The position numbers and the translations under genes were made by a program. Under the pieces are notes generated by a model. It did not search any database, had not been told where the DNA came from, and saw only the letters and a list, made by a program, of their open reading frames with translations. A DNA stretch of 64,000 bases from Tenacibaculum sp. SZ-18 (lineage in GTDB: Bacteria; Bacteroidota; Bacteroidia; Flavobacteriales; Flavobacteriaceae). Of this stretch, positions 1-64,000 are shown in pieces. Every line of letters begins with the position of its first letter. Position 1 is the stretch's first letter. Location: the NCBI RefSeq assembly GCF_002813915.1, contig NZ_CP019335.1:1223777-1287776 (forward strand), given 5' to 3'.

Positions 1-54
1 ATAAAAACGTTTAAAGACATTATTGAAGCTTGGGATGTGAATCAAGACTTCTAA
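1..54 (+). CDS. C-terminal end of an unidentified gene (partial)
   Basis: Frame 1 is open from the first base to a TAA at 52-54 and encodes 17 residues ending in AWDVNQDF. It is followed 21 bases later by a good hairpin terminator, which fits the end of a real gene. The fragment is too short to name; its start lies outside the window. Confidence 0.6.
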   Translation: MKTFKDIIEAWDVNQDF

Positions 55-75
55 GATTAAATATAAAATTATATT

Positions 76-108
76 AAAGGCTCAAGGTTTACTTGAGCCT
101 TTTCTTTT
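76..108 (+). terminator. Intrinsic terminator after the partial first gene
   Basis: An 11-bp perfect stem (76-86 with 92-102, sequence AAAGGCTCAAG) closes a 5-base loop and runs into a T-rich tract. It separates the upstream gene from the one starting at 144 and shows that an extended TTG start at 93, inside the stem, is not the real start of that gene. Confidence 0.85.
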
Positions 109-143
109 ATATCTTTATATACCAAAATAAAAAACAAATTATA

Positions 144-875
144 ATGAAAAAATTAGCAGTTATAGGGTTATTGTTGGGTTCAACAATAAGTTTTGGACAA
201 GAAAAAGTTAAGTTACGTCTTAATTTGAATAAAGGAGAGAAGTATCAAACTCACATGAAAATAAATCAAGTCACAGAACCAACGATAATGGAAATGGAAA
301 TGAAAATGGAGATGTTAGTTGAAGCGAAGAAATCTATTAACTATGAAGTTAAGAACAACTTTACATATTTATCTGCTTTAAATAAGCATGGAGCAATTAA
401 AATTAACTACAATTCTAACATGAAAGAAGAAGAGTTAACGCCACAAGATAAAAAGTTTGCAGATAAGATGAAACCGATTTTAGAAACTTCAATCTATTTA
501 AATATGGATAGGTTAGGTAAAAGTGAGTTAATAAAATTAGTGCCAGACGTTCCAGAAGTTACTCAATTAAAGGATCAAATAAGTTCAGTTACTTATCCTG
601 AAGATGCTGTAGGTATAGGTTCTACTTGGGTAAATGTTCAAAAGTCAAATGGTGCTGATATGGAATTAACATATAAGGTTACTAAGATTGAGAAGGATTT
701 TGTTTTTGCAGATATAACAGGAAAATCTAGTGTTTTAACTGGCGCTATAATTACAGGAAAGTTAAAGATAGATAGAAAATCAGGTTTACCGAGTACTATG
801 ACAATGAATATTGATGTTAGTATGATGGGGGTAAATATGAAAACAAAATCTGATATTAGCATAAAGAAGATTTAA
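144..875 (+). CDS. Secreted protein, DUF6263-like
   Basis: The protein has 243 residues. Residues 1-19 form a type I signal peptide (MKKLAVIGLLLGSTISFGQ) with no lipobox cysteine, so it should be periplasmic or exported. The mature part is rich in Lys, Met and Glu and has alternating beta-strand character (KVKLRLNLNKGEKYQ near the start; ITGKLKIDRKSGLPSTM near residues 205-225), the layout I associate with the DUF6263 family of Bacteroidetes secreted proteins. The function of that family is unknown. I chose ATG 144 because it begins the signal peptide and follows the upstream terminator. It appears to be a single-gene unit; the next 55 bases lead into decayed DNA. Confidence 0.7.
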   Translation: MKKLAVIGLLLGSTISFGQEKVKLRLNLNKGEKYQTHMKINQVTEPTIMEMEMKMEMLVEAKKSINYEVKNNFTYLSALNKHGAIKINYNSNMKEEELTPQDKKFADKMKPILETSIYLNMDRLGKSELIKLVPDVPEVTQLKDQISSVTYPEDAVGIGSTWVNVQKSNGADMELTYKVTKIEKDFVFADITGKSSVLTGAIITGKLKIDRKSGLPSTMTMNIDVSMMGVNMKTKSDISIKKI

Positions 876-929
876 CGTTATACGGAAAGCATAAATTAAG
901 GAAAAACTTAGTATGAAGCTAGGTCTTTT

Positions 930-1358
930 TTATTCATATACTTCTTTTAAAGCATGTCCCAACTCTGTATATTCATAATCATGTTTTTTTTGTTTTTGCT
1001 GATGAAACTCGACTACCTTCTAAAACAATTAGAGCTAATTCACCTAAAACTGTTTTTAAGATGATACCAGGAATATTAATTGGTGTAAGTATTTTCTTGA
1101 GTGCCTTCCCTAAAGCTTTGGTAAAAGTTGAATTGCTTTGATGATCTGAGGCTATACCATTATAGATTCCAATAAACGTATCATTTTCTGTAGCTTTAAC
1201 ATATAAATTGCATAAATCTTCGATGTTAATACAAGGAACATATTGTTTTCCATTTTCTAGTACTGATAAAAATAGAGGTGTATTCATTTTTTGTAAAGCT
1301 CCACCGTCTTTACTTAGTGCAACTCCAGTACTTAAAATAGTAATAGGAATATCCAAAT
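930..1358 (-). pseudogene. Remnant of a TIGR01777-family NAD-dependent epimerase (C-terminal half)
   Basis: On the minus strand this matches the C-terminal half of the intact epimerase at 6149-7051: the segments LSKDGGALQKMNTPL, IEDLCNLYVKATE, DTFIGIYNGIA and TFTKALGKALKK are shared. The N-terminal half with the nucleotide-binding motif is missing; the match stops abruptly at 1352-1358, where it joins a fragment of another gene. A run of eight T at 984-991 holds a frameshift; correcting it gives a plausible tail (DYEYTELGHALKEVYE) and a stop at 930-932. The core is about 90 percent identical to the intact gene by eye, but this tail is quite different. It is a dead fragment. Confidence 0.85.
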
Positions 1359-1700
1359 TCTAAAAATATTTCAGCTGTTAGACTTGATAATGATGGTAAA
1401 CAAAGGTTTTATGAATATAATTTCAAAAACGGAAAAGACACATAGTTAATTAAAGATTTCGTAGTTGTGTACCCGATGTGGTACAACAAAAACATATTAA
1501 TTTCCTCTGTTATTGTAAATGATAGTCTACAATTATGTATTAATGATTTAAAAAAGAAAACAAACACAATAATCGCTAAAAATGTAGGTCGATCTTTTCA
1601 TACAATTCCGAATTCTTCTTTAGTTAGTTTTATGAAAAAATTGAAGAAAACTGGGACGTTATTTTCTTCGACTCATTCACTCATTAATACAACACGTTAA
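1352..1700 (+). pseudogene. Remnant of a TolB/NTF2-like protein gene
   Basis: This is a fragment related to the intact gene at 16158-17330, roughly its residues 103-198 (SAVRLDNDGKQRFYEYNF, YPMWYNKN, VIVNDSLQLCI, NTIIAKNVGRSFH are recognisable). Lesions are a TAG at 1443-1445 where the intact gene has a Glu codon, and a one-base loss in the A run near 1635, after which similarity fades by about 1665. Both ends of the gene are missing. It is joined head to head with the epimerase remnant through the shared 7-mer TCCAAAT. No intact start or product is expected. Confidence 0.85.
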
Positions 1701-1769
1701 CTCATTCTAGATTTTAAATTTTTTCATTACTCTGTATGTTTGAATCAAATCAACATTAAAAATTAAATT

Positions 1770-2458
1770 ATGAAAAGTAAATTTACTCTAGAAATTAACA
1801 AACCATGCTCTGAAAAATTCAGCGGTTTTAAAAAAGCTGAACTTGATGGATTTTGCGGTTCTTATCAAAAAGAAGTTGTAGCTTTTACAGGTTGGAGTTT
1901 TCATGATATTATTAATTACTTCAATAATAATAGCAACCAAAAAACGTGTGGTCGATTCAATGATTATCAGTTGGGAACTTACGCCAAACCAACTAAAATT
2001 AAACGCCTTAGTATCTTTAAACATATTGGCATAGCATGATCCTTATTTTCTTTAAATACTGCTAATGCACAAAAAAGCTGTCCAAAAGTTGAAACATTAC
2101 AATTAAAGCATAACAAATTTAAAAAGAAAAATACTGAACATAGATTCACCGTTTCAGGGATTGTTTCCGATGAATCAGGACCTTTATCAGGTGTTTCTGT
2201 ACAATTAGAAAATCAATCTTATGAACTGAATCTGGCTTTGATGGAAAATTTGTTTTCTCACAAAAACTAAAAAAAGGAGATATACTCATCTTTAGTTTTG
2301 TTGGAATGGATACTCAAAACATTAAAATTGAAAATGACACATCTATTTCAAATATTGAACTAAAGGTAAATATTGAAATGGCATGATTATTATTTTTAGG
2401 AGAAGTTATTGTTAAAAAGCCTTTTAAATCTAAAAGAAATTCAAAAAATGAAAAATAA
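1770..2458 (+). pseudogene. Decayed carboxypeptidase-regulatory-like domain protein
   Basis: An ATG at 1770 opens a reading frame with a Cys-containing N-terminus (NKPCSEKFSGF, LDGFCGS, TCGRFNDYQLGTYAKPTK) and a hydrophobic segment after it. TGA 2037-2039 interrupts it, but translation continues in frame with LFSLNTANAQ and CPKVETLQLKHNKF, then FTVSGIVSDESGPLSGVSV, a typical start of a CarboxypepD_reg-like beta-sandwich. A one-base deletion near 2221 shifts the frame; FDGKFVFSQKLKKGD and FSFVGMDTQNIKIEN follow. A second TGA sits at 2384-2386 and the tail ends at 2458. In family members this arrangement is a membrane-anchored protein with a periplasmic beta-sandwich. Three lesions make it a pseudogene. 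Confidence 0.85.
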
Positions 2459-3056
2459 ATTAATCTTAGTAGTTTTTCTAATAACATTTAAAGTTGGAGC
2501 TCAGGTTTCAGATCTTAAACATATTAGTTTTAAAAAAGTTAATAAAAACGTCAGATTCCACAAAGGAGAAAGCCTTAAAAACATTTTAACTTTAACTCAT
2601 AAATTAACAGACGAACTTCAAACAAAAGTTGAAAAATTTCACGTAATTTATCTTTGGATATGTAAAAATATAGATTACGATTATGAAACTTATAGACGTA
2701 TCAACCTAAAAAGAGAAACCTATAAATATAATTCAGAAAAATTCATCAAATGGAATATCGATTATAGAAAAACTATATTTAAACAATTACTAGAAAGCAA
2801 AAAAACTGTTTTTACTGAATATGCTTATTTGTTACAAAAAATGGATTTTATAGCTGGAATTGAGTGTATGTTGATTAATAGATATGGAAGAAACTCTTCA
2901 ATTATTATTGACGAAATTAATTATCCGAATCATACATAAAATGCAGTTAAGCTAGAGAATAAATGGTATTTATGTTATCAAACTTAGTCAAGTTGATTTT
3001 TAAATGAAGAATCTGAATTCATTCATCTATATAACGATGGATATTTTTTTAACTAA
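2448..3056 (+). pseudogene. Decayed transglutaminase-like protein
   Basis: ATG 2448 overlaps the 3' end of the preceding decayed gene by 11 bases, as expected for an old operon. A signal peptide (MKNKLILVVFLITFKVGAQ) is followed by a transglutaminase-type region: FHVIYLWICKNIDYDY, then KKTVFTEYAYLLQKM where the family has a catalytic Cys after Thr-Val, then NYPNHT, the usual His position. The next codon (Trp expected) is TAA 2937-2939. Beyond it NAVKLENKWYLC is still readable in frame; the Asp expected after it is Tyr, and two more stops follow before the frame ends at 3056. The Cys and Asp of the triad are lost, so activity is not expected even with read-through. Confidence 0.85.
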
Positions 3057-3067
3057 ACCCAAACTAT

Positions 3068-5665
3068 ATGATACAAGATAATTATGGACATACGAAATTC
3101 ATATGTCTTTTTATGCTTTTTATTAGTAGTCATACCTACTCATCTTATAAAAATGGTCTATTCAAGAACTATACAGCAATAGATGGTTTATCTAGTTCGG
3201 AAGTGTATGATATTACCCAAGATAATTTAGGGTATATTTGGTTTGCCACAGATAGAGGTTTAACCCGTTTTGATGGTAAAAACTTTAAACGTTACACAAT
3301 TTCTGAAGGATTACCTGATAATACCATTCTTAATTTTTACGAGCAACCAGATGGAACAATATGGTGTTCAACGATGAACCACAAAATTTTCTACTTCAAG
3401 AATGAAAAGGATGGTTTTAATCTTTACAAATACAATGAAATTTTATCTAAAAATATTTCCAATAATAGGGTTATTAATAATCTAGTGATAACTGAAGAAA
3501 AGGAGCTCCTACTCACGTTTAATAATTTAGATCTATTCTTAGAAATTGATAGGAAAGGTAATGTTCTCAACAGACCAGTCAGACAAGTAAGTGAAAATAA
3601 ACTAGTCAACATAAAGATTCTTCAAGATAAAGCTGGTGTCGTTTTTGTGGATAGACATGATGTTTTTAATACTAAAGGGGCGCTAACAATAGAGGATTTA
3701 TTAACAGGAATAGCCGGTCCAAGCTTTAATGGAATAGTGAACTACAATAAAACTAACAATATACGATGTGTCTATATTAGAAACTGGTATTTCATAATTT
3801 ATCCAAATAATGATGTTGAAAAAAGAGAAGTTCCTTTTTACAAGGAAAAAGTAGCCATCAAAGCAGGTAAAATTGAGGATGATTTATTATGGATTGGATA
3901 TCAGTATGGAGGAGCTATAATAATGGATTTAAATGGGGATATAAAACAACATTTTCTTAAGGATAAATCTGTTACAAAAGTTTTTAAAGATCACGAAGGA
4001 GGTGTTTGGGTAAGTACCTTAAATTCAGGAGTTTTTTATTGTAAAGAACCTTTAATAGATTATCACTCTTGTTCTAGTTTTCCTACGGAATTAGCAAAAG
4101 ATAATGATGACAATTTAGTTGTTGCTTTTCATAACGGTGAGGTCAAAACTAAAGAAAATGAAGAAGGTGATTTTGAGATTTTATACAACTCAAATAATAT
4201 GTTTCCTGTATTCATAGGTCATGATAAAAGTGTTAATCAATTATATATAGAAGAGTTGAATTCTCCTAAGATTAACAATAGTAGAATGAAAATTAATAAT
4301 GATCAGGTTTATGGTATTTCTGATGATGAGATTTTTACAGATAGCTTCGGGAAAAGTTATGTTAAAATTTACAAGAATGATACTAAAAAAGAGATAAAAG
4401 TACCTGAACGAATTTATGACATTTCAAAAAAGGAAAATTATATATTAATTGGAACACAGAATGGTCTTTATCAATATAATAATTCGAAATTAAAATCATT
4501 AAAAGGTGAGTCAGATTTATTCAGGCATCGTATTTCAGATATAGATATTAAAAATGACAAAGCATATATCGCCACGATGGGAAGAGGTATCGTTATAAAA
4601 CAAGAAGATACTATTTTAAATATTAATAAAAAAGAAGGGTTACTAAGTGATATTTGTACCGAGATTTACGTAGAAGATCCTTATACATTTTGGGTGGGAA
4701 CCAATAGAGGAATTAATCGTATAACATTATATAAGAATAACACATTTGATATAGATTCAATATCTTCTAAAGAGGGGCTTGTATGTAGTGAAATTCTAGA
4801 TATTGAAATTATTGATAAGCAAGTTTGGATCGCTTCAAGAGAAGGGTTATTTAGTTTTCCTAAAAATATATTTGATAGAATAAGGAAAAAGTATAGGAAA
4901 TGGCTACATATAGACAAGATAGTCACTAACCAAAAACATTATTCGGTTAAAGATATTATTGAAATAGAACCTTTCAAAAAAAATAGTAAAATACACTTTA
5001 AAGCGATATCGTTTAAAAGTGAAGGGAATAATGAATACCGTTATAAACTAAAATCAAATGAACCTTGGTATTATACTAAGAGTGAATCTATAGATTTATC
5101 ACATTTAGCCTTTGGAAAATATCAACTTATTTTGCAAGTTAAAAGTACAAATGGAAAATGGTTAGAATCAATAGAAAAGTCGATTATTGTATATCCTCCA
5201 TTTTGGAAGACATCTTGGTTTTTCCTCCTTATTGCTTCGTGTGTAGGAGTTTTAATTTATATCTTTTTTAAATTTCAAGTATTAGTATTTAGAAATTATC
5301 AGTTAAAAATAATATATAAGGCACTTTTAAATAGACTACGATCAAAAGAACAGCATCTTTACGTCAATATCAAAAGTAATGGAAAAATAGTTAAACTTTT
5401 CTCAAATAAAATTGGTTATTTTAAGTCGTCTAGAAATTACATAGAGATTTTTACTCAGGATAAAAAGTATTTAGTAAGAAAAAAACTAGATGATTTTTAT
5501 AAAGATTTACCAGATTCAATTGAATTTACTAAAGTACATCGTTCTTATTATGTTAGAATGGATAAAATATCTGAGATAAAAGGAAATAAGGAAGTATATA
5601 TTTTTAATAATGCGATCCCAGTTAGTAAAACTTATGCAGATAACTTGAAGCGGATTTCAGCTTAA
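3068..5665 (+). CDS. Membrane-bound beta-propeller sensor with LytTR DNA-binding domain
   Basis: The 865-residue protein combines sensing and DNA binding in one chain. An N-terminal hydrophobic stretch (about 10-27) acts as signal or anchor. Several Reg_prop beta-propeller repeats follow: GLSSSEVYDITQDNLGYIWF near 40-60, further blades near 270, 305, 456 and 540. A Y_Y_Y-type domain spans about 650-710 (FKAISFKSEGNNEYRYKL). One membrane helix lies at about 715-738. The cytoplasmic end (about 765-862) is a LytTR domain (NKIGYFKSSRNYIEIFTQ; FTKVHRSYYVRMDKI). There is no histidine kinase or receiver domain, so it is a one-component, membrane-tethered transcription factor reading a periplasmic signal. 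It ends 259 bases before a double-glycine peptide gene on the same strand, a plausible target. The reading frame is intact although it follows a gene graveyard. Confidence 0.9.
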   Translation: MIQDNYGHTKFICLFMLFISSHTYSSYKNGLFKNYTAIDGLSSSEVYDITQDNLGYIWFATDRGLTRFDGKNFKRYTISEGLPDNTILNFYEQPDGTIWCSTMNHKIFYFKNEKDGFNLYKYNEILSKNISNNRVINNLVITEEKELLLTFNNLDLFLEIDRKGNVLNRPVRQVSENKLVNIKILQDKAGVVFVDRHDVFNTKGALTIEDLLTGIAGPSFNGIVNYNKTNNIRCVYIRNWYFIIYPNNDVEKREVPFYKEKVAIKAGKIEDDLLWIGYQYGGAIIMDLNGDIKQHFLKDKSVTKVFKDHEGGVWVSTLNSGVFYCKEPLIDYHSCSSFPTELAKDNDDNLVVAFHNGEVKTKENEEGDFEILYNSNNMFPVFIGHDKSVNQLYIEELNSPKINNSRMKINNDQVYGISDDEIFTDSFGKSYVKIYKNDTKKEIKVPERIYDISKKENYILIGTQNGLYQYNNSKLKSLKGESDLFRHRISDIDIKNDKAYIATMGRGIVIKQEDTILNINKKEGLLSDICTEIYVEDPYTFWVGTNRGINRITLYKNNTFDIDSISSKEGLVCSEILDIEIIDKQVWIASREGLFSFPKNIFDRIRKKYRKWLHIDKIVTNQKHYSVKDIIEIEPFKKNSKIHFKAISFKSEGNNEYRYKLKSNEPWYYTKSESIDLSHLAFGKYQLILQVKSTNGKWLESIEKSIIVYPPFWKTSWFFLLIASCVGVLIYIFFKFQVLVFRNYQLKIIYKALLNRLRSKEQHLYVNIKSNGKIVKLFSNKIGYFKSSRNYIEIFTQDKKYLVRKKLDDFYKDLPDSIEFTKVHRSYYVRMDKISEIKGNKEVYIFNNAIPVSKTYADNLKRISA

Positions 5666-5924
5666 AGTATATGTAATCTTAATTTTCTTGATATCTTTTT
5701 TTGTCCCAAATGCATTCATTTCATCCCAATAACTCTATTAAAATCGTGATTGATTAGTTATTTCATGTATCATATTAAATGATTTCGTCACAAATTAAGA
5801 GTACAAATTTAAAGTTGCTTTTTCACATTATATATTAGCTGTAACTAAAATCTCATTCGCGAAGAGTAGATATATATCTTCTTTATCTATAAAACAAGAA
5901 GAAAAATAATTTAAAACTTTAAAA

Positions 5925-6113
5925 ATGAAAAACGTATTAAATTTAGGTAAGAAATTATCAAGTAAAGAACAAAAAAATGTTAAAGGAGGAATAGGATTGA
6001 GTGATTCAACTGTAGTAGAGCGATGTAAATCAGCTTGTGAGTTTGATCCAATCGATGTAGCTCAATGTAAAAAAGATTGTGAAGGTTTAGGATCAGGAGT
6101 ATCTTTATTCTAA
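5925..6113 (+). CDS. Double-glycine-leader peptide with twin CX3C motif
   Basis: A 62-residue peptide. Residues 1-22 form a bacteriocin-type leader (NLGKKLSSKEQKNVKGG) ending in Gly-Gly, the cut site recognised by C39 peptidase-containing ABC exporters. The predicted mature part starts IGLSDSTVVERCKSAC and has exactly four cysteines in two C-x3-C pairs separated by nine residues, a pattern suited to two helices stapled by two disulfides. It contains Asp, Glu and Lys but little hydrophobicity, so a pore-forming bacteriocin is not obvious. The gene stands alone between the LytTR regulator and a strong terminator. The function (signal, bacteriocin or other secreted microprotein) is not known; no exporter gene is in the window. 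Confidence 0.8.
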   Translation: MKNVLNLGKKLSSKEQKNVKGGIGLSDSTVVERCKSACEFDPIDVAQCKKDCEGLGSGVSLF

Positions 6114-6133
6114 AAAGATAAATAGATCAATTT

Positions 6134-6170
6134 AAAACTGTCTAAAGTTTACTTTAGACAGTTTTTTTTA
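6134..6170. terminator. Bidirectional terminator shared by convergent genes
   Basis: A perfect 14-bp stem (AAAACTGTCTAAAG, 6134-6147, with 6152-6165) with loop TTTA is flanked by A and T runs on both sides. It can end the peptide gene to the left and the epimerase gene to the right. The stop codon of the minus-strand epimerase (6149-6151) lies in the loop, so its last codons are part of the hairpin. Confidence 0.9.
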
Positions 6171-7051
6171 TTATAAATATCTTCGAAAGCACTTTTAAGT
6201 GTTTTAAATTTAAAATTATATTCTTCTTCAGTTTTTACTGTTGAAATTCGACTACCTTCTAAAACAATTACTGCTAATTCACCTAATACTGTTTTTAAGA
6301 TGAAACCAGGAACATTAATTGGTGTAACTATTTTCTTGAGTGCCTTGCCTAAAGCTTTGGTAAAGGTTGAATTGGTTTGATGATCTGGGGCAATACCATT
6401 ATAGATTCCAATAAACGTATCATCTTCTGTAGCCTTAACATATAAATTACATAAATCTTCAATGTGAATCCAAGGAACATATTGTTTTCCATGTCCTAGT
6501 GCTGATAATAATAGAGGTGTATTCATTTTTTGTAAAGCTCCACCGTCTTTACTCAGTACAACTCCAGTTCTTAAAATAGTAACAGGAATATCCAAATCTT
6601 GAAACTGTTGGGCAGCATTTTCCCACTTAATACATATTTCAGAAATAAAGTCAGAGGCAGGTTTATCTTCTTCCGTAAAAATATTTTCTGTAGTAATAGC
6701 TCCATAAAATCCAATTCCAGAAGAACTAATAAAACGTTTTAAAGGCACTTTTAATTCTGTTACTTTTGAAAATAAGAGGTTAGCTGATTCTACTCTACTA
6801 TCAATTAATTCCTTTTTTCTAGTTTTAGTCCATTTTTTATCGGCAATGCCTGCACCTGCCAAATGTATTATATAATCGAGATTTTCGAAGACTTTTTCAT
6901 CAATGTAATTGTTCTTAATATCCCATTTAAAATGATTTTCCTTTCTTGGGTTTCTCGTTAAAATTTGTACCTCATGATTCTTTTGAATTAGTTTATTTTC
7001 AAGAACTTCTCCAATTAATCCGGTTCCTCCTGTAATTAAGATTTTTGCCAT
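6149..7051 (-). CDS. TIGR01777-family NAD(P)-dependent epimerase
   Basis: A 300-residue cytoplasmic protein of the extended short-chain dehydrogenase fold. The start MAKILITGGTGLIGEVL carries the GxxGxxG nucleotide-binding loop (residues 8-14). IIHLAGAGIADKKWT near 60-75 and SSSGIGFYG near 108-116 are typical of the YfcH/TIGR01777 group, as are TILRTGVVLSKDGGAL and HIEDL further on. Length is normal. The substrate is not known for the family. It is a monocistronic unit between two terminators. A truncated relative of its C-terminal half lies at 930-1358. Confidence 0.9.
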   Translation of the reverse strand: MAKILITGGTGLIGEVLENKLIQKNHEVQILTRNPRKENHFKWDIKNNYIDEKVFENLDYIIHLAGAGIADKKWTKTRKKELIDSRVESANLLFSKVTELKVPLKRFISSSGIGFYGAITTENIFTEEDKPASDFISEICIKWENAAQQFQDLDIPVTILRTGVVLSKDGGALQKMNTPLLLSALGHGKQYVPWIHIEDLCNLYVKATEDDTFIGIYNGIAPDHQTNSTFTKALGKALKKIVTPINVPGFILKTVLGELAVIVLEGSRISTVKTEEEYNFKFKTLKSAFEDIYNKKNCLK

Positions 7052-7063
7052 ATTATAAAAATA

Positions 7064-7090
7064 AAAAAACCGTGATGAATTTTCATCACG
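7064..7090 (-). terminator. Terminator of the zinc metalloprotease gene
   Basis: An 8-bp stem CGTGATGA (7071-7078 with 7083-7090) with a 4-base loop. Read on the minus strand it is followed by a run of T (complement of 7064-7070). It lies 30 bases beyond the stop of the metalloprotease gene. Confidence 0.85.
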
Positions 7091-7119
7091 ATTTTCTAAT
7101 TATTTATAGTAAATTAAAC

Positions 7120-9726
7120 TTATTTCACGTCTTTTAAAGTATTCGTGATTAAAGTTTTTAATTGGTTCTTATGAGCTTTTGTCATAACATCTCCAGTTGC
7201 GTTTCCAACCCAAGTTTTAATTCTTTTTAAGTTGTATAAAGCCATTGCTTTTGAAGCATTGGTAAATCGATTTTTGTTTTTTCCATCGATCATGTTTAAA
7301 AGCATTTTGGTGTAGTCAGTTTGAAGGTTTTGACGGAAAGAATTTACAGAAGCATAAATATCATTTTTGAAAATAGCATTGTTTAAATCAGTCATAAATT
7401 CTGATAACTTGTATTTATTTCCGTATAATTCAGAATCAGAGATTCTTTGCAACGTATTCGGGTGTAAAATATGACGTAATACTCTTCTTTGATATCCTAA
7501 CACTTGTGCATGAATTTTCGGATCTTCTGGTCCACTAAAGAAGTTATATCCTCTTCTTTGTCTTGCTAGATAGTTGTATAAATCTTGTGGTGCTTTAAAG
7601 GCATTTGGTGCGAAAATATATGTTTTTAAAGCATTCATAGCTCTCTTTTGATCAGCATAACTAACAGGAGTGTAGGGTTTTGTAGCTCCTTCTTGTCCGT
7701 GCATTGCTCTATCTACGTAAACTCCACCAATAAATCTCGAAATTACATCAGCGGCACGAGCTGTTTGTCCATTTAATATATAATAAGCGTTGCGCAATTC
7801 TTCATATGATTCTCCATTTGATGTCATGCTCGACTTCAATTTTTTCATCATATTGTTTACGATTTTAAATCGATCAACTGAATAACCAATCTGGTCATTC
7901 GATAAATCACCAGTCATAACTCTTGGATCAATTGCTTTTCCTGGAGAACGCATATCGTCAGCATCATTACCAAAGATTAATTCTGGTTTTGTCGATTGTG
8001 CTAAAAGAGCATCCATTTCAGTTTTATTATTAAATGGAGTATAACCAAACTGAATAGCCCAAATATCATATGGTCCAACCGCCATATCGTAATACTGACC
8101 TTGCTTAGTTCTGTCAAGTGTTAGGTTAATTCCGGCATAATCCATAACAGAACCAGTTAAACATTTTCCTTCAATTAATTTAGCATCTGCTAATTCGGCA
8201 GGACTAAATAATTGACTGGCTTTCATATTATGATTTAATCCTAGAGTATGTCCAACTTCATGCATTATTAACGATTTCATCGCTTCTTTTTTCATTCCTT
8301 CCATCTCCATATCAGTTGCTCCAGTTGCAGCTAGCACAGTTTGTCCAAACAAAGTATTTTCATGCATTAAATGTCCAGCAGAGCAAAACATATGGTTATC
8401 TTTATTTAAGAAAGCATATTCAATTGTTTCTTCTTTGTTTTCGAAGCTTGAAACACTATTTATAATTTTATCCAATTGTACCCTATTGGTAAAATGTACA
8501 AATTCAAGCATAATGTCAGCTCCTAAAATTTCTCCAGTTCTTGGGTTTACAAAACTTGGTCCGTATCCACCAAAAGGAGGATTTGGAGAAGAAGTCCAAC
8601 GTAAAACATTGTAACGAACGTCGCCTGCATCCCAATTTGCATTATCTGGCTGTACTTTTACAATCATAGCATTTTTAAACCCTGCTTTCTCAAAAGCTTC
8701 ATTCCAAGCTAAAACTCCTTCTGTAATGGTTTGTCTCCATTCTAAAGGTGTAGAATTTTCAATCCACCAAGTAATTGGAGTCACAGGTTCTGAAACTGCT
8801 GACGAAGGGTCTTTTTTAACTAATCTCCAACGGTGAACTAAATCTCTATAATTAATAGTTTCTGTACTTGTCATATCATTAACTTCTGTTGTAAAGAAAC
8901 CAACACGAGGATCATCAAAACGAACTTCGTATCCATCTTCTGGCATGTTCATGAACGTATGGAAAACTTTTATAGACACGTATCTTCCATCTTTAATTGC
9001 TCTAGAACCTCTATTTAAAACAGTTGGATTATTATAAACATATTCTGTTTTAATATTGGTGTTTTCAGGATAGTTTTTAATACTATTAATCTTCGATTTG
9101 TTTTTATCAAAACGACCTAATTTAAATGAGAAAGGAGATCTACCAGGAAAACTTGGTTGTTTTACTCTAGTTAATGCTTCAGATAAAAATAATCCGTTAG
9201 CATTGATTAAGTATTCTCCTTTTTCTTCATCTGTTGCTAAAATCTTAGAGCTTTCAATTAATGCATCACTCGTATTTGCAACTGATGATCGAGAAATAGC
9301 ATTGTTTTTATCAAAGTAGAATGAAGTATTCGGGGCTACGAACTCAATTTTATTAAAATGTTTTTTAATGTGGAAAACAGTAGAGCCTCTGTAAGAACCT
9401 CTAAATGCGTTTGCTTCAGTTACACCATCTGCGATTTGAGAGAAGTAAATGAAATCTTTATTTAATTGATCTTTTTTAACTAATAATTTTACATCACCAG
9501 TAATGGAGTCTTGATAAACTGTAAAAAGTCCTTCAATCTTATTACTCTTTTTAGTTAAATCAGCAATAGTCTTTTTTGGTTTTTTCTTTTTTTTGGGTAT
9601 TTCAGTTTTTGCCTTAGAATCTTTTTCTTTTTTCTTTTTTCTTCTTTGCGCATTTACATCAGTAATACTTAACATAAAAAGCGCCAAGAATGCGGTTAAG
9701 ACCAATCTTGGTCGTTTAGTGAACAT
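7120..9726 (-). CDS. Large secreted zinc-dependent metalloprotease (DUF5117/DUF4953 type)
   Basis: An 868-residue exported protein. Residues 1-26 are a signal peptide (LVLTAFLALFMLSITDVNAQ). A strikingly Lys-rich linker follows (about 28-53, RRKKKKEKDSKAK). The middle carries the DUF5117-like region (LFTVYQDSITGDVKLLVKK, FIYFSQIADG). The catalytic motif HEVGHTLGLNHN lies near residue 486-497, giving the HExxHxxGxxH zinc site and Glu base of the metzincin-like proteases, with a downstream Met (SVMDYAG, about 30 residues on) as the likely Met-turn. The C-terminus is a helical DUF4953-like domain. These proteins are common in Bacteroidetes; their substrates are not established. It has its own terminator and a long upstream gap. 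Confidence 0.92.
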   Translation of the reverse strand: MFTKRPRLVLTAFLALFMLSITDVNAQRRKKKKEKDSKAKTEIPKKKKKPKKTIADLTKKSNKIEGLFTVYQDSITGDVKLLVKKDQLNKDFIYFSQIADGVTEANAFRGSYRGSTVFHIKKHFNKIEFVAPNTSFYFDKNNAISRSSVANTSDALIESSKILATDEEKGEYLINANGLFLSEALTRVKQPSFPGRSPFSFKLGRFDKNKSKINSIKNYPENTNIKTEYVYNNPTVLNRGSRAIKDGRYVSIKVFHTFMNMPEDGYEVRFDDPRVGFFTTEVNDMTSTETINYRDLVHRWRLVKKDPSSAVSEPVTPITWWIENSTPLEWRQTITEGVLAWNEAFEKAGFKNAMIVKVQPDNANWDAGDVRYNVLRWTSSPNPPFGGYGPSFVNPRTGEILGADIMLEFVHFTNRVQLDKIINSVSSFENKEETIEYAFLNKDNHMFCSAGHLMHENTLFGQTVLAATGATDMEMEGMKKEAMKSLIMHEVGHTLGLNHNMKASQLFSPAELADAKLIEGKCLTGSVMDYAGINLTLDRTKQGQYYDMAVGPYDIWAIQFGYTPFNNKTEMDALLAQSTKPELIFGNDADDMRSPGKAIDPRVMTGDLSNDQIGYSVDRFKIVNNMMKKLKSSMTSNGESYEELRNAYYILNGQTARAADVISRFIGGVYVDRAMHGQEGATKPYTPVSYADQKRAMNALKTYIFAPNAFKAPQDLYNYLARQRRGYNFFSGPEDPKIHAQVLGYQRRVLRHILHPNTLQRISDSELYGNKYKLSEFMTDLNNAIFKNDIYASVNSFRQNLQTDYTKMLLNMIDGKNKNRFTNASKAMALYNLKRIKTWVGNATGDVMTKAHKNQLKTLITNTLKDVK

Positions 9727-10330
9727 GTTAAAATGGTTTTAAAATTTTTTAATAATATGTGAAGTTATTATTATTTCATTAAGAAGAATGTTAACGATTT
9801 AATAAATAAATTTATTCTTCTAGTGTATAAAAAGAGATAGAAATTTATTTCATTTATTATTGTTGGAGATAATTGGGATAATAGATCCTTATTTTAGCTA
9901 ATAGTTTATTTATAAATGCTTTATAATATTCTGCTCTAGAAATACTAACATCAATATTTAAGTCAAGACTAGTTTATTACCTTATGAAAGGTTTCATGTA
10001 TTTCATTTAATTTTTAGGGATCATTTGAATTTAATTCACCTTATTAAATTAAATTTCCAAAAAGTAATTTTATAACATATATTTTATTTCCTGTAAGCAC
10101 TTTTAGATTTTCTTATTTAGAAATATAATTGTTTCATTACCTAAACTTTTAAATGTTAAATTTATCCGGCTCTAAAAAAGCAACTTTTGCCGCTACTGAC
10201 CAATTCGTGGAAAGTATTTCCTTATCATTATATGAATAATAAGACATACAAAATTGAATTTATCATGATTATTTACTAACCACTAATACCGTTAATACCG
10301 TTCAATATTTCGATCAAAATACCATCAGAT
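9727..10330. other. 604-base gap without a convincing gene
   Basis: Very AT-rich. The first part presumably holds the promoter of the metalloprotease. A 28-codon open frame on the plus strand (ATG 10153 to TAA 10239; start MLNLSGSKKATFAATDQF) is less AT-rich than its surroundings and could be a micro-gene or a remnant, but nothing supports translation. A short direct repeat (TAATACCGT twice) lies near 10285-10303. No hairpin terminator was found for the M23 gene whose stop is at 10331. Confidence 0.4.
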
Positions 10331-11122
10331 TTACCTTTTATATGCATACTTTCCTTTTCTATATTTTTTAGAAGGAATGGAATCAAGGAGATAGGGAATT
10401 GATGTAAACCCTTCTTTTGTTATTTTAAAAACACCGAAATGTAAGTGGGGTTCTGTACTATACCCAGTATTTCCTGAATAACCAATTGGTTGATTTTTTT
10501 TTACAGAATCACCATTTTTTACTAAAACACCATTTTTTTTCAAATGAATGTATTGTGTGAATAATCCATCTTCATGATAGAGAAGAATGTAGTTACCATC
10601 GCTTCGATATTTTTTATTTCTTCCTCCTTTGTTCGAATCTTTTTTTAATCCTACAACAACACCATCTCTCATTGCACAAATAGTTTGTCCCACATTCATT
10701 CTAAAGTCAATGGCGTATTTAGATAAACCATTGTGTGTAAATTTTGTATTATGTCCTTGAATTATTTTGTATCGTTTTCCTTTTAAAAATGGTAATGCGT
10801 AATTATAGAGTGTATCATAATTACTGATATACTTTACTGGTCCGTATCGCATTTTGAATTGATAGTCTTTTAAAAAAGTTATTGTGTCTTTTCCATCGAA
10901 ACTAAGGATATTCTTTTTCTCATAAGCTTTTACATTATAGCTTTTTAAAGATTTTGTTGTGTTATGTAAAACTTTAACATGCGTTGGACAGCCAAGTTTG
11001 TTATGAGCAAAAACTTTAGTTTTATTATTGTTAATTTCAAAAAAGAGATAACTTGGCTTTTTTTGAGCATTTAAATAACTGCATAATACAATAGCGATAA
11101 TTATAAATACTCTTAACTGCAT
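10331..11122 (-). CDS. M23-family metallopeptidase (cell-wall endopeptidase)
   Basis: A 263-residue exported protein with a signal peptide (MQLRVFIIIAIVLCSYLNAQ). The C-terminal half is an M23/LytM domain: HNGLSKYAIDF supplies the first His and Asp ligands, and EPHLHFGVF near residue 225 is the HxH motif. GVVVGLKKDSNKGG and GNTGYSTEP are typical surrounding turns. Members cut peptidoglycan cross-links or other glycine-containing peptides in the periplasm. The start lies one base after the stop of the M28 peptidase gene, so the two form an operon. All visible zinc ligands are present. Confidence 0.9.
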   Translation of the reverse strand: MQLRVFIIIAIVLCSYLNAQKKPSYLFFEINNNKTKVFAHNKLGCPTHVKVLHNTTKSLKSYNVKAYEKKNILSFDGKDTITFLKDYQFKMRYGPVKYISNYDTLYNYALPFLKGKRYKIIQGHNTKFTHNGLSKYAIDFRMNVGQTICAMRDGVVVGLKKDSNKGGRNKKYRSDGNYILLYHEDGLFTQYIHLKKNGVLVKNGDSVKKNQPIGYSGNTGYSTEPHLHFGVFKITKEGFTSIPYLLDSIPSKKYRKGKYAYKR

Positions 11123-11123
11123 A

Positions 11124-12458
11124 CTAGCGAATTATTTTTGTCGGAAAACTCACAATACTTTCATGACCATTTTTACCAATGGCACTCACACCGAAAAAAT
11201 AATTGTCAAGAATAATTCCGTCTAATGTAAATTCAGTAATATCTTCTACATATTTAAAATGATCCCAAGTGGGAGATGTAGTATCCCGCCAATAAATTTT
11301 ATATCCTTTAGCTTCTTTAACTGGTTGCCAAGATAACTTTGCAGAAGCTTGAACAATTCCTCCAATTCCCACATTTTTTGGAGCGAGTGGAGCAGAAGCG
11401 ATACTAGCTAAGTTAATAGCATTAACAGCCGTTAATTTTTTGGTATACTCGAAGTTCACGAATTTTAGTTTATCACCATATTCTATTCCATTTTCAGTAC
11501 GAATGTCTTGGTGTTGTTGTGTGTAATTTTCATGAGCTTCCATTATTCTTATACCAGCAAATCCTACATCATTAAACGGACGATGATGACCTCCACGACC
11601 AAAACGATCTAATCTGTAAATCATTTTAGGGTTCATTTCTGGCATATAAGTTTTCGTTGTTTTATAAATGTAACGAGCCAATTGTCTTGAGATTCCATCA
11701 ACTTCACCACCATAAAAACGTCTAGCGCGTCTTTGGTTTGCTGTTTCAGTCGGAGGAGTAGGTTCAGAGAAAATTCTAAAAGTTCTATTATCAATAATTC
11801 CATCCACACCTTTTATATTGCCAATCATATCATTATTCATAACACCGATAATGTTCCAATTTTTTTCAATAGCAAAGTTTGCCAAACCTTTTCCTCCAAA
11901 TAGTCCTTGTTCTTCACCAGATAAGCCCACATAAATAATACTATTATCAAATTTATAATTACTTAAAACTCTAGCTGCTTCCAAAGCTCCTGCCATTCCT
12001 GTAGCATTATCATTTGCGCCAGGAGCATCATCTGTAAAATTATTTGGATCTGTGATTCTTGAGTCGATATCTCCACTCATAGCAATAAAACTATTTGGAT
12101 TTTTAGTTCCTCTTTGAATAGCAACTACATTTACAACCCAAACATCCTTCGTTATCCTTTTATTCGTTCCTTTTTTAACTAAATCTTTCTGATAAAAAAC
12201 TTCTAAACAATTATTACACTCTCTTGAAATTTTATCAAACTCCTTTTTTATCCATCTACGAGCAGCTCCGATTCCACGTGTTTCAGAAATAGTATCACTT
12301 AAAGTATGTCTTGTCCCAAAATTCGCAAGAGTTTCAATATCACTTTGAATTCCATCAGCAGAAATACTGTTTATAATATCATAAATTTTAGTATCTGTTT
12401 GAGAAAAGCCAAGTAGTGGAATTAATAGAATAGGTATTATATAAATGATTCGTTTCAT
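11124..12458 (-). CDS. M28-family metallopeptidase with C-terminal fibronectin type III domain
   Basis: A 444-residue exported aminopeptidase-like enzyme. A signal peptide (IIYIIPILLIPLLGFSQ) leads into the M28 domain: TDDAPGANDNATG (about 140-153) with bridging Asp, LSGEEQGLFG with catalytic Glu, NNDMIGN with an Asp ligand, and GRGGHHRPFN with a late His ligand. At the first ligand position the usual His-x-Asp is replaced by SGDIDSR, so the metal site may be unusual; I have seen this pattern in related Bacteroidetes sequences but cannot verify it here. Residues from about 355 to the end (APKNVGIGGIVQASAKLSW, GYKIYWR) are a fibronectin III-like module. First gene of a two-peptidase operon with the M23 gene. 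Confidence 0.9.
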   Translation of the reverse strand: MKRIIYIIPILLIPLLGFSQTDTKIYDIINSISADGIQSDIETLANFGTRHTLSDTISETRGIGAARRWIKKEFDKISRECNNCLEVFYQKDLVKKGTNKRITKDVWVVNVVAIQRGTKNPNSFIAMSGDIDSRITDPNNFTDDAPGANDNATGMAGALEAARVLSNYKFDNSIIYVGLSGEEQGLFGGKGLANFAIEKNWNIIGVMNNDMIGNIKGVDGIIDNRTFRIFSEPTPPTETANQRRARRFYGGEVDGISRQLARYIYKTTKTYMPEMNPKMIYRLDRFGRGGHHRPFNDVGFAGIRIMEAHENYTQQHQDIRTENGIEYGDKLKFVNFEYTKKLTAVNAINLASIASAPLAPKNVGIGGIVQASAKLSWQPVKEAKGYKIYWRDTTSPTWDHFKYVEDITEFTLDGIILDNYFFGVSAIGKNGHESIVSFPTKIIR

Positions 12459-12514
12459 AAGATATTATTTGATATCGTGAGTATTGGACGTAAGAATTTA
12501 TGAAATATTTCAAA

Positions 12515-13843
12515 TTAATCTTTAAAATACCAAAATGGTATAATAACATCGATTCTTTTTAAAGTATCTTTCTTACGAATAAGCTTTCTTTTAAGCCTCA
12601 AAACATGTTTACCATCCTTTAAATTTTTTGTAGGAATGAATGTTTGAAAACCTATTTGATTTTTGGTGTTTTTAGTTATTAAAAAATCGGTATCAATGGT
12701 TACTGAATCAATGTTAACCTCATACATTTCGTTAAAAACTTCAACGTATTTTCTCGCTAAACTGTCTCTTTTTTTAGTAGAAATATTATTTTTTCTATTT
12801 GTGAATTTTACACCAGTTTGAAAACCCCTTCGATCATTTTCAGGTTTAAGCGAAGGATGATAATTGTAGATTCTATTTTCTAAGTTTTCACTAAATACTT
12901 TAAATAGATTTATGTATGGTTCAGTAATTACCTTTGATTGGATAGTCGCGTTATCTACCAAATCATTTTCTTTTATTAGTAAATCTTCATATTCCTTGTT
13001 ATTCAAATAAATGTTTGAATTACGTTTAGTACTCTCGATATAATTTGAAGTTTGAAATTTTATAGAGCCGATGAAAGCTATTAAGAAATATATTGGAATT
13101 AATAATACACTGATTCTTTTGGTGAATTTATTATCTAAAAAATTATAAACAAGAGGACGATATAAAAAGGATAATGTAATAAAACTAAAAACCCAATAGA
13201 AAGGAAAATATATTTTAGATAAAATTCTTTTCTTTTTTAAATAACCTTGTGTGACAAAATCAATAAAAGTCAAAAATGATCCGATTCCTATAAAAGTTAT
13301 AAAAGAAATTCCTACGAAAACTCTCCAACCTTTTGAGAAAGATTCATTATTCATTAAATAGTTAATAACTGTAATTAATAGTACAATTGTTAAAGTAATA
13401 GCAATGACATAGAAAATTAATAAGAAAGAGATAGCAAAAAGAACACTACAGTAGTTTTCTAAAATAGCCACGTACCTGTCGAAAGAAACAATTTTTTTCT
13501 TTAAATAGTTGCTAAATCTAGGGTGGTAGTTGAGAGTTTCGAAGTCTATATCTCCAGAAACATAGCGTAAACCAAGAGCACCAATCCAAAGACCTCTTAA
13601 GGTAACATGAAATAGCAAGTTAAAAATAAGTATATAACAAGCAAGCAATGCTACGATTGAAACTACAAAAGTTACAATTTGCTTATCGTTTTCTGCTATA
13701 GTTAAGGCTAGTTTTATTTCGGGTAAAGCAGTAAATAAACCAAATATGGCAAAACCAGAAATAATTAATTCCAGTTGCCAACTATCCTGTTGTAAACGAT
13801 CTAAAAGTTCTTGAAACTTTTTAGTTTTAAAGTTACTACTCAT
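12515..13843 (-). CDS. Polytopic membrane protein, paralogue of the one at 59165-60421
   Basis: A 442-residue protein of unknown function. I use ATG 13843 (start MSSNFKTKKFQEL); the frame is open further upstream only from a TTG that lies next to the terminator hairpin of the adjacent gene. The N-terminus has an amphipathic helix with LQQDSWQLELIISGFAIFGL, then about six membrane helices to residue 275, then a soluble tail of about 160 residues that ends DVIIPFWYFKD. The LRGLWIGALGLRYV segment, helix order and tail end match the protein at 59165-60421 (AYWIGLVGLNSV; ENPFWEFPF), so they form a small paralogous family. No domain name is known to me. Confidence 0.75.
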   Translation of the reverse strand: MSSNFKTKKFQELLDRLQQDSWQLELIISGFAIFGLFTALPEIKLALTIAENDKQIVTFVVSIVALLACYILIFNLLFHVTLRGLWIGALGLRYVSGDIDFETLNYHPRFSNYLKKKIVSFDRYVAILENYCSVLFAISFLLIFYVIAITLTIVLLITVINYLMNNESFSKGWRVFVGISFITFIGIGSFLTFIDFVTQGYLKKKRILSKIYFPFYWVFSFITLSFLYRPLVYNFLDNKFTKRISVLLIPIYFLIAFIGSIKFQTSNYIESTKRNSNIYLNNKEYEDLLIKENDLVDNATIQSKVITEPYINLFKVFSENLENRIYNYHPSLKPENDRRGFQTGVKFTNRKNNISTKKRDSLARKYVEVFNEMYEVNIDSVTIDTDFLITKNTKNQIGFQTFIPTKNLKDGKHVLRLKRKLIRKKDTLKRIDVIIPFWYFKD

Positions 13844-13871
13844 AAAAAAGTTGTTAGAAATATTTGGATAA

Positions 13872-13908
13872 CCCAAAAATAACAAAACCGCCTTTAAATA
13901 AAAGCGGT
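13872..13908 (-). terminator. Terminator of the DUF6249 gene
   Basis: Stem AACCGC(C)TTT pairs with AAA(A)GCGGTT (13887-13908) around a 4-base loop. Read on the minus strand it is followed by T-rich sequence. It lies 30 bases past the stop of the DUF6249 gene and just upstream of the next minus-strand gene. Confidence 0.8.
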
Positions 13909-13937
13909 TCGTTATATTTTAGATATGTTATCAATTA

Positions 13938-14288
13938 TTAACTTTCTTTTTCCAGTTTTTTAGTAAGAAAAAATCCAGAAAACAATCCTAAACCACCTAC
14001 AAAAAATATCATCGCTGGATACACAGCTTCTTCATCTAATCTTGTGTAAGTTGTTAATAATAAAGCTAAGAAAACACCTAAACCAATTCCCATTAATAAT
14101 AATGAAAAGTTTAGAACAATCATTCTTCCTGTTAATGTTGACTTTTTCTTTTCTCCTTGCATAAATATTTTAGCATCTGCTCCTTTTTCAATTAATGCTA
14201 ACCTTTCTTTGTTTCTAGTTGAATAAAAAAGATAAAATATTCCAAAAATTACTGCGAATAAGAACATAAATACAATTGCTACTTCCAT
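13938..14288 (-). CDS. DUF6249-type small membrane protein
   Basis: A 116-residue protein with three membrane helices: residues 3-23 (VAIVFMFLFAVIFGIFYLF), about 55-80 (MIVLNFSLLLMGIGLGVFLALLL) and about 90-110 (PAMIFFVGGLGLFSGFFL). Between helices 1 and 2 is a basic stretch with LALIEKGADAKIF, a signature I associate with the DUF6249 family that usually sits beside ECF sigma-factor genes in Flavobacteriia. It is transcribed divergently from the sigma operon from a promoter of the same type as the sigma gene, which suggests it is a regulon member. Molecular function unknown. Confidence 0.85.
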   Translation of the reverse strand: MEVAIVFMFLFAVIFGIFYLFYSTRNKERLALIEKGADAKIFMQGEKKKSTLTGRMIVLNFSLLLMGIGLGVFLALLLTTYTRLDEEAVYPAMIFFVGGLGLFSGFFLTKKLEKES

Positions 14289-14328
14289 ATTATCGTTTTT
14301 TAAATATTATTTTTAATGTGTTTTCAAG

Positions 14329-14358
14329 TATGACAGGATACTTTTCAAATAGGTTACA
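14329..14358 (-). promoter_or_regulatory. ECF-type promoter for the DUF6249 gene
   Basis: On the minus strand: TGTAACC (complement of 14352-14358), 17 bases, then GTCATA (complement of 14329-14334). The plus-strand copy at 14392-14421 has both boxes with exactly the same spacing. The predicted start of transcription is about 30-35 bases upstream of ATG 14288. Confidence 0.7.
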
Positions 14359-14391
14359 CTTTTTTTGAAAAAAATATTTTTTTGATTTTTT

Positions 14392-14421
14392 TGTAACCTT
14401 TTAAAAGAATGCATTGTCATA
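14392..14421 (+). promoter_or_regulatory. ECF-type promoter for the sigma-factor operon (probable autoregulation)
   Basis: TGTAACC (14392-14398), 17 bases, GTCATA (14416-14421). The -35-like TGTAAC is typical of ECF sigma targets. The ATG of the sigma gene begins only 7 bases after the -10-like box, so the messenger would have almost no leader. The identical layout facing the other way makes an accidental match unlikely. Confidence 0.7.
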
Positions 14422-14428
14422 GTATAAA

Positions 14429-15013
14429 ATGACAACTATCAACGATCAAACTTACATAGAAAAAACAATTAAAGGCGATACTAATGCTTTTTCTCATTTA
14501 GTAGAAAAGTATAAAGTAATGGTATTTAGTTTATCTATGAAAATGTTGAAAAGTAGGGAAGAAGCAGAAGAAGTTTCACAAGATACTTTTATAAAAGCTT
14601 ATAAAAATTTGTCTAAATTTAAAGGAGATTCTAAATTTTCTACTTGGATATATAAAATAGCCTATCGAAATTGTTTAGATAATTTAAAGAAGAATAAAGA
14701 AAAGTATCAAACAAGTACTATTGATGAAATAACGATTGATAAAATTAATAGTACCGACAATATTCTTGAAGACATTTCGAGGAATGAAAGAGCTATTTTA
14801 ATGAAGGAATGTTTAAATAGACTTCCAGAAGAAGAAAGAACTTTACTTTGGATGTTTTATTATGATGAGCTTAGTTTGAAAGAGATAATTGAAGTAACCG
14901 AATATTCAGAATCTAACTTAAAAGTCAAATTACATAGAGCTAGAAAAAGATTATTAAGAGTAGTTGAACAAAATGTAGAACCAGAATTGATTAATCATTA
15001 TGGGAGAAAATAA
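14429..15013 (+). CDS. RNA polymerase sigma factor, ECF subfamily
   Basis: A 194-residue sigma-70 family protein. Region 2 lies at about 20-88 (YKVMVFSLSMKMLKSREEAE, VSQDTFIKAYKNL, FSTWIYKIAYRNCLDNLKK), region 4 at about 130-185 (LNRLPEEERTLLWMFYYDEL, SNLKVKLHRARKRLL). Length and the absence of regions 1 and 3 place it with the ECF group. The last 14 bases overlap the start of the next gene, a membrane protein in the position of its anti-sigma factor. The promoter at 14392-14421 fits autoregulation. The stress it answers is not visible in the sequence. Confidence 0.93.
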   Translation: MTTINDQTYIEKTIKGDTNAFSHLVEKYKVMVFSLSMKMLKSREEAEEVSQDTFIKAYKNLSKFKGDSKFSTWIYKIAYRNCLDNLKKNKEKYQTSTIDEITIDKINSTDNILEDISRNERAILMKECLNRLPEEERTLLWMFYYDELSLKEIIEVTEYSESNLKVKLHRARKRLLRVVEQNVEPELINHYGRK

Positions 15014-15413
15014 ACACATAGAAGAATTAGATGCTTTTGCAAAAAAGTATGTGAAAGATGTAGAACAAGAGTTGCCAACATTTGATTTTACTTCAAGTGT
15101 AATGCACAAAATAAAGGAAGTAGAAATGAGTTCAGTTTATAAAACCACTCCTTTAATTTCTAAAAAAGTTTGGGTTTTATTATTTTCTTTATTAACTATT
15201 TGTATGGTTTATGTATCAAAAGGAAAGTCTATTTTTTCTAGTTGGAAAATCCCTGAGAAGTTTAAAATTTCAACCAAAATTGAATTTCCGGATTTATTTC
15301 AAGGAATTACGGTTTCAAATACCATGTTAACGGCTTGTTTCTTTTTTACGTTATTAATTTTTATTCAAATTTATCTTTTTAAAAATCGTTTCGAAAAAGA
15401 TTTAAATTCATGA
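15000..15413 (+). CDS. Probable membrane anti-sigma factor
   Basis: A 137-residue protein whose ATG lies inside the sigma gene, so the two are translationally coupled. The first 60 residues are cytoplasmic and helical (HIEELDAFAKKYVKDVEQEL, FDFTSSVMHKIKEV). Two membrane helices follow, at about 57-75 (VWVLLFSLLTICMVYVS) and about 107-125 (MLTACFFFTLLIFIQIYLF). No zinc-binding HxxxCxxC motif is present, so it is not a ZAS-type anti-sigma factor. The role is inferred from position and topology. Confidence 0.7.
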   Translation: MGENKHIEELDAFAKKYVKDVEQELPTFDFTSSVMHKIKEVEMSSVYKTTPLISKKVWVLLFSLLTICMVYVSKGKSIFSSWKIPEKFKISTKIEFPDLFQGITVSNTMLTACFFFTLLIFIQIYLFKNRFEKDLNS

Positions 15414-15497
15414 TTTATGAATAATTCAATGCAAAAGTTATTGTTATGTATTTAAATTTAGTAACTTTTGAACTTAATTATAAATTACAAATACCAA

Positions 15498-15704
15498 ATG
15501 AAAAGAAGTATTTTATCGCTACTCTTGTTTTCTTTAATTGGTTTTTCTTGTGTAAATACAAAGGCTAAAGAAGAAAAAAAAGCTGTTATTGAAATAGATC
15601 AAAAAATTGAAGAAGTGAGTAAAGAAGTTGAAAAGGATTTGGAGTCTTTAGAAAAAGAAGCTAAAGAGATTGAAGAGGAGTTAAAAGAATTAGATAACCT
15701 ATAA
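15498..15704 (+). CDS. Small lipoprotein with a charged coiled coil
   Basis: A 68-residue protein starting MKRSILSLLLFSLIGFSC, a clear lipobox with Cys18. The rest is almost entirely Glu, Lys, Ile and Leu in heptads (EIDQKIEEVSKEVEKDLESL), predicting one long helix or coiled coil, loosely like a miniature Lpp. I chose ATG 15498 because it begins the signal peptide. It follows the anti-sigma gene and probably belongs to the ECF operon, which would make it an envelope-stress output. Confidence 0.7.
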   Translation: MKRSILSLLLFSLIGFSCVNTKAKEEKKAVIEIDQKIEEVSKEVEKDLESLEKEAKEIEEELKELDNL

Positions 15705-15715
15705 AACTCAAAATC

Positions 15716-16099
15716 ATGAAATTATTTAAATTTGTATTAGTTGTAATGCTTGTTAGTTTTGTAGGAGTTACAAATGCACAAGAGGTAAAAGAAACAAAAA
15801 AAGAGAAAGAGGAGCATGTTGAATTTTCAATTTCTGAAAAATTAAAAAAGAGAAAGAGTCAATTATTATTGCTAGAAAAGAGAAATGCTGTTTCTATGGA
15901 TAGAGTACAAAAAGTTATGAAGAAACTCGAAACCTTAAAAGAAAGTAATAAGATTTCGGAAGAAGAATACACAAAGAAAATGGAAAAGGTTTCAAAGATG
16001 GATAAAAGGATAAAAAAACAACACGATAATATTTTTAAATTACAGTCAGATGTTCTTTCGAAAGAAAGAGAATTGAGAGGAATTAAAGCTTCAAGATAA
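15716..16099 (+). CDS. Secreted helical protein of the ECF operon
   Basis: A 127-residue protein. A signal peptide (FVLVVMLVSFVGVTNAQ) is followed by a highly charged helical body with heptad-like spacing (LKKRKSQLLLLEKRNAVSMD, VSKMDKRIKKQHDNIFKL). No family is recognised; size and composition resemble Spy/CpxP-like periplasmic helical proteins, but the LTxxQ motif of that family is absent. It starts 11 bases after the lipoprotein gene and is the last gene before a strong terminator. Confidence 0.65.
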   Translation: MKLFKFVLVVMLVSFVGVTNAQEVKETKKEKEEHVEFSISEKLKKRKSQLLLLEKRNAVSMDRVQKVMKKLETLKESNKISEEEYTKKMEKVSKMDKRIKKQHDNIFKLQSDVLSKERELRGIKASR

Positions 16100-16117
16100 T
16101 AGGATTTTAACCTAATA

Positions 16118-16157
16118 AAACACCGAATAAATTAACTTTTATTCGGTGTTTTTTTAT
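16118..16157. terminator. Bidirectional terminator between convergent genes
   Basis: A perfect 14-bp stem AAACACCGAATAAA (16118-16131 with 16138-16151) with a 6-base loop, flanked by A-rich and T-rich runs. It ends the ECF operon on the left and the TolB/NTF2-like gene on the right. Confidence 0.9.
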
Positions 16158-17330
16158 TTATCTAAAAAAGTATACACTGCTTATTTTTCCGTTGGCTACT
16201 TCATAAATTGCTACTGCTTTGAAGTTGTTGCCATTCATGGTAAGATACTCTTCGTCAATAATTCTATTTCCATTTACGATTCTCCTCAAAACCTTACAGT
16301 TTAAATCAGGTGTGCTCTCGAAAAAAGGAGTATAACGTTTTCTCATTTCATCAATACCTTGATAGTTTAATGTATTAGGAAATGTGTAAACCTTTACATT
16401 TTTAGCGAATGGCTTTAAAAATGCTTCAATGTCTCTATTATTATAAGCTTCTAATTGTTCTTCAGCTAAATATCTTGGTGATACTTCCGCCGTGATTGCT
16501 AACTTACTAGCATTATCGTTTACTGTTATTCTTGAGATTTTATTTATATTTTCATCTTGAAATTGATGGAATACACTCCAGCCTTTGTCCTTAGTAGGAT
16601 GGAATTTATAGATAGTATTTTCATTTGGAATTAAAATAGTACCATTTGGCAACCAGCAAATATCTTGTGCTTGTCCAGTAATTGTAATAAATTTGGTTTC
16701 TTTAGTTTGAGGATTTAAAGACCAAACTTCCCAGTTTTCTTCATTTTTTTTCATAAAACTAACTAAAGATGAATTCGGAATTTTATGAAAAGATCGACCT
16801 ACATTTTTAGCGATTATTGTGTTTGTTTTCTTTTTTACATCACTAATGCATAATTGTAAACTATCATTTACAATAACAGAGGAAATTAATGTGTTTTTGT
16901 TGTACCACATCGGGTATGCAACTACTAAATCTTTAATTAATTCTGTGTTTTTTCCGTTTTTGAAATTATATTCATAAAACCTTTGTTTACCATCATTATC
17001 AAGTCTAACAGCTGAAACATTTTTAGAATTTGGAATTCTTTGCGGTGAATATTCTCCACCCTGTGGTGTGTTATTTATGTAGGATAATTTACCATCTTTA
17101 ATACTGTATTTTCCAATATCTGTTTGGCTATTTTTTGCTGAAGCAAACAGAACTAAATTGTCATTGTAAAAATGAGGCTGACTATCGTATCCATCATTAT
17201 TAGAAATATTTTTTCCATTGACGACTTTTAGTTTTTCATTTTCAGATTTGATATCAAATAAGTAAATCTCTGTATTTGTTTGTGCCCATGATATTATTGG
17301 GAAGAATATTAAAGCAAGTGTTTTTTTCAT
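16158..17330 (-). CDS. Exported TolB-like propeller protein with C-terminal NTF2/SnoaL-like domain
   Basis: A 390-residue protein with a signal peptide (LALIFFPIISWAQ). Residues 20-280 contain repeated propeller-like strands with SxDG or PxxF turns (GYDSQPHFYNDNLVLFASAK, GEYSPQRIPNSKNVSAV, YPMWYNKNTLISS), as in TolB/WD40-like proteins. Residues about 285-390 (EEQLEAYNNRDIEAFLKPFA, IDEMRKRYTPFFESTPDLNC, VYFFR) are a SnoaL/NTF2-like cone domain. The combination suggests a periplasmic binding or scaffold role; activity is unknown. A partial, mutated relative lies at 1352-1700. The gene has its own terminator. Confidence 0.8.
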   Translation of the reverse strand: MKKTLALIFFPIISWAQTNTEIYLFDIKSENEKLKVVNGKNISNNDGYDSQPHFYNDNLVLFASAKNSQTDIGKYSIKDGKLSYINNTPQGGEYSPQRIPNSKNVSAVRLDNDGKQRFYEYNFKNGKNTELIKDLVVAYPMWYNKNTLISSVIVNDSLQLCISDVKKKTNTIIAKNVGRSFHKIPNSSLVSFMKKNEENWEVWSLNPQTKETKFITITGQAQDICWLPNGTILIPNENTIYKFHPTKDKGWSVFHQFQDENINKISRITVNDNASKLAITAEVSPRYLAEEQLEAYNNRDIEAFLKPFAKNVKVYTFPNTLNYQGIDEMRKRYTPFFESTPDLNCKVLRRIVNGNRIIDEEYLTMNGNNFKAVAIYEVANGKISSVYFFR

Positions 17331-17416
17331 TATGAATTATTTGGTTAAAATAAAAGTACAAAAAACCACTTCGAAAATGAACGAAATGGTTTCTTATCTT
17401 TAATTACTAGAGCTAA

Positions 17417-17451
17417 TTTGCTATTTGCTATTTGCTATTTGCTATTTGCTA
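17417..17451. repeat. Tandem heptamer repeat, five copies
   Basis: Five uninterrupted copies of TTTGCTA, ending in a partial unit. The repeat sits in the gap between two minus-strand genes, about 90 bases upstream of the start codon of the TolB/NTF2-like gene at 17330 and downstream of the gene at 17566-18546, so a change in copy number could alter promoter spacing of the former. Confidence 0.95.
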
Positions 17452-17565
17452 TTGTTTTGTTTCAAATATACGTGGGAATGAAGAGTTTAAAATTTAGATT
17501 AATTTATCGGTTTGTATGAATGACTTAAGATGATTGTTTGATACTTTCTAAATTTGGTTTAATAA

Positions 17566-18546
17566 TTATTTTTCTAGTCTTTGGTGTTTTTTAAAAATAT
17601 CATCAAAATTTTGAATTAAGATTTGAGATTCGGAATCGTAAATTAGTGTCCTGTCTTTTTGAGCATAAAGCTTGGGTTGGATTGAAATTCTTTTGTTATC
17701 TATTTTATTAACAATAAAAGGACGATAACAGTTTTTTAAATTCTTAATTATGAATTTTTCTGGATGATTTTTTAGTTTTGGTCCAATGTAGTAAAAGCTT
17801 GAATCTGTGTCAAATATTAATGCTTTTGAGCTATTAGTTCTTTTAAAATCATAAACATCTTCAAGAATTAATGCTTCCCGCTTTTTGTTTAAATAATAAT
17901 AAATAGTAAACTTACCATTCTTTGAAAAGTATCTAATTGATATATATTTATTCTTAATTGTTTCTTCGCGGGTGATTTTAGCACTAATAACTTTAAGTAT
18001 GTTATTTGAGACTTTAGTATTAATAATAGTGTTAACTTTTAAAGTATCAATTGAATAAGTTTTTAGATCGCTGTAATTTTTTTTGTAATTGTAAAGTTTG
18101 TGATTTTTAACAATGTTATTGTCATTGGCTGCTGCATACTCAATAAGTTTAAGAGTATTTGTTATGTTGAATTTCCTCCGAATTTGTCTGATGACAACAA
18201 TTTCCTCGTCAATATTATTTTCTAAAAAATCCTTTTCTTGTCCCTTGAGGTAATTTAAAGTCTTTTTTCCTTTTGATATAAAATAGTCAGGTTCACAATA
18301 ATCAACATAAAAATGATCAAAATCTAAAAGAATGTTTTTTTTGAAGTTGATTCTTTTACAAAGTTTTTCAGCATATTTTCCGATGAATTCTACTTTTTTA
18401 ATTTCCTCATATTGAAAGCCAGTTTTTATTCTTGTAGTTATGTTTCCATAATTTTCAACAATAGAAAAGTCTTGATGGACGAAATCATTTTTTGTTTTAA
18501 AAGAGGTAATTATGATGAATACTATTACTAGTTGAAATCTTTTCAT
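17566..18546 (-). CDS. Hypothetical exported protein
   Basis: A 326-residue protein with a weak N-terminal signal (MKRFQLVIVFIIITSFKTKN). The rest is rich in Lys, Asn, Ile and Tyr with an FDHFYVDYCEPDYFISKG segment near residue 85 and mixed alpha/beta character. No known family, catalytic motif or repeat is recognised. It lies alone between the heptamer repeat and the htpG terminator. AT-rich codon use matches its neighbours. It is probably a periplasmic or surface protein; no function proposed. Confidence 0.55.
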   Translation of the reverse strand: MKRFQLVIVFIIITSFKTKNDFVHQDFSIVENYGNITTRIKTGFQYEEIKKVEFIGKYAEKLCKRINFKKNILLDFDHFYVDYCEPDYFISKGKKTLNYLKGQEKDFLENNIDEEIVVIRQIRRKFNITNTLKLIEYAAANDNNIVKNHKLYNYKKNYSDLKTYSIDTLKVNTIINTKVSNNILKVISAKITREETIKNKYISIRYFSKNGKFTIYYYLNKKREALILEDVYDFKRTNSSKALIFDTDSSFYYIGPKLKNHPEKFIIKNLKNCYRPFIVNKIDNKRISIQPKLYAQKDRTLIYDSESQILIQNFDDIFKKHQRLEK

Positions 18547-18562
18547 TTTATATTTTTTCTCA

Positions 18563-18596
18563 ATAAAAAAATCTCTTTGCGTATAACAAAGAGATT
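18563..18596 (-). terminator. Terminator of htpG
   Basis: A 10-bp stem AATCTCTTTG (18570-18579 with 18587-18596), loop of 7, followed on the minus strand by a T run. It lies just past the htpG stop codon. Confidence 0.85.
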
Positions 18597-18622
18597 CTTA
18601 AAAATTTATAAAAGTTTTAACC

Positions 18623-20509
18623 TTACTTAATCAAATCGTAAGAACGTTTAATAAAGTTTGTTAATTCTTCACCATGAAGTAGGTTTTGAGATAATTTAGC
18701 TAAGTCAAAAGCTTGAGAAATTAATTGCTTTTGTTTATCCTCGTCAGCATTTAAAATATCAGAAACTAGTTCGTGGTTTGTATTTACAACAAGATTGTAC
18801 ATTTCTGGCATATTACCCATTCCCATCATTCCACCACCAGTAGCCTGCATTTCTTTCATTCTGCGCATGAATTCCGGAACAGTTATTAAAAACGGAGAAC
18901 TTGAAGAATCCATTGCTTCTAACTGGACTGTATAACTAGAATTGTTTACAGCTCCTTCAATAACTGGTTTTAGTTTTTCTTTTTCTCCTTCAGAAAGTTT
19001 AGAAATAATCGTGTCGTCTTTCTTAATTAGATTGTCAATATGGTCAGCATCAACACGTTTGAATTGAATTTTAGCATCACCAGATTCCATCTCTAATTTT
19101 TGCATTAAGTGAGGAACTATTGGTGTATCTAGCAATAATACTTCGTATCCTTTCGCTTTAGCATCTTCAATATAACTATGCTGTGCATCTTTATTAGCTG
19201 CATACAAAATCACGTGATTTCCATCTTTATCGGTTTGAGCTTCTTTAGTTTTTTCAACTAATTCGTCAAACGTAAAAAAGGTGTCGTTAACAGTTGGATA
19301 TAAAGCGAATTTTTTAGCCTTATCGAAAAATTTCTCTTCAGATAACATTCCGTACTCGATAATAACTTTGATATCATTCCATTTTTGTTCAAAGTCAGCA
19401 CGATCTTTTTTGAATAAAGAAGCCAATTTATCAGCAACTTTTTTAGTGATGTATCCTGATATTTTCTTTACAGCTCCATCTGCTTGTAAATAAGAACGAG
19501 ACACGTTTAATGGAATATCTGGAGAATCGATTACACCTTTCAACATTTGTAAGAAGTCAGGAACAATTCCTTCCACATTATCAGTTACAAAAACTTGGTT
19601 TTGGTATAATTGAATTTTATCTTTTTGAATATCCATGTTTTGAGTTAAACGAGGGAAGTATAAAATCCCAGTTAAATTAAATGGATAATCGACATTTAGA
19701 TGTATATGGAATAAAGGCTCTTCGAACTGCATTGGATACAATTCTCTATAGAATTTTGAATAATCCTCTCCTTCTAAATCAGCTGGTTTTTTAGTCCAAG
19801 CAGGAGTAGTATTATTAATAATATTATCTACTTCTTGTGTTTCTGGTTTTGCATCTTCTGCTGCATCTTCTGGAAGAGGTAAAGTTTCAGTTTTAGTTCC
19901 AAATTTAATTGGAATTTGGTTGAAACGATTGTATTTTGATAATAATCCAGAAACTTTTGAATCTTCTAAGAAATCTTTTTCGTCTTCTGAAATATGTAAA
20001 ATAATTTCAGTTCCTCTTTCTGTTTTATTATGCGCTTCTAATGTATACTCAGGGGAACCATCACAAGTCCAATGAGCTGCCGGTTCTTCTTTATATGATT
20101 TAGTAATGATTTCTACTTTATCAGCAACCATAAAAGCTGAGTAAAATCCTAATCCAAAGTGACCAATTACACCTGTTTCATTGTTAGAATCTTTATACTT
20201 TTCTAAAAATTCTTCAGCACCTGAAAAGGCAATTTGGTTAATATATTTTTCAACTTCATCAGCCGTCATACCTAAACCTTGATCGGTGATATGAAGTGTT
20301 TTGTTTTCTTTATCAATTTTTATTTCTATTTGTGGATTTCCATACTCAACTTTGGCTTCACCAATAGAAATAAGGTGTTTTAACTTTGTAGTTGCGTCTG
20401 TAGCATTCGAAATTAATTCACGAAGAAATATTTCGTGATCAGAATACAAGAACTTTTTAATTAGTGGGAAAATATTTTCAACCGATACATTAATACTTCC
20501 TTTACTCAT
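18623..20509 (-). CDS. htpG: Molecular chaperone HtpG (Hsp90)
   Basis: A 628-residue cytosolic ATP-dependent chaperone of normal bacterial length. The GHKL ATPase domain (1 to about 230) shows LRELISNATDATTKL with the ATP/Mg Asn, ITDQGLGMTADEV and IGHFGLGFYSAFMVADKV. The middle domain follows (LYFPRLTQNMDIQKDKIQLY, YLQADGAVKK, with the DIPLNVSRS segment), then a dimerisation domain ending in LLHGEELTNFIKRSYDLI. A Met-Gly-rich insertion (GGGMMGMGNM near residue 560) is typical of Bacteroidetes versions. Monocistronic with its own terminator; no heat-shock operator is evident. Confidence 0.97.
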   Translation of the reverse strand: MSKGSINVSVENIFPLIKKFLYSDHEIFLRELISNATDATTKLKHLISIGEAKVEYGNPQIEIKIDKENKTLHITDQGLGMTADEVEKYINQIAFSGAEEFLEKYKDSNNETGVIGHFGLGFYSAFMVADKVEIITKSYKEEPAAHWTCDGSPEYTLEAHNKTERGTEIILHISEDEKDFLEDSKVSGLLSKYNRFNQIPIKFGTKTETLPLPEDAAEDAKPETQEVDNIINNTTPAWTKKPADLEGEDYSKFYRELYPMQFEEPLFHIHLNVDYPFNLTGILYFPRLTQNMDIQKDKIQLYQNQVFVTDNVEGIVPDFLQMLKGVIDSPDIPLNVSRSYLQADGAVKKISGYITKKVADKLASLFKKDRADFEQKWNDIKVIIEYGMLSEEKFFDKAKKFALYPTVNDTFFTFDELVEKTKEAQTDKDGNHVILYAANKDAQHSYIEDAKAKGYEVLLLDTPIVPHLMQKLEMESGDAKIQFKRVDADHIDNLIKKDDTIISKLSEGEKEKLKPVIEGAVNNSSYTVQLEAMDSSSSPFLITVPEFMRRMKEMQATGGGMMGMGNMPEMYNLVVNTNHELVSDILNADEDKQKQLISQAFDLAKLSQNLLHGEELTNFIKRSYDLIK

Positions 20510-20583
20510 AATATTATAATTTAATTTTTAGTCAATGTTCGGCTTTTTCTTGGTCAAAAAAAATACCAAAAGTTTAAAAAGTG

Positions 20584-21831
20584 TCAGGATGTCAGAGTTC
20601 TCTTTTTAGTTTTTACAGAATTATTGAAAACTATAGAAGCTAATAAACCTATCAAAGAACTTACTAAAAAGAAAATAAATAAATATTGATATCCTACAGC
20701 ACCGCCAACTTCATCCAAATAATAGCCTTCAATTGCACCTAGAAATATATCTGGTGAAAATCCAATTACAGAAACGATACCAACCACGGTTCCAGTAATG
20801 GTAATAGGAATTTTAGCTTGTTCAAGTACAGTAAAATATAATACTCTTAATGTGTATGCTCCAATTAATGAACTTACTAAAGGAATTAATAGCGAAATAT
20901 TCAAAAAATCAATATTAAAGATAAACAGTAAACTTCCTAAAGTCATCATTGAAAACCCAATGATGAGCCATTTTGAAGGATTAGAATTTTTAGCAAAGAA
21001 GAAAACAAGCATACATATTATAGGTCTTAAATACGAGAAATAAGTACCAAGTTCTGCTGATTCTTTTGAATTGTAACCATAAATTTCACTAGCATATTGA
21101 GTAAAAATATCTGCAACTCTATACCCAACATAGGACGTAAAAATAATAATCATTAATATCCAAACTACTGGGTAACCTAAGGCTTTTTTAATATTTCTTC
21201 GAATAGAAGATTTCGATATTGCTCTAGGTGATTTAGAGAAATCAGGAAGAAATAAAACAATAAAAGCCATTAGCATAGTCAAAATCGAAGTAATTAAATA
21301 TACCTGATTCATTGCATTTTGGATGACTACTTTAGAAAAATTATCAACTGAAGAAATCGAGGAAATAATGTAAACTCCAATGGTCCCGATTATAGCAGCG
21401 ACCAATCCACGACCACCTTCTAATATTCCGAATGCAAAAATTTGTTTGTTACCTCCCCATAATCTTGTTGCTTTAATTAATGGAGACCAGAAAAGCATAA
21501 TAGTTGTAAATCCCCAATAAATGTATAACATATATAAAGTTGATAAGGAAGGATACATTACCCAAGTAAAACCACCAATACTTGTTAGAAATAAAGCTAT
21601 TCCCATCAAGTATTTTGTAGGATATTTGTCTGCTATTAAACCTCCAAGAAAGTAAGATATCATTCCTGTGATGCCATACAACGTGTAACAAAATCCAATA
21701 TCCCTATTAGTAATATCGAAAGCACTTAAAAATGTAGGACGAAATATTCTAACCAAAACAAAAGGTAGGGCATAAATAATTTCTGCAGCTAAAATTAAAA
21801 AAGTAATTTGAAGAGCTCTTTTGTAATTCAT
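20584..21831 (-). CDS. Major facilitator superfamily transporter
   Basis: A 415-residue inner-membrane protein with about twelve hydrophobic helices. The cytoplasmic loop between helices 2 and 3 reads GGLIADKYPTKYLMG, the MFS motif A. The start MNYKRALQITFLILAAEIIY and the FWSPLIKATRLWGG segment resemble the nitrate/phosphate-ester branch of the superfamily, but the substrate cannot be read. ATG 21831 starts directly at the first helix. It lies 74 bases upstream of htpG on the same strand without a hairpin between, so some read-through is possible. Confidence 0.88.
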   Translation of the reverse strand: MNYKRALQITFLILAAEIIYALPFVLVRIFRPTFLSAFDITNRDIGFCYTLYGITGMISYFLGGLIADKYPTKYLMGIALFLTSIGGFTWVMYPSLSTLYMLYIYWGFTTIMLFWSPLIKATRLWGGNKQIFAFGILEGGRGLVAAIIGTIGVYIISSISSVDNFSKVVIQNAMNQVYLITSILTMLMAFIVLFLPDFSKSPRAISKSSIRRNIKKALGYPVVWILMIIIFTSYVGYRVADIFTQYASEIYGYNSKESAELGTYFSYLRPIICMLVFFFAKNSNPSKWLIIGFSMMTLGSLLFIFNIDFLNISLLIPLVSSLIGAYTLRVLYFTVLEQAKIPITITGTVVGIVSVIGFSPDIFLGAIEGYYLDEVGGAVGYQYLFIFFLVSSLIGLLASIVFNNSVKTKKRTLTS

Positions 21832-22130
21832 GTAGCCAGTTTAAAGACTTTTAGTTTGAGATTTAGGATTTAGTTGTTAAGTTCAAATTTCGAGAAAAGG
21901 TAAGTATTTTTAGGTTAGATCTAAAAATTATTTTTATTCTTGTAATTGTTAGATGAAAAAATAATTGTAATTCAGTAGTTTAAAATTGTAAATTTTAACT
22001 TTAAGAAGATATTATGACATCATGACATTTATCTCATTTTATTATAAGGCATTTTTGTACAAAAATGATAAAATTCATACTTTTACAGGCTTTTATTTTG
22101 AAAACAACTAAATTATAACCGATATATATT

Positions 22131-23138
22131 ATGTATAGTTCAAAAATTACTGGTTTAGGATATTATGTTCCTGAAAATGTGGTTACTAACGATGATTTGA
22201 CTCAGTGGATGGAGACAAGTGATGAATGGATTCAGGAAAGAACAGGAATCAAAGAACGTCGTTGGATTGATCCTAAATCAGGCGATACAACTGCTGTTAT
22301 GGGTGCAAAGGCAGCTAAAATAGCAATTGAAAGAGCAGGTTTAACTAAAGATGATATTGATTTTATAGTATTTGCAACATTAAGTCCTGATATGTATTTC
22401 CCAGGCGGAGGAGTACAAATTCAAGATATGCTAGATATGCCTACAATAGGAGCGTTAGATGTACGTAATCAGTGTTCTGGTTTTATTTATTCTTTATCTG
22501 TTGCGGATCAGTTCATAAAAACTGGAATGTATAAAAACATTTTGGTAATTGGTGCTGAAAATCATTCTGGAGGATTAGAAAGATCTACAAGAGGAAGAGG
22601 TGTAACTGTAATTTTTGGAGACGGAGCAGGAGCAGCTGTACTTTCAAGGTGTGAAGAAGAAGGAAAGGGTATTTTATCGTCTCATTTACATTCGGAAGGA
22701 AAGCATGCAGAAGAGTTGGCTTTAATAGGTCCATCTACAAATCGTTGGGTCCCTGAAATAATCGAAGCCAACGATCCAGAGGATACTTCTTATTTCCCAC
22801 ATATGAATGGTCAATTTGTATTTAAACATGCCGTTGTTCGTTTTTCAGAGGCAATCATAGAAGGTTTACAGGCAAATGGACTAGAAAAGGATGATATTGA
22901 CATGTTAATTCCGCATCAGGCAAATTTGAGAATTGCTCAATTTATTCAAAAGAAATTCCAACTACCGAATGAGAAAGTTTATAATAATATTATGCGTTAT
23001 GGTAATACAACCGCAGCATCGATTATTATCGCATTAACGGAAGCTTGGGAAGAAGGAAAAATTAAGGATAATGATTTAGTTGTTTTAGCAGCGTTTGGTA
23101 GTGGATTCACTTGGGGATCTGTGGTTATTCGTTGGTAG
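22131..23138 (+). CDS. fabH: 3-oxoacyl-ACP synthase III (FabH-like ketosynthase)
   Basis: A 335-residue thiolase-fold enzyme. It condenses an acyl-CoA or acyl primer with malonyl-ACP to begin fatty-acid or related chains. The full catalytic triad is visible: Cys115 (NQCSGF), His262 (IPHQAN) and Asn292 (YGNTTAAS). The start GLGYYVPENVVTNDDL and WIQERTGIKER are diagnostic. It is not in the usual fab/plsX/rpmF cluster; it stands alone with a terminator, so it may be an additional paralogue serving a special lipid. About 300 upstream bases are free for a promoter. Confidence 0.93.
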   Translation: MYSSKITGLGYYVPENVVTNDDLTQWMETSDEWIQERTGIKERRWIDPKSGDTTAVMGAKAAKIAIERAGLTKDDIDFIVFATLSPDMYFPGGGVQIQDMLDMPTIGALDVRNQCSGFIYSLSVADQFIKTGMYKNILVIGAENHSGGLERSTRGRGVTVIFGDGAGAAVLSRCEEEGKGILSSHLHSEGKHAEELALIGPSTNRWVPEIIEANDPEDTSYFPHMNGQFVFKHAVVRFSEAIIEGLQANGLEKDDIDMLIPHQANLRIAQFIQKKFQLPNEKVYNNIMRYGNTTAASIIIALTEAWEEGKIKDNDLVVLAAFGSGFTWGSVVIRW

Positions 23139-23157
23139 TAACACTAGGATATAAAAT

Positions 23158-23187
23158 AAAAGTCGAAGTATTTGCTTCGGCTTTTTT
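23158..23187 (+). terminator. Terminator of the FabH-like gene
   Basis: An 8-bp stem (AGTCGAAG 23161-23168 with CTTCGGCT 23175-23182, one G-T pair), 6-base loop and a following T run. Confidence 0.85.
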
Positions 23188-23846
23188 ATTTTTAAAAATC
23201 ATAACAGCTCCAACAGAAAAGTCTGTTACTCATTTAATTTTATAATGTAATCGGATAAATTGAAATCTACTACTACCAGTACAAGGTTATTTAAATTTAT
23301 TATTTCTTAAAATTGGGAATAACCTGATGTAACACAATTTGATTTGTCGCTTTACAAGAAACTTTTTAACTTCTAAACATATTCTTTTAACACTGAAGCC
23401 AAAATTTTTTTGTGATATAGGCCAACTAATCCATTTAGCTGAAATTTTTAGAGCTTTTGTCAATCACCTGTTTAAATAGTTTTTAAATGATTCATTTAAG
23501 TTAAAGTATTATCTCCTTTTATTCTTAATAACCTTTCTACAAGGTTCTTTTAGAATCATTTATTTAGATCGAGTACTCCAATATTATATGAGATAAATTA
23601 ATTAGAAGAAAGTATAAAGCATAACCTTAATAGATTGGGGTTTTTATCATGTTGTTAAATGATAGCAGATTTCCAAACTAGCTCTAATGTATTTTTCCGA
23701 TTATAATTTATAAAGAGCAAAAGTTTTGAAGTTAGCATTGAGTTCATTTTCTCCATATTCATGCGTTATTTGAATTATCTAATTTCCTGTCATGAACTCT
23801 TAAAAGCAGACAATCTATTATAAACGTTGTTATTTAAATCAATTTT
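23188..23846. other. Long gap with no supported gene
   Basis: About 660 AT-rich bases between convergent genes. A minus-strand frame (23463 down to TAA 23287, TTG start) is open for 58 codons and reads as a basic, Trp-containing peptide (KALKISAKWISWPISQ), possibly the relic of a gene, but I recognise no family. Other frames are closed by many stops. No terminator is seen for the thioesterase gene that ends at 23847. No tRNA-like folds were found. Confidence 0.4.
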
Positions 23847-24446
23847 TCAGTTATTCAATTCAACTTTTACATTTTGATTTTCTAATTCTTTCAAGTAAGT
23901 CTCTGGAGTAAAATGTTCACTATCGAATTCAGCAGTTCTCTTTCTTTTCATTTCCAAACGTTTTATCGCTTTTAAAAATCTTCTTATTTCGAGATCGTTT
24001 GTAACAATTAAGCCTGGAACAAGAATTGATTTTCCTTGATCATTTTTCGCAACCATTGTAAAATACGATGAATTACAATGATTTACCTTTCCAGTTTGAA
24101 TATTTTGAGATTCTACTCGAATACCAACAACCATGGAAGTTCTACCAACATAATTTATGGATGCCTTCATTGTAACCAATTCACCAACTTCAATAGGATT
24201 TAAAAAATCAACCGTATCAACAGATGCTGTAACACAATAAGTTCTTGAATGTTTTGCGGCACAAGAGAAAGCAATTTGATCCATCAAATTTAATATATAA
24301 CCTCCATGGATTTTGCCGCTGAAATTTGCATGTGATGGAAGCATAAGTTCAGATATGGTAATTTTGGTATCTTCTACATATACAAAGTTATTTTCCAATT
24401 GTTTTATTTTCAATTTGGTTGAAGTGAGGAGAGGTTTCTTCTTCAA
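23847..24446 (-). CDS. Acyl-CoA thioesterase, hotdog fold
   Basis: A cytoplasmic enzyme of up to 199 residues that hydrolyses acyl-CoA. The hotdog core starts near residue 30: ISELMLPSHANFSGKIHGGY, then ILNLMDQIAFSCAAKHS with the central-helix Asp, and VDTVDFLNPIEVGELV, the pattern of the YciA/BFIT group. A basic C-terminal extension (LEMKRKRTAEFDSEHF) follows. The start is uncertain: there is no ATG before the domain; TTG codons at 24446 and 24413 are candidates and both overlap the end of the upstream gene, so translation is probably coupled to it. Forms a two-gene unit with the gene at 24388-24777. Confidence 0.85.
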   Translation of the reverse strand: MKKKPLLTSTKLKIKQLENNFVYVEDTKITISELMLPSHANFSGKIHGGYILNLMDQIAFSCAAKHSRTYCVTASVDTVDFLNPIEVGELVTMKASINYVGRTSMVVGIRVESQNIQTGKVNHCNSSYFTMVAKNDQGKSILVPGLIVTNDLEIRRFLKAIKRLEMKRKRTAEFDSEHFTPETYLKELENQNVKVELNN

Positions 24447-24777
24447 CTTTATTTATAAAATATTTCGAGTCACCCAGCCAAACAATTTTATTAAATCGTT
24501 CAAAGTATGTTAGTTTTACGTATCTACCTTGTAGTTTTTTCAAATTTTCAATTGCTTTTTTCTGTTTGTCTTCTACGGAAAACTTAAAAATTTGAGCTCC
24601 TGAAATTCCTTGGCTAATTTCTCCTTCCCATGTTTTAAATAAAATTCCTTTCCGACTGAATTTAATAAGTTCACCAGACCTTTCGCCTTCGCTAAAAGTT
24701 GCGAAATATATAAACGTATAATAAATGGTTGCTAATAGTAAGATCGATGTAAGAATTATAGCAAGTATTTTTTTCAT
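24388..24777 (-). CDS. Small membrane-anchored protein upstream of the thioesterase
   Basis: A 129-residue protein with one N-terminal membrane helix (ILAIILTSILLLATIYYTFI). The remainder has a conserved look: SEGERSGELIKFSRKGILFK, TWEGEISQGISGAQIFKFSV and LQGRYVKLTYFERF. Proteins of this type are, as I recall, sometimes mislabelled as 6-phosphogluconate dehydrogenase in flavobacterial genomes; nothing of that enzyme is present. Its end overlaps the start region of the thioesterase gene. Function unknown. Confidence 0.75.
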   Translation of the reverse strand: MKKILAIILTSILLLATIYYTFIYFATFSEGERSGELIKFSRKGILFKTWEGEISQGISGAQIFKFSVEDKQKKAIENLKKLQGRYVKLTYFERFNKIVWLGDSKYFINKVEEETSPHFNQIENKTIGK

Positions 24778-25469
24778 AAGATAAAATTACAATTTAATTG
24801 TATTGTACGAAGTTAGGAATTTTTAAAATAATCTTAAAGTCAAAAAGAAAACTTGCTAATTTTTTATGATGACTTTTACTTCTAGAGATTACTTTTTTAT
24901 TTTTCAATTACTTTATCTAATAATATATTCTACGTTATGATGTTATTTTCAAAAGTGTAAACCCGCTAAACCATAAACATTATGAATTCAAAAAAAAGGC
25001 TTAAATGATATTTGTTGTTCGTCTCTTAGTAATTGCCCACCAAATTAAAGCGAATTAAAATTTTGATATTGTCAGGAAAAGCTCTTTGCAAGAACTCAAA
25101 GAGTTATTAAAATCTTATTCTATCTTGATAGATATCCAAATGATGATTGTTATAACTCACTTACTTTGGCTTGCTGTTAAATTAATGTGTAAGTTTTTAA
25201 GCATATTGTTCAAAAAGTATATAATATAAATGTTAATAATGGTTATGGAATTGCTTTTATGGCTTCAACGATGAAGAAATATTGGATTGGTATATGCAAA
25301 TAGCAAAATTGCATGACACTATGTAATAGTATTTAATTCATATGAATTAGTTGTGTTTATGACAGAATTTGGAGCAAAATTTGACTTCAATAATAATAGA
25401 AAAAATACAGCAAAAATTATGCTAATTTAAATAGTAAAAAAATACGAACCTTAATTAAAGTCTAAAATT
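24778..25469. other. Decayed coding DNA, no gene assignable
   Basis: About 690 bases in which short protein-like stretches appear in shifting frames: RVIKILFYLDRYPNDDCYNS (near 25100-25160), YGFNDEEILDWYMQIAKLHD (near 25257-25316) and ELVVFMTEFGAKFDF (near 25345-25390), each ended by stops or frame changes. This is how a degraded gene looks, but I cannot name the family. No start codon, terminator or repeat is convincing. Confidence 0.45.
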
Positions 25470-26214
25470 ATGGTTAAAAAGTTCATACTCATTTTCATGA
25501 GTTCTTCTTTATCAGGACAAGTATTTTCAATAGGAATCTAAATCTTAAAAGATAATTTAAATATCAATTTTGAAATTGAAGATACTAAAACCAAATTAAC
25601 ATTAAACGATCCATTAAGTACATAGTTTGTAGTTGGACTTGACAATAGGGCAAAAAATATATTTTGTAGTGTTGATTTCTTAAGGATAAATGATTCTACG
25701 ATTACCGATGCAACAATAGTTAAAAAATAGTTGGTTATGGAATCTTTAAGTCTATATTAGAATTTAATTTCAAAAACTGTTTTCGGTAAATTTAGAATTA
25801 AAGTATTGAAAAGACTCAATAATTATGGAGATGCTAATGATTTTATTTTTAGTATTTCTGATCGTAGTATTAATGTTATTTGGGTATTTGGAAGTTCAAT
25901 TATCATGATTGCAGTAGAGGTAAAAATCGAAATGCAACTTCATTAAGAGTAACTTTAAATAATAAAAAGTTTAAGACGTCAGATATTGAAGTATGCCCAA
26001 ATCGATATTTAAATAATGTAAATATTCAGTTATCAACTTCTGTTAAAATTGCGGAATTAATATGCTATGAATTCACTGGAAGATTGGTAAGAATAAAACA
26101 AGGGAGTTTATTCAGTGAAATTAATTTTAATACTGATGAAAAAGAAAGCAGGATATACTCATTAAGGTGAGTTCTGAAAATAAAACTGGTAGCAAGATGA
26201 TTGTTCTTAAATAG
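25470..26214 (+). pseudogene. Decayed secreted protein with T9SS C-terminal sorting domain
   Basis: ATG 25470 begins a signal-peptide-like stretch (MVKKFILIFMSSSLSGQVFS). In the same frame four stops interrupt a recognisable body (NLNINFEIEDTKTKLTLND, FVVGLDNRAKNIF). After a frame change the segment 25880-26160 encodes DIEVCPNRYLNNVNIQLS and ICYEFTGRLVRIKQGS, the pattern of the Por secretion-type C-terminal domain (normally a YPNP motif, here mutated to CPNR). A last frame change near 26160 restores the usual end GSKMIVLK with TAG at 26212-26214. It was a T9SS cargo protein; it is now dead. Confidence 0.8.
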
Positions 26215-26300
26215 TGTAAAAAAATCCTTACTCAATAACCGATTGTCTCAAGGTAATCGGTTTTTTGTTGTATGTTTGTTTTGCTTCAAAAAAATCTAAA

Positions 26301-27476
26301 ATGAACTATATTTTATTCGATGGAGATGTAAGAGCATCTCTTTTACCATTTACCTTTACACGACCTGTAGCCGATATTAGAGTTGGAATTTTGACGATTA
26401 GAGAAAAATGGGAAAAGTACCTTGGTTTAACTACAACAACAATTACCGAAGAATATTTGGAAGAAAAGTTTCCTATGGTTGAAATGGAAGAGAATGTTAT
26501 GCTTAATGCTTCGTTTTTACCAACACCAGAATTAGTGGAAAGGATAAAAAAATTAAAACAAAATGAAGCAATTTTTAAAGGAGAAGATGTCATTGCTTTT
26601 TATACAACTCAAGATCAGGATGAAGTAGATTTTGATTCTTATTCTCAAATTGAATTTGAAGAAGATATTGTTCAAATTAAAAATACGTGGGATATTTTTT
26701 CAAAAAATGATCTTGCTATTCGTCAAGATTTTAATTTATTAACAGAAGGTAGAGAATCACAACTAATTCCAGAAACAGTTAACTGTGTTGGAAGAGAGCA
26801 AATATTTATAGAAGAAGGTGCTAAATTGACTTTTGCAACTTTAAATGCAACAACAGGTCCAATTTATATTGGTAAAAATGCGGAAATAATGGAAGGTGTT
26901 GTTGTGCGTGGAGCACTTGCTATGTGTGACAATTCAGTTTTGAAGCTCGGAGCGAAAATTTATGGAGCAACAACTTTAGGTCCATATTGTAAAGTTGGAG
27001 GAGAAGTAAATAATTCAGTCCTTTTTGGATACTCCAATAAAGGTCACGATGGCTTTTTGGGAAATTCTGTGTTAGGTGAATGGTGTAATCTCGGTGCGGA
27101 CACTAATAATTCAAATCTTAAAAATAATTATGCAGAAGTAAGACTATGGAATTATGAAACTGGAAGGTTTGCTAAAACGGGATTACAGTTTTGTGGTTTA
27201 ATGATGGGAGATCATTCGAAATGTGGAATTAATACGATGTTTAATACAGGAACAGTAATAGGAGTTTCATCTAATATTTTTGGAAGTGGATTTCCTAGAA
27301 ACTTTGTTCCATCATTTAGTTGGGGCGGAGCATCTGGGTTCACAGAATATAAAATGAATAAAGTAAATGAAGTTGCTGAGGTAGTTATGAAAAGAAGAAA
27401 TATAGAGTATGATGAAATAGAGCAAAAAATATTATCTGCTGTTTTTCAAAAGACTCAACAGTATAGAGTATTCTAA
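26301..27476 (+). CDS. GlmU-like protein (sugar nucleotidyltransferase fold with left-handed beta-helix)
   Basis: A 391-residue cytoplasmic protein. The N-terminus MNYILFDGDVRASLLPFTFT and RPVADIRVGILTIREKW replaces the canonical LAAGxGTRM loop of GlmU, so nucleotidyl transfer is doubtful. From about residue 185 it is a hexapeptide-repeat left-handed beta-helix (GPIYIGKNAEIMEGVVVRG, GAKIYGATTLGPYCKVGG). The family occurs widely in Bacteroidetes as GlmU family protein, role not settled. I use ATG 26301, which starts at the conserved N-terminus. It follows pseudogene DNA and is intact. Confidence 0.88.
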   Translation: MNYILFDGDVRASLLPFTFTRPVADIRVGILTIREKWEKYLGLTTTTITEEYLEEKFPMVEMEENVMLNASFLPTPELVERIKKLKQNEAIFKGEDVIAFYTTQDQDEVDFDSYSQIEFEEDIVQIKNTWDIFSKNDLAIRQDFNLLTEGRESQLIPETVNCVGREQIFIEEGAKLTFATLNATTGPIYIGKNAEIMEGVVVRGALAMCDNSVLKLGAKIYGATTLGPYCKVGGEVNNSVLFGYSNKGHDGFLGNSVLGEWCNLGADTNNSNLKNNYAEVRLWNYETGRFAKTGLQFCGLMMGDHSKCGINTMFNTGTVIGVSSNIFGSGFPRNFVPSFSWGGASGFTEYKMNKVNEVAEVVMKRRNIEYDEIEQKILSAVFQKTQQYRVF

Positions 27477-27566
27477 ATATATAGGCTTGAATACCTTATT
27501 AATATGTTGTTAATATTTGAAAAGTAAATCATTTTTTTTGAATCATTTCATTTTGAAAAAAATGTA

Positions 27567-27574
27567 TATTTTTG
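27567..27574 (+). promoter_or_regulatory. Candidate Bacteroidetes -7 promoter element
   Basis: TATTTTTG matches the TAnnTTTG consensus of the Bacteroidetes primary sigma factor, 34 bases before the start codon of the lipoprotein gene at 27609. A -33 TTTG at the ideal distance is not evident. Confidence 0.35.
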
Positions 27575-27608
27575 AACTCTAATAATTTTAACGGAAAAAA
27601 AATTGTTT

Positions 27609-28349
27609 ATGAAAAAATATTTCTACTTAATACTTAGCGTATTAATAGTTTCGTGCTATACATTGCCGCAAAAAACTAAATTTTATCAAGCTTATAATTC
27701 AGTTGATCTAGGAGTTATTGGAGAACAAAAGAAAACTGTAAGAAAAAATGGTTTCGAAGTTTCTGGTATACCCACTTATTTAACTCCGATTAAGCTGGAT
27801 TTTTCTGCGAAAAGTTTCGATAAACAAAACTTCAAGAGTTACAACAACTTTTTAAAAACTACTACGAAAAAACAAATAGTTAATTTCGTTGATTCTTTAG
27901 AGTTTAAGCCCAAATATTTTGAGTTTAAAATCAATGATAAAATTAGTGTTGTAGATCAAATAGAGGAAAAACAATATAATACTAAGGTTAAAAGGTATTT
28001 GTATTACAATCCTGAACTTACATTAATTACACAGATAAAATTTGTAGCTAATACTAAAATAGTAGAGCAATTAAAACAAGGAGAAGCATTTTACTTACAA
28101 ACAAAAGATAATAATCAATCACATATTTTGGTGTATAAAAAAGGTAAGGTGATTCAAGATATAAATACCTCTGAACTTCAAGTTTTTCAATATGATGTAG
28201 CTTCTTTTTGTTGGAATGTTGATGAATTGAGGGGTACAGACATTGTTGGATTAGTTGAAGAAGGAGAGTTGTGTCTAAATAAGAGTGTCAGAAACCCAAT
28301 TGAAGAATTAGAAAAACGAAAAAAAGCAAGAATAGAATTCGATTATTAA
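27609..28349 (+). CDS. Hypothetical lipoprotein
   Basis: A 246-residue protein. MKKYFYLILSVLIVSC is a lipoprotein signal with Cys16 as the acylation site. The mature part is a mixed alpha/beta protein with no known motif; notable stretches are TYLTPIKLDFSAKSFDKQNF and VASFCWNVDELRGTDIVGL, and the C-terminus is strongly charged (EELEKRKKARIEFDY). Start at ATG 27609, since the two codons before it are not a better start. It lies between the GlmU-like gene and RHS debris; no functional link is visible. Confidence 0.65.
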   Translation: MKKYFYLILSVLIVSCYTLPQKTKFYQAYNSVDLGVIGEQKKTVRKNGFEVSGIPTYLTPIKLDFSAKSFDKQNFKSYNNFLKTTTKKQIVNFVDSLEFKPKYFEFKINDKISVVDQIEEKQYNTKVKRYLYYNPELTLITQIKFVANTKIVEQLKQGEAFYLQTKDNNQSHILVYKKGKVIQDINTSELQVFQYDVASFCWNVDELRGTDIVGLVEEGELCLNKSVRNPIEELEKRKKARIEFDY

Positions 28350-28474
28350 GATTTTTCAAAAAGAATAATTAAGTTAACTGAATTTAGTTAAACTCAGGTA
28401 GTTTTTTGTTGTAATTCTCGATGATTGTAACATTCGGTATTTTGCTTTGTAATTTCCATGATAAAATCAGGTAA

Positions 28475-29422
28475 AAATTAATTAAATCAAGGCAACAGTT
28501 TTCACATAAGCCAGTTACTTTTAATATTACACCAGTGTCAAGTACTAATAGAGTTACCGTAGAGATAAGTGGGATATTAAGTTCTGGTGAACAAGTAAAG
28601 TTTTATTTAGATAATGAACAAGTAGCTATACTTACCGAACCAAATGTAGCCATTTATTATGATGATAAAGGTCAGCGAATAAAGAAAGAATCTAATATTG
28701 CAGGAACGTATACCAAACCAACGTATTATGTACGTGATGCTTCTGGTAATCCAATGGCTATTGTTACACCAGAAGTAGGACAAACAATAGAAGATGCAGA
28801 TGTTGAGCATCCTATTTATGGAAAGAGTAGATTAGGTATTTATAATAAAAACTCGGCAACAAGTGTTTACCAGTTAACAGATCATTTAGGAAATGTACGT
28901 GCGGTAATTGCTAAGCAAGGAACAAGCGCAATGGCATTAACAAGTACTACCGATTATTATACATTTGGTATGCCAATGCCTGGTAGAATAACTCAGGATG
29001 GAGAAGTTTATCGCTACGGTTACCAAGGACAAGAAGTTGACCAAGAAACTGAGAAAGAGGCCTTTCAATTAGGTTTATGGGATGCGAGAATTGGTAGATG
29101 GTTGACGACTGACCCAAAACATGAATTTGCCTCACTGTATTTGGGAATGGCAAATAATCCGTTAAATAAAATTGATCCTGATGGAGGAAGTACTGATGAT
29201 TGGGTTAGAAAAGATGGGAGTAATCGTTTTTATTATGATCTAAGTATTAACTCTGAAAAAGATGCTGTTTCTAAAGGACTTATATATGGAGGAAAAACAT
29301 TAGCTGAAGCTACTAAAAATTATATAAATCAATTTAATCCATTGAGTAGATTATTAGGATTTGCGAATTATACTGTGGATATGTCAGATTATTTTAAAAC
29401 ACATTATAGTCCTTTGATATAG
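28475..29422 (+). CDS. Orphan RHS-repeat core fragment, 5'-truncated, stopped by an amber codon
   Basis: The frame is open from 28475; the first possible start is GTG 28535 (295 residues). It encodes the end of an RHS/YD-repeat protein: YYDDKGQRIKKES, YQLTDHLGNVRAV, YRYGYQGQEVDQETEKEAFQ, and the RHS-associated core boundary RWLTTDPKHEFASLYLGM followed by NNPLNKIDPDGG, after which the variable tip begins. The long N-terminal part normally needed for a toxin shell (over a thousand residues) is absent, and there is no signal peptide. The frame ends at TAG 29420-29422, but the same frame continues open to 29866. It is best read as a displaced, broken 3' cassette of an RHS toxin. Confidence 0.8.
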   Translation, partial: KLIKSRQQFSHKPVTFNITPVSSTNRVTVEISGILSSGEQVKFYLDNEQVAILTEPNVAIYYDDKGQRIKKESNIAGTYTKPTYYVRDASGNPMAIVTPEVGQTIEDADVEHPIYGKSRLGIYNKNSATSVYQLTDHLGNVRAVIAKQGTSAMALTSTTDYYTFGMPMPGRITQDGEVYRYGYQGQEVDQETEKEAFQLGLWDARIGRWLTTDPKHEFASLYLGMANNPLNKIDPDGGSTDDWVRKDGSNRFYYDLSINSEKDAVSKGLIYGGKTLAEATKNYINQFNPLSRLLGFANYTVDMSDYFKTHYSPLI

Positions 29423-29866
29423 AATCTTTTGAAATCCTCAAGAGCAGATATGCTAGAAAGAGAGTATGGCGAAGGAAGTTCATACCCTCATTTTAAAGCA
29501 GTATCTTTTGCTGATTTGGAATTCCTAGGAGGAGATTGGGAAGATACAATAATGATATCGGGTGTAGAGTTTGAGGTTACATTATCGGTTACTTTAACTA
29601 TATCAGATGAAAGATATATAAATCATCTGAGGCCAAGGTTGAATGGTAGAGAAGGATTTACTGGAGACAGTGCCTTATATGCAGATCAAGGAAAATCAAG
29701 AAGAGGTTTTAATTTTACTAATTACGATAGAAAAGAGATAGGGGTTTTGTGGATAACTTTTAAAACTAATAAAGATTTTCATTTTGCAGAAGATTACATT
29801 AATGGTAGAAATGAGAACACTATATTACAAGAGTATTTTAAAGGACAAGAAAAACTTAAAAACTAA
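29423..29866 (+). pseudogene. Remainder of the RHS variable tip, in frame after the amber codon
   Basis: Directly after TAG 29420-29422 the same frame continues for 147 codons. It encodes a polar, compact domain (LEREYGEGSSYPHFKAVSFA, FEVTLSVTLTISDERYINHL, HFAEDYINGRNENTILQEYF). Read together with the tip residues before the stop (DDWVRKDGSNRFYYDLS onward) it would form a C-terminal domain of about 210 residues, the size of an RHS toxin. I recognise no toxin family. A TTG at 29429 could restart translation, so a separate short product cannot be excluded. Confidence 0.6.
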
Positions 29867-29868
29867 TA

Positions 29869-30627
29869 ATGGGAAGAAAATTTTTTTTATTTAGTTTAAT
29901 AGTGATTGTTATCTTTTTTTATTTTGATTTTAAAAGTAAAAAAGATTTTGTTGAAAGACTAAAACGAGAGAATAAAGAATTTACTTACATGTTAACAGGA
30001 GAAATTATAAATAAAGCAGATTTTTTTCCTAAAAATAAAAGTGATATTATTCCATTATTAAAATACATTAATAAAACAACTGAGAATCATTTTAATTATG
30101 ATATAAACGTAACATATGATCAATTTGAAAAAACTACTAAAGTATCCATAAATAGGAATAATTCTAAAAATTTAATTTCTTTAAAAGAAATCAAAGATTT
30201 TGGTATTAAGGAATATTTAAAAATGTGGAATTCAAATATTGTAATTTATCAGTTATTTCAAAATAAATGGGGATACGATATATGTGGTTTGAAAAAATAT
30301 AGTGATTTAAAAGACAGAAAGAAACTATCACAATATAGTGATTTGTTTAAGTTATATTATAAAAACGAAAAGGTATCTATTGATTTAATAGCAAAATTTA
30401 AGATTTTAATAGAGTCATTTCAAAAAAGTATAACAAATAATGGCAATTATTTAGATAATGATAAAATCATTTTTTTAAGATTAAAAAACGGTAAAATTTC
30501 CATTGTTTGTGATAATAATTTATCCTCTGATAGGGGTATTTTTATAGTTAATAAGGCTAATAGATTCTTCGAAGAACAGACTTATGATTATTTTGATTAT
30601 GCGGTTTTTCCAATAATAACTAAATAG
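29869..30627 (+). CDS. Probable immunity protein of the RHS tip
   Basis: A 252-residue protein starting two bases after the RHS tip. It has one N-terminal membrane helix (KFFLFSLIVIVIFFYFDF) and a Lys/Asn/Ile-rich soluble part (NKTTENHFNYDINVTYDQF; IVIYQLFQNKWGYDICGLKK; RGIFIVNKANRFFEEQTYDY). No family is recognised. Immunity function is inferred only from its position immediately after an RHS C-terminus and its very AT-rich, accessory-type composition. The frame is intact while the toxin frame is interrupted, as seen when immunity outlives its toxin. Confidence 0.55.
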   Translation: MGRKFFLFSLIVIVIFFYFDFKSKKDFVERLKRENKEFTYMLTGEIINKADFFPKNKSDIIPLLKYINKTTENHFNYDINVTYDQFEKTTKVSINRNNSKNLISLKEIKDFGIKEYLKMWNSNIVIYQLFQNKWGYDICGLKKYSDLKDRKKLSQYSDLFKLYYKNEKVSIDLIAKFKILIESFQKSITNNGNYLDNDKIIFLRLKNGKISIVCDNNLSSDRGIFIVNKANRFFEEQTYDYFDYAVFPIITK

Positions 30628-30712
30628 CCACCCGCTCGCGCTCGAACAAATAAAAGCAACGGCTAGTGCTCGATTGTATCGAGTACCGTATCAGCTTAGC
30701 AAAACAGTATAA
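30626..30712 (+). other. GC-rich segment after the RHS locus with a short coding-like frame and a hairpin
   Basis: Immediately at the stop of the immunity gene the composition becomes GC-rich. One frame is open for 28 codons to TAA 30710-30712 and reads SHPLALEQIKATASARLYRV. The segment includes a hairpin (CTCGAT at 30669-30674 with ATCGAG at 30678-30683, loop TGT). It may be the leftover end of another gene into which the cassette was placed. No start codon is present. Confidence 0.35.
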
Positions 30713-30863
30713 GTAGACGATCTTAATTTAAATAATTGAGGTAGTTTTTTTATTTTAGGGTTATAATGTTGAGATTGCTACACGATGTTTCGCTCCCGTT
30801 ATTAAGAGGTATGTGCCAAATTTGTTTTGGTAACTAGCCGAAGTAATCTCACTATCGATTTAC

Positions 30864-31518
30864 AGATTCCTTCACTGCATTCGCAATGACGTTAGTTTTT
30901 TCTTTATACCTTTTGCTCCCGTAATTACGAGGAGGAATCGACGAAGTAATTTTTTTTTTTGAGTTCAAGATATTAAGATTACTTCACTAGGTTAGCAATG
31001 ACGTTTCGTTCCCGTCATTACTAGGGATGAAATTACGAAGTAATCTTTTATTTTTTGAGTTCTAAATGTTGAGATTGCTTCACTGCATTCGCAATGACGT
31101 TGGGTTTTTCTTAACACCTTTTGTACCCGTCATTACGAGGAATGAAATGACGAAGTAATCTTTTTAATTTGAGCTCGAAATGTTGAGATTGCTTCACTGC
31201 ATTCGCAATGACGTTTTGTTCCCGTCATTACGAGGAATGAAATGACGAAGTAATCTTTTATTTTTTGAGTTCTAAATGTTGAGATTGCTTCACTGCATTC
31301 GCAATGACGTTTTGTTCTCGTCATTACGAGGAATGAAATAACGAAGTAATCTTTCTATTCTGAGTTCGAAATGTTAAGATTGCTTCACTACGTTCGCAAT
31401 GACGTTTTGTTACCGTCATTACGAGGGATGTGCCAAATTTGTTTTGATAACTAGCCGAAGTAATCCCACTATCGCTTTTACAGATTACTTCATTTCACTT
31501 CGTTTCATTTGCAATGAC
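30864..31518. repeat. Tandem array of imperfect hairpin (REP-like) repeats
   Basis: Seven copies of a right arm of the type AGATTGCTTCACTGCATTCG followed by CAATGAC lie at 30864-30890, 30976-31002, 31072-31098, 31186-31212, 31282-31308, 31377-31403 and 31482-31518. Left arms of the type GTCATTACGAGGAATGAAAT, ending in GAAGTAATCT, alternate with them. Each left arm is the approximate reverse complement of a right arm, so every unit can fold into a long imperfect hairpin. Unit spacing is 95-114 bases. Less exact copies begin before the array, near 30770. Short frames across it are translation artefacts of the repeat. Confidence 0.9.
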
Positions 31519-31566
31519 CTATAGTTTTTTTCATAGAATGTGAGTTTGATAATTACATAGAAACTA

Positions 31567-31600
31567 AAAAAACCGAAACTAGCATGTTTCGGTTTTTTTG
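31567..31600. terminator. Strong intrinsic terminator after the repeat array
   Basis: A 13-bp stem AAAAAACCGAAAC (31567-31579 with 31586-31598), 6-base loop, T run. No intact gene ends close by on either strand, so it may mark the former end of a lost gene or of a transcript crossing the array. Confidence 0.8.
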
Positions 31601-31954
31601 GTTTTGTAACCTTCCTTTTTCATTTATAGCAACTTCCCCATCAACTTTCCTTTAAAAGTAATTGATAATTGCATAATAGTAGTTTTTTCGTTGAATAAAA
31701 AATAACAATAATGATGCCGAAAAAGGTTTAAATTATATAATTGTTAAAATATTCGATTTTTATTAAAGAATAATTTAGTTATAATGTTAAAAATTTTTAT
31801 TAACATCCTTTACATTCTCTTTTTTTTGATAATCCTAGTTTTTAATACGAAATTCAAAATTTTTCTAAAACTTTTTCAGTATTTAAAAATAGATTCATAC
31901 ATTTAGAGTAATTAAATTTTATTATACCAAATAAAAATCTAAAAATTTATTATT
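31601..31954. other. Gap upstream of a double-glycine peptide gene
   Basis: About 350 very AT-rich bases with no gene. It must hold the promoter of the peptide gene at 31955; TACATTTA at 31898-31905 is one mismatch from the TAnnTTTG -7 element and about 50 bases from the ATG. Nothing else is seen. Confidence 0.4.
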
Positions 31955-32149
31955 ATGTTAAAAAACATTGAAAATTTAGGAAAGTCCCTTAGTAAAAAAG
32001 AACAAAAGCAAGTAGAAGGTGGTTTCGGAAACATACCTTGTAGAACAAACAGAGATTGCTGGAATGCTTATCCTTTCTTAGGACCTGGAGACGTTTCATG
32101 TAGAAATAGTTGGACAGGATGGGGAGGAAGAGTATGCATATTTAATTAA
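31955..32149 (+). CDS. Double-glycine-leader peptide with four cysteines
   Basis: A 64-residue peptide. The leader MLKNIENLGKSLSKKEQKQV ends in EGG at residues 21-23. The predicted mature part is about 41 residues with Cys at four positions (IPCRTNRDCWNAYPF, DVSCRNSWTGWGGRVCIFN) and a high content of Trp, Gly, Asn and Arg, suggesting a compact, disulfide-bonded, cationic and aromatic peptide, as in many bacteriocins. The leader is close to that of the peptide at 5925-6113 (NLGKxLSxKEQKxV), so both probably use one exporter, which is not in the window. It is followed by its own terminator. Confidence 0.8.
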   Translation: MLKNIENLGKSLSKKEQKQVEGGFGNIPCRTNRDCWNAYPFLGPGDVSCRNSWTGWGGRVCIFN

Positions 32150-32168
32150 TGGATAGTCCTCAAAATTT

Positions 32169-32198
32169 AAAAACCTCGCAATTTGCGAGGTTTTTTTA
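32169..32198 (+). terminator. Terminator of the peptide gene
   Basis: Stem AAAACCTCGCA (32169-32180 region) with TGCGAGGTTTT (32184-32194), 3-base loop and a T run. Nearly the same stem occurs at 32635-32659. Confidence 0.9.
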
Positions 32199-32224
32199 TA
32201 TAGTAGATAGTTTTAAACTTGATA

Positions 32225-32599
32225 CTAAAGATTTGGAATTACCAATTCTTGTCCTGGATGAATTAAATCTGCAGACTTTAAAATATTCGTGTTAGCCTCG
32301 AAAATTTCTTTATACTTCATTGCATCTCCATAATAGTGTTTTGCAATTTTTCCCAGAGTCTCTCCACTTTTTACAGTATGATTGGCAAAAATAGATGTAT
32401 CAGCAACAGTAATGTCAGCTACGATATCACTTGGATTTTCTCCTCCAATTTTTTTTATTTCATCCCATAAAAGATTTTTCTCATACTGATTCTTTGCAAT
32501 TCCTGAGACATGTAAAACTCCATTTTCTTCTTTTACATCTCCGTTTTGAATTTCTAATTGTTCACCTAGGTTTAAAACACTTTGATATTTTGATTTCAT
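32225..32599 (-). CDS. BON and LysM domain protein (Kbp/YgaU-like)
   Basis: A 124-residue protein without a signal peptide. Residues about 10-65 resemble a BON domain (VKEENGVLHVSGIAKNQYEK, DIVADITV) and residues about 74-122 are a LysM domain (HTVKSGETLGKIAKHYYGDA, NTNILKSADLIHPGQELVIP). This domain order and size match E. coli Kbp/YgaU, a small potassium-binding protein, although the ion-binding role has not been tested in Bacteroidetes to my knowledge. The gene stands alone on the minus strand. Confidence 0.85.
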   Translation of the reverse strand: MKSKYQSVLNLGEQLEIQNGDVKEENGVLHVSGIAKNQYEKNLLWDEIKKIGGENPSDIVADITVADTSIFANHTVKSGETLGKIAKHYYGDAMKYKEIFEANTNILKSADLIHPGQELVIPNL

Positions 32600-32631
32600 A
32601 TTGTAAAAATTTTATTTGTTTTAAATATATT

Positions 32632-32659
32632 AAAAAAACCTCGCAATTTGTGAGGTTTT
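32632..32659 (-). terminator. Terminator of the outer-membrane barrel gene
   Basis: Stem AAAACCTCGCA (32635-32645) with TGTGAGGTTTT (32649-32659), one G-T pair. On the minus strand it is followed by seven T. Confidence 0.85.
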
Positions 32660-32690
32660 CTTGTTTCTTCTTGGTTATTATTTTCGTTTT

Positions 32691-33284
32691 TTAGAATCGG
32701 TATACTAATGATAATCTTGCGAAGTTATTAGTTAATCCGAAAGAATAGCTTGATATTTTAGATTCTATTTCAACTGAATTTAAAGTTGATACACTCTTAC
32801 CAGTAGTATAGGTAAACCTTGGAAGTAGTTCTACACCAAAAGCTAAATTAGAATTAAAAACATAGTTTAAACCTATTACACCAGCAACTGAAGGGGAATA
32901 AGTGTTCCTATTAGTTTCAGAAATATCAGTGCTATTTTCACTTTCTTGGTTATAGTGATTATATTCAAATGCTAAATCAGCACCATAACGCAATTCAAGA
33001 TTTTTGGTAATCTCTTTTCTAAATTCTTTACCGATACTAATACTACCACCAATATTTGTTTGGTCTGTCTCAGAAGAATCGCTAGATGTATTAGTTTTTG
33101 CGGCATTCAAAGTTAAGATGTTAAATCGCCATAAATTTGTTGCTGTACCTGTTCTGTAAGTTAAACCAAAGGAGTTTAATGAAGAAAAGTCAATTCCAAC
33201 TTCTTGTCTTTTTCCTTCTCCTTGAGCAAATGTTGTACTAATTGTAGCACATAATAGCAATAAAGTTAATAGTGTTTTTTTCAT
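32691..33284 (-). CDS. Outer-membrane beta-barrel protein
   Basis: A 197-residue protein. A signal peptide (TLLTLLLLCATISTTFAQ) precedes alternating amphipathic strands (QEVGIDFSSLNSFGLTYRTG, LELRYGADLAFEYNHYNQ, GVIGLNYVFNSNLAFGVELL) and the chain ends in LSLVYRF, a C-terminal Phe as required for barrel insertion. About eight strands are predicted, like an OmpA/OmpW-sized barrel. No further function can be read. Intact, with its own terminator. Confidence 0.8.
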   Translation of the reverse strand: MKKTLLTLLLLCATISTTFAQGEGKRQEVGIDFSSLNSFGLTYRTGTATNLWRFNILTLNAAKTNTSSDSSETDQTNIGGSISIGKEFRKEITKNLELRYGADLAFEYNHYNQESENSTDISETNRNTYSPSVAGVIGLNYVFNSNLAFGVELLPRFTYTTGKSVSTLNSVEIESKISSYSFGLTNNFARLSLVYRF

Positions 33285-33414
33285 AATTTTTGATTTTAAA
33301 TTTATTTATATGGTTAAGTCCAAGATAGTGCAAGAATGATACCAAAAACGTCAGTTTTAGTGAAGTGTTTGCATAATTAACAATAGATTATAATTGGATG
33401 TTTTTTATAAGTTT

Positions 33415-33525
33415 GTCATGTTCCTCTTCTAGAGAACGACATTACGAAAAATTTTAATTTTGAAGTAATCTGAGCCTTAAGAGTAAACATTTTAATATAT
33501 TCCTTCATTTCATTCGGAATGAACA
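33415..33525. repeat. Solo degenerate copy of the hairpin repeat
   Basis: A left arm (GACATTACGA near 33449-33458, then GAAGTAATCTGAG) and a right arm (CCTTCATTTCATTCGGAATG near 33502-33521) in the same order and distance as in the array at 30864-31518 but with more changes. It lies in the otherwise empty 324-base gap between the barrel gene and lpdA. Confidence 0.6.
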
Positions 33526-33557
33526 TTATACAATTCTTTTTTATTTAGAATTACATA

Positions 33558-33588
33558 AAAAAAGGCCATCATTTTTATGATGGCCTTT
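33558..33588 (-). terminator. Terminator of lpdA
   Basis: A perfect 12-bp stem AAAGGCCATCAT (33561-33572 with 33577-33588), loop TTTT. The minus-strand T run follows at 33560 downward. Confidence 0.9.
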
Positions 33589-33608
33589 AAATTTATATAT
33601 GTTATGTT

Positions 33609-34997
33609 CTATAGGTGAATCACTTCATCGTAAGCATCAGCTACAGCTTCCATAACCGCTTCACTCATTGTTGGGTGAGGGTGAATTGCTTTTAATACTT
33701 CGTGACCAGTAGTTTCTAATTTTCTACCTAACACAGCTTCTGCGATCATATCTGTAACACCAGCTCCAATCATATGACATCCTAACCATTCACCATACTT
33801 TGCATCAAAAATTACTTTTACAAATCCTTCTGGAGTTCCAGCAGCTTTTGCTTTACCTGATGCAGAGAATGGAAATTTACCAACTTTAATATCGTAACCA
33901 GCTTCTTTAGCTTTTTCTTCAGTCAATCCTACAGACGCAATTTCTGGAGTAGCATAGGTACAACCAGGAATATTACCGTAATCAATAGTTTCTGTATGTA
34001 ATCCGGCGATTTTTTCAACACAGGTAATTCCTTCAGCAGAAGCAACATGTGCTAAAGCTGGTCCGGGAGTTACATCTCCAATGGCATAATATCCTGGGAT
34101 ATTTGTTTGATACCAATCGTTTACTAAAATCTTATCTCTATCTGTTACAATTCCAACATCTTCTAATCCAATGTTTTCAATGTTTGTTTTAATTCCTACT
34201 GCTGATAATAGGATGTCTGCTTCTAAAATTTGTTCACCTTTTTTAGTTTTAACAGTAGCTTTAACTCCTTCTCCAGAGGTATCAACCGATTCTACAGAAG
34301 CGTTTGTCATAACTTTTATTCCTGCTTTTTTGAAAGAACGCTCCATTTGCTTAGAAACATCTTTATCTTCAACAGGAACAATATTTGGCATATATTCTAC
34401 AATAGTAACTTCAGTTCCCATAGAATTGTAGAAATGAGCAAACTCAACTCCAATAGCACCAGAACCTACAACAATTAAAGATTTAGGCTGAGTTGGCAAC
34501 GTCATTGCTTTACGATATCCAATTACCTTTTTACCATCTTGAGGTAAGCTTGGTAATTCACGAGATCTAGCTCCAGTTGCAATTATAATATGATCGGCAG
34601 AATATTCCGTTATTGTTCCGTCTTCAACAGTAACATCAACTTTTTTTCCTGTTTTAATTTTTCCAAAACCATTGATAACATCAATCTTATTTTTCTTCAT
34701 TAAGAATTGAACACCTTTACTCATTCCTTCAGCTACACCACGACTTCTTTTGATTACAGCTTCAAAGTCTTTATCAATAGCTTCTGCTTTTAAACCATAT
34801 TCATCAACATGTTTTAAATAGTCGTATACCTGAGCCGATTTTAATAATGCTTTCGTTGGAATACACCCCCAGTTTAAGCAAATACCACCTAAACTTTCTT
34901 TCTCAATTACAGCCGTTTTAAAACCTAATTGAGAAGCTCTAATAGCCGTAACATATCCTCCAGGTCCTGAACCAATCACTATGATGTCGTATTTCAT
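33609..34997 (-). CDS. lpdA: Dihydrolipoyl dehydrogenase (E3)
   Basis: A 462-residue flavoprotein that reoxidises lipoamide in 2-oxoacid dehydrogenase and glycine cleavage complexes, passing electrons to NAD. The FAD site is VIGSGPGGYVTAIRA near residues 7-21. The redox disulfide is Cys40-Cys45 (GGICLNWGCIPTKALL). The NAD site is VVGSGAIGVEFAHFYNSMG near 180. The active-site His-Glu pair of the partner subunit is HPHPTMSE (about 439-446). Length is standard. The gene is not beside its E1/E2 partners, which is common when one E3 serves several complexes. Confidence 0.97.
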   Translation of the reverse strand: MKYDIIVIGSGPGGYVTAIRASQLGFKTAVIEKESLGGICLNWGCIPTKALLKSAQVYDYLKHVDEYGLKAEAIDKDFEAVIKRSRGVAEGMSKGVQFLMKKNKIDVINGFGKIKTGKKVDVTVEDGTITEYSADHIIIATGARSRELPSLPQDGKKVIGYRKAMTLPTQPKSLIVVGSGAIGVEFAHFYNSMGTEVTIVEYMPNIVPVEDKDVSKQMERSFKKAGIKVMTNASVESVDTSGEGVKATVKTKKGEQILEADILLSAVGIKTNIENIGLEDVGIVTDRDKILVNDWYQTNIPGYYAIGDVTPGPALAHVASAEGITCVEKIAGLHTETIDYGNIPGCTYATPEIASVGLTEEKAKEAGYDIKVGKFPFSASGKAKAAGTPEGFVKVIFDAKYGEWLGCHMIGAGVTDMIAEAVLGRKLETTGHEVLKAIHPHPTMSEAVMEAVADAYDEVIHL

Positions 34998-35025
34998 AAT
35001 TTGTATTTATCTATTAGTTGTTTAT

Positions 35026-35613
35026 TTACATTTTTTGTGGATTAAAAACCATGTCTTTAATTCCGAATTTTTTGCTCGTAACACCTAAAAAGGCATTTGT
35101 CGAACTGTGAATTATTATTAAAGCTGCAATGGCAGCCAAAGGGATTTCTAAAATTTGATAAGAAACATAATACTTCCACGTCCCCAAATTTATGGCAATT
35201 ATTTCACCTAACGTAGGAAAAAAGGCTACCATGAATAATGTTAAGTGTTTTTTTGAACTATCAGAGAGGTCAGGGGTAGATTTATAAATTTGATTTTCAA
35301 TTTGATACATCAAAATAAAAGCGCCACCCCAAGCAAAGAAAATCCATAAAGGAACTTGTCTTGAAATATCATGATATTCCCAGTATCCATTGGATGTTCC
35401 AGCATGTTCAACAGCAATTCCAATAATTCCAGTTACTACAAAACCAATAACAAGGGCAATGCTCAAGGTTTGTTTTTTTATGTTTTTGTAGAATGAGTGT
35501 GCAATCTTTAAGATCAATAATATGGCTAATAATAAACCGTATTGGTACAATAATCCTATGGCTATCCCGCCAATAATTAATTTGATTGTATTTTTAATTA
35601 AGATTTTTTGCAC
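35026..35613 (-). CDS. Polytopic membrane protein of unknown function
   Basis: A 195-residue protein with about six membrane helices (LIIGGIAIGLLYQYGLLLAI; IALVIGFVVTGIIGIAVEHA; LWIFFAWGGAFILMYQI; LTLFMVAFFPTLGEIIAI; AIAALIIIHSS). EHAGTSNGYWEYHD after helix 3 is the only motif-like segment. The start is a GTG at 35613, six bases after the argS stop codon, so it is probably translated with argS. No family is recognised; some carotenoid-pathway membrane enzymes have a similar topology, but this is only a loose resemblance. Confidence 0.7.
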   Translation of the reverse strand: MQKILIKNTIKLIIGGIAIGLLYQYGLLLAILLILKIAHSFYKNIKKQTLSIALVIGFVVTGIIGIAVEHAGTSNGYWEYHDISRQVPLWIFFAWGGAFILMYQIENQIYKSTPDLSDSSKKHLTLFMVAFFPTLGEIIAINLGTWKYYVSYQILEIPLAAIAALIIIHSSTNAFLGVTSKKFGIKDMVFNPQKM

Positions 35614-35619
35614 TACTCT

Positions 35620-37392
35620 TTACATTCTATCAGGAACATTAATTCCTAATAAACTAAATGCTGATTTAATAGTATCCGCCACCTTTTTAGATAACTGAAC
35701 TCTAAATACTTTTTTATCTTGATTCTCTTCACCTAAAATTGAAACATTCTGGTAAAAAGAGTTGAATTCTTTTACTAAATCGTACGTGTAATTTGCAACT
35801 ACAGCAGGAGAATAGCTCTTAGCTGCTTGTTGAATCACTTCTGGATATAATTCTAATTGCTTAATTAATTCTTTCTCCTTATCATGTAAATCAACAGATG
35901 AAACAGAAGAATTGTAATTAAAATCAGCTTTTCTTAAAATAGATTGGATTCTAGCATACGTATATTGCACAAAAGGTCCAGTATTTCCTTGGAAATCTAC
36001 AGAAGCTTGAGGATCGAATAGGATTCTCTTTTTAGGATCTACCTTTAAAATGAAATATTTTAAAGCGCCTAATCCAATGATTTTATATAAAGACTCCTTT
36101 TCTTCATCAGAGTATCCTTCTAATTTTCCTAATTCTTGAGAAATCTCACGAGCAGTATTCGTCATTTCATCCATTAAGTCATCAGCATCTACCACTGTTC
36201 CTTCACGTGATTTCATTTTACCAGAAGGTAAATCTACCATTCCGTAACTTAAGTGATATAATTGATCAGCCCAGTTATATCCTAACTTCTTTAAGATTAA
36301 GAATAATACTTTAAAGTGATAATCTTGCTCATTACCCACAGTATAAACCATTCCGTTTAAATCTGTAAAGTCTTTAGCACGTTGAATAGCCGTACCAATA
36401 TCTTGAGTCATATATACTGCAGTACCATCTGAACGTAATACTAATTTCTCATCTAAACCATCTTCAGTTAAATCACACCAAACAGATCCATCTTCTTTTT
36501 TGAAGAAAACACCATCTTTTAATCCTTGTTCAATAACATCTTTACCTAATAAATAGGTGTCACTTTCATAATATAACTTATCGAAGTTTACACCAATGTT
36601 GTCGTATGTTACGTCAAATCCTTCATACACCCAACCGTTCATTGTTTTCCAAAGTTCAACAGTCTCTGAATCTCCAGATTCCCATTTACGTAACATTTCT
36701 TGAGCTTCTACAAAAATTGGAGCTTGCTTTTTAGCATCATCCTCAGAAATTCCTCGTTCAACTAATTCTGAAATTTCTTTCTTGTATTCTTTATCGAATT
36801 TTACGTAGTAATTACCAACTAATTTATCTCCTTTTAATCCTGTAGATTGTGGAGTTTCTCCGTGTCCAAAACGTTTCCAAGCCAACATTGACTTACAAAT
36901 ATGAATTCCACGATCGTTAATAATTTGTGTTTTATATACTTTATGTCCCGCCGCTTTTAAAATTTCAGAAACCGAATATCCTAATAAAACATTTCTAACG
37001 TGTCCTAAGTGCAATGGTTTGTTTGTATTCGGAGAAGAATATTCAACCATTCTCGCATCCGATTCTGAGCTTACAAATCCGTATGATTTGTTTGATGAAA
37101 TTTCATTGAAGAAGTTAATGTAAAAACTATCATCAATAACTAAATTTAGGAATCCTTTTACTACATTAAATTTAGACACTTCTTGAATGTTTTCTACCAA
37201 GTAGTTTCCTAAATCTTCACCAATTTGTACTGGATTTCCTTTCTTGTATCGAAGTAGTGGAAAAATTACTACAGTAATATCTCCTTCAAAATCTTTTCTT
37301 GTTGCTTGAAATTCTACAGATGGGATTTCTGTATCGTATAATTTTTTAAACCCTTCTTTAACGTTCGCTTCTAGTAACGATTGTATGCTCAT
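35620..37392 (-). CDS. argS: Arginine--tRNA ligase
   Basis: A 590-residue class I synthetase that charges tRNA-Arg. The ATP-binding HIGH motif is HLGHVRN (about 118-124) after EYSSPNTNKPL. The KMSKS-like loop is KMKSREGTVV near residue 394. An N-terminal tRNA-recognition domain (about 1-95) and a C-terminal anticodon-binding helical domain ending in GINVPDRM complete the family layout. I use ATG 37392 (start MSIQSLLEANVKEGF), the usual beginning; the frame extends further without a better start. Followed closely by the membrane protein gene at 35613. Confidence 0.96.
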   Translation of the reverse strand: MSIQSLLEANVKEGFKKLYDTEIPSVEFQATRKDFEGDITVVIFPLLRYKKGNPVQIGEDLGNYLVENIQEVSKFNVVKGFLNLVIDDSFYINFFNEISSNKSYGFVSSESDARMVEYSSPNTNKPLHLGHVRNVLLGYSVSEILKAAGHKVYKTQIINDRGIHICKSMLAWKRFGHGETPQSTGLKGDKLVGNYYVKFDKEYKKEISELVERGISEDDAKKQAPIFVEAQEMLRKWESGDSETVELWKTMNGWVYEGFDVTYDNIGVNFDKLYYESDTYLLGKDVIEQGLKDGVFFKKEDGSVWCDLTEDGLDEKLVLRSDGTAVYMTQDIGTAIQRAKDFTDLNGMVYTVGNEQDYHFKVLFLILKKLGYNWADQLYHLSYGMVDLPSGKMKSREGTVVDADDLMDEMTNTAREISQELGKLEGYSDEEKESLYKIIGLGALKYFILKVDPKKRILFDPQASVDFQGNTGPFVQYTYARIQSILRKADFNYNSSVSSVDLHDKEKELIKQLELYPEVIQQAAKSYSPAVVANYTYDLVKEFNSFYQNVSILGEENQDKKVFRVQLSKKVADTIKSAFSLLGINVPDRM

Positions 37393-37487
37393 TAGTTGAC
37401 TTATTTCATTTAAATCGAGTAGCAAAATTACACAATTTTATTGGTTTATATAGCCGAATTCTATTCATATTCCCGTAGCTTTGCAAT

Positions 37488-37988
37488 ATGGATAAAGACC
37501 TTGAAAATCTTAAAGAATTATCACAAGAGAAACTTGCTGAAAACAAGAAATATTTTCAAAAACTGAAAAAGCGAACACCAAAGCGCCTTGATTTAATTGT
37601 ACAGGAAATTCATGAAGAGGAATTTGAACGAACGGATTGCTTGAATTGTGGGAATTGTTGTAAAACTACAAGTCCAATGTTTACCTATAAAGATATTGAG
37701 CGTATTTCGAAGCATTTAAAAATGAAAGTTTCAGCTTTTGTTTCTCAATATTTACGTATTGATGAAGATGATTTTCATGTATTACAAACCTCTCCATGTC
37801 CGTTTTTAGACTTAAACGATAATTCTTGTTTTATTTATAACGTTCGTCCTAAAGCTTGTGCTGAATATCCACATACCAATCGTAAGAAATTCATACAATT
37901 AGCTAATTTAACTATCAAAAACACAGAAATTTGTCCTGCTACTTATAGAATTATTGAAGAATTAAAGAAAAAATTACCGATTTCTTAA
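37488..37988 (+). CDS. YkgJ-family Zn/Fe cysteine-cluster protein
   Basis: A 166-residue soluble protein. The cluster is DCLNCGNCCKTTSP near residues 45-58, then CPFLD, CFIYNVRPKACAEYPHT and a final Cys (EICPAT), giving the CxxCxxCC...C...C...C pattern of the YkgJ family (putative zinc or iron-sulfur binding). An N-terminal charged helix (KELSQEKLAENKKYFQKL) precedes it. It is divergent from argS with 95 bases between the starts. Biochemical role is unknown. Confidence 0.88.
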   Translation: MDKDLENLKELSQEKLAENKKYFQKLKKRTPKRLDLIVQEIHEEEFERTDCLNCGNCCKTTSPMFTYKDIERISKHLKMKVSAFVSQYLRIDEDDFHVLQTSPCPFLDLNDNSCFIYNVRPKACAEYPHTNRKKFIQLANLTIKNTEICPATYRIIEELKKKLPIS

Positions 37989-38057
37989 TTTTATTAACGT
38001 AGTTATAGGAATAATCCGCACCTTTTTTAGTAAACTTGTTATGTAAATAAACATAAC

Positions 38058-38894
38058 ATGGAAGTAATTAAGACCTATTTTGAAAACATGCCAACGCTAC
38101 ATAGGAGTATGCTATTGGTTGGAGGAATTTCATTTTTTTGGCTCATAGAGAGTGGAGTACCTTTATTTAAATTTGGCTATAACAAATGGAAACATGCTTG
38201 GCCGAATTTATTTTTTACAGGAACTACAGTAATTATCAATTTTGCACTCGCGTTTCTTTTATTACAAACTTCTTTTTGGGTAGAAGAAAATCAATTCGGT
38301 TTAATTAATTGGCTACCAGAAATGCCTTTATGGGCTTACATTGCAATAGGTGTTTTATTCTTAGATTTTTTCGGAGCGTATTTAGCTCATTTAGTAGAGC
38401 ATAAGTTTATTCCATTATGGATGGTTCATTTAGTTCATCATTCAGATCATAAAGTTGATACGACAACAGCAAACAGACATCATCCTATAGAAAGCGTAAT
38501 TCGTTTTGCGTTTACATTATTAGGTGTCTTTTTAGTAGGCACTCCTTTTTATATTATTATGTTATATCAGTCTTTATCTTTAATATTTACACAATTTACT
38601 CATGCGAATATAAAAATGCCAAGAACATTAGATAAGGTATTAAGTTATGTAATAGTTTCTCCTGATATGCACAAAGTGCATCATCATAATTTGTTGCCTT
38701 ATACCGACTCGAACTTTGGAAATATCTTTTCTATTTGGGATCGATTATTAGGAACTTACATGGAGCTAGATAGGGATAAAATCGTATATGGAGTTGATAC
38801 ATTCCCAGATGAAGTAAAAAATTCAAACTTGGCAGAATTATTAAAACAACCGTTTCAGGGATATCGAAAACCGACGAACTTGGAAAAGTTATAA
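38058..38894 (+). CDS. Sterol desaturase / fatty-acid hydroxylase superfamily protein
   Basis: A 278-residue membrane protein with a di-iron site formed by histidine boxes: AHLVEHKF (HxxxH, near 114-118), VHLVHHSDHK (HxxHH), NRHHPIES, and MHKVHHHNLL near 210. About four to five membrane helices surround them. Such enzymes hydroxylate or desaturate lipids or carotenoids with oxygen. The substrate cannot be inferred; no lipid gene is adjacent. It is followed by a strong bidirectional terminator. Confidence 0.9.
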   Translation: MEVIKTYFENMPTLHRSMLLVGGISFFWLIESGVPLFKFGYNKWKHAWPNLFFTGTTVIINFALAFLLLQTSFWVEENQFGLINWLPEMPLWAYIAIGVLFLDFFGAYLAHLVEHKFIPLWMVHLVHHSDHKVDTTTANRHHPIESVIRFAFTLLGVFLVGTPFYIIMLYQSLSLIFTQFTHANIKMPRTLDKVLSYVIVSPDMHKVHHHNLLPYTDSNFGNIFSIWDRLLGTYMELDRDKIVYGVDTFPDEVKNSNLAELLKQPFQGYRKPTNLEKL

Positions 38895-38898
38895 TAAT

Positions 38899-38928
38899 AA
38901 AAAAGCGAGCATTTTTGCTCGCTTTTTT
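38899..38928. terminator. Bidirectional terminator between convergent genes
   Basis: A 12-bp stem AAAAAAGCGAGC (38899-38910 with 38917-38928), 6-base loop, flanked by A and T runs. It ends the hydroxylase gene and the minus-strand peptide gene whose stop codon begins two bases later. Confidence 0.92.
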
Positions 38929-38929
38929 G

Positions 38930-39190
38930 TTAGATTCTAAAACACTTATATCTTCTATCTGTCAAACTTAAATCTGTTTCAGATTTAAAATACTGCACGT
39001 GGTTGTAAGACGCTGTGCTTGCTGAGTAGCACATAAATTGCCAATTCGGTGTTACAGGACCGTCTGGATCCCCTGGATTTATTGGGGTTGAATTATAAGG
39101 ATTTCCAAAACCACCACCACCGTTAATTCTTTTTTGATCTTTTGCTGGAATTTTTTCCACTCCCTTTACATTTAAAATGCTTTTTTTCAT
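38930..39190 (-). CDS. Double-glycine-leader peptide, F-x-C-Y type (86 residues)
   Basis: An 86-residue protein. The leader is MKKSILNVKGVEKIPAKDQK followed by RINGGGG (cut probably after residue 25 or 26). The mature part has an N-terminal Gly/Pro/Asn-rich linker (NPYNSTPINPGDPDGPVTP) and a compact end with FMCYSASTASYNHVQYFKSE and a second Cys four residues from the end (RRYKCFRI). Two Cys can form one disulfide. Exact length, the F-x-C-Y segment and the late Cys are shared with the peptides at 43339 and 43757, on the far side of four lipoprotein genes, so I treat them as one family. Target unknown. Confidence 0.75.
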   Translation of the reverse strand: MKKSILNVKGVEKIPAKDQKRINGGGGFGNPYNSTPINPGDPDGPVTPNWQFMCYSASTASYNHVQYFKSETDLSLTDRRYKCFRI

Positions 39191-39310
39191 GATTTAATTT
39201 TTTAATTAATATTGGTTGCAAATTAGTGCAGATTAAAAAAGCATAGACAAGGAATTTGCCTTAATTATTATAGTATTTATCGCTAAAAATTTTAGGTATA
39301 AAAAATGAAT

Positions 39311-40264
39311 TTATAGGTGAATTAACTCTGTTCTAATATTGATTTTTTGTTTTTTACGAGTGGAATTTATCTTCTGATTTAAATGTAAATAATCTTCAAT
39401 AGATAAATCTAAATCAATACTTATTAAATAGTTTAAGTCAGTTTTTAGAGTATCTAGTTTTGCGAAATGATCTTTAGATTTTATAACAACGATTTCTGGT
39501 TTGAATTCGTTTATATAATCTGTTCTAGTAATATCAGATTCTCTTGGAGGTGGTCCATTTTTTAAAAGTTGCTCCTTAAATAACTCAATTCTAATGTCGT
39601 AAAAATGGAATAGTCTATTTTGAAAATCATATTGTGTAACAAGTGTTATGACATTATGATTCATAGCATCTAAATAAGGGAAGATTTTTGATAAATCTTT
39701 GGTTGTTAAATTTTGTCCTAAAATTAAATATGGTCTATAGTGTACTGGTTTTCCTCCACTGCACGTTGTAGAGTTTAAAAAAAGAGGAATATCTTCAATA
39801 GTTGTAATTTTATCATTTAATATAACTTTTAGCTCATTTTCTTCATTCTTAAATAATTTAAAAGAGATAGATGAATAATGATCTATACTATCAGAATGAA
39901 CTAGTTTTTTTGATTTAATATTTATAAAATCTATTTTCTCGTAGACTTCGTTTACATTATATGATAACTTAAAGTAAGTGTAGTTATTTAAAAGGAGTGA
40001 AGAGTCTTTAGTATTGTATTTTAAATATTCTTCATAGATTTCATTATTAATAATTATGGAAATAGAATCTTCTTTTAATTTAAACTTTCCATATGAGCTG
40101 AATCCTAAACTGTTATTTATTATAATAGAGTCCTTAATAAACTTGATTTGATAGTCACTAGAATTCTCATAATTCCGCCAAACACCTTCCAAATCTTTTT
40201 CTGAAACTTTTTGAGAGCATGATAATATGGATAAAGAGAGTATTACTACAATTATTTGTTTCAT
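39311..40264 (-). CDS. Lipoprotein, type A copy 1
   Basis: A 317-residue lipoprotein, last of four tandem paralogues. MKQIIVVILSLSILSCSQKV has a lipobox with Cys16. Residues about 20-105 (KDLEGVWRNYENSS, IKFIKDSIIINNS) look like a small lipocalin-type barrel. Residues about 135-215 (NELKVILNDKITTIEDIPLF; PYLILGQNLTTKDLSKIFPY; VITLVTQYDF) and about 250-317 (VVIKSKDHFAKLDTLKTDLN; YLISIDLDLSIEDYLHL; INIRTELI) show the strand-helix-strand order of ExbD/TolR periplasmic domains; this is an inference from pattern only. The order A-B-A-B and 19-base gaps mark unit duplication. Confidence 0.75.
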   Translation of the reverse strand: MKQIIVVILSLSILSCSQKVSEKDLEGVWRNYENSSDYQIKFIKDSIIINNSLGFSSYGKFKLKEDSISIIINNEIYEEYLKYNTKDSSLLLNNYTYFKLSYNVNEVYEKIDFINIKSKKLVHSDSIDHYSSISFKLFKNEENELKVILNDKITTIEDIPLFLNSTTCSGGKPVHYRPYLILGQNLTTKDLSKIFPYLDAMNHNVITLVTQYDFQNRLFHFYDIRIELFKEQLLKNGPPPRESDITRTDYINEFKPEIVVIKSKDHFAKLDTLKTDLNYLISIDLDLSIEDYLHLNQKINSTRKKQKINIRTELIHL

Positions 40265-40283
40265 GATGTCTTTTTCTTTTGAT

Positions 40284-41264
40284 TTAGTTTTTTATCTCAA
40301 TTAACTCTGTTCTAATTTTTATGTTTTTGTTTGTTCGAATATTGTTGATTTTATGGATTAGTTTGAAGTATTTCTTAATTGGAATATCAATATTGATACT
40401 TATTAAATAATTAGAATTTATTTCAATGTTATCTAATTTTTCAAAATCTCTTTCAGATTTTAATTGAAGCAATTTAGGTTTGAAGTATTTTATATAAGCT
40501 TTTTTGTTTTCATATTGAATTAAACTTGGAGGCGGATTTATTTTTTCCTCTTTTTGGATTGGAGGAATTTCTTCATTCCAAACATCTGCATAGCAAGTAT
40601 AAATATCATATGTTTTCTTACTAATATCAACCTTAGTTATGAAGTTTACTTTAAGAGCGTTGTGTTTTGCCATATCAATAAAGAATGATTTCAATTGCTT
40701 TAAATTTGATATTTCAGAACTTAAAAAGACATTCCAACCACCTTTATCGAAATCAGTTAAATATTGATGTAAAATTTCAGTTAAGGGTAAATATTCATCT
40801 ACCATATAATAAGTTGGTTTGAAAGAGTTATCCAATAGATGAAAAGTATTGATGTAGCTATTTAATTCTTTAGTAGACATTTTAATATCAGATTCTAGGT
40901 CAATTAAGTTATAATTCAACTCATTTTTTAATGAAGATTGATACTTTTCATATGTATTACTATCAAATTCTAATATTGAATCACATTTATAAAAATTGAA
41001 ATTATATTCTAGCGAGTCTTTAAAAGAAATACATATTGTATCTTTTTTAATTTTATATGTACCTTGAAATGAATAGCCAAAATAATCTATTAGTTTGGCA
41101 TTATTTCCTTTGAAGATAATTTGATTAAAAAATGGATAATTTACTCCATTTTCAGAATTATAAATTGGATTAAATTTCCAACTACCCTCCAAATCTTTTT
41201 TTGAAACTTTTTGAGAGCATGATAATATAGATAAAGAGAGTACTACTACAATTATTTGTTTCAT
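40284..41264 (-). CDS. Lipoprotein, type B copy 1
   Basis: A 326-residue lipoprotein with the same signal as the type A copies (MKQIIVVVLSLSILSCSQKV, Cys16) but a type B body: KDLEGSWKFNPIYNSENGVN, LEYNFNFYKCDSILEFDSNT, and a C-terminal part (LLQLKSERDFEKLDNIEINS; YLISINIDIPIKKYFKL). The last 130 or so residues and a second block in the middle appear identical at DNA level to type B copy 2, while the region between and the N-terminus differ, so the gene is a mosaic. The C-terminal domain is alignable with that of type A. Confidence 0.75.
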   Translation of the reverse strand: MKQIIVVVLSLSILSCSQKVSKKDLEGSWKFNPIYNSENGVNYPFFNQIIFKGNNAKLIDYFGYSFQGTYKIKKDTICISFKDSLEYNFNFYKCDSILEFDSNTYEKYQSSLKNELNYNLIDLESDIKMSTKELNSYINTFHLLDNSFKPTYYMVDEYLPLTEILHQYLTDFDKGGWNVFLSSEISNLKQLKSFFIDMAKHNALKVNFITKVDISKKTYDIYTCYADVWNEEIPPIQKEEKINPPPSLIQYENKKAYIKYFKPKLLQLKSERDFEKLDNIEINSNYLISINIDIPIKKYFKLIHKINNIRTNKNIKIRTELIEIKN

Positions 41265-41283
41265 GATAGCTTTTTCTTTTTAA

Positions 41284-42249
41284 TTAGTTTTTTGTCTCAA
41301 TTAACTCTGTTCTAATATTGCCATTTTGCTTTTTACGAAGAGTGTTAATTTTCTGATTTAAATGTAAATACTCCTCAATAGGTAAATCTAAATCAATACT
41401 TATTAAATAGTTTAAGTCAGTTTTTAGAGTATCTAGTTTTACAAAATCTTCTTTAGATTTTATGACAACGTTTTCTGGTTTGAATTTATTGATATAGTCT
41501 TTTCGATAAATATCTTTTTTGGTATGAGGAACAAGTTCTAAAGTCTGTTCTCTAAAAATCTCAATATTTACTTTATACGAATGAAATAACCGATTTAGAA
41601 AATCGTAATGAGTCAAAATATGAATGCTATCATAATTAACAACATTCGAATAGATATAAATTTCTTTTAAATCTTCTAAGTTAATTTTTTCTCCTAACAG
41701 TAAATAAGGAGGATGATTTATATGGTTGTCACCAAAGCAATTAGTTACAAGAAGAAAGGAAGATAAATCTTCGACCGATGTTGTTGCGTCATTTAGTACT
41801 AGTTTTAATTCATTTCTTCCGTTTTTAAATGCTCGAAAAATACTGGAGTGACTTAAATTTAGACTGTCAGAATGCATTGTTTTAGTTGATTTAATATTTA
41901 TGAGATCAAATTTTTTATGAACGATGCCGGATGAATCTGCAGCGTTGAATCTCTTGTAGTATCTAGCGTTTTTGTATGAAAGTATTGAATCTTTATAATT
42001 ATATTTTAAAAAGTCAGTTTTAGTGTTTCCTTCAAAAGATATTAAAATACTATCTTTTTTAAGTTTATATCTCGCTTTATTTGGAAGGCCATAACCATTG
42101 TCTATTGTAATAGAGTCGTTCTTAAATGTGAGTTCACCATCACCAGTTCCATCATAAAACCACCAAACACCTTCCAAATCTTTTTTTGAAACTTTTTGAG
42201 AGCATGATAATATGAATAAAGAAAGTATTACTACAATTATTTGTTTCAT
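41284..42249 (-). CDS. Lipoprotein, type A copy 2
   Basis: A 321-residue lipoprotein (signal MKQIIVVILSLFILSCSQKV, Cys16). The body follows type A copy 1: KDLEGVWWFYDGTGDGELTF, then NELKLVLNDATTSVEDLSSF, PYLLLGEKINLEDLKEIYIY and the end YLISIDLDLPIEEYLHLNQK. Identity with copy 1 is highest in the signal and in the C-terminal 80 residues and lower in the middle, as in the B pair. It is the second gene of the four-gene lipoprotein run, which shows 19 bases between each pair of genes. Confidence 0.75.
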   Translation of the reverse strand: MKQIIVVILSLFILSCSQKVSKKDLEGVWWFYDGTGDGELTFKNDSITIDNGYGLPNKARYKLKKDSILISFEGNTKTDFLKYNYKDSILSYKNARYYKRFNAADSSGIVHKKFDLINIKSTKTMHSDSLNLSHSSIFRAFKNGRNELKLVLNDATTSVEDLSSFLLVTNCFGDNHINHPPYLLLGEKINLEDLKEIYIYSNVVNYDSIHILTHYDFLNRLFHSYKVNIEIFREQTLELVPHTKKDIYRKDYINKFKPENVVIKSKEDFVKLDTLKTDLNYLISIDLDLPIEEYLHLNQKINTLRKKQNGNIRTELIETKN

Positions 42250-42268
42250 GATATCTTTTTCTTTTGAT

Positions 42269-43255
42269 TTAGTTTTTTATCTCAATTAACTCTGTTCTAA
42301 TTTTTATGTTTTTGTTTGTTCGAATATTGTTGATTTTATGGATTAGTTTGAAGTATTTCTTAATTGGAATATCAATATTGATACTTATTAAATAATTAGA
42401 ATTTATTTCAATGTTATCTAATTTTTCAAAATCTCTTTCAGATTTTAATTGAAGCAATTTAGGTTTGAAGTATTTTATATAAGCTTTTTTGTTTTCATAT
42501 TGAATTAAACTTGGAGGCGGATTTATTTTTTCCTCTTTTTGGATTGGAGGAATTTCTTCATTCCAAACATCTGCATAGCAAGTATAAATATCATATGTTT
42601 TCTTACTAATATCAACCTTAGTTATGAAGTTTACTTTAAGAGCGTTGTGTTTTGCCATATCAATATAGAATGATTTCAATAGTTTTAAGTTTGATATTTT
42701 GTCACTTAAAAATACATTCCAACCACCTTTTTCAAAATGAATTGAATTATGATGAAAAATTTCATTTAAGGGTAAATATTCATTATACATATAGTAAGTT
42801 GGCTTGAAGGATTTGTCTAATAAATGAAAAGTATTGATGTAGCTTTTTAATTCTTTGGCAGACATTTTAATATCAGATTCTAGGTCAATTAAGTTATAAT
42901 TCAACTCATTTTTTAATGAAGATTGATACTTTTCATATGTATTACTATCAAATTCTAATATTGAATCACATTTATAAAAATTGAAATTATATTCTAGCGA
43001 GTCTTTAAAAAAAATATTTATTGAATCTTTTCTTATTTCAAATGTACCGGGTAATGAGAAACCGAAATAATCGATTAGTATAGCATTATTCCCTTTGAAA
43101 TTGATTTGATTAAAAAATGGGTAATTTTCTTCATGTTCAGAATCATAAATTGGATTTGATTTCCAACTTCCCTCCAAATCTTTTTTTGAAACTTTTTGAG
43201 AACATGATAATAAGACTAAAACAAATCCTATGAATAGCAATTTTTTCATTTTCAA
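42269..43255 (-). CDS. Lipoprotein, type B copy 2 (first gene of the run)
   Basis: A 328-residue lipoprotein. Its signal (MKMKKLLFIGFVLVLLSCSQ, Cys18) differs from the three others, which suggests that the downstream genes were copied from each other while this one kept an older 5' end. The body is type B: KDLEGSWKSNPIYDSEHEEN, INFKGNNAILIDYFGFSLPG, FHLLDKSFKPTYYMYNEYLP, KLLQLKSERDFEKLDNIEIN. It starts only about 35 bases past the hairpin terminator of the peptide gene upstream, so it relies on read-through or a promoter in that short gap. Confidence 0.75.
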   Translation of the reverse strand: MKMKKLLFIGFVLVLLSCSQKVSKKDLEGSWKSNPIYDSEHEENYPFFNQINFKGNNAILIDYFGFSLPGTFEIRKDSINIFFKDSLEYNFNFYKCDSILEFDSNTYEKYQSSLKNELNYNLIDLESDIKMSAKELKSYINTFHLLDKSFKPTYYMYNEYLPLNEIFHHNSIHFEKGGWNVFLSDKISNLKLLKSFYIDMAKHNALKVNFITKVDISKKTYDIYTCYADVWNEEIPPIQKEEKINPPPSLIQYENKKAYIKYFKPKLLQLKSERDFEKLDNIEINSNYLISINIDIPIKKYFKLIHKINNIRTNKNIKIRTELIEIKN

Positions 43256-43283
43256 ATTTTAATGAAATATACAAAAACAGCAT

Positions 43284-43311
43284 AAAAAAAGCGAACTTTT
43301 TAAAGTTCGCT
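43284..43311 (-). terminator. Hairpin between the second peptide gene and the lipoprotein run
   Basis: Stem AGCGAACTTT (43290-43299) with AAAGTTCGCT (43302-43311); on the minus strand seven T follow. It resembles the hairpin at 43731-43750 (shared GCGAACT...AGTTCGC), so both came from duplication of a peptide-plus-terminator unit. Confidence 0.85.
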
Positions 43312-43338
43312 AAATTTTAGAGTGATAATTTTCAGGAA

Positions 43339-43599
43339 TTAATATGGCCAACAGATATATACACTACCAGTTTCGTCATAATAAGAAATATGACTAAAAC
43401 TATTCGGATTTTGATATCTTGTGTAACATGCGAACTTACCACCAGGGGTCCAATAATCTTTATCGTCCTCACTTAGCGTTGAACCAACAGAAACGGTAGA
43501 ACTTGTTCCAGAACCTCTTCCACCTTTTCCTTTCACAGCTTCGGTTTCATTTTTGGTCAATTCTTGTACTCCATCTAACTTTAAAATTCTTTTTAACAT
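43339..43599 (-). CDS. Double-glycine-leader peptide, F-x-C-Y type (86 residues), second copy
   Basis: An 86-residue protein with leader MLKRILKLDGVQELTKNETE then AVKGKGG (cut after residue 27). The linker is Gly/Ser/Thr-rich (RGSGTSSTVSVGSTLSEDDK), and the end is FACYTRYQNPNSFSHISYYD with a final Cys in YICWPY. Exact length and Cys layout match the peptides at 38930 and 43757. It carries its own terminator directly before the lipoprotein run. A motif TAATATTTTC (reverse strand GAAAATATTA) lies 60-70 bases upstream, as in the gene at 43757. Confidence 0.75.
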   Translation of the reverse strand: MLKRILKLDGVQELTKNETEAVKGKGGRGSGTSSTVSVGSTLSEDDKDYWTPGGKFACYTRYQNPNSFSHISYYDETGSVYICWPY

Positions 43600-43659
43600 G
43601 ATTGATTTTATTTTTAGGTTAATATTTTAAAGTTATCGAAACGCCAGCCTTAAGTAAAT

Positions 43660-43669
43660 TAATATTTTC
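43660..43669 (-). promoter_or_regulatory. Shared upstream motif of the second peptide gene
   Basis: GAAAATATTA on the minus strand, preceded by TTTCG, 61-70 bases upstream of ATG 43599. The same motif preceded by TTTCA stands 59-68 bases upstream of the neighbouring peptide gene (44076-44085). It could be part of a promoter or regulator site, or just residual similarity after duplication. Confidence 0.4.
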
Positions 43670-43724
43670 CGAAACTGTCGTTTTAGTTTATAAAAGGACG
43701 TATTTATTTTTTAAGAGTATAAAT

Positions 43725-43750
43725 AAAAAAGGCGAACTATGTAGTTCGCC
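43725..43750 (-). terminator. Terminator of the third peptide gene
   Basis: Stem GGCGAACTA (43731-43739) with TAGTTCGCC (43742-43750); T run on the minus strand. It lies 7 bases past the stop of the gene at 43757. Confidence 0.88.
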
Positions 43751-43756
43751 CAAATT

Positions 43757-44017
43757 TTAATTTAATACCGGTCCTAAAGGATCAGAAATTGAATCATCAA
43801 ATTGGTAATTTGGATTAAATGGAAAACAAACGGTTGTAGGCGAACTTAAATCTATTGGTGAAATAAAGAATCTGTTACCAGAGTTATTTCTATAACACTT
43901 AAATGAAACATTAGGGTTATCGTCGATAATACCATCTAAATGACCGCCGTTAATTGCCTTTTGTTCTTCAGTACTTAATTGCTGAATATCGATTAAGTTT
44001 AAAATGTTTTTTGACAT
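43757..44017 (-). CDS. Double-glycine-leader peptide, F-x-C-Y type (86 residues), third copy
   Basis: An 86-residue protein from ATG 44017; the frame is open further upstream, overlapping the HEAT-like gene, but the leader starts here. MSKNILNLIDIQQLSTEEQK then AINGG is a textbook double-glycine leader (cut after residue 25). The mature part has VSFKCYRNNSGNRFFISPID, a second Cys in TTVCFPFN, and an acidic tail (FDDSISDPLGPVLN) that the other two copies lack. Same length and motif as its two relatives. Own terminator at 43731-43750. Confidence 0.78.
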   Translation of the reverse strand: MSKNILNLIDIQQLSTEEQKAINGGHLDGIIDDNPNVSFKCYRNNSGNRFFISPIDLSSPTTVCFPFNPNYQFDDSISDPLGPVLN

Positions 44018-44075
44018 GATTTTAAAATTTTTGGTTAATACTGTAAAAGTATCTCCAAAGTAATATCTGAGATTG

Positions 44076-44085
44076 TAATATTTTC
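44076..44085 (-). promoter_or_regulatory. Shared upstream motif of the third peptide gene
   Basis: GAAAATATTA on the minus strand, 59-68 bases before ATG 44017. See the matching site at 43660-43669. The 25 bases before both start codons are also alike (TATTAACC, then A-rich sequence). Confidence 0.4.
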
Positions 44086-44114
44086 TGAAATGTAGCAGAG
44101 AGTTTCTGATTTGT

Positions 44115-44702
44115 TTATTTTTCCAATTGTGCATCCATGTCAAGTAATTCAAGAATTTTTCTACCACGTGCTGTACATCCTTTTCCTTCATGAATAACTT
44201 TACTTCTAATAATATATTTTAATTCAGGATGAACCCAATCTTGATATTTACCGAAAACATATAAAGTAGTCATAGTGTAAGCTTTTACAGCAATTTTTTT
44301 ATCAGTCATTAACCAGTCAAATCCAGTTTCTATGATTCTCGTGATATGATCGTTGGTGAGAAGCTGTTTAGTTCTATTTTCTTCCTTATTTGAAAAGTTA
44401 TTAGCTAAGTGCTCACAAATTTTAGCGCAGGTTCTTATAGAACCATCAAAATATAAGTGAGATAGTCCTTTTGTGAAAGTATCTAAATATGGTAAAACAT
44501 GATTAATTCCATGATGTGTACAAATCCATTCTAAAATCCAGCTAGCTTTAACCGAAATAGGATTATCCACTTTAAATGTTAAATCTACCAGTAGTTCTAT
44601 TAATTCTGGTTGTTTCAATACAATATTTGCAGCTTTAATACGATTTACTTTTTTAGGGTTTTCAATATTGTTTAATACAGAAATTAAAAAATCGATACTC
44701 AT
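44115..44702 (-). CDS. HEAT-repeat-like cytoplasmic protein
   Basis: A 195-residue all-helical protein (FLISVLNNIENPKKVNRIKA; ELIELLVDLTFKVDNPISVK; ASWILEWICTHHGINHVLPY; KIAVKAYTMTTLYVFGKYQD) with helix pairs in HEAT-like array. Proteins of this type in Flavobacteriia are, as I recall, sometimes labelled adenylosuccinate lyase; the lyase signature is absent. There is no signal peptide. It is conserved-looking and probably unrelated to the peptide locus that begins 98 bases after its end. Divergent from the MORN gene at 44766. Confidence 0.7.
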   Translation of the reverse strand: MSIDFLISVLNNIENPKKVNRIKAANIVLKQPELIELLVDLTFKVDNPISVKASWILEWICTHHGINHVLPYLDTFTKGLSHLYFDGSIRTCAKICEHLANNFSNKEENRTKQLLTNDHITRIIETGFDWLMTDKKIAVKAYTMTTLYVFGKYQDWVHPELKYIIRSKVIHEGKGCTARGRKILELLDMDAQLEK

Positions 44703-44765
44703 ATTAGTAGGGTTTGTGTACTTTTACAATTATAAAACTAAATATAAGGACAAAAGAGAGAAACA

Positions 44766-45479
44766 ATGAGCAAAGTTAACGTGATACTTGTCTTAAGTTT
44801 TGTAGTAGCTTCTTTTACTGCATTTGGTCAAAAAATAAATAAGTTAGATTCTCAAGGAAGAAGAACAGGAATTTGGAAGAAATATTATGAAAACGGTGAT
44901 ATTAGATACGAAGGAGAATTTAAAAATGGAAAAGAAATAGGAACGTTTTCTTTTTATAATCAAGGCTCATCGTATCCAGAAATTGTGAAGATTTTTTCTA
45001 ATACTTCAGACACAGCTTCAGTAAAATTTTACAATAAAACACGTGTAAAAACCAAAGGTAAAATGGTGGGTAAAAAACGTGTTGGTAAATGGATTTATTA
45101 CTTCGCAGATGGTCAAAGAATTTTTTCCGAAGAAAATTATGAGAACGGACTTCTAGATGGAGTGGTTAAAAATTACTATGATAATGGTAATGTAACTGAA
45201 GAAACTTTCTATGAAGAAGGAAGGAAACACGGAACTTCAAAAATTTATACAGAAGAAGGGATTTTAATTGAAGATGTAATTTATGTTGATGGAAAACTGA
45301 ATGGTTTAGGTAAATATTACGACTTAAAAGGTGTTATCAAAGAGAAAGGAATATATGAAAATGGTGCAAGAAAAGGGAAATGGGAATATTACATCGATGG
45401 TGAGGTTTCTGCAAAAGGAAGACCGAGAAAAAGCATGCTAAAAGATGATGCTAAACCAAAACAAGAGGAGGAAGAGTAG
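44766..45479 (+). CDS. Exported MORN-repeat (YwqK-like) protein
   Basis: A 237-residue protein with a signal peptide (VILVLSFVVASFTAFGQK). The body is a run of MORN-type beta-hairpins: GRRTGIWKKYYENGDIRYEG, VGKWIYYFADGQRIFSEENY, GLLDGVVKNYYDNGNVTEET, KHGTSKIYTEEGILIEDVIY, RKGKWEYYIDGEVSAKG. The family is often annotated as YwqK antitoxin; without a toxin beside it, that label says little. It is likely a periplasmic or surface-attached repeat protein. Confidence 0.85.
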   Translation: MSKVNVILVLSFVVASFTAFGQKINKLDSQGRRTGIWKKYYENGDIRYEGEFKNGKEIGTFSFYNQGSSYPEIVKIFSNTSDTASVKFYNKTRVKTKGKMVGKKRVGKWIYYFADGQRIFSEENYENGLLDGVVKNYYDNGNVTEETFYEEGRKHGTSKIYTEEGILIEDVIYVDGKLNGLGKYYDLKGVIKEKGIYENGARKGKWEYYIDGEVSAKGRPRKSMLKDDAKPKQEEEE

Positions 45480-45577
45480 TAATTTTCTTTTATAAATTCA
45501 TTTTATATACTTATCAATTTTTCCCATTAAAGAAACAGATTCTTATTCGTAAATTTGCTGTCTAAATTTGGCAAAAT

Positions 45578-46765
45578 ATGAAAAGAGTAGTGGTCGGACT
45601 TTCAGGAGGAGTAGATAGCAGTGTAACCGCTTATTTATTGCAAAAACAAGGATATGAAGTTATTGGCCTTTTTATGAAGAATTGGCATGACGATTCTGTT
45701 ACTATTTCTGACGAATGTCCTTGGTTAGAAGATAGCAATGATGCTATGATTGTTGCTGAAAAATTAGGAATTCCATTTCAAACTGTCGATTTAAGTGAAC
45801 AATACAAAGAACGTATTGTTGATTATATGTTTGATGAATACGAAAAAGGAAGAACTCCAAATCCAGATGTTCTATGTAATCGTGAGATTAAGTTTGATGT
45901 TTTTATGGACATTGCACTTGGTTTGGGAGCAGACTACGTTGCTACTGGACATTATTGCAGAAAAGAAGAGGAAATTATAGACGGAAAACCAGTTTATAAA
46001 TTATTAGCTGGGAAAGATGGAAATAAAGACCAATCTTATTTCTTGTGTCAGTTATCTCAAGAGCAATTATCCAAAGCTTTATTTCCGGTTGGAGAATTAA
46101 CAAAACCTGAAGTAAGAGAAATTGCAAAAGAAGCAGATTTAATTACTGCTGAGAAAAAAGATTCTCAAGGATTATGTTTTATTGGTAAAGTTCGTTTACC
46201 AGATTTTCTTCAACAAAAACTTCAACCGAAAGAAGGAGTGATCGTTCAAGTTCCAGATTCTTTGGAGGCATATAATAAACCATTACCACGTTTTGAAAAT
46301 AAACAGGCAGAATTAACGTACAAGTCAAAAAAGTTCGAATATGATGTTGCTGATGGAAAAGTTGTAGGAAAGCATCAAGGAGCTCATTATTTTACAAAAG
46401 GACAAAGAAAAGGACTTGCAGTAGGAGGAACTAAGGAACCTTTGTTTGTAATTGAAACAGATGTAGAAGAAAACGTAATTTTTACAGGAGAAGGAAAAAA
46501 TCACAGAGGGTTATATAGAAACGTATTGTTTGTTTCCAATGAAGAACTGCATTGGGTTCGTGAAGATTTAGCTTTAGCTAATGATGAAACAATGGAAGTT
46601 GAAGCAAGAATTCGTTATCGTCAGCCTTTAGAAAAAGCAATATTACATAAAGTAGAAAATGGATTGTTTGTGGAGTTTGAAAATCCTCAATCAGCCATTC
46701 AAGAAGGGCAATTCGTTGCTTGGTACAATAATGAAGAACTTTTAGGATCAGGAGTGATTTCATAA
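45578..46765 (+). CDS. mnmA: tRNA-specific 2-thiouridylase MnmA
   Basis: A 395-residue enzyme that thiolates U34 of Lys, Glu and Gln tRNAs. The PP-loop SGGVDSS is at residues 9-15. The catalytic cysteines are Cys100 ([11 protein letters not shown]) and Cys200 ([16 protein letters not shown]). [10 protein letters not shown] and the C-terminal beta-barrel region ([21 protein letters not shown]) fit the family. Length is typical of Bacteroidetes versions. The hairpin that ends its transcript overlaps the start of the next gene. Confidence 0.96.
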
Positions 46766-46790
46766 GAACTTTTGATTTAATAATTAAATA

Positions 46791-46832
46791 AAAACAGTAA
46801 CTTTCAATCATGAAGAAGTTACTGTTTTTTTT
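46791..46832 (+). terminator. Terminator-like hairpin enclosing the start codon of the S8 protease
   Basis: A perfect 13-bp stem AAAACAGTAACTT (46791-46803 with 46816-46828) is followed by an uninterrupted T run to 46832. ATG 46810 of the protease lies in the 12-base loop and codons 3-7 form the right arm. It therefore looks like an mnmA terminator, a translational control hairpin, or both. Confidence 0.75.
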
Positions 46833-48441
46833 ACCACTACTATTAAGTACAAACTTATTTGCTCAGGAACATGCTTGGGTTTATTTAAAAGATAAACCAA
46901 GTGAGGCAACGTATATTGCGTCACCATTAACAATGTTATCTCAAAGAGCATTAGATCGACGAACTAAACAAGGAATTTCACTCGACAATAAAGATGTTCC
47001 TATTGAAGCTTCTTACTACAATCAAATAAAATCCGCAACAGGAATTACTGTATTAGGAAAATCAAAATGGCTTAACGCTATTCATGTAATTGGTCAAATT
47101 AACGATATTAATAATTTAAACACGAGTTTTACATTTATTGATAGGATTGATTTTGCAAATCGTTCTTTAAATGCAAAAGGAACTGTAAATTTCAAAAAGC
47201 AAAAGCAAGTACTTAACAATCATAAAAGTAAATTCCAAAGTGGAAAGCCAACATATAATTATGGTGATGCTACTAACCAAATAGAAATGCTAGGTGGAGA
47301 TTTCTTACATGAAAATGGATACACAGGTGCAGGAATTCATATCGCAGTTATTGATGCAGGTTTTCCGAATGTAAATACACTTGGAGCTTTTTCAGGTTTA
47401 CGAAAGAATAATCAAATTTTAGGTGGTTACGATTTTGTAAATAGAAGTACTAATTTTTACACGGGTAATTCTCATGGAACACATGTGCTGTCTGATATAG
47501 CTGCTTATAAAGAGAACGATTTTATTGGAACTGCTCCAGATGCATCTTTTTATTTATTTAGAACGGAAGATGCAGCTAGTGAAACACCATTGGAAGAAAC
47601 CTTATGGGTAGAAGCAGCGGAAAGATCAGATAGTTTAGGTGTTGATATCATAAATACGTCATTAGGTTATACAACTTTTGATAACTCAAATTATAATTAT
47701 TCTTACAGCGATATGAATGGTGAAACTACATTTATCACTAGAGGAGCTGAGATTGGATCGAGTAGAGGAATGTTATTGGTAACTTCTGCCGGTAATTCAG
47801 GAAACAGTCCCTGGAAATACATAAGTGCACCAGCCGATGCCAATTCTGTATTTACTGTTGGAGCTGTAAATTCTGTTGAAACTATTGCTTCATTTAGTTC
47901 GTATGGTCCAACAGCTGATGGCCGGGTAAAACCTGATGTATTAGGTCAAGGACAAAACGTTTATATTGTAAATTATATCTCTGGAAGTAATGCATTGTCA
48001 AATGGTACTTCATTTTCTTCTCCAGTAATGACTGGTGTCATTGCTTGTTTTTGGCAAGCTTTTCCTAATAAAACAAATATGGAAATAATGGATATTGTTA
48101 GAAAATCTGCTGATAGATATTCAAATCCTACAGATCAATACGGATATGGTGTTCCAGATTTTGAGGCTGCATTTAATGTAACACTTTCTGCGGATGAATT
48201 TGAATTAGATGGTTTTTCAATTTTTCCGAATCCTGCAGGAGATAATCTAACTATTAATATAGCCAATAGTAACATACAAGATTACAGAATTTTAATTTAT
48301 AACATTTTAGGAAAAGAAGTATTAAAGTTTCATAATACTCAAACTAACGTAATAAATGTTTCTTCACTTAATGGTGGAATTTATCTGTTGAGTTTATCGA
48401 ATGGAAATAGTAAAAAGGTGATAAAGCTTATTAAAAGATAA
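46810..48441 (+). CDS. S8 subtilisin-like serine protease with T9SS sorting domain
   Basis: A 543-residue exported protease. A signal peptide (MKKLLFFLPLLLSTNLFAQ) and a prodomain-like region (to about 155) lead into the peptidase S8 domain with catalytic Asp182 (IAVIDAGF), His222 (NSHGTHVLS) and Ser401 (NGTSFSSPVM); the oxyanion Asn is in TSAGNSGNSPW. The last 80 residues (FSIFPNPAGDNLTINIANSN ... GIYLLSLSNGNSKKVIKLIK) are a type A C-terminal sorting domain, so the enzyme is passed through the outer membrane by the type IX system and cell-attached or released. Start ATG 46810 lies inside a terminator-like hairpin. Confidence 0.95.
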   Translation: MKKLLFFLPLLLSTNLFAQEHAWVYLKDKPSEATYIASPLTMLSQRALDRRTKQGISLDNKDVPIEASYYNQIKSATGITVLGKSKWLNAIHVIGQINDINNLNTSFTFIDRIDFANRSLNAKGTVNFKKQKQVLNNHKSKFQSGKPTYNYGDATNQIEMLGGDFLHENGYTGAGIHIAVIDAGFPNVNTLGAFSGLRKNNQILGGYDFVNRSTNFYTGNSHGTHVLSDIAAYKENDFIGTAPDASFYLFRTEDAASETPLEETLWVEAAERSDSLGVDIINTSLGYTTFDNSNYNYSYSDMNGETTFITRGAEIGSSRGMLLVTSAGNSGNSPWKYISAPADANSVFTVGAVNSVETIASFSSYGPTADGRVKPDVLGQGQNVYIVNYISGSNALSNGTSFSSPVMTGVIACFWQAFPNKTNMEIMDIVRKSADRYSNPTDQYGYGVPDFEAAFNVTLSADEFELDGFSIFPNPAGDNLTINIANSNIQDYRILIYNILGKEVLKFHNTQTNVINVSSLNGGIYLLSLSNGNSKKVIKLIKR

Positions 48442-48502
48442 TTATTAAGATATTTGGTGTTTAGAATTACTAGTAAATTAAAGTTTTCTGTGAAGGAGAG
48501 TT

Positions 48503-49273
48503 ATGAAGGTTAGAAGTAAAAAAGATGTAGCTGCATTACAAGAAAAAATAAAGAATGAACTTGGTATTGATGTAAGTGAGTATAGAAATGAAGAAGTAGC
48601 GGAGAATTTTGCAGAACTAATATTGTTGCCTCAATATGTAGTTTCATGGGTAATCCGTCCAATAATTTTTATTCTGTTTATTTATTTCAGTGGTTTTAAA
48701 ATTTTTGATTTAGCTCATGTCGAATATGTTATATATGCAACTATTGGTTTTGTTCTTTTTCTATTTTTTGGCATTTCATTTGGATTGGTATTGCTAATTT
48801 TTAAAATGAAAAAGGATATTTGGGGAATAACAGATTATTCTCTTGATATTTTAAAGCAATCTATATCAGATGTATCCAAAGTGAATAGCCAAATTAATGA
48901 GGAAAATAAAAAAGAAGTTCTCTCTTTATTATTTAAAGGTGTTATACATATTGTTACCATTCCATTATTTTGTGAAGTTATAGCAAGACGAATTCCATTA
49001 ATAGGATTTATAATAAGTAGTGTAATCAAACGAATATTAATTGTGATTTCTGATCGATTAAAATTTTCAGAGGATAAGATTAATGATTTTGTTAATAATC
49101 CAGATCATCCAAAGAATGAAGTGTTAAGTTCTTATGTTAATACAATTAATTCGGTTTCAGATACTTTAGAGAGCTTTGTCAATTTTTCGTTTAAAATAGT
49201 ACAAGTACCGATATTTATATTCTGCTTTTTATCTCTGTCAGTTCTGTTACTTTTTTTATATTTAATTCATTAA
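48503..49273 (+). CDS. Hypothetical membrane protein
   Basis: A 256-residue protein. The N-terminal 45 residues are charged and cytoplasmic (SKKDVAALQEKIKNELGIDV). Two close membrane helices follow (PIIFILFIYFSGFKIF; YVIYATIGFVLFLFFGISFG and on), then a helical region, a hydrophobic segment near 150-180 (VIHIVTIPLFCEVIARRIPL) and a last helix at the C-terminus (PIFIFCFLSLSVLLLFLYLI). No family recognised. It starts 61 bases after the protease and ends 10 bases before the nitronate monooxygenase gene, so an operon with the latter is likely. Confidence 0.65.
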   Translation: MKVRSKKDVAALQEKIKNELGIDVSEYRNEEVAENFAELILLPQYVVSWVIRPIIFILFIYFSGFKIFDLAHVEYVIYATIGFVLFLFFGISFGLVLLIFKMKKDIWGITDYSLDILKQSISDVSKVNSQINEENKKEVLSLLFKGVIHIVTIPLFCEVIARRIPLIGFIISSVIKRILIVISDRLKFSEDKINDFVNNPDHPKNEVLSSYVNTINSVSDTLESFVNFSFKIVQVPIFIFCFLSLSVLLLFLYLIH

Positions 49274-49283
49274 AATTTGAACA

Positions 49284-50216
49284 TTGAGTAATAAAATCAC
49301 AGAACTTTTTAATATTGAATATCCAGTTGTTCAGGGTGGAATGATTTGGGTATCAGGATGGAAATTAGCATCGGCGGTTTCAAATGCAGGTGGATTAGGA
49401 TTAATTGGAGCAGGATCTATGTATCCAGATGTTCTTCGCGAGCATATTCAAAAATGTAAAAGAGCAACAAAAAAGCCTTTTGGGGTTAATGTACCCATGT
49501 TATATCCAGATATTGAACAAATAATGGATATTATAGTTGAGGAAGGAGTAAAGATTGTCTTTACATCCGCTGGTAATCCTAAAACTTGGACAAGTTTTTT
49601 AAAAGAAAAAGGAATTACAGTTGTTCATGTGGTGAGTTCTGTAAAGTTTGCTTTAAAAGCCGAAGCAGCAGGAGTGGATGCAGTCGTTTGTGAAGGATTT
49701 GAAGCTGGAGGTCATAATGGTCGAGAAGAAACGACTACGTTTACTTTAATACCAATGGTGAAAGAACAAGTAAAGATACCTGTTATCGCAGCTGGAGGAA
49801 TAGGAACGGGAAGAGGAATGCTAGCAGCAATGGTTTTAGGAGCTGATGGAGTTCAAATAGGAAGCAGATTTGCTGCCACAGAAGAATCTTCTGCACATGA
49901 TCTTTTCAAGGATACAATTGTAAAAGTAAAAGATGGAGATACATATCTTACATTAAAAGAATTAGCTCCAGTACGTTTAGTAAAAAATAAGTTTTTCAAT
50001 GATGTGCAAGAGTTATATCAAAAAGGTTCATCGGTAGAAGATCTTAAAACTTTACTGGGAAGAGCCAGAGCAAAGAGAGGAATGTTTGAAGGAGATTTAG
50101 AAGAGGGTGAATTAGAAATCGGACAAGTTGCGGGTTTAATTCATAAAATAAAACCTGCTAAACAAGTGTTAGAAGAAATTATCTCTGATTATAAAGATGT
50201 TAAAAGTCTATTATAA
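49284..50216 (+). CDS. Nitronate monooxygenase / FMN-dependent TIM-barrel oxidoreductase
   Basis: A 310-residue flavoprotein of the NMO/2-nitropropane dioxygenase family. VVQGGMIWVSGWKLASAVSN begins the barrel; VNVPMLYP, VCEGFEAGGHNG (with the catalytic-type His), PVIAAGGIGTGRGMLAAMVL and GADGVQIGSRFAATEES are the FMN-binding and substrate segments. It may oxidise nitronates, or act as an enoyl-ACP reductase of the FabK type, which shares the fold; the sequence does not decide. The start is TTG 49284 (SNKITELFNIEYP), as no ATG lies near the conserved N-terminus. Confidence 0.88.
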   Translation: MSNKITELFNIEYPVVQGGMIWVSGWKLASAVSNAGGLGLIGAGSMYPDVLREHIQKCKRATKKPFGVNVPMLYPDIEQIMDIIVEEGVKIVFTSAGNPKTWTSFLKEKGITVVHVVSSVKFALKAEAAGVDAVVCEGFEAGGHNGREETTTFTLIPMVKEQVKIPVIAAGGIGTGRGMLAAMVLGADGVQIGSRFAATEESSAHDLFKDTIVKVKDGDTYLTLKELAPVRLVKNKFFNDVQELYQKGSSVEDLKTLLGRARAKRGMFEGDLEEGELEIGQVAGLIHKIKPAKQVLEEIISDYKDVKSLL

Positions 50217-50247
50217 AAAAAGAGCTTCATTCGAAGCTCTTTTTTTA
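50214..50247. terminator. Bidirectional terminator between convergent genes
   Basis: Stem AGAGCTTC (50221-50228) with GAAGCTCT (50233-50240), loop ATTC, extended by an A run on the left and a T run on the right. Ends the NMO gene and, on the other strand, ribB. Confidence 0.9.
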
Positions 50248-50250
50248 TAT

Positions 50251-51393
50251 TTAAAAGTTGACATAATCTACAATTTCTAATCCATACCCAATCATACCAA
50301 CACGTTTTTCTTGTTTGGTATTTGATACGAGTTTTAGTTTGTGGATATTTAAGTCATGTAAAATTTGAGCTCCAATACCGAAATCCTTATTGTCAAATGC
50401 AATTCCAGGAGCTTTCATTTCACCGTTTTCTTGATTTTCTTTCAGTCCTTTTAATCTATTTAAAAGATTTAAGGATTGATTTTGCTGATTTATAAATAAA
50501 ATTGCACCGCGACCTTCTTCGTTAATCACATTAAACATTCTGTCGAGCTTTTTGTCAGCATCATTAGTTAAAGTTCCTAAGATGTCATTATTAACCAAAT
50601 TAGAGTTTACTCTTGTGAAAATAGGTTCATTATTGCTCCAAGCACCTTTGGTTAAAGCAATATGAATTTGATTGTTTGTTGTTTGTTGATACGCTCTTAG
50701 TCTAAATTCACCAAAACGTGTTTGAACATTAAAGTCTTCTTTCTTTTCAATTAAAGAATCATGTTCCATTCTATAGGCAACTAAATCTTCAATGGAAACA
50801 ATTTTTAAATCAAACTTTTTGGCAACTTCAATCAACTGTGGTAAACGAGCCATTGTTCCATCTTCATTCATGATTTCTACAATAACACCAGCAGGTTGTA
50901 ACCCAGCTAAACGAGCAAAGTCGATGGCAGCTTCCGTATGTCCAGTTCTACGTAAAACACCACCTTCTTTAGCTTTTAATGGAAAAATATGTCCAGGTCG
51001 AGCTAAATCAAAAGGCTTCGTGTCTTTATTTACTAAAGCTTCTATAGTTTTAGATCTATCAGAGGCGGAAATTCCTGTAGTAACACCGCTTCCTCTTAAA
51101 TCAATAGAAACTGTAAATGCAGTTTCCATAGGATCGGTATTGTTGTTAACCATCATACCTAGCTCCAATTCCTTACATCTTTTTTCTGTGAGAGGTGTAC
51201 AAATTAATCCTCTACCATGAGTTGCCATAAAGTTGATCATTTCTGGAGTTACTTTTTCAGCTGCGGCTAAAAAGTCTCCTTCATTTTCTCTATCTTCATC
51301 ATCAACTACAATAATTACTTTACCAGCTCTAATATCATTGATTGCTTCTTCAATGGTGTTTAATTGAATCTTTTGCTTAGTTTGTGTTGTCAT
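50251..51393 (-). CDS. ribB: 3,4-dihydroxy-2-butanone-4-phosphate synthase fused to a degenerate GTP cyclohydrolase II domain
   Basis: A 380-residue riboflavin-pathway enzyme. Residues 1 to about 205 are a complete DHBP synthase: DDEDRENEGDF (31-41), HGRGLICTPL, GRPGHIFPLK-type loop (ARPGHIFPLKAKEGGVLRRT) and GHTEAAIDF, converting ribulose 5-phosphate. Residues about 215-380 align with GTP cyclohydrolase II, but the zinc-binding Cys cluster (family pattern C-x10-C-x-C) is replaced by SNLVNNDILGTLTNDADKK, with no Cys. The family YLRQEGRGIGL segment reads VINEEGRGAILFI. Cyclohydrolase activity is therefore not expected and another ribA should exist elsewhere. It starts 6 bases after the LptF/G-type gene. 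Confidence 0.92.
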   Translation of the reverse strand: MTTQTKQKIQLNTIEEAINDIRAGKVIIVVDDEDRENEGDFLAAAEKVTPEMINFMATHGRGLICTPLTEKRCKELELGMMVNNNTDPMETAFTVSIDLRGSGVTTGISASDRSKTIEALVNKDTKPFDLARPGHIFPLKAKEGGVLRRTGHTEAAIDFARLAGLQPAGVIVEIMNEDGTMARLPQLIEVAKKFDLKIVSIEDLVAYRMEHDSLIEKKEDFNVQTRFGEFRLRAYQQTTNNQIHIALTKGAWSNNEPIFTRVNSNLVNNDILGTLTNDADKKLDRMFNVINEEGRGAILFINQQNQSLNLLNRLKGLKENQENGEMKAPGIAFDNKDFGIGAQILHDLNIHKLKLVSNTKQEKRVGMIGYGLEIVDYVNF

Positions 51394-51399
51394 GGATTT

Positions 51400-52848
51400 T
51401 TATGATGTTTTCCTTTTATTAGGAAGTATTTTTATAAAAAAGCTTTTTATTTTTAGGAATAAACCATTGATATCGAATAATCCTTTATCCTGTGTTGCTC
51501 TTATTGTTAAGATTAATGCCAAAGGTAACATAATAGTCACAGCTAACCAAGATCCTGCAATGGCAGATAATGTACTTTCTTCTGCCATATTTCTTCCAAA
51601 CGTATTTGTGAAGAAATACAAAACATAAATACCAATGGCGAGTATCATAGGTAATCCCATTCCACCTTTTCTAATAATGGAACCTAAAGGAGCTCCAATA
51701 AAGAAAAGAATTAAACAGGATAATGAAAATGCGACTCGATTATAAAATTCAATATCATATAAATTCAATACTTTTCTTCTGTATTTAAAAGAGTTCTTGT
51801 TGGCAGTAAAATTATTAATGGTTCTATCAATTTTCGAAATGGCAGAATTAATAACATCTCGTTGTTTTAGTAGTTCAAAATTCTCTAGAATATTGCTCGA
51901 AAGTTTTTTATTAATTAAGGAATCAGGTAATCGACGGAGATTTTCTGCTTCACTATTTCGGTATAAACTTTTTGCTCTAGAACTCACATAATCATCATAA
52001 CTAACTTTTAAACTCGGTAGAGTGTCTTTAAGCTGCTTCAGACTCAGCATATTAAAGTTTCTAGTATGTTTAATTTTTAATAAGTCATCATCTTGAAGAG
52101 ATGCCATATCTATATTCATTTCATACTCGTCAAAATCAGCATAAGAAGCTTTCATTCTAAAGCGTTCTTTATAAGCTGTTTTATTATTTACGTGATGCTC
52201 ATAAAAATGACCATTATATAGTTTTAACGTCATATAGCGGCTTCCTTCCTCAGAAACTAATTCCCCGTTTTCAGCAGTAATGATTTTGTTATTTCCCTTT
52301 TTTGCAGATAAATCATAAATTAAAACTTTTTTTAGTAGGTTATTTTCTTTACCATACTTTTCATCAAATTTTATTTGATAGTTAGGAATATCAGCATTAA
52401 AACTCCCAGGAACTAGAGCCAGTGCCGGTTGCTTTTTACGAATATTAATTTTAAGATTAATTTGTTTCAAAATTGCGTAGGGATAAACATAGTTTAAGAA
52501 AACAAAGTTTAATCCACTCATGATAAGGGCAAAGAAAACAAGCGGACGAACCATTCTTTGTAAAGAAACACCAGCTGATTTGGCTGCTGCGAACTCATAG
52601 TTTTCAGATAAGCTTCCCAATGTCATAATTGAAGATAGTAAAACACCAATTGGAAGTGCTTGAGGCGCAACAATAAGTGTGGTGTACCATAAAAATTTTA
52701 GAATAATTCCTATACTAATTCCTTTTCCGGCCAAATCATCGAAAGCTAGCCAAAGTGCTTGCATTACCAAAACAAAAAGTATGATAAAGAAGGTTGCTAA
52801 GAAAGGAATTAAAAAACTTTTTAAAATATACTTATCGAGTCGCTTCAC
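51400..52848 (-). CDS. LptF/LptG-family permease
   Basis: A 482-residue inner-membrane protein from GTG 52848 (KRLDKYILKSFLIPFLATF), the normal beginning of the family; a second GTG 12 codons upstream is less likely. Six membrane helices are grouped three and three (about 12-120 and 375-470), with a large periplasmic beta-jellyroll between (VPGSFNADIPNYQIKFDEKY; MTLKLYNGHFYEHHVNNKTA) as in the LptB2FG exporter that drives lipopolysaccharide to the outer membrane. Whether it is LptF or LptG is unclear; only one of the pair is here. Located between LolA-like and ribB genes. Confidence 0.9.
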   Translation of the reverse strand: MKRLDKYILKSFLIPFLATFFIILFVLVMQALWLAFDDLAGKGISIGIILKFLWYTTLIVAPQALPIGVLLSSIMTLGSLSENYEFAAAKSAGVSLQRMVRPLVFFALIMSGLNFVFLNYVYPYAILKQINLKINIRKKQPALALVPGSFNADIPNYQIKFDEKYGKENNLLKKVLIYDLSAKKGNNKIITAENGELVSEEGSRYMTLKLYNGHFYEHHVNNKTAYKERFRMKASYADFDEYEMNIDMASLQDDDLLKIKHTRNFNMLSLKQLKDTLPSLKVSYDDYVSSRAKSLYRNSEAENLRRLPDSLINKKLSSNILENFELLKQRDVINSAISKIDRTINNFTANKNSFKYRRKVLNLYDIEFYNRVAFSLSCLILFFIGAPLGSIIRKGGMGLPMILAIGIYVLYFFTNTFGRNMAEESTLSAIAGSWLAVTIMLPLALILTIRATQDKGLFDINGLFLKIKSFFIKILPNKRKTS

Positions 52849-52947
52849 GATTACAAAGGTAATGAGCTTAATTATAATAAACACAAAAGTTTTGTTAATT
52901 GCCTAAAAAGCTATCAACAAAACTTTGTAAACATATTATTTAAATGG

Positions 52948-53601
52948 CTAATCTATTAAATAACCTAGTTTTTCGTATTTCGATTTATTAAAAGAAAACA
53001 AATTTTCTGAAATTGGCTGATCACTTTTAAATTTGTTTATTGTAAAGGTTGTCACCGCACCATTTGAACCAATTTGAATTAATTTATAAATGTGTTTGGT
53101 TTTAGCATCAACACCTAACTGGACTTTTATAATGTCTGAATTACTATCAATAGGTGTGAGATCAACATATTGTACTTTACGACCTTTATTATTTCGAGTT
53201 GTTCCCATTGTATAGCTATAACCTTCTTTATAAAAAGTTAATAATTTAGAAGGGTAAATAAATCCGTCTTCCTCTTCTAAATCTCCATCGGTAATTGTAA
53301 CTTCCTTTTCTTCTTTATTAATAACAACAAGTTTTTTACCATTAAATACGAAGTTGTTTCCTAAATAATCTAAATTATATTTTTCTCCAGCAATTATAAT
53401 ACTACCTCGAATTGGTGGATCGTTTGTAATTCCAGCTTCTTCATTAACTAGAGTAGAGGTAAAGCCAATTGTCATATTTTTATATGCTCCCATTTTAGAA
53501 GAGACTTCATCTAATAACGTTTTAGCTCTTGCTGAAGTGTCTTGTGCTGTTACATTTATTCCTACAAACAGTACGATTAATAATAATCCTATTTTTCTCA
53601 T
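52948..53601 (-). CDS. LolA-like outer-membrane lipoprotein carrier protein
   Basis: A 217-residue periplasmic protein. Signal peptide KIGLLLIVLFVGINVTAQ, then a LolA-type half-barrel: AKTLLDEVSSKMGAYKNMTI, GFTSTLVNEEAGI, GSIIIAGEKYNLDYLGNNFV, KHIYKLIQIGSNGAVTTFTI. Bacteroidetes encode several LolA-like chaperones for lipoproteins. It lies between ftsK and the LptF/G gene on the same strand, with 26 bases to ftsK, a conserved neighbourhood in flavobacteria as I recall. Confidence 0.85.
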   Translation of the reverse strand: MRKIGLLLIVLFVGINVTAQDTSARAKTLLDEVSSKMGAYKNMTIGFTSTLVNEEAGITNDPPIRGSIIIAGEKYNLDYLGNNFVFNGKKLVVINKEEKEVTITDGDLEEEDGFIYPSKLLTFYKEGYSYTMGTTRNNKGRKVQYVDLTPIDSNSDIIKVQLGVDAKTKHIYKLIQIGSNGAVTTFTINKFKSDQPISENLFSFNKSKYEKLGYLID

Positions 53602-53627
53602 ATGTATTTTCCTTTCGTTAAAATGGT

Positions 53628-56063
53628 CTATTTAGTTTTCTCGTTTTCTAATAATTGTTCTAAAGCTAATAAATCAGGAACTAAAACTTGTCTTGCTTTA
53701 CTTCCTTCAAATGGACCCACAATACCTGCTGCTTCTAATTGATCTATTAATCTACCAGCTCTATTATAACCTAATTTTAGCTTTCTCTGTAATAAAGAGG
53801 CCGAACCTTGCTGTGCTGTAACGATAACTTCAGCTGCTTGATTAAACAGTTTATCACGATCTGCAATGTCTATATCAAGATTTGTGCCACTATCTTCACC
53901 AACATATTCAGGTAATAAGTGTGCTTCAGGGTAAGCTCTTTGAGAACCAATGAAATCGGTTATTTTTTCAACTTCTGGTGTATCTACAAATGCACATTGA
54001 ATGCGTGTAATATCATTTCCTCCTGAATAAAGCATATCTCCGCGTCCAATTAACTGATCTGCTCCAGGAGCATCTAAAATAGTTCTACTATCAATTTTAG
54101 AAGTTACTCGAAAGGCGATACGAGCAGGAAAGTTTGCTTTAATAATACCCGTAATTACATTTACAGAAGGACGTTGAGTTGCAACAATCAAATGTATTCC
54201 AATTGCTCTAGCTAATTGCGCTAAGCGTGCAATCGGTGTTTCTACCTCTTTACCCGCTGTCATAATTAAATCAGCGAACTCATCAATTACCAAAACTATA
54301 TATGGTAAAAATTGATGTCCGTTTTCAGGATTTAATTTTCTTGCTCTGAACTTTGTGTTATATTCTTTTATGTTTCGAACCATTGCCGATTTTAACAAGT
54401 CGTAACGATTATCCATTTCAATACATAAAGAGTTCAAAGTATTAACAACTTTTGAAGTATCAGTAATAATAGCTTCTTCGCTATCAGGAAGTTTAGCTAA
54501 ATAATGACGCTCAATTTTATTAAATAAAGTAAGTTCGACTTTCTTTGGATCAACTAAAACAAACTTAACTTCAGCAGGATGCTTTCTATATAAAAGTGAA
54601 GTTAAAATTGCATTTAAACCAACAGATTTACCTTGACCAGTTGCTCCGGCCATTAATAGGTGAGGCATTTTTGCCAAATCAACTACAAATGTTTCGTTCG
54701 AAATTGTTTTTCCTAATGCTAAAGGTAATTGCATTTGACTTTCTTGAAACTTTTTAGAAGTAATCGCCGAATGCATTGAAACTATTGTGGATTTTTTATT
54801 TGGAACTTCAATACCAATGGTTCCTTTACCTGGAATTGGTGCAATGATACGAATTCCTAAAGCTGAAAGAGACAGAGCAATATCATCTTCTAAGTTTTTA
54901 ATTTTAGAAATTCTAACCCCAGCTTCTGGTACTATTTCATATAGTGTAATTGTTGGTCCAACGGTTGCTTTAATCTGATCAATTCCAATTTTATAATTCT
55001 TTAAAGTTTCAACAATTTGATTTTTATTAGCTTCTAATTCTTCTGGGTCAATTGAAATACTATCGTTATACTGTTTTAGTAAATTAAACGTAGGAAACCT
55101 GAATTGTCCTAATTCAAGCGTTGGATCAAATTCTCCAAAATCTTTAACCAATTGATCAGATAAATTTTCTGTAACACTTTTTTCTTCAGCAATATGCTCA
55201 ATTGCAATGGTTACCTCTCTTTCTTCTTCTTTAGATTTTTCAGTTTTCTTGATATCAAGTAAAACATCTTCTCCTTTTTCTATATTTTCTTTTTTGTTAG
55301 GAATATTTGAATGATCACTGATAGTTGGCTGCATATTTTCTACAGATAACTCGAATTCAGATTTATCTTCTAAAGTTTTTTCTGTAGTTATATTTTCCTT
55401 TACAGATGCTTCAATAATGGTCGTATTATCGTTTTGTTTAGTGTTTTCAATTTCTTCATTTTCTCTATGTTTTAATCGTTCACTAATTCCTTCTGGAGTT
55501 AGTTTAAAGCGAACAACTAAATACATAATCAAAAAGAAGGCTAAAACAATAGCCAATCCAGTTTTTCCGATAAAAGTTCTGATATATTCATTTAATTCAA
55601 AACCAACAACTCCAGAAAGAAGTGCGTATTTCTTCTCAACAAAACCTATAGCAACAGAAACCCAAAGCATATTAAAAAGTCCCCAATTCCATTTAGACAA
55701 AATACTCTTAATTCCTGTCTGGAATAAAAAGCTTAATCCGGTCAAAAAAATAAGAAAAGGTAGAATAAATGCTGCTAAACCAAAACCATTATAAATAAAT
55801 ATATGACTTAAACTAGAACCAATTTTACCTAAAAGATTTTTAGCTTTTATTTGTTTGTTAGAAAATTCAGTAAGAATACTTTGATCATCTTCCCATGAAA
55901 AGAAAAAAGAAATAAAAGCAATACACAAAAAAGCAGCAAACAAAATGAAAAATGCTCCTAATATCGTTTGTGTTTGCCTGTTTTTAAAAAAATCTAAAAT
56001 TTGTTTAAAAACAGATGGTTTTGTTACTTTTTTTGTCTTTTTTGAAACGCTTTTTTTAGCCAT
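53628..56063 (-). CDS. ftsK: DNA translocase FtsK/SpoIIIE
   Basis: An 811-residue ATP-driven DNA pump for chromosome segregation at division. Four membrane helices occupy about residues 30-190. A variable acidic linker (about 200-310, rich in Glu and Lys) follows. The motor has Walker A GATGQGKSVGLNA near residue 474 and Walker B YIVLVIDEFADLI. The C-terminal gamma winged helix (ASLLQRKLKLGYNRAGRLID) reads KOPS-type polarity sites. Length is near the usual 800 of this phylum. Part of a minus-strand block with dgkA-like and tpx upstream. Confidence 0.97.
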   Translation of the reverse strand: MAKKSVSKKTKKVTKPSVFKQILDFFKNRQTQTILGAFFILFAAFLCIAFISFFFSWEDDQSILTEFSNKQIKAKNLLGKIGSSLSHIFIYNGFGLAAFILPFLIFLTGLSFLFQTGIKSILSKWNWGLFNMLWVSVAIGFVEKKYALLSGVVGFELNEYIRTFIGKTGLAIVLAFFLIMYLVVRFKLTPEGISERLKHRENEEIENTKQNDNTTIIEASVKENITTEKTLEDKSEFELSVENMQPTISDHSNIPNKKENIEKGEDVLLDIKKTEKSKEEEREVTIAIEHIAEEKSVTENLSDQLVKDFGEFDPTLELGQFRFPTFNLLKQYNDSISIDPEELEANKNQIVETLKNYKIGIDQIKATVGPTITLYEIVPEAGVRISKIKNLEDDIALSLSALGIRIIAPIPGKGTIGIEVPNKKSTIVSMHSAITSKKFQESQMQLPLALGKTISNETFVVDLAKMPHLLMAGATGQGKSVGLNAILTSLLYRKHPAEVKFVLVDPKKVELTLFNKIERHYLAKLPDSEEAIITDTSKVVNTLNSLCIEMDNRYDLLKSAMVRNIKEYNTKFRARKLNPENGHQFLPYIVLVIDEFADLIMTAGKEVETPIARLAQLARAIGIHLIVATQRPSVNVITGIIKANFPARIAFRVTSKIDSRTILDAPGADQLIGRGDMLYSGGNDITRIQCAFVDTPEVEKITDFIGSQRAYPEAHLLPEYVGEDSGTNLDIDIADRDKLFNQAAEVIVTAQQGSASLLQRKLKLGYNRAGRLIDQLEAAGIVGPFEGSKARQVLVPDLLALEQLLENEKTK

Positions 56064-56101
56064 TTAATTGAAAAAAAATTAGACTGGTAAATATAGAAAT
56101 A

Positions 56102-56485
56102 TTACAAAAATAACGCGATTATTTTTGGAATGTATATCATAGAACCCACAATTAAGGAAATTATTGCCGCAAAGCCAGCTGCTCCTGCAGCAACATCTTT
56201 TATAGTTCCAATTTTGTTATGATACTCAGGATGAATAAAATCGGCAATTTTTTCAACAGCCGTATTTAAAGCTTCTGCAACTAAAACAAGTCCCGTAACG
56301 GTTAATTGAATCATCCATTCTGTAGCCGAAATATTACAAATAAATCCCAGGATAATGGCAAAAAGCCCAATAAAAAATTGGGCTTTAATACTATCTTCAG
56401 TGGTTGCAAGAATAAGAATTCCTTTGAGAGCATATTTAACTCCTTTAAGTCTTCTTTTTATAAAACCATCTTTGTATTCATTCAT
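56102..56485 (-). CDS. Diacylglycerol kinase family protein (DgkA-like)
   Basis: A 127-residue membrane protein with three helices: about 36-52, 55-80 and 100-125. The family signature is EALNTAVEKIADFIHPEYHN with the catalytic Glu, followed by KIGTIKDVAAGAAGFAAIIS. In Gram-negatives DgkA recycles diacylglycerol; Gram-positive and Bacteroidetes relatives may prefer undecaprenol. The start codon abuts the tpx stop codon, so tpx-dgkA are one transcript. Confidence 0.9.
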   Translation of the reverse strand: MNEYKDGFIKRRLKGVKYALKGILILATTEDSIKAQFFIGLFAIILGFICNISATEWMIQLTVTGLVLVAEALNTAVEKIADFIHPEYHNKIGTIKDVAAGAAGFAAIISLIVGSMIYIPKIIALFL

Positions 56486-56983
56486 TTATAAAGCTTTTAA
56501 AGCTTCTTCATAATTAGGTTCATCAACAATTTCGGGAACTTGTTCTGTATGAGTAATTTCACCATTTTCATTAATTACAACAATACAACGAGAATGTAAG
56601 CCGTTTAATGGACCGTCAATAAATTCTAATCCATAACTTTTACCGAAGTCTCCAGAAACAAAGTCAGATAGCATTTCAACATTTTCGATTCCTTCGGCTC
56701 CACAAAAACGACCTTGTGCGAAAGGTAAATCTCTAGAAATACAAAGTACTTTTGTGTTTTCTAATTCAGCCGCTTCTTTATTGAATTTTCTAACTGAAGT
56801 TGCACACGTACCCGTATCAACACTCGGAAAAATATTTAAGACTAATTTTTTTCCTTTGTAATCTCTTAATGATTTTACGGATAAATCAGTAGCAACTAAA
56901 TTAAAATCTGGAGCTTTGGAATTTACGTTTGGTAATGTTCCATTTGTATTACTTTTACTCCCTTGGAGTGTTACTGTAGCCAT
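56486..56983 (-). CDS. tpx: Thiol peroxidase Tpx
   Basis: A 165-residue atypical 2-Cys peroxiredoxin. The peroxidatic Cys60 lies in FPSVDTGTCATSVRKFN; the resolving Cys94 in QGRFCGAEGIEN, with the same spacing as E. coli Tpx. Start at ATG 56983 (MATVTLQGSKSNTNGTL), the usual N-terminus; the frame is open 12 codons further up. It reduces hydrogen peroxide and lipid peroxides with thioredoxin. Directly adjoins the dgkA-like gene. Confidence 0.95.
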   Translation of the reverse strand: MATVTLQGSKSNTNGTLPNVNSKAPDFNLVATDLSVKSLRDYKGKKLVLNIFPSVDTGTCATSVRKFNKEAAELENTKVLCISRDLPFAQGRFCGAEGIENVEMLSDFVSGDFGKSYGLEFIDGPLNGLHSRCIVVINENGEITHTEQVPEIVDEPNYEEALKAL

Positions 56984-57062
56984 GTTTTTTGATTTTTTAT
57001 TCCTCTCAAAAATAACCAAAATATATCAACTTTAGCCTATCTTCGCTTACTTATTAAATTGA

Positions 57063-58463
57063 ATGAACTATTCTGTGAATTTAACAAATTACACATCCGA
57101 ATTTAAGTATAATTGGCAATTGGCAGCTCCAGTAATGTTGGGAATGTTAGGACATACTTTTGTGAGTTTTATTGATAACATTATGGTTGGTCAACTAGGA
57201 ACAGCTCAATTAGCTGCAGTTTCTTTGGGTAATAGTTTTATGTTCATAGCAATGTCTTTAGGTATTGGTTTTTCTACAGCAATTACCCCGTTAATTGCAG
57301 CTGCAGATGCTGGAGAAAATTTTAAAGAAGCAAAATCTACATTTAAACATGGTTTGTTTTTATGTACAACATTAGGGATTCTTATGTTTTTAATGGTATT
57401 ATTTTCTAAACCATTGTTGTATTTTATGAAGCAACCTGATGAAGTTGTTGAGTTAGCCATTCCTTATCTGAATTTGGTAGCTTTTTCTCTAATTCCTTTA
57501 ATAGTATTTCAAGCTTTTAAACAGTTTAGTGATGGAATGTCGATGACACGTTATCCAATGTATGCTACTATTGTAGCAAACGTAGCCAACGTCATATTAA
57601 ACTATCTTTTGATTTTTGGAAAATTCGGCTTTCCAAAATTAGGAATTGTTGGTGCAGCTTACGGAACATTATTGTCTCGATTTATAATGATTTTATACTT
57701 ATGGTGGTTACTAACAAAGAAAGAGAGAATTCAAAAGTTGGTAACAAACATTAAAATATTCGTTCTAGATAGTAAGATGCTCAAAAAGATTATAAACTTA
57801 GGAGCACCGAGCGCTATGCAAATGTTTTTTGAAGTGGCTATTTTTACTGCTGCAATTTGGTTAAGTGGATTGTTAGGAAAAAATCCACAAGCAGCTAATC
57901 AAATAGCATTAAACTTATCTTCGATGACATTTATGGTAGCTATGGGATTGAGTGTAGCAGCAATGGTTAGAGTTGGAAATCAAAAAGGACTCCAAAATTA
58001 TATTGAATTAAGACGAATTGCTTTTTCGATTTTTTTTCTAGGTGTGCTACTAGCAATAGGATTTGCAATAATTTTCTTTTTATTTCATAAAAATTTACCA
58101 AATATATATGTTGACTTAAGTGATGCTAAAAATTTTGTTGACAATATGGAAGTTGTAAAGATTGCTGCCAAACTTCTCATAGCTGCAGCCTTTTTTCAAA
58201 TTAGTGATAGTATACAAGTAATGGTGCTGGGAGCTTTAAGAGGATTACAAGATGTTGCTATTCCAACAGTAATTACATTAATTGCTTATTGGCTGATAGG
58301 GTTTCCTGTGAGTTATTTCTTAGGAAAAGAAGATGCTTATGGAAGCTTTGGAATTTGGTTAGGACTTTTAGCGGGATTAACATCTGCATCAATATTACTA
58401 TTTTTGCGCTTTAATTATTTAACAAAAAAATTGATTAATACTAAACATAATGAACTTACCTAA
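57063..58463 (+). CDS. MATE-family efflux transporter
   Basis: A 466-residue inner-membrane protein with twelve helices in two bundles. AAPVMLGMLGHTFVSFIDNI with MVGQLGTAQLAAVSLGNSF begins the first half; GAPSAMQMFFEVAIFTAAIW begins the second, the twofold-repeat layout of MATE antiporters, which export cations, drugs or metabolites against sodium or protons. Substrate unknown. The last 14 bases overlap the next small gene. It is divergent from tpx with about 80 bases between starts. Confidence 0.93.
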   Translation: MNYSVNLTNYTSEFKYNWQLAAPVMLGMLGHTFVSFIDNIMVGQLGTAQLAAVSLGNSFMFIAMSLGIGFSTAITPLIAAADAGENFKEAKSTFKHGLFLCTTLGILMFLMVLFSKPLLYFMKQPDEVVELAIPYLNLVAFSLIPLIVFQAFKQFSDGMSMTRYPMYATIVANVANVILNYLLIFGKFGFPKLGIVGAAYGTLLSRFIMILYLWWLLTKKERIQKLVTNIKIFVLDSKMLKKIINLGAPSAMQMFFEVAIFTAAIWLSGLLGKNPQAANQIALNLSSMTFMVAMGLSVAAMVRVGNQKGLQNYIELRRIAFSIFFLGVLLAIGFAIIFFLFHKNLPNIYVDLSDAKNFVDNMEVVKIAAKLLIAAAFFQISDSIQVMVLGALRGLQDVAIPTVITLIAYWLIGFPVSYFLGKEDAYGSFGIWLGLLAGLTSASILLFLRFNYLTKKLINTKHNELT

Positions 58464-58674
58464 ATTTTTATTAGCTGATAATAGCAATCATCCAGAAGAT
58501 ATTTTTGTATTACATACTGAATATCCGAGGTTTTTAATCAATTTGAAAGATGATTCAGTAGAATGGTTTGAGGACTTAGAAGGAGAGAATGAACAAGAAT
58601 TAGCAAATGAGCTTGAAAGTTTGATAGAACAGGCAGGAAAGTTTTATGACTTAGAAATGGAAGGTCTTGAATAA
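58450..58674 (+). CDS. Small acidic protein coupled to the MATE gene
   Basis: A 74-residue soluble protein starting inside the MATE gene, so it is translationally coupled. Very acidic (EWFEDLEGENEQELANELES) with a beta-hairpin-like N-terminal part (PEDIFVLHTEYPRFLINLKD). No cysteines, no signal peptide, no family recognised. The overlap and intact frame suggest it is real. A weak hairpin with a T-rich tail follows at 58684-58711. Confidence 0.7.
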   Translation: MNLPKFLLADNSNHPEDIFVLHTEYPRFLINLKDDSVEWFEDLEGENEQELANELESLIEQAGKFYDLEMEGLE

Positions 58675-59164
58675 ATAAAAAGATTAGATTTTTACAATCT
58701 AACTTTTCTTTTTTCGCTCACTTTTCCTCCAGTAATTAGAGATTGGTTTATATTTTTAATTTTATTTACCGCATTAAAAACACTCCGTACAGGTCCCTCC
58801 ATTTATTTGCCATACTTGGAAGATTTTTTAGTTCCAGAAAGTAATAATCTCTTCTGGTAATACTTTTTAAAAATTGGAAAATCTTTGTTTTGTTGGAGTA
58901 TGATAAACTTGTTATTCCCACTAATTAAAATAAATACTAAAAAAATAGAGTAGGACTGTAATGTTAATACACCAAACAAATATCTTGTTTTAATTTTAGA
59001 GATTTTACAAATTAGTTCTATTTATTTCAGTAGAAGAAATTACAACAAGTAATTTTTTAAGGGTTATATTAATTGAATTAGAATAGATTAGAAACCGTAT
59101 TAGTAAAATATTTTCTGAAATCTCTTTTCATAGTGAAATGAGCAATAAAAAATAGACATGTTGT
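58675..59164. other. Gap of 490 bases without a gene
   Basis: A weak hairpin (TTAGATT with AATCTAA near 58684-58702) followed by T-rich sequence can end the MATE operon. The remainder is AT-rich between convergent genes; no frame longer than about 40 codons and no repeat, tRNA or strong hairpin was seen. A short TGTCTATTTTT close to 59161 overlaps the end of the minus-strand membrane protein gene. Confidence 0.4.
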
Positions 59165-60421
59165 CTATTTTTCTAAAAAGAATGGGAATTCCCAGAAAGG
59201 GTTTTCTTTTTTTGAAATTGAAATTATATTTTTACCACCTTTAAATTTTTCAGTTTTAAGATAAAAAACTGCTCCTAATTGATTGGTTCTTTCATGTTTA
59301 ACAGTTAAATAATCAGGTGAAATAGTGTTCTCGTTAACCTTTACGGTCAAATATTCGGTGTAGCAAATTCTATTAGCTTCATTACTTTCTGCTTTACTTA
59401 ATTTTTTATTATCGTGACCACAAAGCTTAGCCAATGTTTTATGTTCATATTTAAATATTGGAATGAAAACTTTCAGCAGTTTTTTAGTAATGATATCAGC
59501 ATCAATTTCTGGATTAAGCAAATAATCATTATTCTCATTATTTGTTTTGTAGAAAGTAGGTGAGATAATGGTTTTCTTAAAATATCTAGAATTATTTGCC
59601 ATGTAATCAATATTGGTATTCTTCATTTGGTAACTTGCAACTAAACTTCCAAAAATTAAAAACACTATTAAAAGATATACAAGTTTTTTTTTCTTTTTAA
59701 AGTTAGAGCCAAAAACCATACTAATTTGAAGTATAGATTTATTTAACGGTCCGAACATAATAATTGAAGCTATTTTATTTGTTTTAAAAGCTATTATTTG
59801 AAGTTTAGCTTTATTATGGTTGATCTTAAGATTTGCAAGAATGCCAATAACTGTTTGTATTATTAAAATAGCAATAAATGCATATATAGGTATCAATAAT
59901 AAATAAGAAGGAACTGAATCGATCAAGCCATTGTAAACAAATAAGTAAATACTAAATATGATTGCAGTATTTGTGTAAATTAAAAGAAAAGTAAATGCTA
60001 CCGAAAATATTACACTACATAACTCATCAACTTTTTCAATTGAGTCCTTCACTTTAGGTAAAACAGATACAATTTTTTCAGTGTAAATTTTAGAATACGC
60101 GCTATCTTCAATACTATAGTCAGGAAATACAGAATTTAAACCAACCAACCCTATCCAATAAGCTCTTAGGCAAAAGTGAATTACAAACATTGCCGCTAAT
60201 ATGCTTATTCCAAATAGCCCAAAAAATACAATTAAGAAAGCAAAAGAATATAATTTAGGGTTAAGAATGTTTATAAAAACATTTGTTATCCAATTAATAA
60301 TTACAAATAACTTGAAAGTCCCGAATACTGCTACGGCAGATACTAATAATTCAGCTTCCCAACTTTCGTCTTTTAAACGTTGTAGCCATAGCTTAGATTT
60401 AGCTTTTTCAGAGTTTTCCAT
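59165..60421 (-). CDS. Polytopic membrane protein, paralogue of the one at 12515-13843
   Basis: A 418-residue protein. An N-terminal amphipathic helix (KLWLQRLKDESWEAELLVSA) precedes about six membrane helices to residue 270, then a soluble tail that contains two Cys and ends ISKKENPFWEFPFFLEK. The DSW(Q/E)xEL(I/L) start, the R-(G/A)-x-WIG-(A/L) loop (here RAYWIGLVGLNSV) and the final PFW motif are common to the protein at 12515-13843, so they are diverged paralogues 46 kb apart. No domain name is known to me; the tail probably faces the periplasm. Confidence 0.75.
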   Translation of the reverse strand: MENSEKAKSKLWLQRLKDESWEAELLVSAVAVFGTFKLFVIINWITNVFINILNPKLYSFAFLIVFFGLFGISILAAMFVIHFCLRAYWIGLVGLNSVFPDYSIEDSAYSKIYTEKIVSVLPKVKDSIEKVDELCSVIFSVAFTFLLIYTNTAIIFSIYLFVYNGLIDSVPSYLLLIPIYAFIAILIIQTVIGILANLKINHNKAKLQIIAFKTNKIASIIMFGPLNKSILQISMVFGSNFKKKKKLVYLLIVFLIFGSLVASYQMKNTNIDYMANNSRYFKKTIISPTFYKTNNENNDYLLNPEIDADIITKKLLKVFIPIFKYEHKTLAKLCGHDNKKLSKAESNEANRICYTEYLTVKVNENTISPDYLTVKHERTNQLGAVFYLKTEKFKGGKNIISISKKENPFWEFPFFLEK

Positions 60422-60533
60422 TGGTTGATTGTTTTTGCGAATATAATTTTTTTAAGGAGGATTAAAACTATATACTTTAATCAAGGGAATGTTAAAACTT
60501 TAATAAAAAATCTATTTTTGTTCACTTAATACA

Positions 60534-60541
60534 TATATTTG
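60534..60541 (+). promoter_or_regulatory. Candidate Bacteroidetes -7 promoter element for the GLPGLI operon
   Basis: TATATTTG fits TAnnTTTG and lies 20 bases before ATG 60562, giving a short leader. TTTG at 60517-60520 is nearer than the ideal -33 distance, so the match is partial. Confidence 0.4.
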
Positions 60542-60561
60542 TTAAACAAAACTAACAAATT

Positions 60562-61392
60562 ATGAAATCTTTACTATTAAAATCCCTTGCGGTTCTACTT
60601 GTTTTAGGGTTCACAAAACCAGAAGAAGTACAACAATTTCAGGGTATGGCTATTTATTTTTCAAAAGCTAAAATGGAGTTAGGCAGATGGGGAGCAAGAA
60701 TGAGTGAAGCGCAAAAAAAACAGATCAAAGCTCGTTTAAAAAACAGGTTGGAGAAAGAATACGTTTTAAACTTCAACAAAAAAGAGTCTTTTTTCAAGGA
60801 AGAAGAAAAAATTGATGCAATTTCGGGAGCAACTGATTCATGGGGGAAGAACTTTTCTCAAGGAGACCAATATAAAAATGTACAAGATAATGAATTGGTA
60901 CAGAGTCAAGAATTTTATGGCAAACGCTTTTTAGTTAAAGATGCCTTGCAAAAAATTAATTGGAAAATTGAAAAAGAATCAAAAAAAATAGGAAACTATT
61001 TGTGCTTTAAGGCAACTGCGGTTTTACCTACGAAAGAATTAACATGGTATGACTTTTCATGGAGCGATCTTAGAAAAGCAGAAGTGAAAAAAGATTCTTT
61101 AGGAAATGATATTAAGCCAAAAATTGAAATGACTACTGTAGAGGCTTGGTATACTCCACAAATACCTGTAAGTCATGGTCCAGGCGAATATTGGGGATTA
61201 CCAGGATTAATATTGGAAGTTACTGCAGGTAATCGAGTTATGTTATGTTCTAAGGTGGTGATTAATCCAAAAGATAAAATTGAAATTATAGCACCTGAGA
61301 AAGGTAAAGAAATAACAAAAGTAGCATATCAAGAAGTTATCAAAGGAAAGATGATTGAAATGAGAAATAACCGAGGTAGAAGAAGAAGATAA
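60562..61392 (+). CDS. GLPGLI-family protein
   Basis: A 276-residue exported protein with an N-terminal signal (SLLLKSLAVLLVLGF). The name-giving motif is intact in EYWGLPGLILEVTAGN near residue 215, preceded by VEAWYTPQIPVSHGPG and by a Trp/Lys-rich core. GLPGLI proteins are of unknown function, found in Bacteroidetes, and often encoded beside a TonB-receptor-like protein, as here: the next gene begins 42 bases downstream. A basic tail (RNNRGRRRR) ends the chain. Confidence 0.9.
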   Translation: MKSLLLKSLAVLLVLGFTKPEEVQQFQGMAIYFSKAKMELGRWGARMSEAQKKQIKARLKNRLEKEYVLNFNKKESFFKEEEKIDAISGATDSWGKNFSQGDQYKNVQDNELVQSQEFYGKRFLVKDALQKINWKIEKESKKIGNYLCFKATAVLPTKELTWYDFSWSDLRKAEVKKDSLGNDIKPKIEMTTVEAWYTPQIPVSHGPGEYWGLPGLILEVTAGNRVMLCSKVVINPKDKIEIIAPEKGKEITKVAYQEVIKGKMIEMRNNRGRRRR

Positions 61393-61434
61393 CAAGTAGT
61401 TAAAACTCGGACTCATCAAATCAAATTAATCAAT

Positions 61435-64000
61435 ATGAAAAAAATTACGTTGCTACTTTTCCTTCTTGCAATGAACAGTATTTTCTGTCAGATAACAATG
61501 AAAGGAGTGGTTAGAGATACACTGAAAAATCCATTAGATTTAGCCAATATTATCGCCATAAACCAAGAAACAAGTGCCTTAGAATCCTACGGAATTACTG
61601 ATGAAAAAGGCACCTATTCTTTAAAACTTAAAAAGAATAACAGTTACAAGATTCAAATAAGTTTTATAGGAATGAAAACTTATGAACAGGTTATTTCTGT
61701 TAAAGAAAATAATCTTACAAAAGATTTTATACTACAGCCAGATAATTCATTAGACGAGGTTGAGATAACTTATGAAATGCCAGTAACGATTAAAGGTGAC
61801 ACGTTAATTTATAATGCAGATTCTTTCAAAAACGGGACAGAGCGAAAACTTGAAGATGTGCTTGAAAAATTACCTGGAGTTGAAATTAATGAAGATGGAC
61901 AAGTTGAGGTAGAAGGAAAAGTTGTAAATAAACTTATGGTAAATGGTAAAGATTTTTTCGACGGTGATACAAAACTAGCCACTAAAAATATTCCTTCAAA
62001 TGCTGTAGATAAAATTCAAGTCCTTCGAAATTATGCTGAAGTTGGACAATTAAGTAGCGTACGTAATAATCAAGATAATGTTGCATTAAATATCAAGTTA
62101 AAAAAAGGAAAAGAAAACTTTTGGTTTGGAAATGTTACTGTTGGGGGAGGTTCTTCTCCAGATGAGGGATTATACCTAGTACAACCAAAACTCTTTTATT
62201 ATAGCCCGAAATACAGTATTAATTTTATTGGAGATGTAAATAATATTGGTGAAGTAGCTTTAAATAGACGTGATATTCGTGGATTCGGAGGTGGATTCAG
62301 AGCTCCTAGTAGAAGCAGTGGAACAAGTATTAATCTTGGGGATAACAGTCTAAACTTTCTTACAAGTCAGAATAATGCATTAAAGATTGAGAATAACTTA
62401 GCAACTGCAAACTTTAGTTATTCTCCCAAATCAACATTAGACTTAAGCGGATTTGTTATTTACAACAACAGTAAGATTTTATCTAGAGAAACCAGTTTTG
62501 TTCAATACACGAATCAAGAACTTGGTATTCCTGATGAACGAACAGATCAATCGAGTACAGAGAGATCAGACCAAGGTTTAGTGAAGTTAAGTGCTTCTTA
62601 TAAACCAAATGTAAACAATCAAGTTGATTATGATATAATTGGTAGAATTTCAAAAGATACCCAAGATCAAAATTTATTTTCATCTGTCATAGGTACAACA
62701 GCTCAATTAGATGAGGTAACGCCTTACAGTATAAATCAAAACTTGAATTATTACTATACATTAGATGAAACCAATATTTTCGCTTTTGAAGCTCAACATT
62801 TAATCAAAAATGAAGACCCTTTCTATAATGCGGTTTTGACTAATACAGCAGGAAACACAGATCCTTTTGATTCCACTGCGGATGCTTTAGGATTGGATAC
62901 TACTCAGGATAATTATAACATTAATCAAAATAGAAGAATAAAATCGAACCAATTGGACGCGAAATTAGATTACTATAATTTGATTAATACAAAAAGTAAT
63001 ATCAACCTAACACTTGGAACCATTATTAGTAGTCAAAAATTCAATTCTAATATCTTTCAATTTTTGAACGACGGTACTGCTTTTAATCCAACTCCAATAA
63101 TTAATGACTCTAAAATTGTTAACGATATTGAATACAATTTCAGTGATATTTATTTAGGAGTTCATTACCGATTGAAAGCCGGAAAATTTACCATAACTTC
63201 AGGATTTTCATTGCACGCTTATGGAAATCAAAATACACAATTTGGTCAGGAATTTGGAGAAGATTTCTTTAGAATTTTACCAGATTTTGAAACAAGAATT
63301 CAATTTAAGAAAAGCGAAGCTTTAACTTTTAGATACGAGATGAGAAATCAGTTTACTGATGTAACTCGTTTAGCTGAAGCTTTGGTTTTTAATAACTTCA
63401 ATAGTATTCAGTTTGGAGAGCCAGAATTGCAGAATGCATTATCTCACAATTTAAGTTTATTTTACAGTAGTTTTAATTTGTTCAATTATACAAACGTATT
63501 TGCTAGAGCTTCCTATTCAAGTAATATCGATCAAATTAGAAGTTTAACTACATTCGAAAATGTAATTCGAACCAGTACATTTTTCAATTCAAATTTTGCA
63601 GATGAAAATGTTAATCTTTTTGGTAGAGTTCAAAGAACATTTGGAAAATTTAGAACAAGTTTGAATGTTAATTTGAACTACAGCAAAATTAATCAGTTTA
63701 TTCAAGGAATTCAGTCTTTAAATGAAGGATTTACACAAACATATACACCAGGAGTAAGAACAAATTATTTAGAAGCTCCAAATGTAAGTTTTAGATATAG
63801 ATATAGCGTTACTAATAATAACCAAGGAAGCAGAAAAACTACTTTTATAACAAACGCTCCATCGGTTGAATTTGATGCTTATTTATGGAAATCTGTAACG
63901 TTTAGAACAAATTATACGTATACAAATCAAGATTTAGGAGACGGAAACTCACAGTCATTCCAAAATTGGGATGCAACCATATCGTACAGGAAAGATAGAG
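61435..64000 (+). CDS. TonB-dependent-receptor-like outer-membrane protein (runs off the window)
   Basis: At least 855 codons from ATG 61435, open to the last base. Signal peptide KKITLLLFLLAMNSIFCQ, then a CarboxypepD_reg-like domain (about 20-105: MKGVVRDTLKNPLDLANIIA, TDEKGTYSLKLKKNNSYKIQ, SFIGMKTYEQVISVKENN). A plug-like region follows (about 120-200: DTLIYNADSFKNGTERKLED, VLEKLPGVEINEDGQVEVEG), then alternating beta strands of a large barrel. No TonB box is obvious. Together with the GLPGLI gene it forms an operon that probably imports or presents an unknown substrate. The C-terminus is missing. Confidence 0.9.
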   Translation, partial: MKKITLLLFLLAMNSIFCQITMKGVVRDTLKNPLDLANIIAINQETSALESYGITDEKGTYSLKLKKNNSYKIQISFIGMKTYEQVISVKENNLTKDFILQPDNSLDEVEITYEMPVTIKGDTLIYNADSFKNGTERKLEDVLEKLPGVEINEDGQVEVEGKVVNKLMVNGKDFFDGDTKLATKNIPSNAVDKIQVLRNYAEVGQLSSVRNNQDNVALNIKLKKGKENFWFGNVTVGGGSSPDEGLYLVQPKLFYYSPKYSINFIGDVNNIGEVALNRRDIRGFGGGFRAPSRSSGTSINLGDNSLNFLTSQNNALKIENNLATANFSYSPKSTLDLSGFVIYNNSKILSRETSFVQYTNQELGIPDERTDQSSTERSDQGLVKLSASYKPNVNNQVDYDIIGRISKDTQDQNLFSSVIGTTAQLDEVTPYSINQNLNYYYTLDETNIFAFEAQHLIKNEDPFYNAVLTNTAGNTDPFDSTADALGLDTTQDNYNINQNRRIKSNQLDAKLDYYNLINTKSNINLTLGTIISSQKFNSNIFQFLNDGTAFNPTPIINDSKIVNDIEYNFSDIYLGVHYRLKAGKFTITSGFSLHAYGNQNTQFGQEFGEDFFRILPDFETRIQFKKSEALTFRYEMRNQFTDVTRLAEALVFNNFNSIQFGEPELQNALSHNLSLFYSSFNLFNYTNVFARASYSSNIDQIRSLTTFENVIRTSTFFNSNFADENVNLFGRVQRTFGKFRTSLNVNLNYSKINQFIQGIQSLNEGFTQTYTPGVRTNYLEAPNVSFRYRYSVTNNNQGSRKTTFITNAPSVEFDAYLWKSVTFRTNYTYTNQDLGDGNSQSFQNWDATISYRKDR

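Follow-up and report, generated by a model that had tools for sequence, protein, structure and literature searches.

Among the secreted peptides of Bacteroidota, the bacteroidetocins (class IIf, from Bacteroidales) combine a double-glycine (GG) leader with a C39 ABC exporter and a thiol oxidoreductase, and they have no evident dedicated immunity gene (PMC6671954, PMC8546649). Bacteroidetocins A and B carry 15-residue leaders and 42-residue mature peptides with four cysteines, the exporter and oxidoreductase being encoded in the same four-gene locus (PMC6671954), and killing goes via BamA (PMC8546649). Together with the pneumococcal blp locus they are the closest functional precedents for the locus described here. 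Competition by secreted small peptides in marine Flavobacteriaceae is little charted, and a search of open-licence papers turned up no work on Tenacibaculum GG peptides.

We analysed a stretch of 64,000 nucleotides (the window) from the complete, 4.02 Mb, Tenacibaculum-like genome of Tenacibaculum sp. SZ-18 (G000). A sequence-only reading of the window had described three 86-codon GG-peptide genes flanking four tandem lipoprotein genes on one strand. All seven genes were confirmed, on the minus strand, and they lie between two conserved border genes, as follows.

38058..38894, plus strand: fatty-acid hydroxylase (PF04116), the conserved gene on the left side of the variable interval
38930..39190, minus strand: P1, GG-leader peptide of 86 aa, hydroxylase-proximal, with an F-x-C-Y core, C54/C83, and its own hairpin and T-run downstream
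39311..40264, minus strand: B2, lipoprotein of the B type, lipobox LSCS
40284..41264, minus strand: A2, lipoprotein of the A type, 87% identical to A1, with the last ~360 nt identical
41284..42249, minus strand: B1, lipoprotein of the B type, with a lipocalin-like N-domain and a possibly TolR-like middle as modelled by AlphaFold2
42269..43249, minus strand: A1, lipoprotein of the A type, first in the 19-nt-spaced array
43339..43599, minus strand: P2, GG(GKG)-leader peptide of 86 aa, with an F-A-C-Y core and its own terminator-like hairpin
43757..44017, minus strand: P3, GG-leader peptide of 86 aa, with an F-K-C-Y core, a C-terminal tail and its own terminator-like hairpin
44115..44702, minus strand: ARM-type helical-repeat protein, with no more than a weak Pfam match, the conserved gene on the right side

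In the direction of the minus strand (44017 to 38930), the seven genes follow each other as P3, P2, A1, B1, A2, B2 and P1. The start of A1 is taken as the ATG at 43249 (the mechanical open reading frame begins at TTG 43255). P3 has 86 codons only from an internal ATG at 44017, the mechanical frame being 144 aa; the same start, giving 86 aa, is found in the related contig L013, which supports it. A search of genome contigs for related loci returned one contig, and the nearest named record is L013, a contig of a Tenacibaculum MAG whose MnmA is 98% identical. The four lipoprotein genes are spaced 19 nt apart and are therefore probably co-transcribed. Gaps of 89-157 nt set the peptide genes off, and a hairpin with a T run lies 3' of each of them, so the peptide genes are probably transcribed as units separate from the lipoprotein array. 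The strict Bacteroidota promoter motif (TANNTTTG) was found upstream of none of the genes of the locus, where loose matches only were seen.

Each of the three peptides has a GG leader of ~25 residues and a two-cysteine core, and they share the core pattern [FWY]-x-C … [FY]-x-S … D-[LI]-S … C, a motif formulated after inspecting the sequences. The double-glycine leaders and the F-x-C-Y segment noticed earlier are real. A conserved length and cysteine layout had been proposed as well; the length of 86 codons holds for all three genes, but the layout is loose, with C54/C83 in P1 vs C41/C64 in P3. In P1 and P2 the linker is long and the chain stops shortly past the last cysteine, whereas P3 is built differently, with a short linker and a 22-residue tail, which argues that the equal length is partly coincidence and not one conserved layout. 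The relatives are mostly 86 aa long, with lengths of 87 and 81 also seen: P1-like relatives have 86 aa, with one of 81, and P3-like relatives have 86 aa.

The relatedness of the cores was assessed with a profile built from P1-type cores only, without the leader, against 1000 shuffles per sequence. For each of the four P3 cores, no more than one of its 1000 shuffles scored as high, while the P2 cores gave p values of about 0.04-0.07. The P1 and P3 cores are thus related beyond chance and P2 only weakly so, and the earlier view that sequence outside the anchors is unrelated does not fully hold. A common origin of P1 and the short 'type II' cores was also considered and is unsupported, since despite their look-alike motif they are mostly indistinguishable from shuffles. 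AlphaFold2 modelled the peptide, with low overall confidence (61.7), as a disordered leader and linker followed by a small three-strand unit at residues 52-85 (pLDDT 74-80), with C54 and C83 placed in the first and last strands; on this model a C54-C83 disulphide is plausible. Foldseek with the peptide model returned no meaningful fold match, and searches of Pfam, NCBIfam and PDB sequences found no family covering the peptide cores. The window holds further GG-leader peptides of other types at 5925-6113 (plus strand, 62 aa) and 31955-32149 (plus strand, 64 aa), the latter with four cysteines and 80% identical in G035.

The leader type of these peptides is shared with peptides encoded beside a C39 ABC exporter elsewhere in the host genome. 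Three complete C39 ABC transporters are encoded there. The third (G000:C1:40575-42758), in which both the C39 and the ABC domain were confirmed, belongs to a set spanning 38-46 kb, about 1.2 Mb from the locus, and stands beside an HlyD adaptor, a 534-aa VKOR-thioredoxin-C39 protein and five GG peptides with MKKSIL-type leaders like that of P1 (L113/L114). The hydroxylase-ARM interval of the window itself contains no exporter or oxidoreductase gene. The other two transporters lie in lanthipeptide-like and other RiPP-like loci, with different leaders. The lanthipeptide-like locus (L115, G000:C1:1756000-1774000) encodes LanB/LanC-like enzymes (one dehydratase-like and two cyclase-like proteins) and a C39 ABC exporter, together with three precursors that are almost identical and contain KGGKAALSCLW.SCN; the RiPP-like one (L112, G000:C1:3932000-3950000) combines a LanB-like protein and a C39 ABC with HlyD-like and TolC-like genes and a precursor-like protein of 111 aa, whose long leader ends in VAGG.

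C39 domains cut after GG, and VKOR/thioredoxin proteins form disulphides. Across 79 genomes, close relatives of the peptides and of the VKOR protein occurred together in 16, the peptide only in 1, the VKOR protein only in 4 and neither in 58 (Fisher p = 4e-12, phylogeny ignored; G017 and G019, whose weak peptide matches have stops inside, were excluded from the counts). The exporter set is present in 16 of the 17 peptide-bearing genomes, the exception being G012, a 67%-complete genome, and relatives of the third ABC transporter (84% identity or more) are found in mostly the same genomes as the peptides. Peptides and exporter could both be clade markers. The sequence-only reading had suggested looking for a C39 ABC exporter elsewhere in the genome; one was found, with a VKOR oxidase, and the leader type co-occurs with the exporter set. 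From these patterns we infer that P1-P3 would be exported by the C39 ABC/VKOR set at 38-46 kb. Matches to the leader alone are spread across the genomes, with as many as 20 in one genome, and are present in 22 of 237 sampled Flavobacteriaceae genera; the host genome has at least a dozen GG peptides.

Of 79 Tenacibaculum genomes, 64 gave a match to the hydroxylase. We mapped 40 regions downstream of it, and the hydroxylase-ARM interval could be read through in 18, window included. A GG peptide lies inside the interval in 13 of these 18, nearly always adjoining the hydroxylase; in G028 and G101 a peptide adjoins the hydroxylase and the right border is unreadable. Relatives of P1 occupy the same position in L013, G035, G112, G436, G022, G056 and G107, another P2 allele (87 aa, about 40% identical) is found at the P2 position in L013 and G035, and relatives of P3 are present in L013 (81% identical), G112 and G012. 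In a search of the genus, full-length matches to the FxCY family were found at the hydroxylase-ARM address only. The interval is a fixed address for GG peptides. In other species it also holds unrelated proteins of 228, 521, 556 and 747 aa. A conserved lipoprotein pair of about 176 and 259 aa is present in the intervals of G022, G056, G027 and G114 (L044, L046, L047 and L050), and in G022, G056 and G027 it replaces the array of the window.

G022, G056 and G027 have the same interval layout. Between G022 and G027, the 5' region and leader are alike at 83 of 98 nt and the far flank (the next gene) at 95 of 100, whereas the core and terminator are unalignable (32 of 69); the core is of the 86-aa FxC type in G022 and of the 76-aa type II in G027. 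In this one comparison the core has been exchanged alone while leader and flanks stay. Between the host genome and L013, dS is 0.18-0.20 for MnmA and YkgJ and rises to 0.72 for P1 and 2.3 for P3, with P2 saturated; single values are rough, the genes being short. The dN/dS ratios of P1 (0.12-0.26) and P3 (0.04-0.42) point to purifying selection on the orthologues, and positive selection on P1/P3 is rejected on the ground of dN/dS < 1. The raised dS at hydroxylase, P1 and P3, taken with the low dN/dS, looks like allele replacement by recombination, not faster amino-acid change in place. The hydroxylase was probably replaced together with P1, because its dS is 0.89 vs about 0.2 for YkgJ and MnmA. 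The peptides had been called fast-evolving, which would be apt for whole alleles and cores, replaced fast by recombination, but not for residues under purifying selection.

We put at roughly 0.5 the probability that P1-P3 are exported, probably disulphide-stabilised, core-swapping, putative bacteriocin-like peptides at a fixed-address arsenal locus. We infer export, a disulphide and extracellular action for them along the following lines. Each peptide gene would be transcribed by itself, as a small unit that has a terminator of its own, and the leader would direct the product to the C39-peptidase ABC exporter (ABC, HlyD adaptor and VKOR/thioredoxin oxidase, 38-46 kb). The exporter would cut after GG and release a peptide of ~60 residues, consisting of a flexible linker plus a mini-domain of ~35 residues with one disulphide, and outside the cell this mini-domain would most likely be a bacteriocin-like antagonist of close relatives. 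Homologous recombination via the conserved leader and flanks would swap cores and alleles. Against the bacteriocin reading counts that the address has no constant gene dedicated to immunity.

The lipoprotein array has the arrangement A-B-A-B, with A and B about 30-35% identical. The lipoprotein assignment of the sequence-only reading is borne out by the lipobox, whose Cys16 is invariant across all 13 members. Searches against Pfam, NCBIfam and PDB sequences gave no accepted match, and an FMO-like match (E 1.8e-4, below cut-off, in one of 13 members) was rejected as chance. The family was matched in 10 of 79 Tenacibaculum genomes; in 397 sampled family genomes no full-length members were seen outside Tenacibaculum, and matches in other Flavobacteriaceae cover mostly the N-domain. 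As a full-length family, the lipoproteins appear to be restricted to Tenacibaculum. With the AlphaFold2 model of B1 (mean pLDDT 83.5), Foldseek returned nothing at E <= 0.001. The lipocalin call rests on a second look with VIA-align, in which residues 14-102 form a lipocalin-like beta-barrel (Z up to 9.6) and several lipocalin-like Bacteroides proteins top the list; residues 121-215 align with TolR (5by4) at Z 7.5 (88 residues, rmsd 4.0), which falls short of ruling out a common arrangement. Both A and B genes are more alike at their ends than in their middles, and in L013 the first two thirds of the B gene are B1-like and the rest B2-like. Homogenised ends, divergent middles and this mosaic B gene are the signature of gene conversion within the array.

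The sequence-only reading had proposed a cognate toxin/immunity or peptide/receptor locus, in which each lipoprotein would be the outer-membrane partner or protector of the neighbouring peptide. Peptides and lipoproteins are indeed co-localised in six species and associated at the genome level (p = 5e-4, phylogeny ignored), but the 18 readable intervals divide into six with both, seven with a peptide only, one with a lipoprotein only and four with neither (Fisher p = 0.32), and within exporter-bearing genomes p is 0.56, so a single clade in which both are common would suffice to produce the genome-wide signal. Relatives of P1 occur without an interval lipoprotein in G022, G056, G436 and G107 (the last has a distant lipoprotein copy elsewhere), G114 has a lipoprotein in the interval without interval peptides, and lipoproteins are present in G047, G015 and G038, genomes where these peptides were not found. 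Independent occurrence of the two kinds of gene across genomes, which the sequence-only reading had named as grounds for refuting its proposal, is therefore partly borne out. The transcription units, too, are apparently separate. Since each kind of gene occurs alone, an obligate toxin/immunity pair is not supported, and the lipoproteins are a real but optional neighbour. A cognate pairing would be in keeping with the gene conversion in the array, with the odd P2 allele occurring in the same species as the A1/A2 lipoproteins, and with the lipocalin-like fold that the lipoproteins share with potempin E (Z 8.5) and with an immunity protein of a Bacteroides T6SS (9jdd_B, Z 7.2); on balance we consider it unlikely. 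An optional partnership may still exist, given this fold in common with an immunity protein.

If the peptides are exported and bacteriocin-like, as we prefer, the lipoprotein array would be a separate, optional module of the same hotspot and, if peptide-linked at all, a surface binding or protection factor. A more specific version is doubtful: a Bacteroidota counterpart of a polymorphic bacteriocin locus, with the core of a disulphide mini-domain peptide swapped between lineages at one fixed address per chromosome, a distant shared C39/VKOR exporter, and optional gene-converting lipocalin/TolR-like lipoproteins that would provide lineage-specific surface protection.

P1-P3 might instead be extracellular pheromone-like signalling peptides whose core alleles define communication groups, which strikes us as quite improbable. 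GG peptides are classical streptococcal pheromone precursors (PMC7595303), and the allelic core exchange at a fixed locus would suit such a role, as would purifying selection within an allele; that on P1 (dN/dS 0.12-0.26) also fits a conserved signalling function. However, the address has no constant gene for a receptor, histidine kinase or regulator, and a locus can have as many as three peptides and a genome as many as 20 leader matches, beyond the usual need of signalling. A plain cargo hotspot, with peptides and lipoproteins as unrelated residents and a peptide role at the surface, in the matrix or on a eukaryotic target, could account for the unrelated genes that fill the interval in other species (the 176- and 259-aa lipoprotein pair among them), but it has little probability, as most species in the clade with the exporter have a GG peptide adjoining the hydroxylase, a more regular pattern than random cargo would give.

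The locus offers a compact test case, with natural core alleles and a candidate exporter, and the species that have peptides but no lipoproteins, or the reverse, are natural controls for the role of the lipoproteins.

Compared with known systems, P1-P3 share with bacteroidetocins the GG leader of Bacteroidota peptides, a C39 ABC exporter, a thiol oxidoreductase and the lack of an evident dedicated immunity gene. Unlike bacteroidetocins, they have leaders of ~25 aa, predicted mature peptides of ~61 aa and two cysteines, and their candidate exporter is about 1.2 Mb away, not in the same cluster. The pneumococcal blp locus is likewise a fixed chromosomal locus of GG peptides, with leader/core shuffling by recombination and one exporter for several peptides; unlike the Tenacibaculum address, it has its own regulators, exporter and immunity region, in a Gram-positive host (PMC4860687). 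NCBIfam NF047798 (leader_Chryseo) and Pfam PF14406 (Bacteroid_pep) represent the same kind of leader, and their matches are below the curated cut-offs and cover the leader region. The lipoprotein N-domain resembles lipocalin-like Bacteroidota proteins (2m4l, 4i95, potempin E 8ehc and BtaiB 9jdd_B; Z 9.6-7.2), yet the array lipoproteins differ from these and from TolR structures in having no accepted Pfam, NCBIfam or PDB sequence match. The Tenacibaculum locus would thus function in the manner of a bacteriocin-like peptide locus, but its peptides are not bacteroidetocins.
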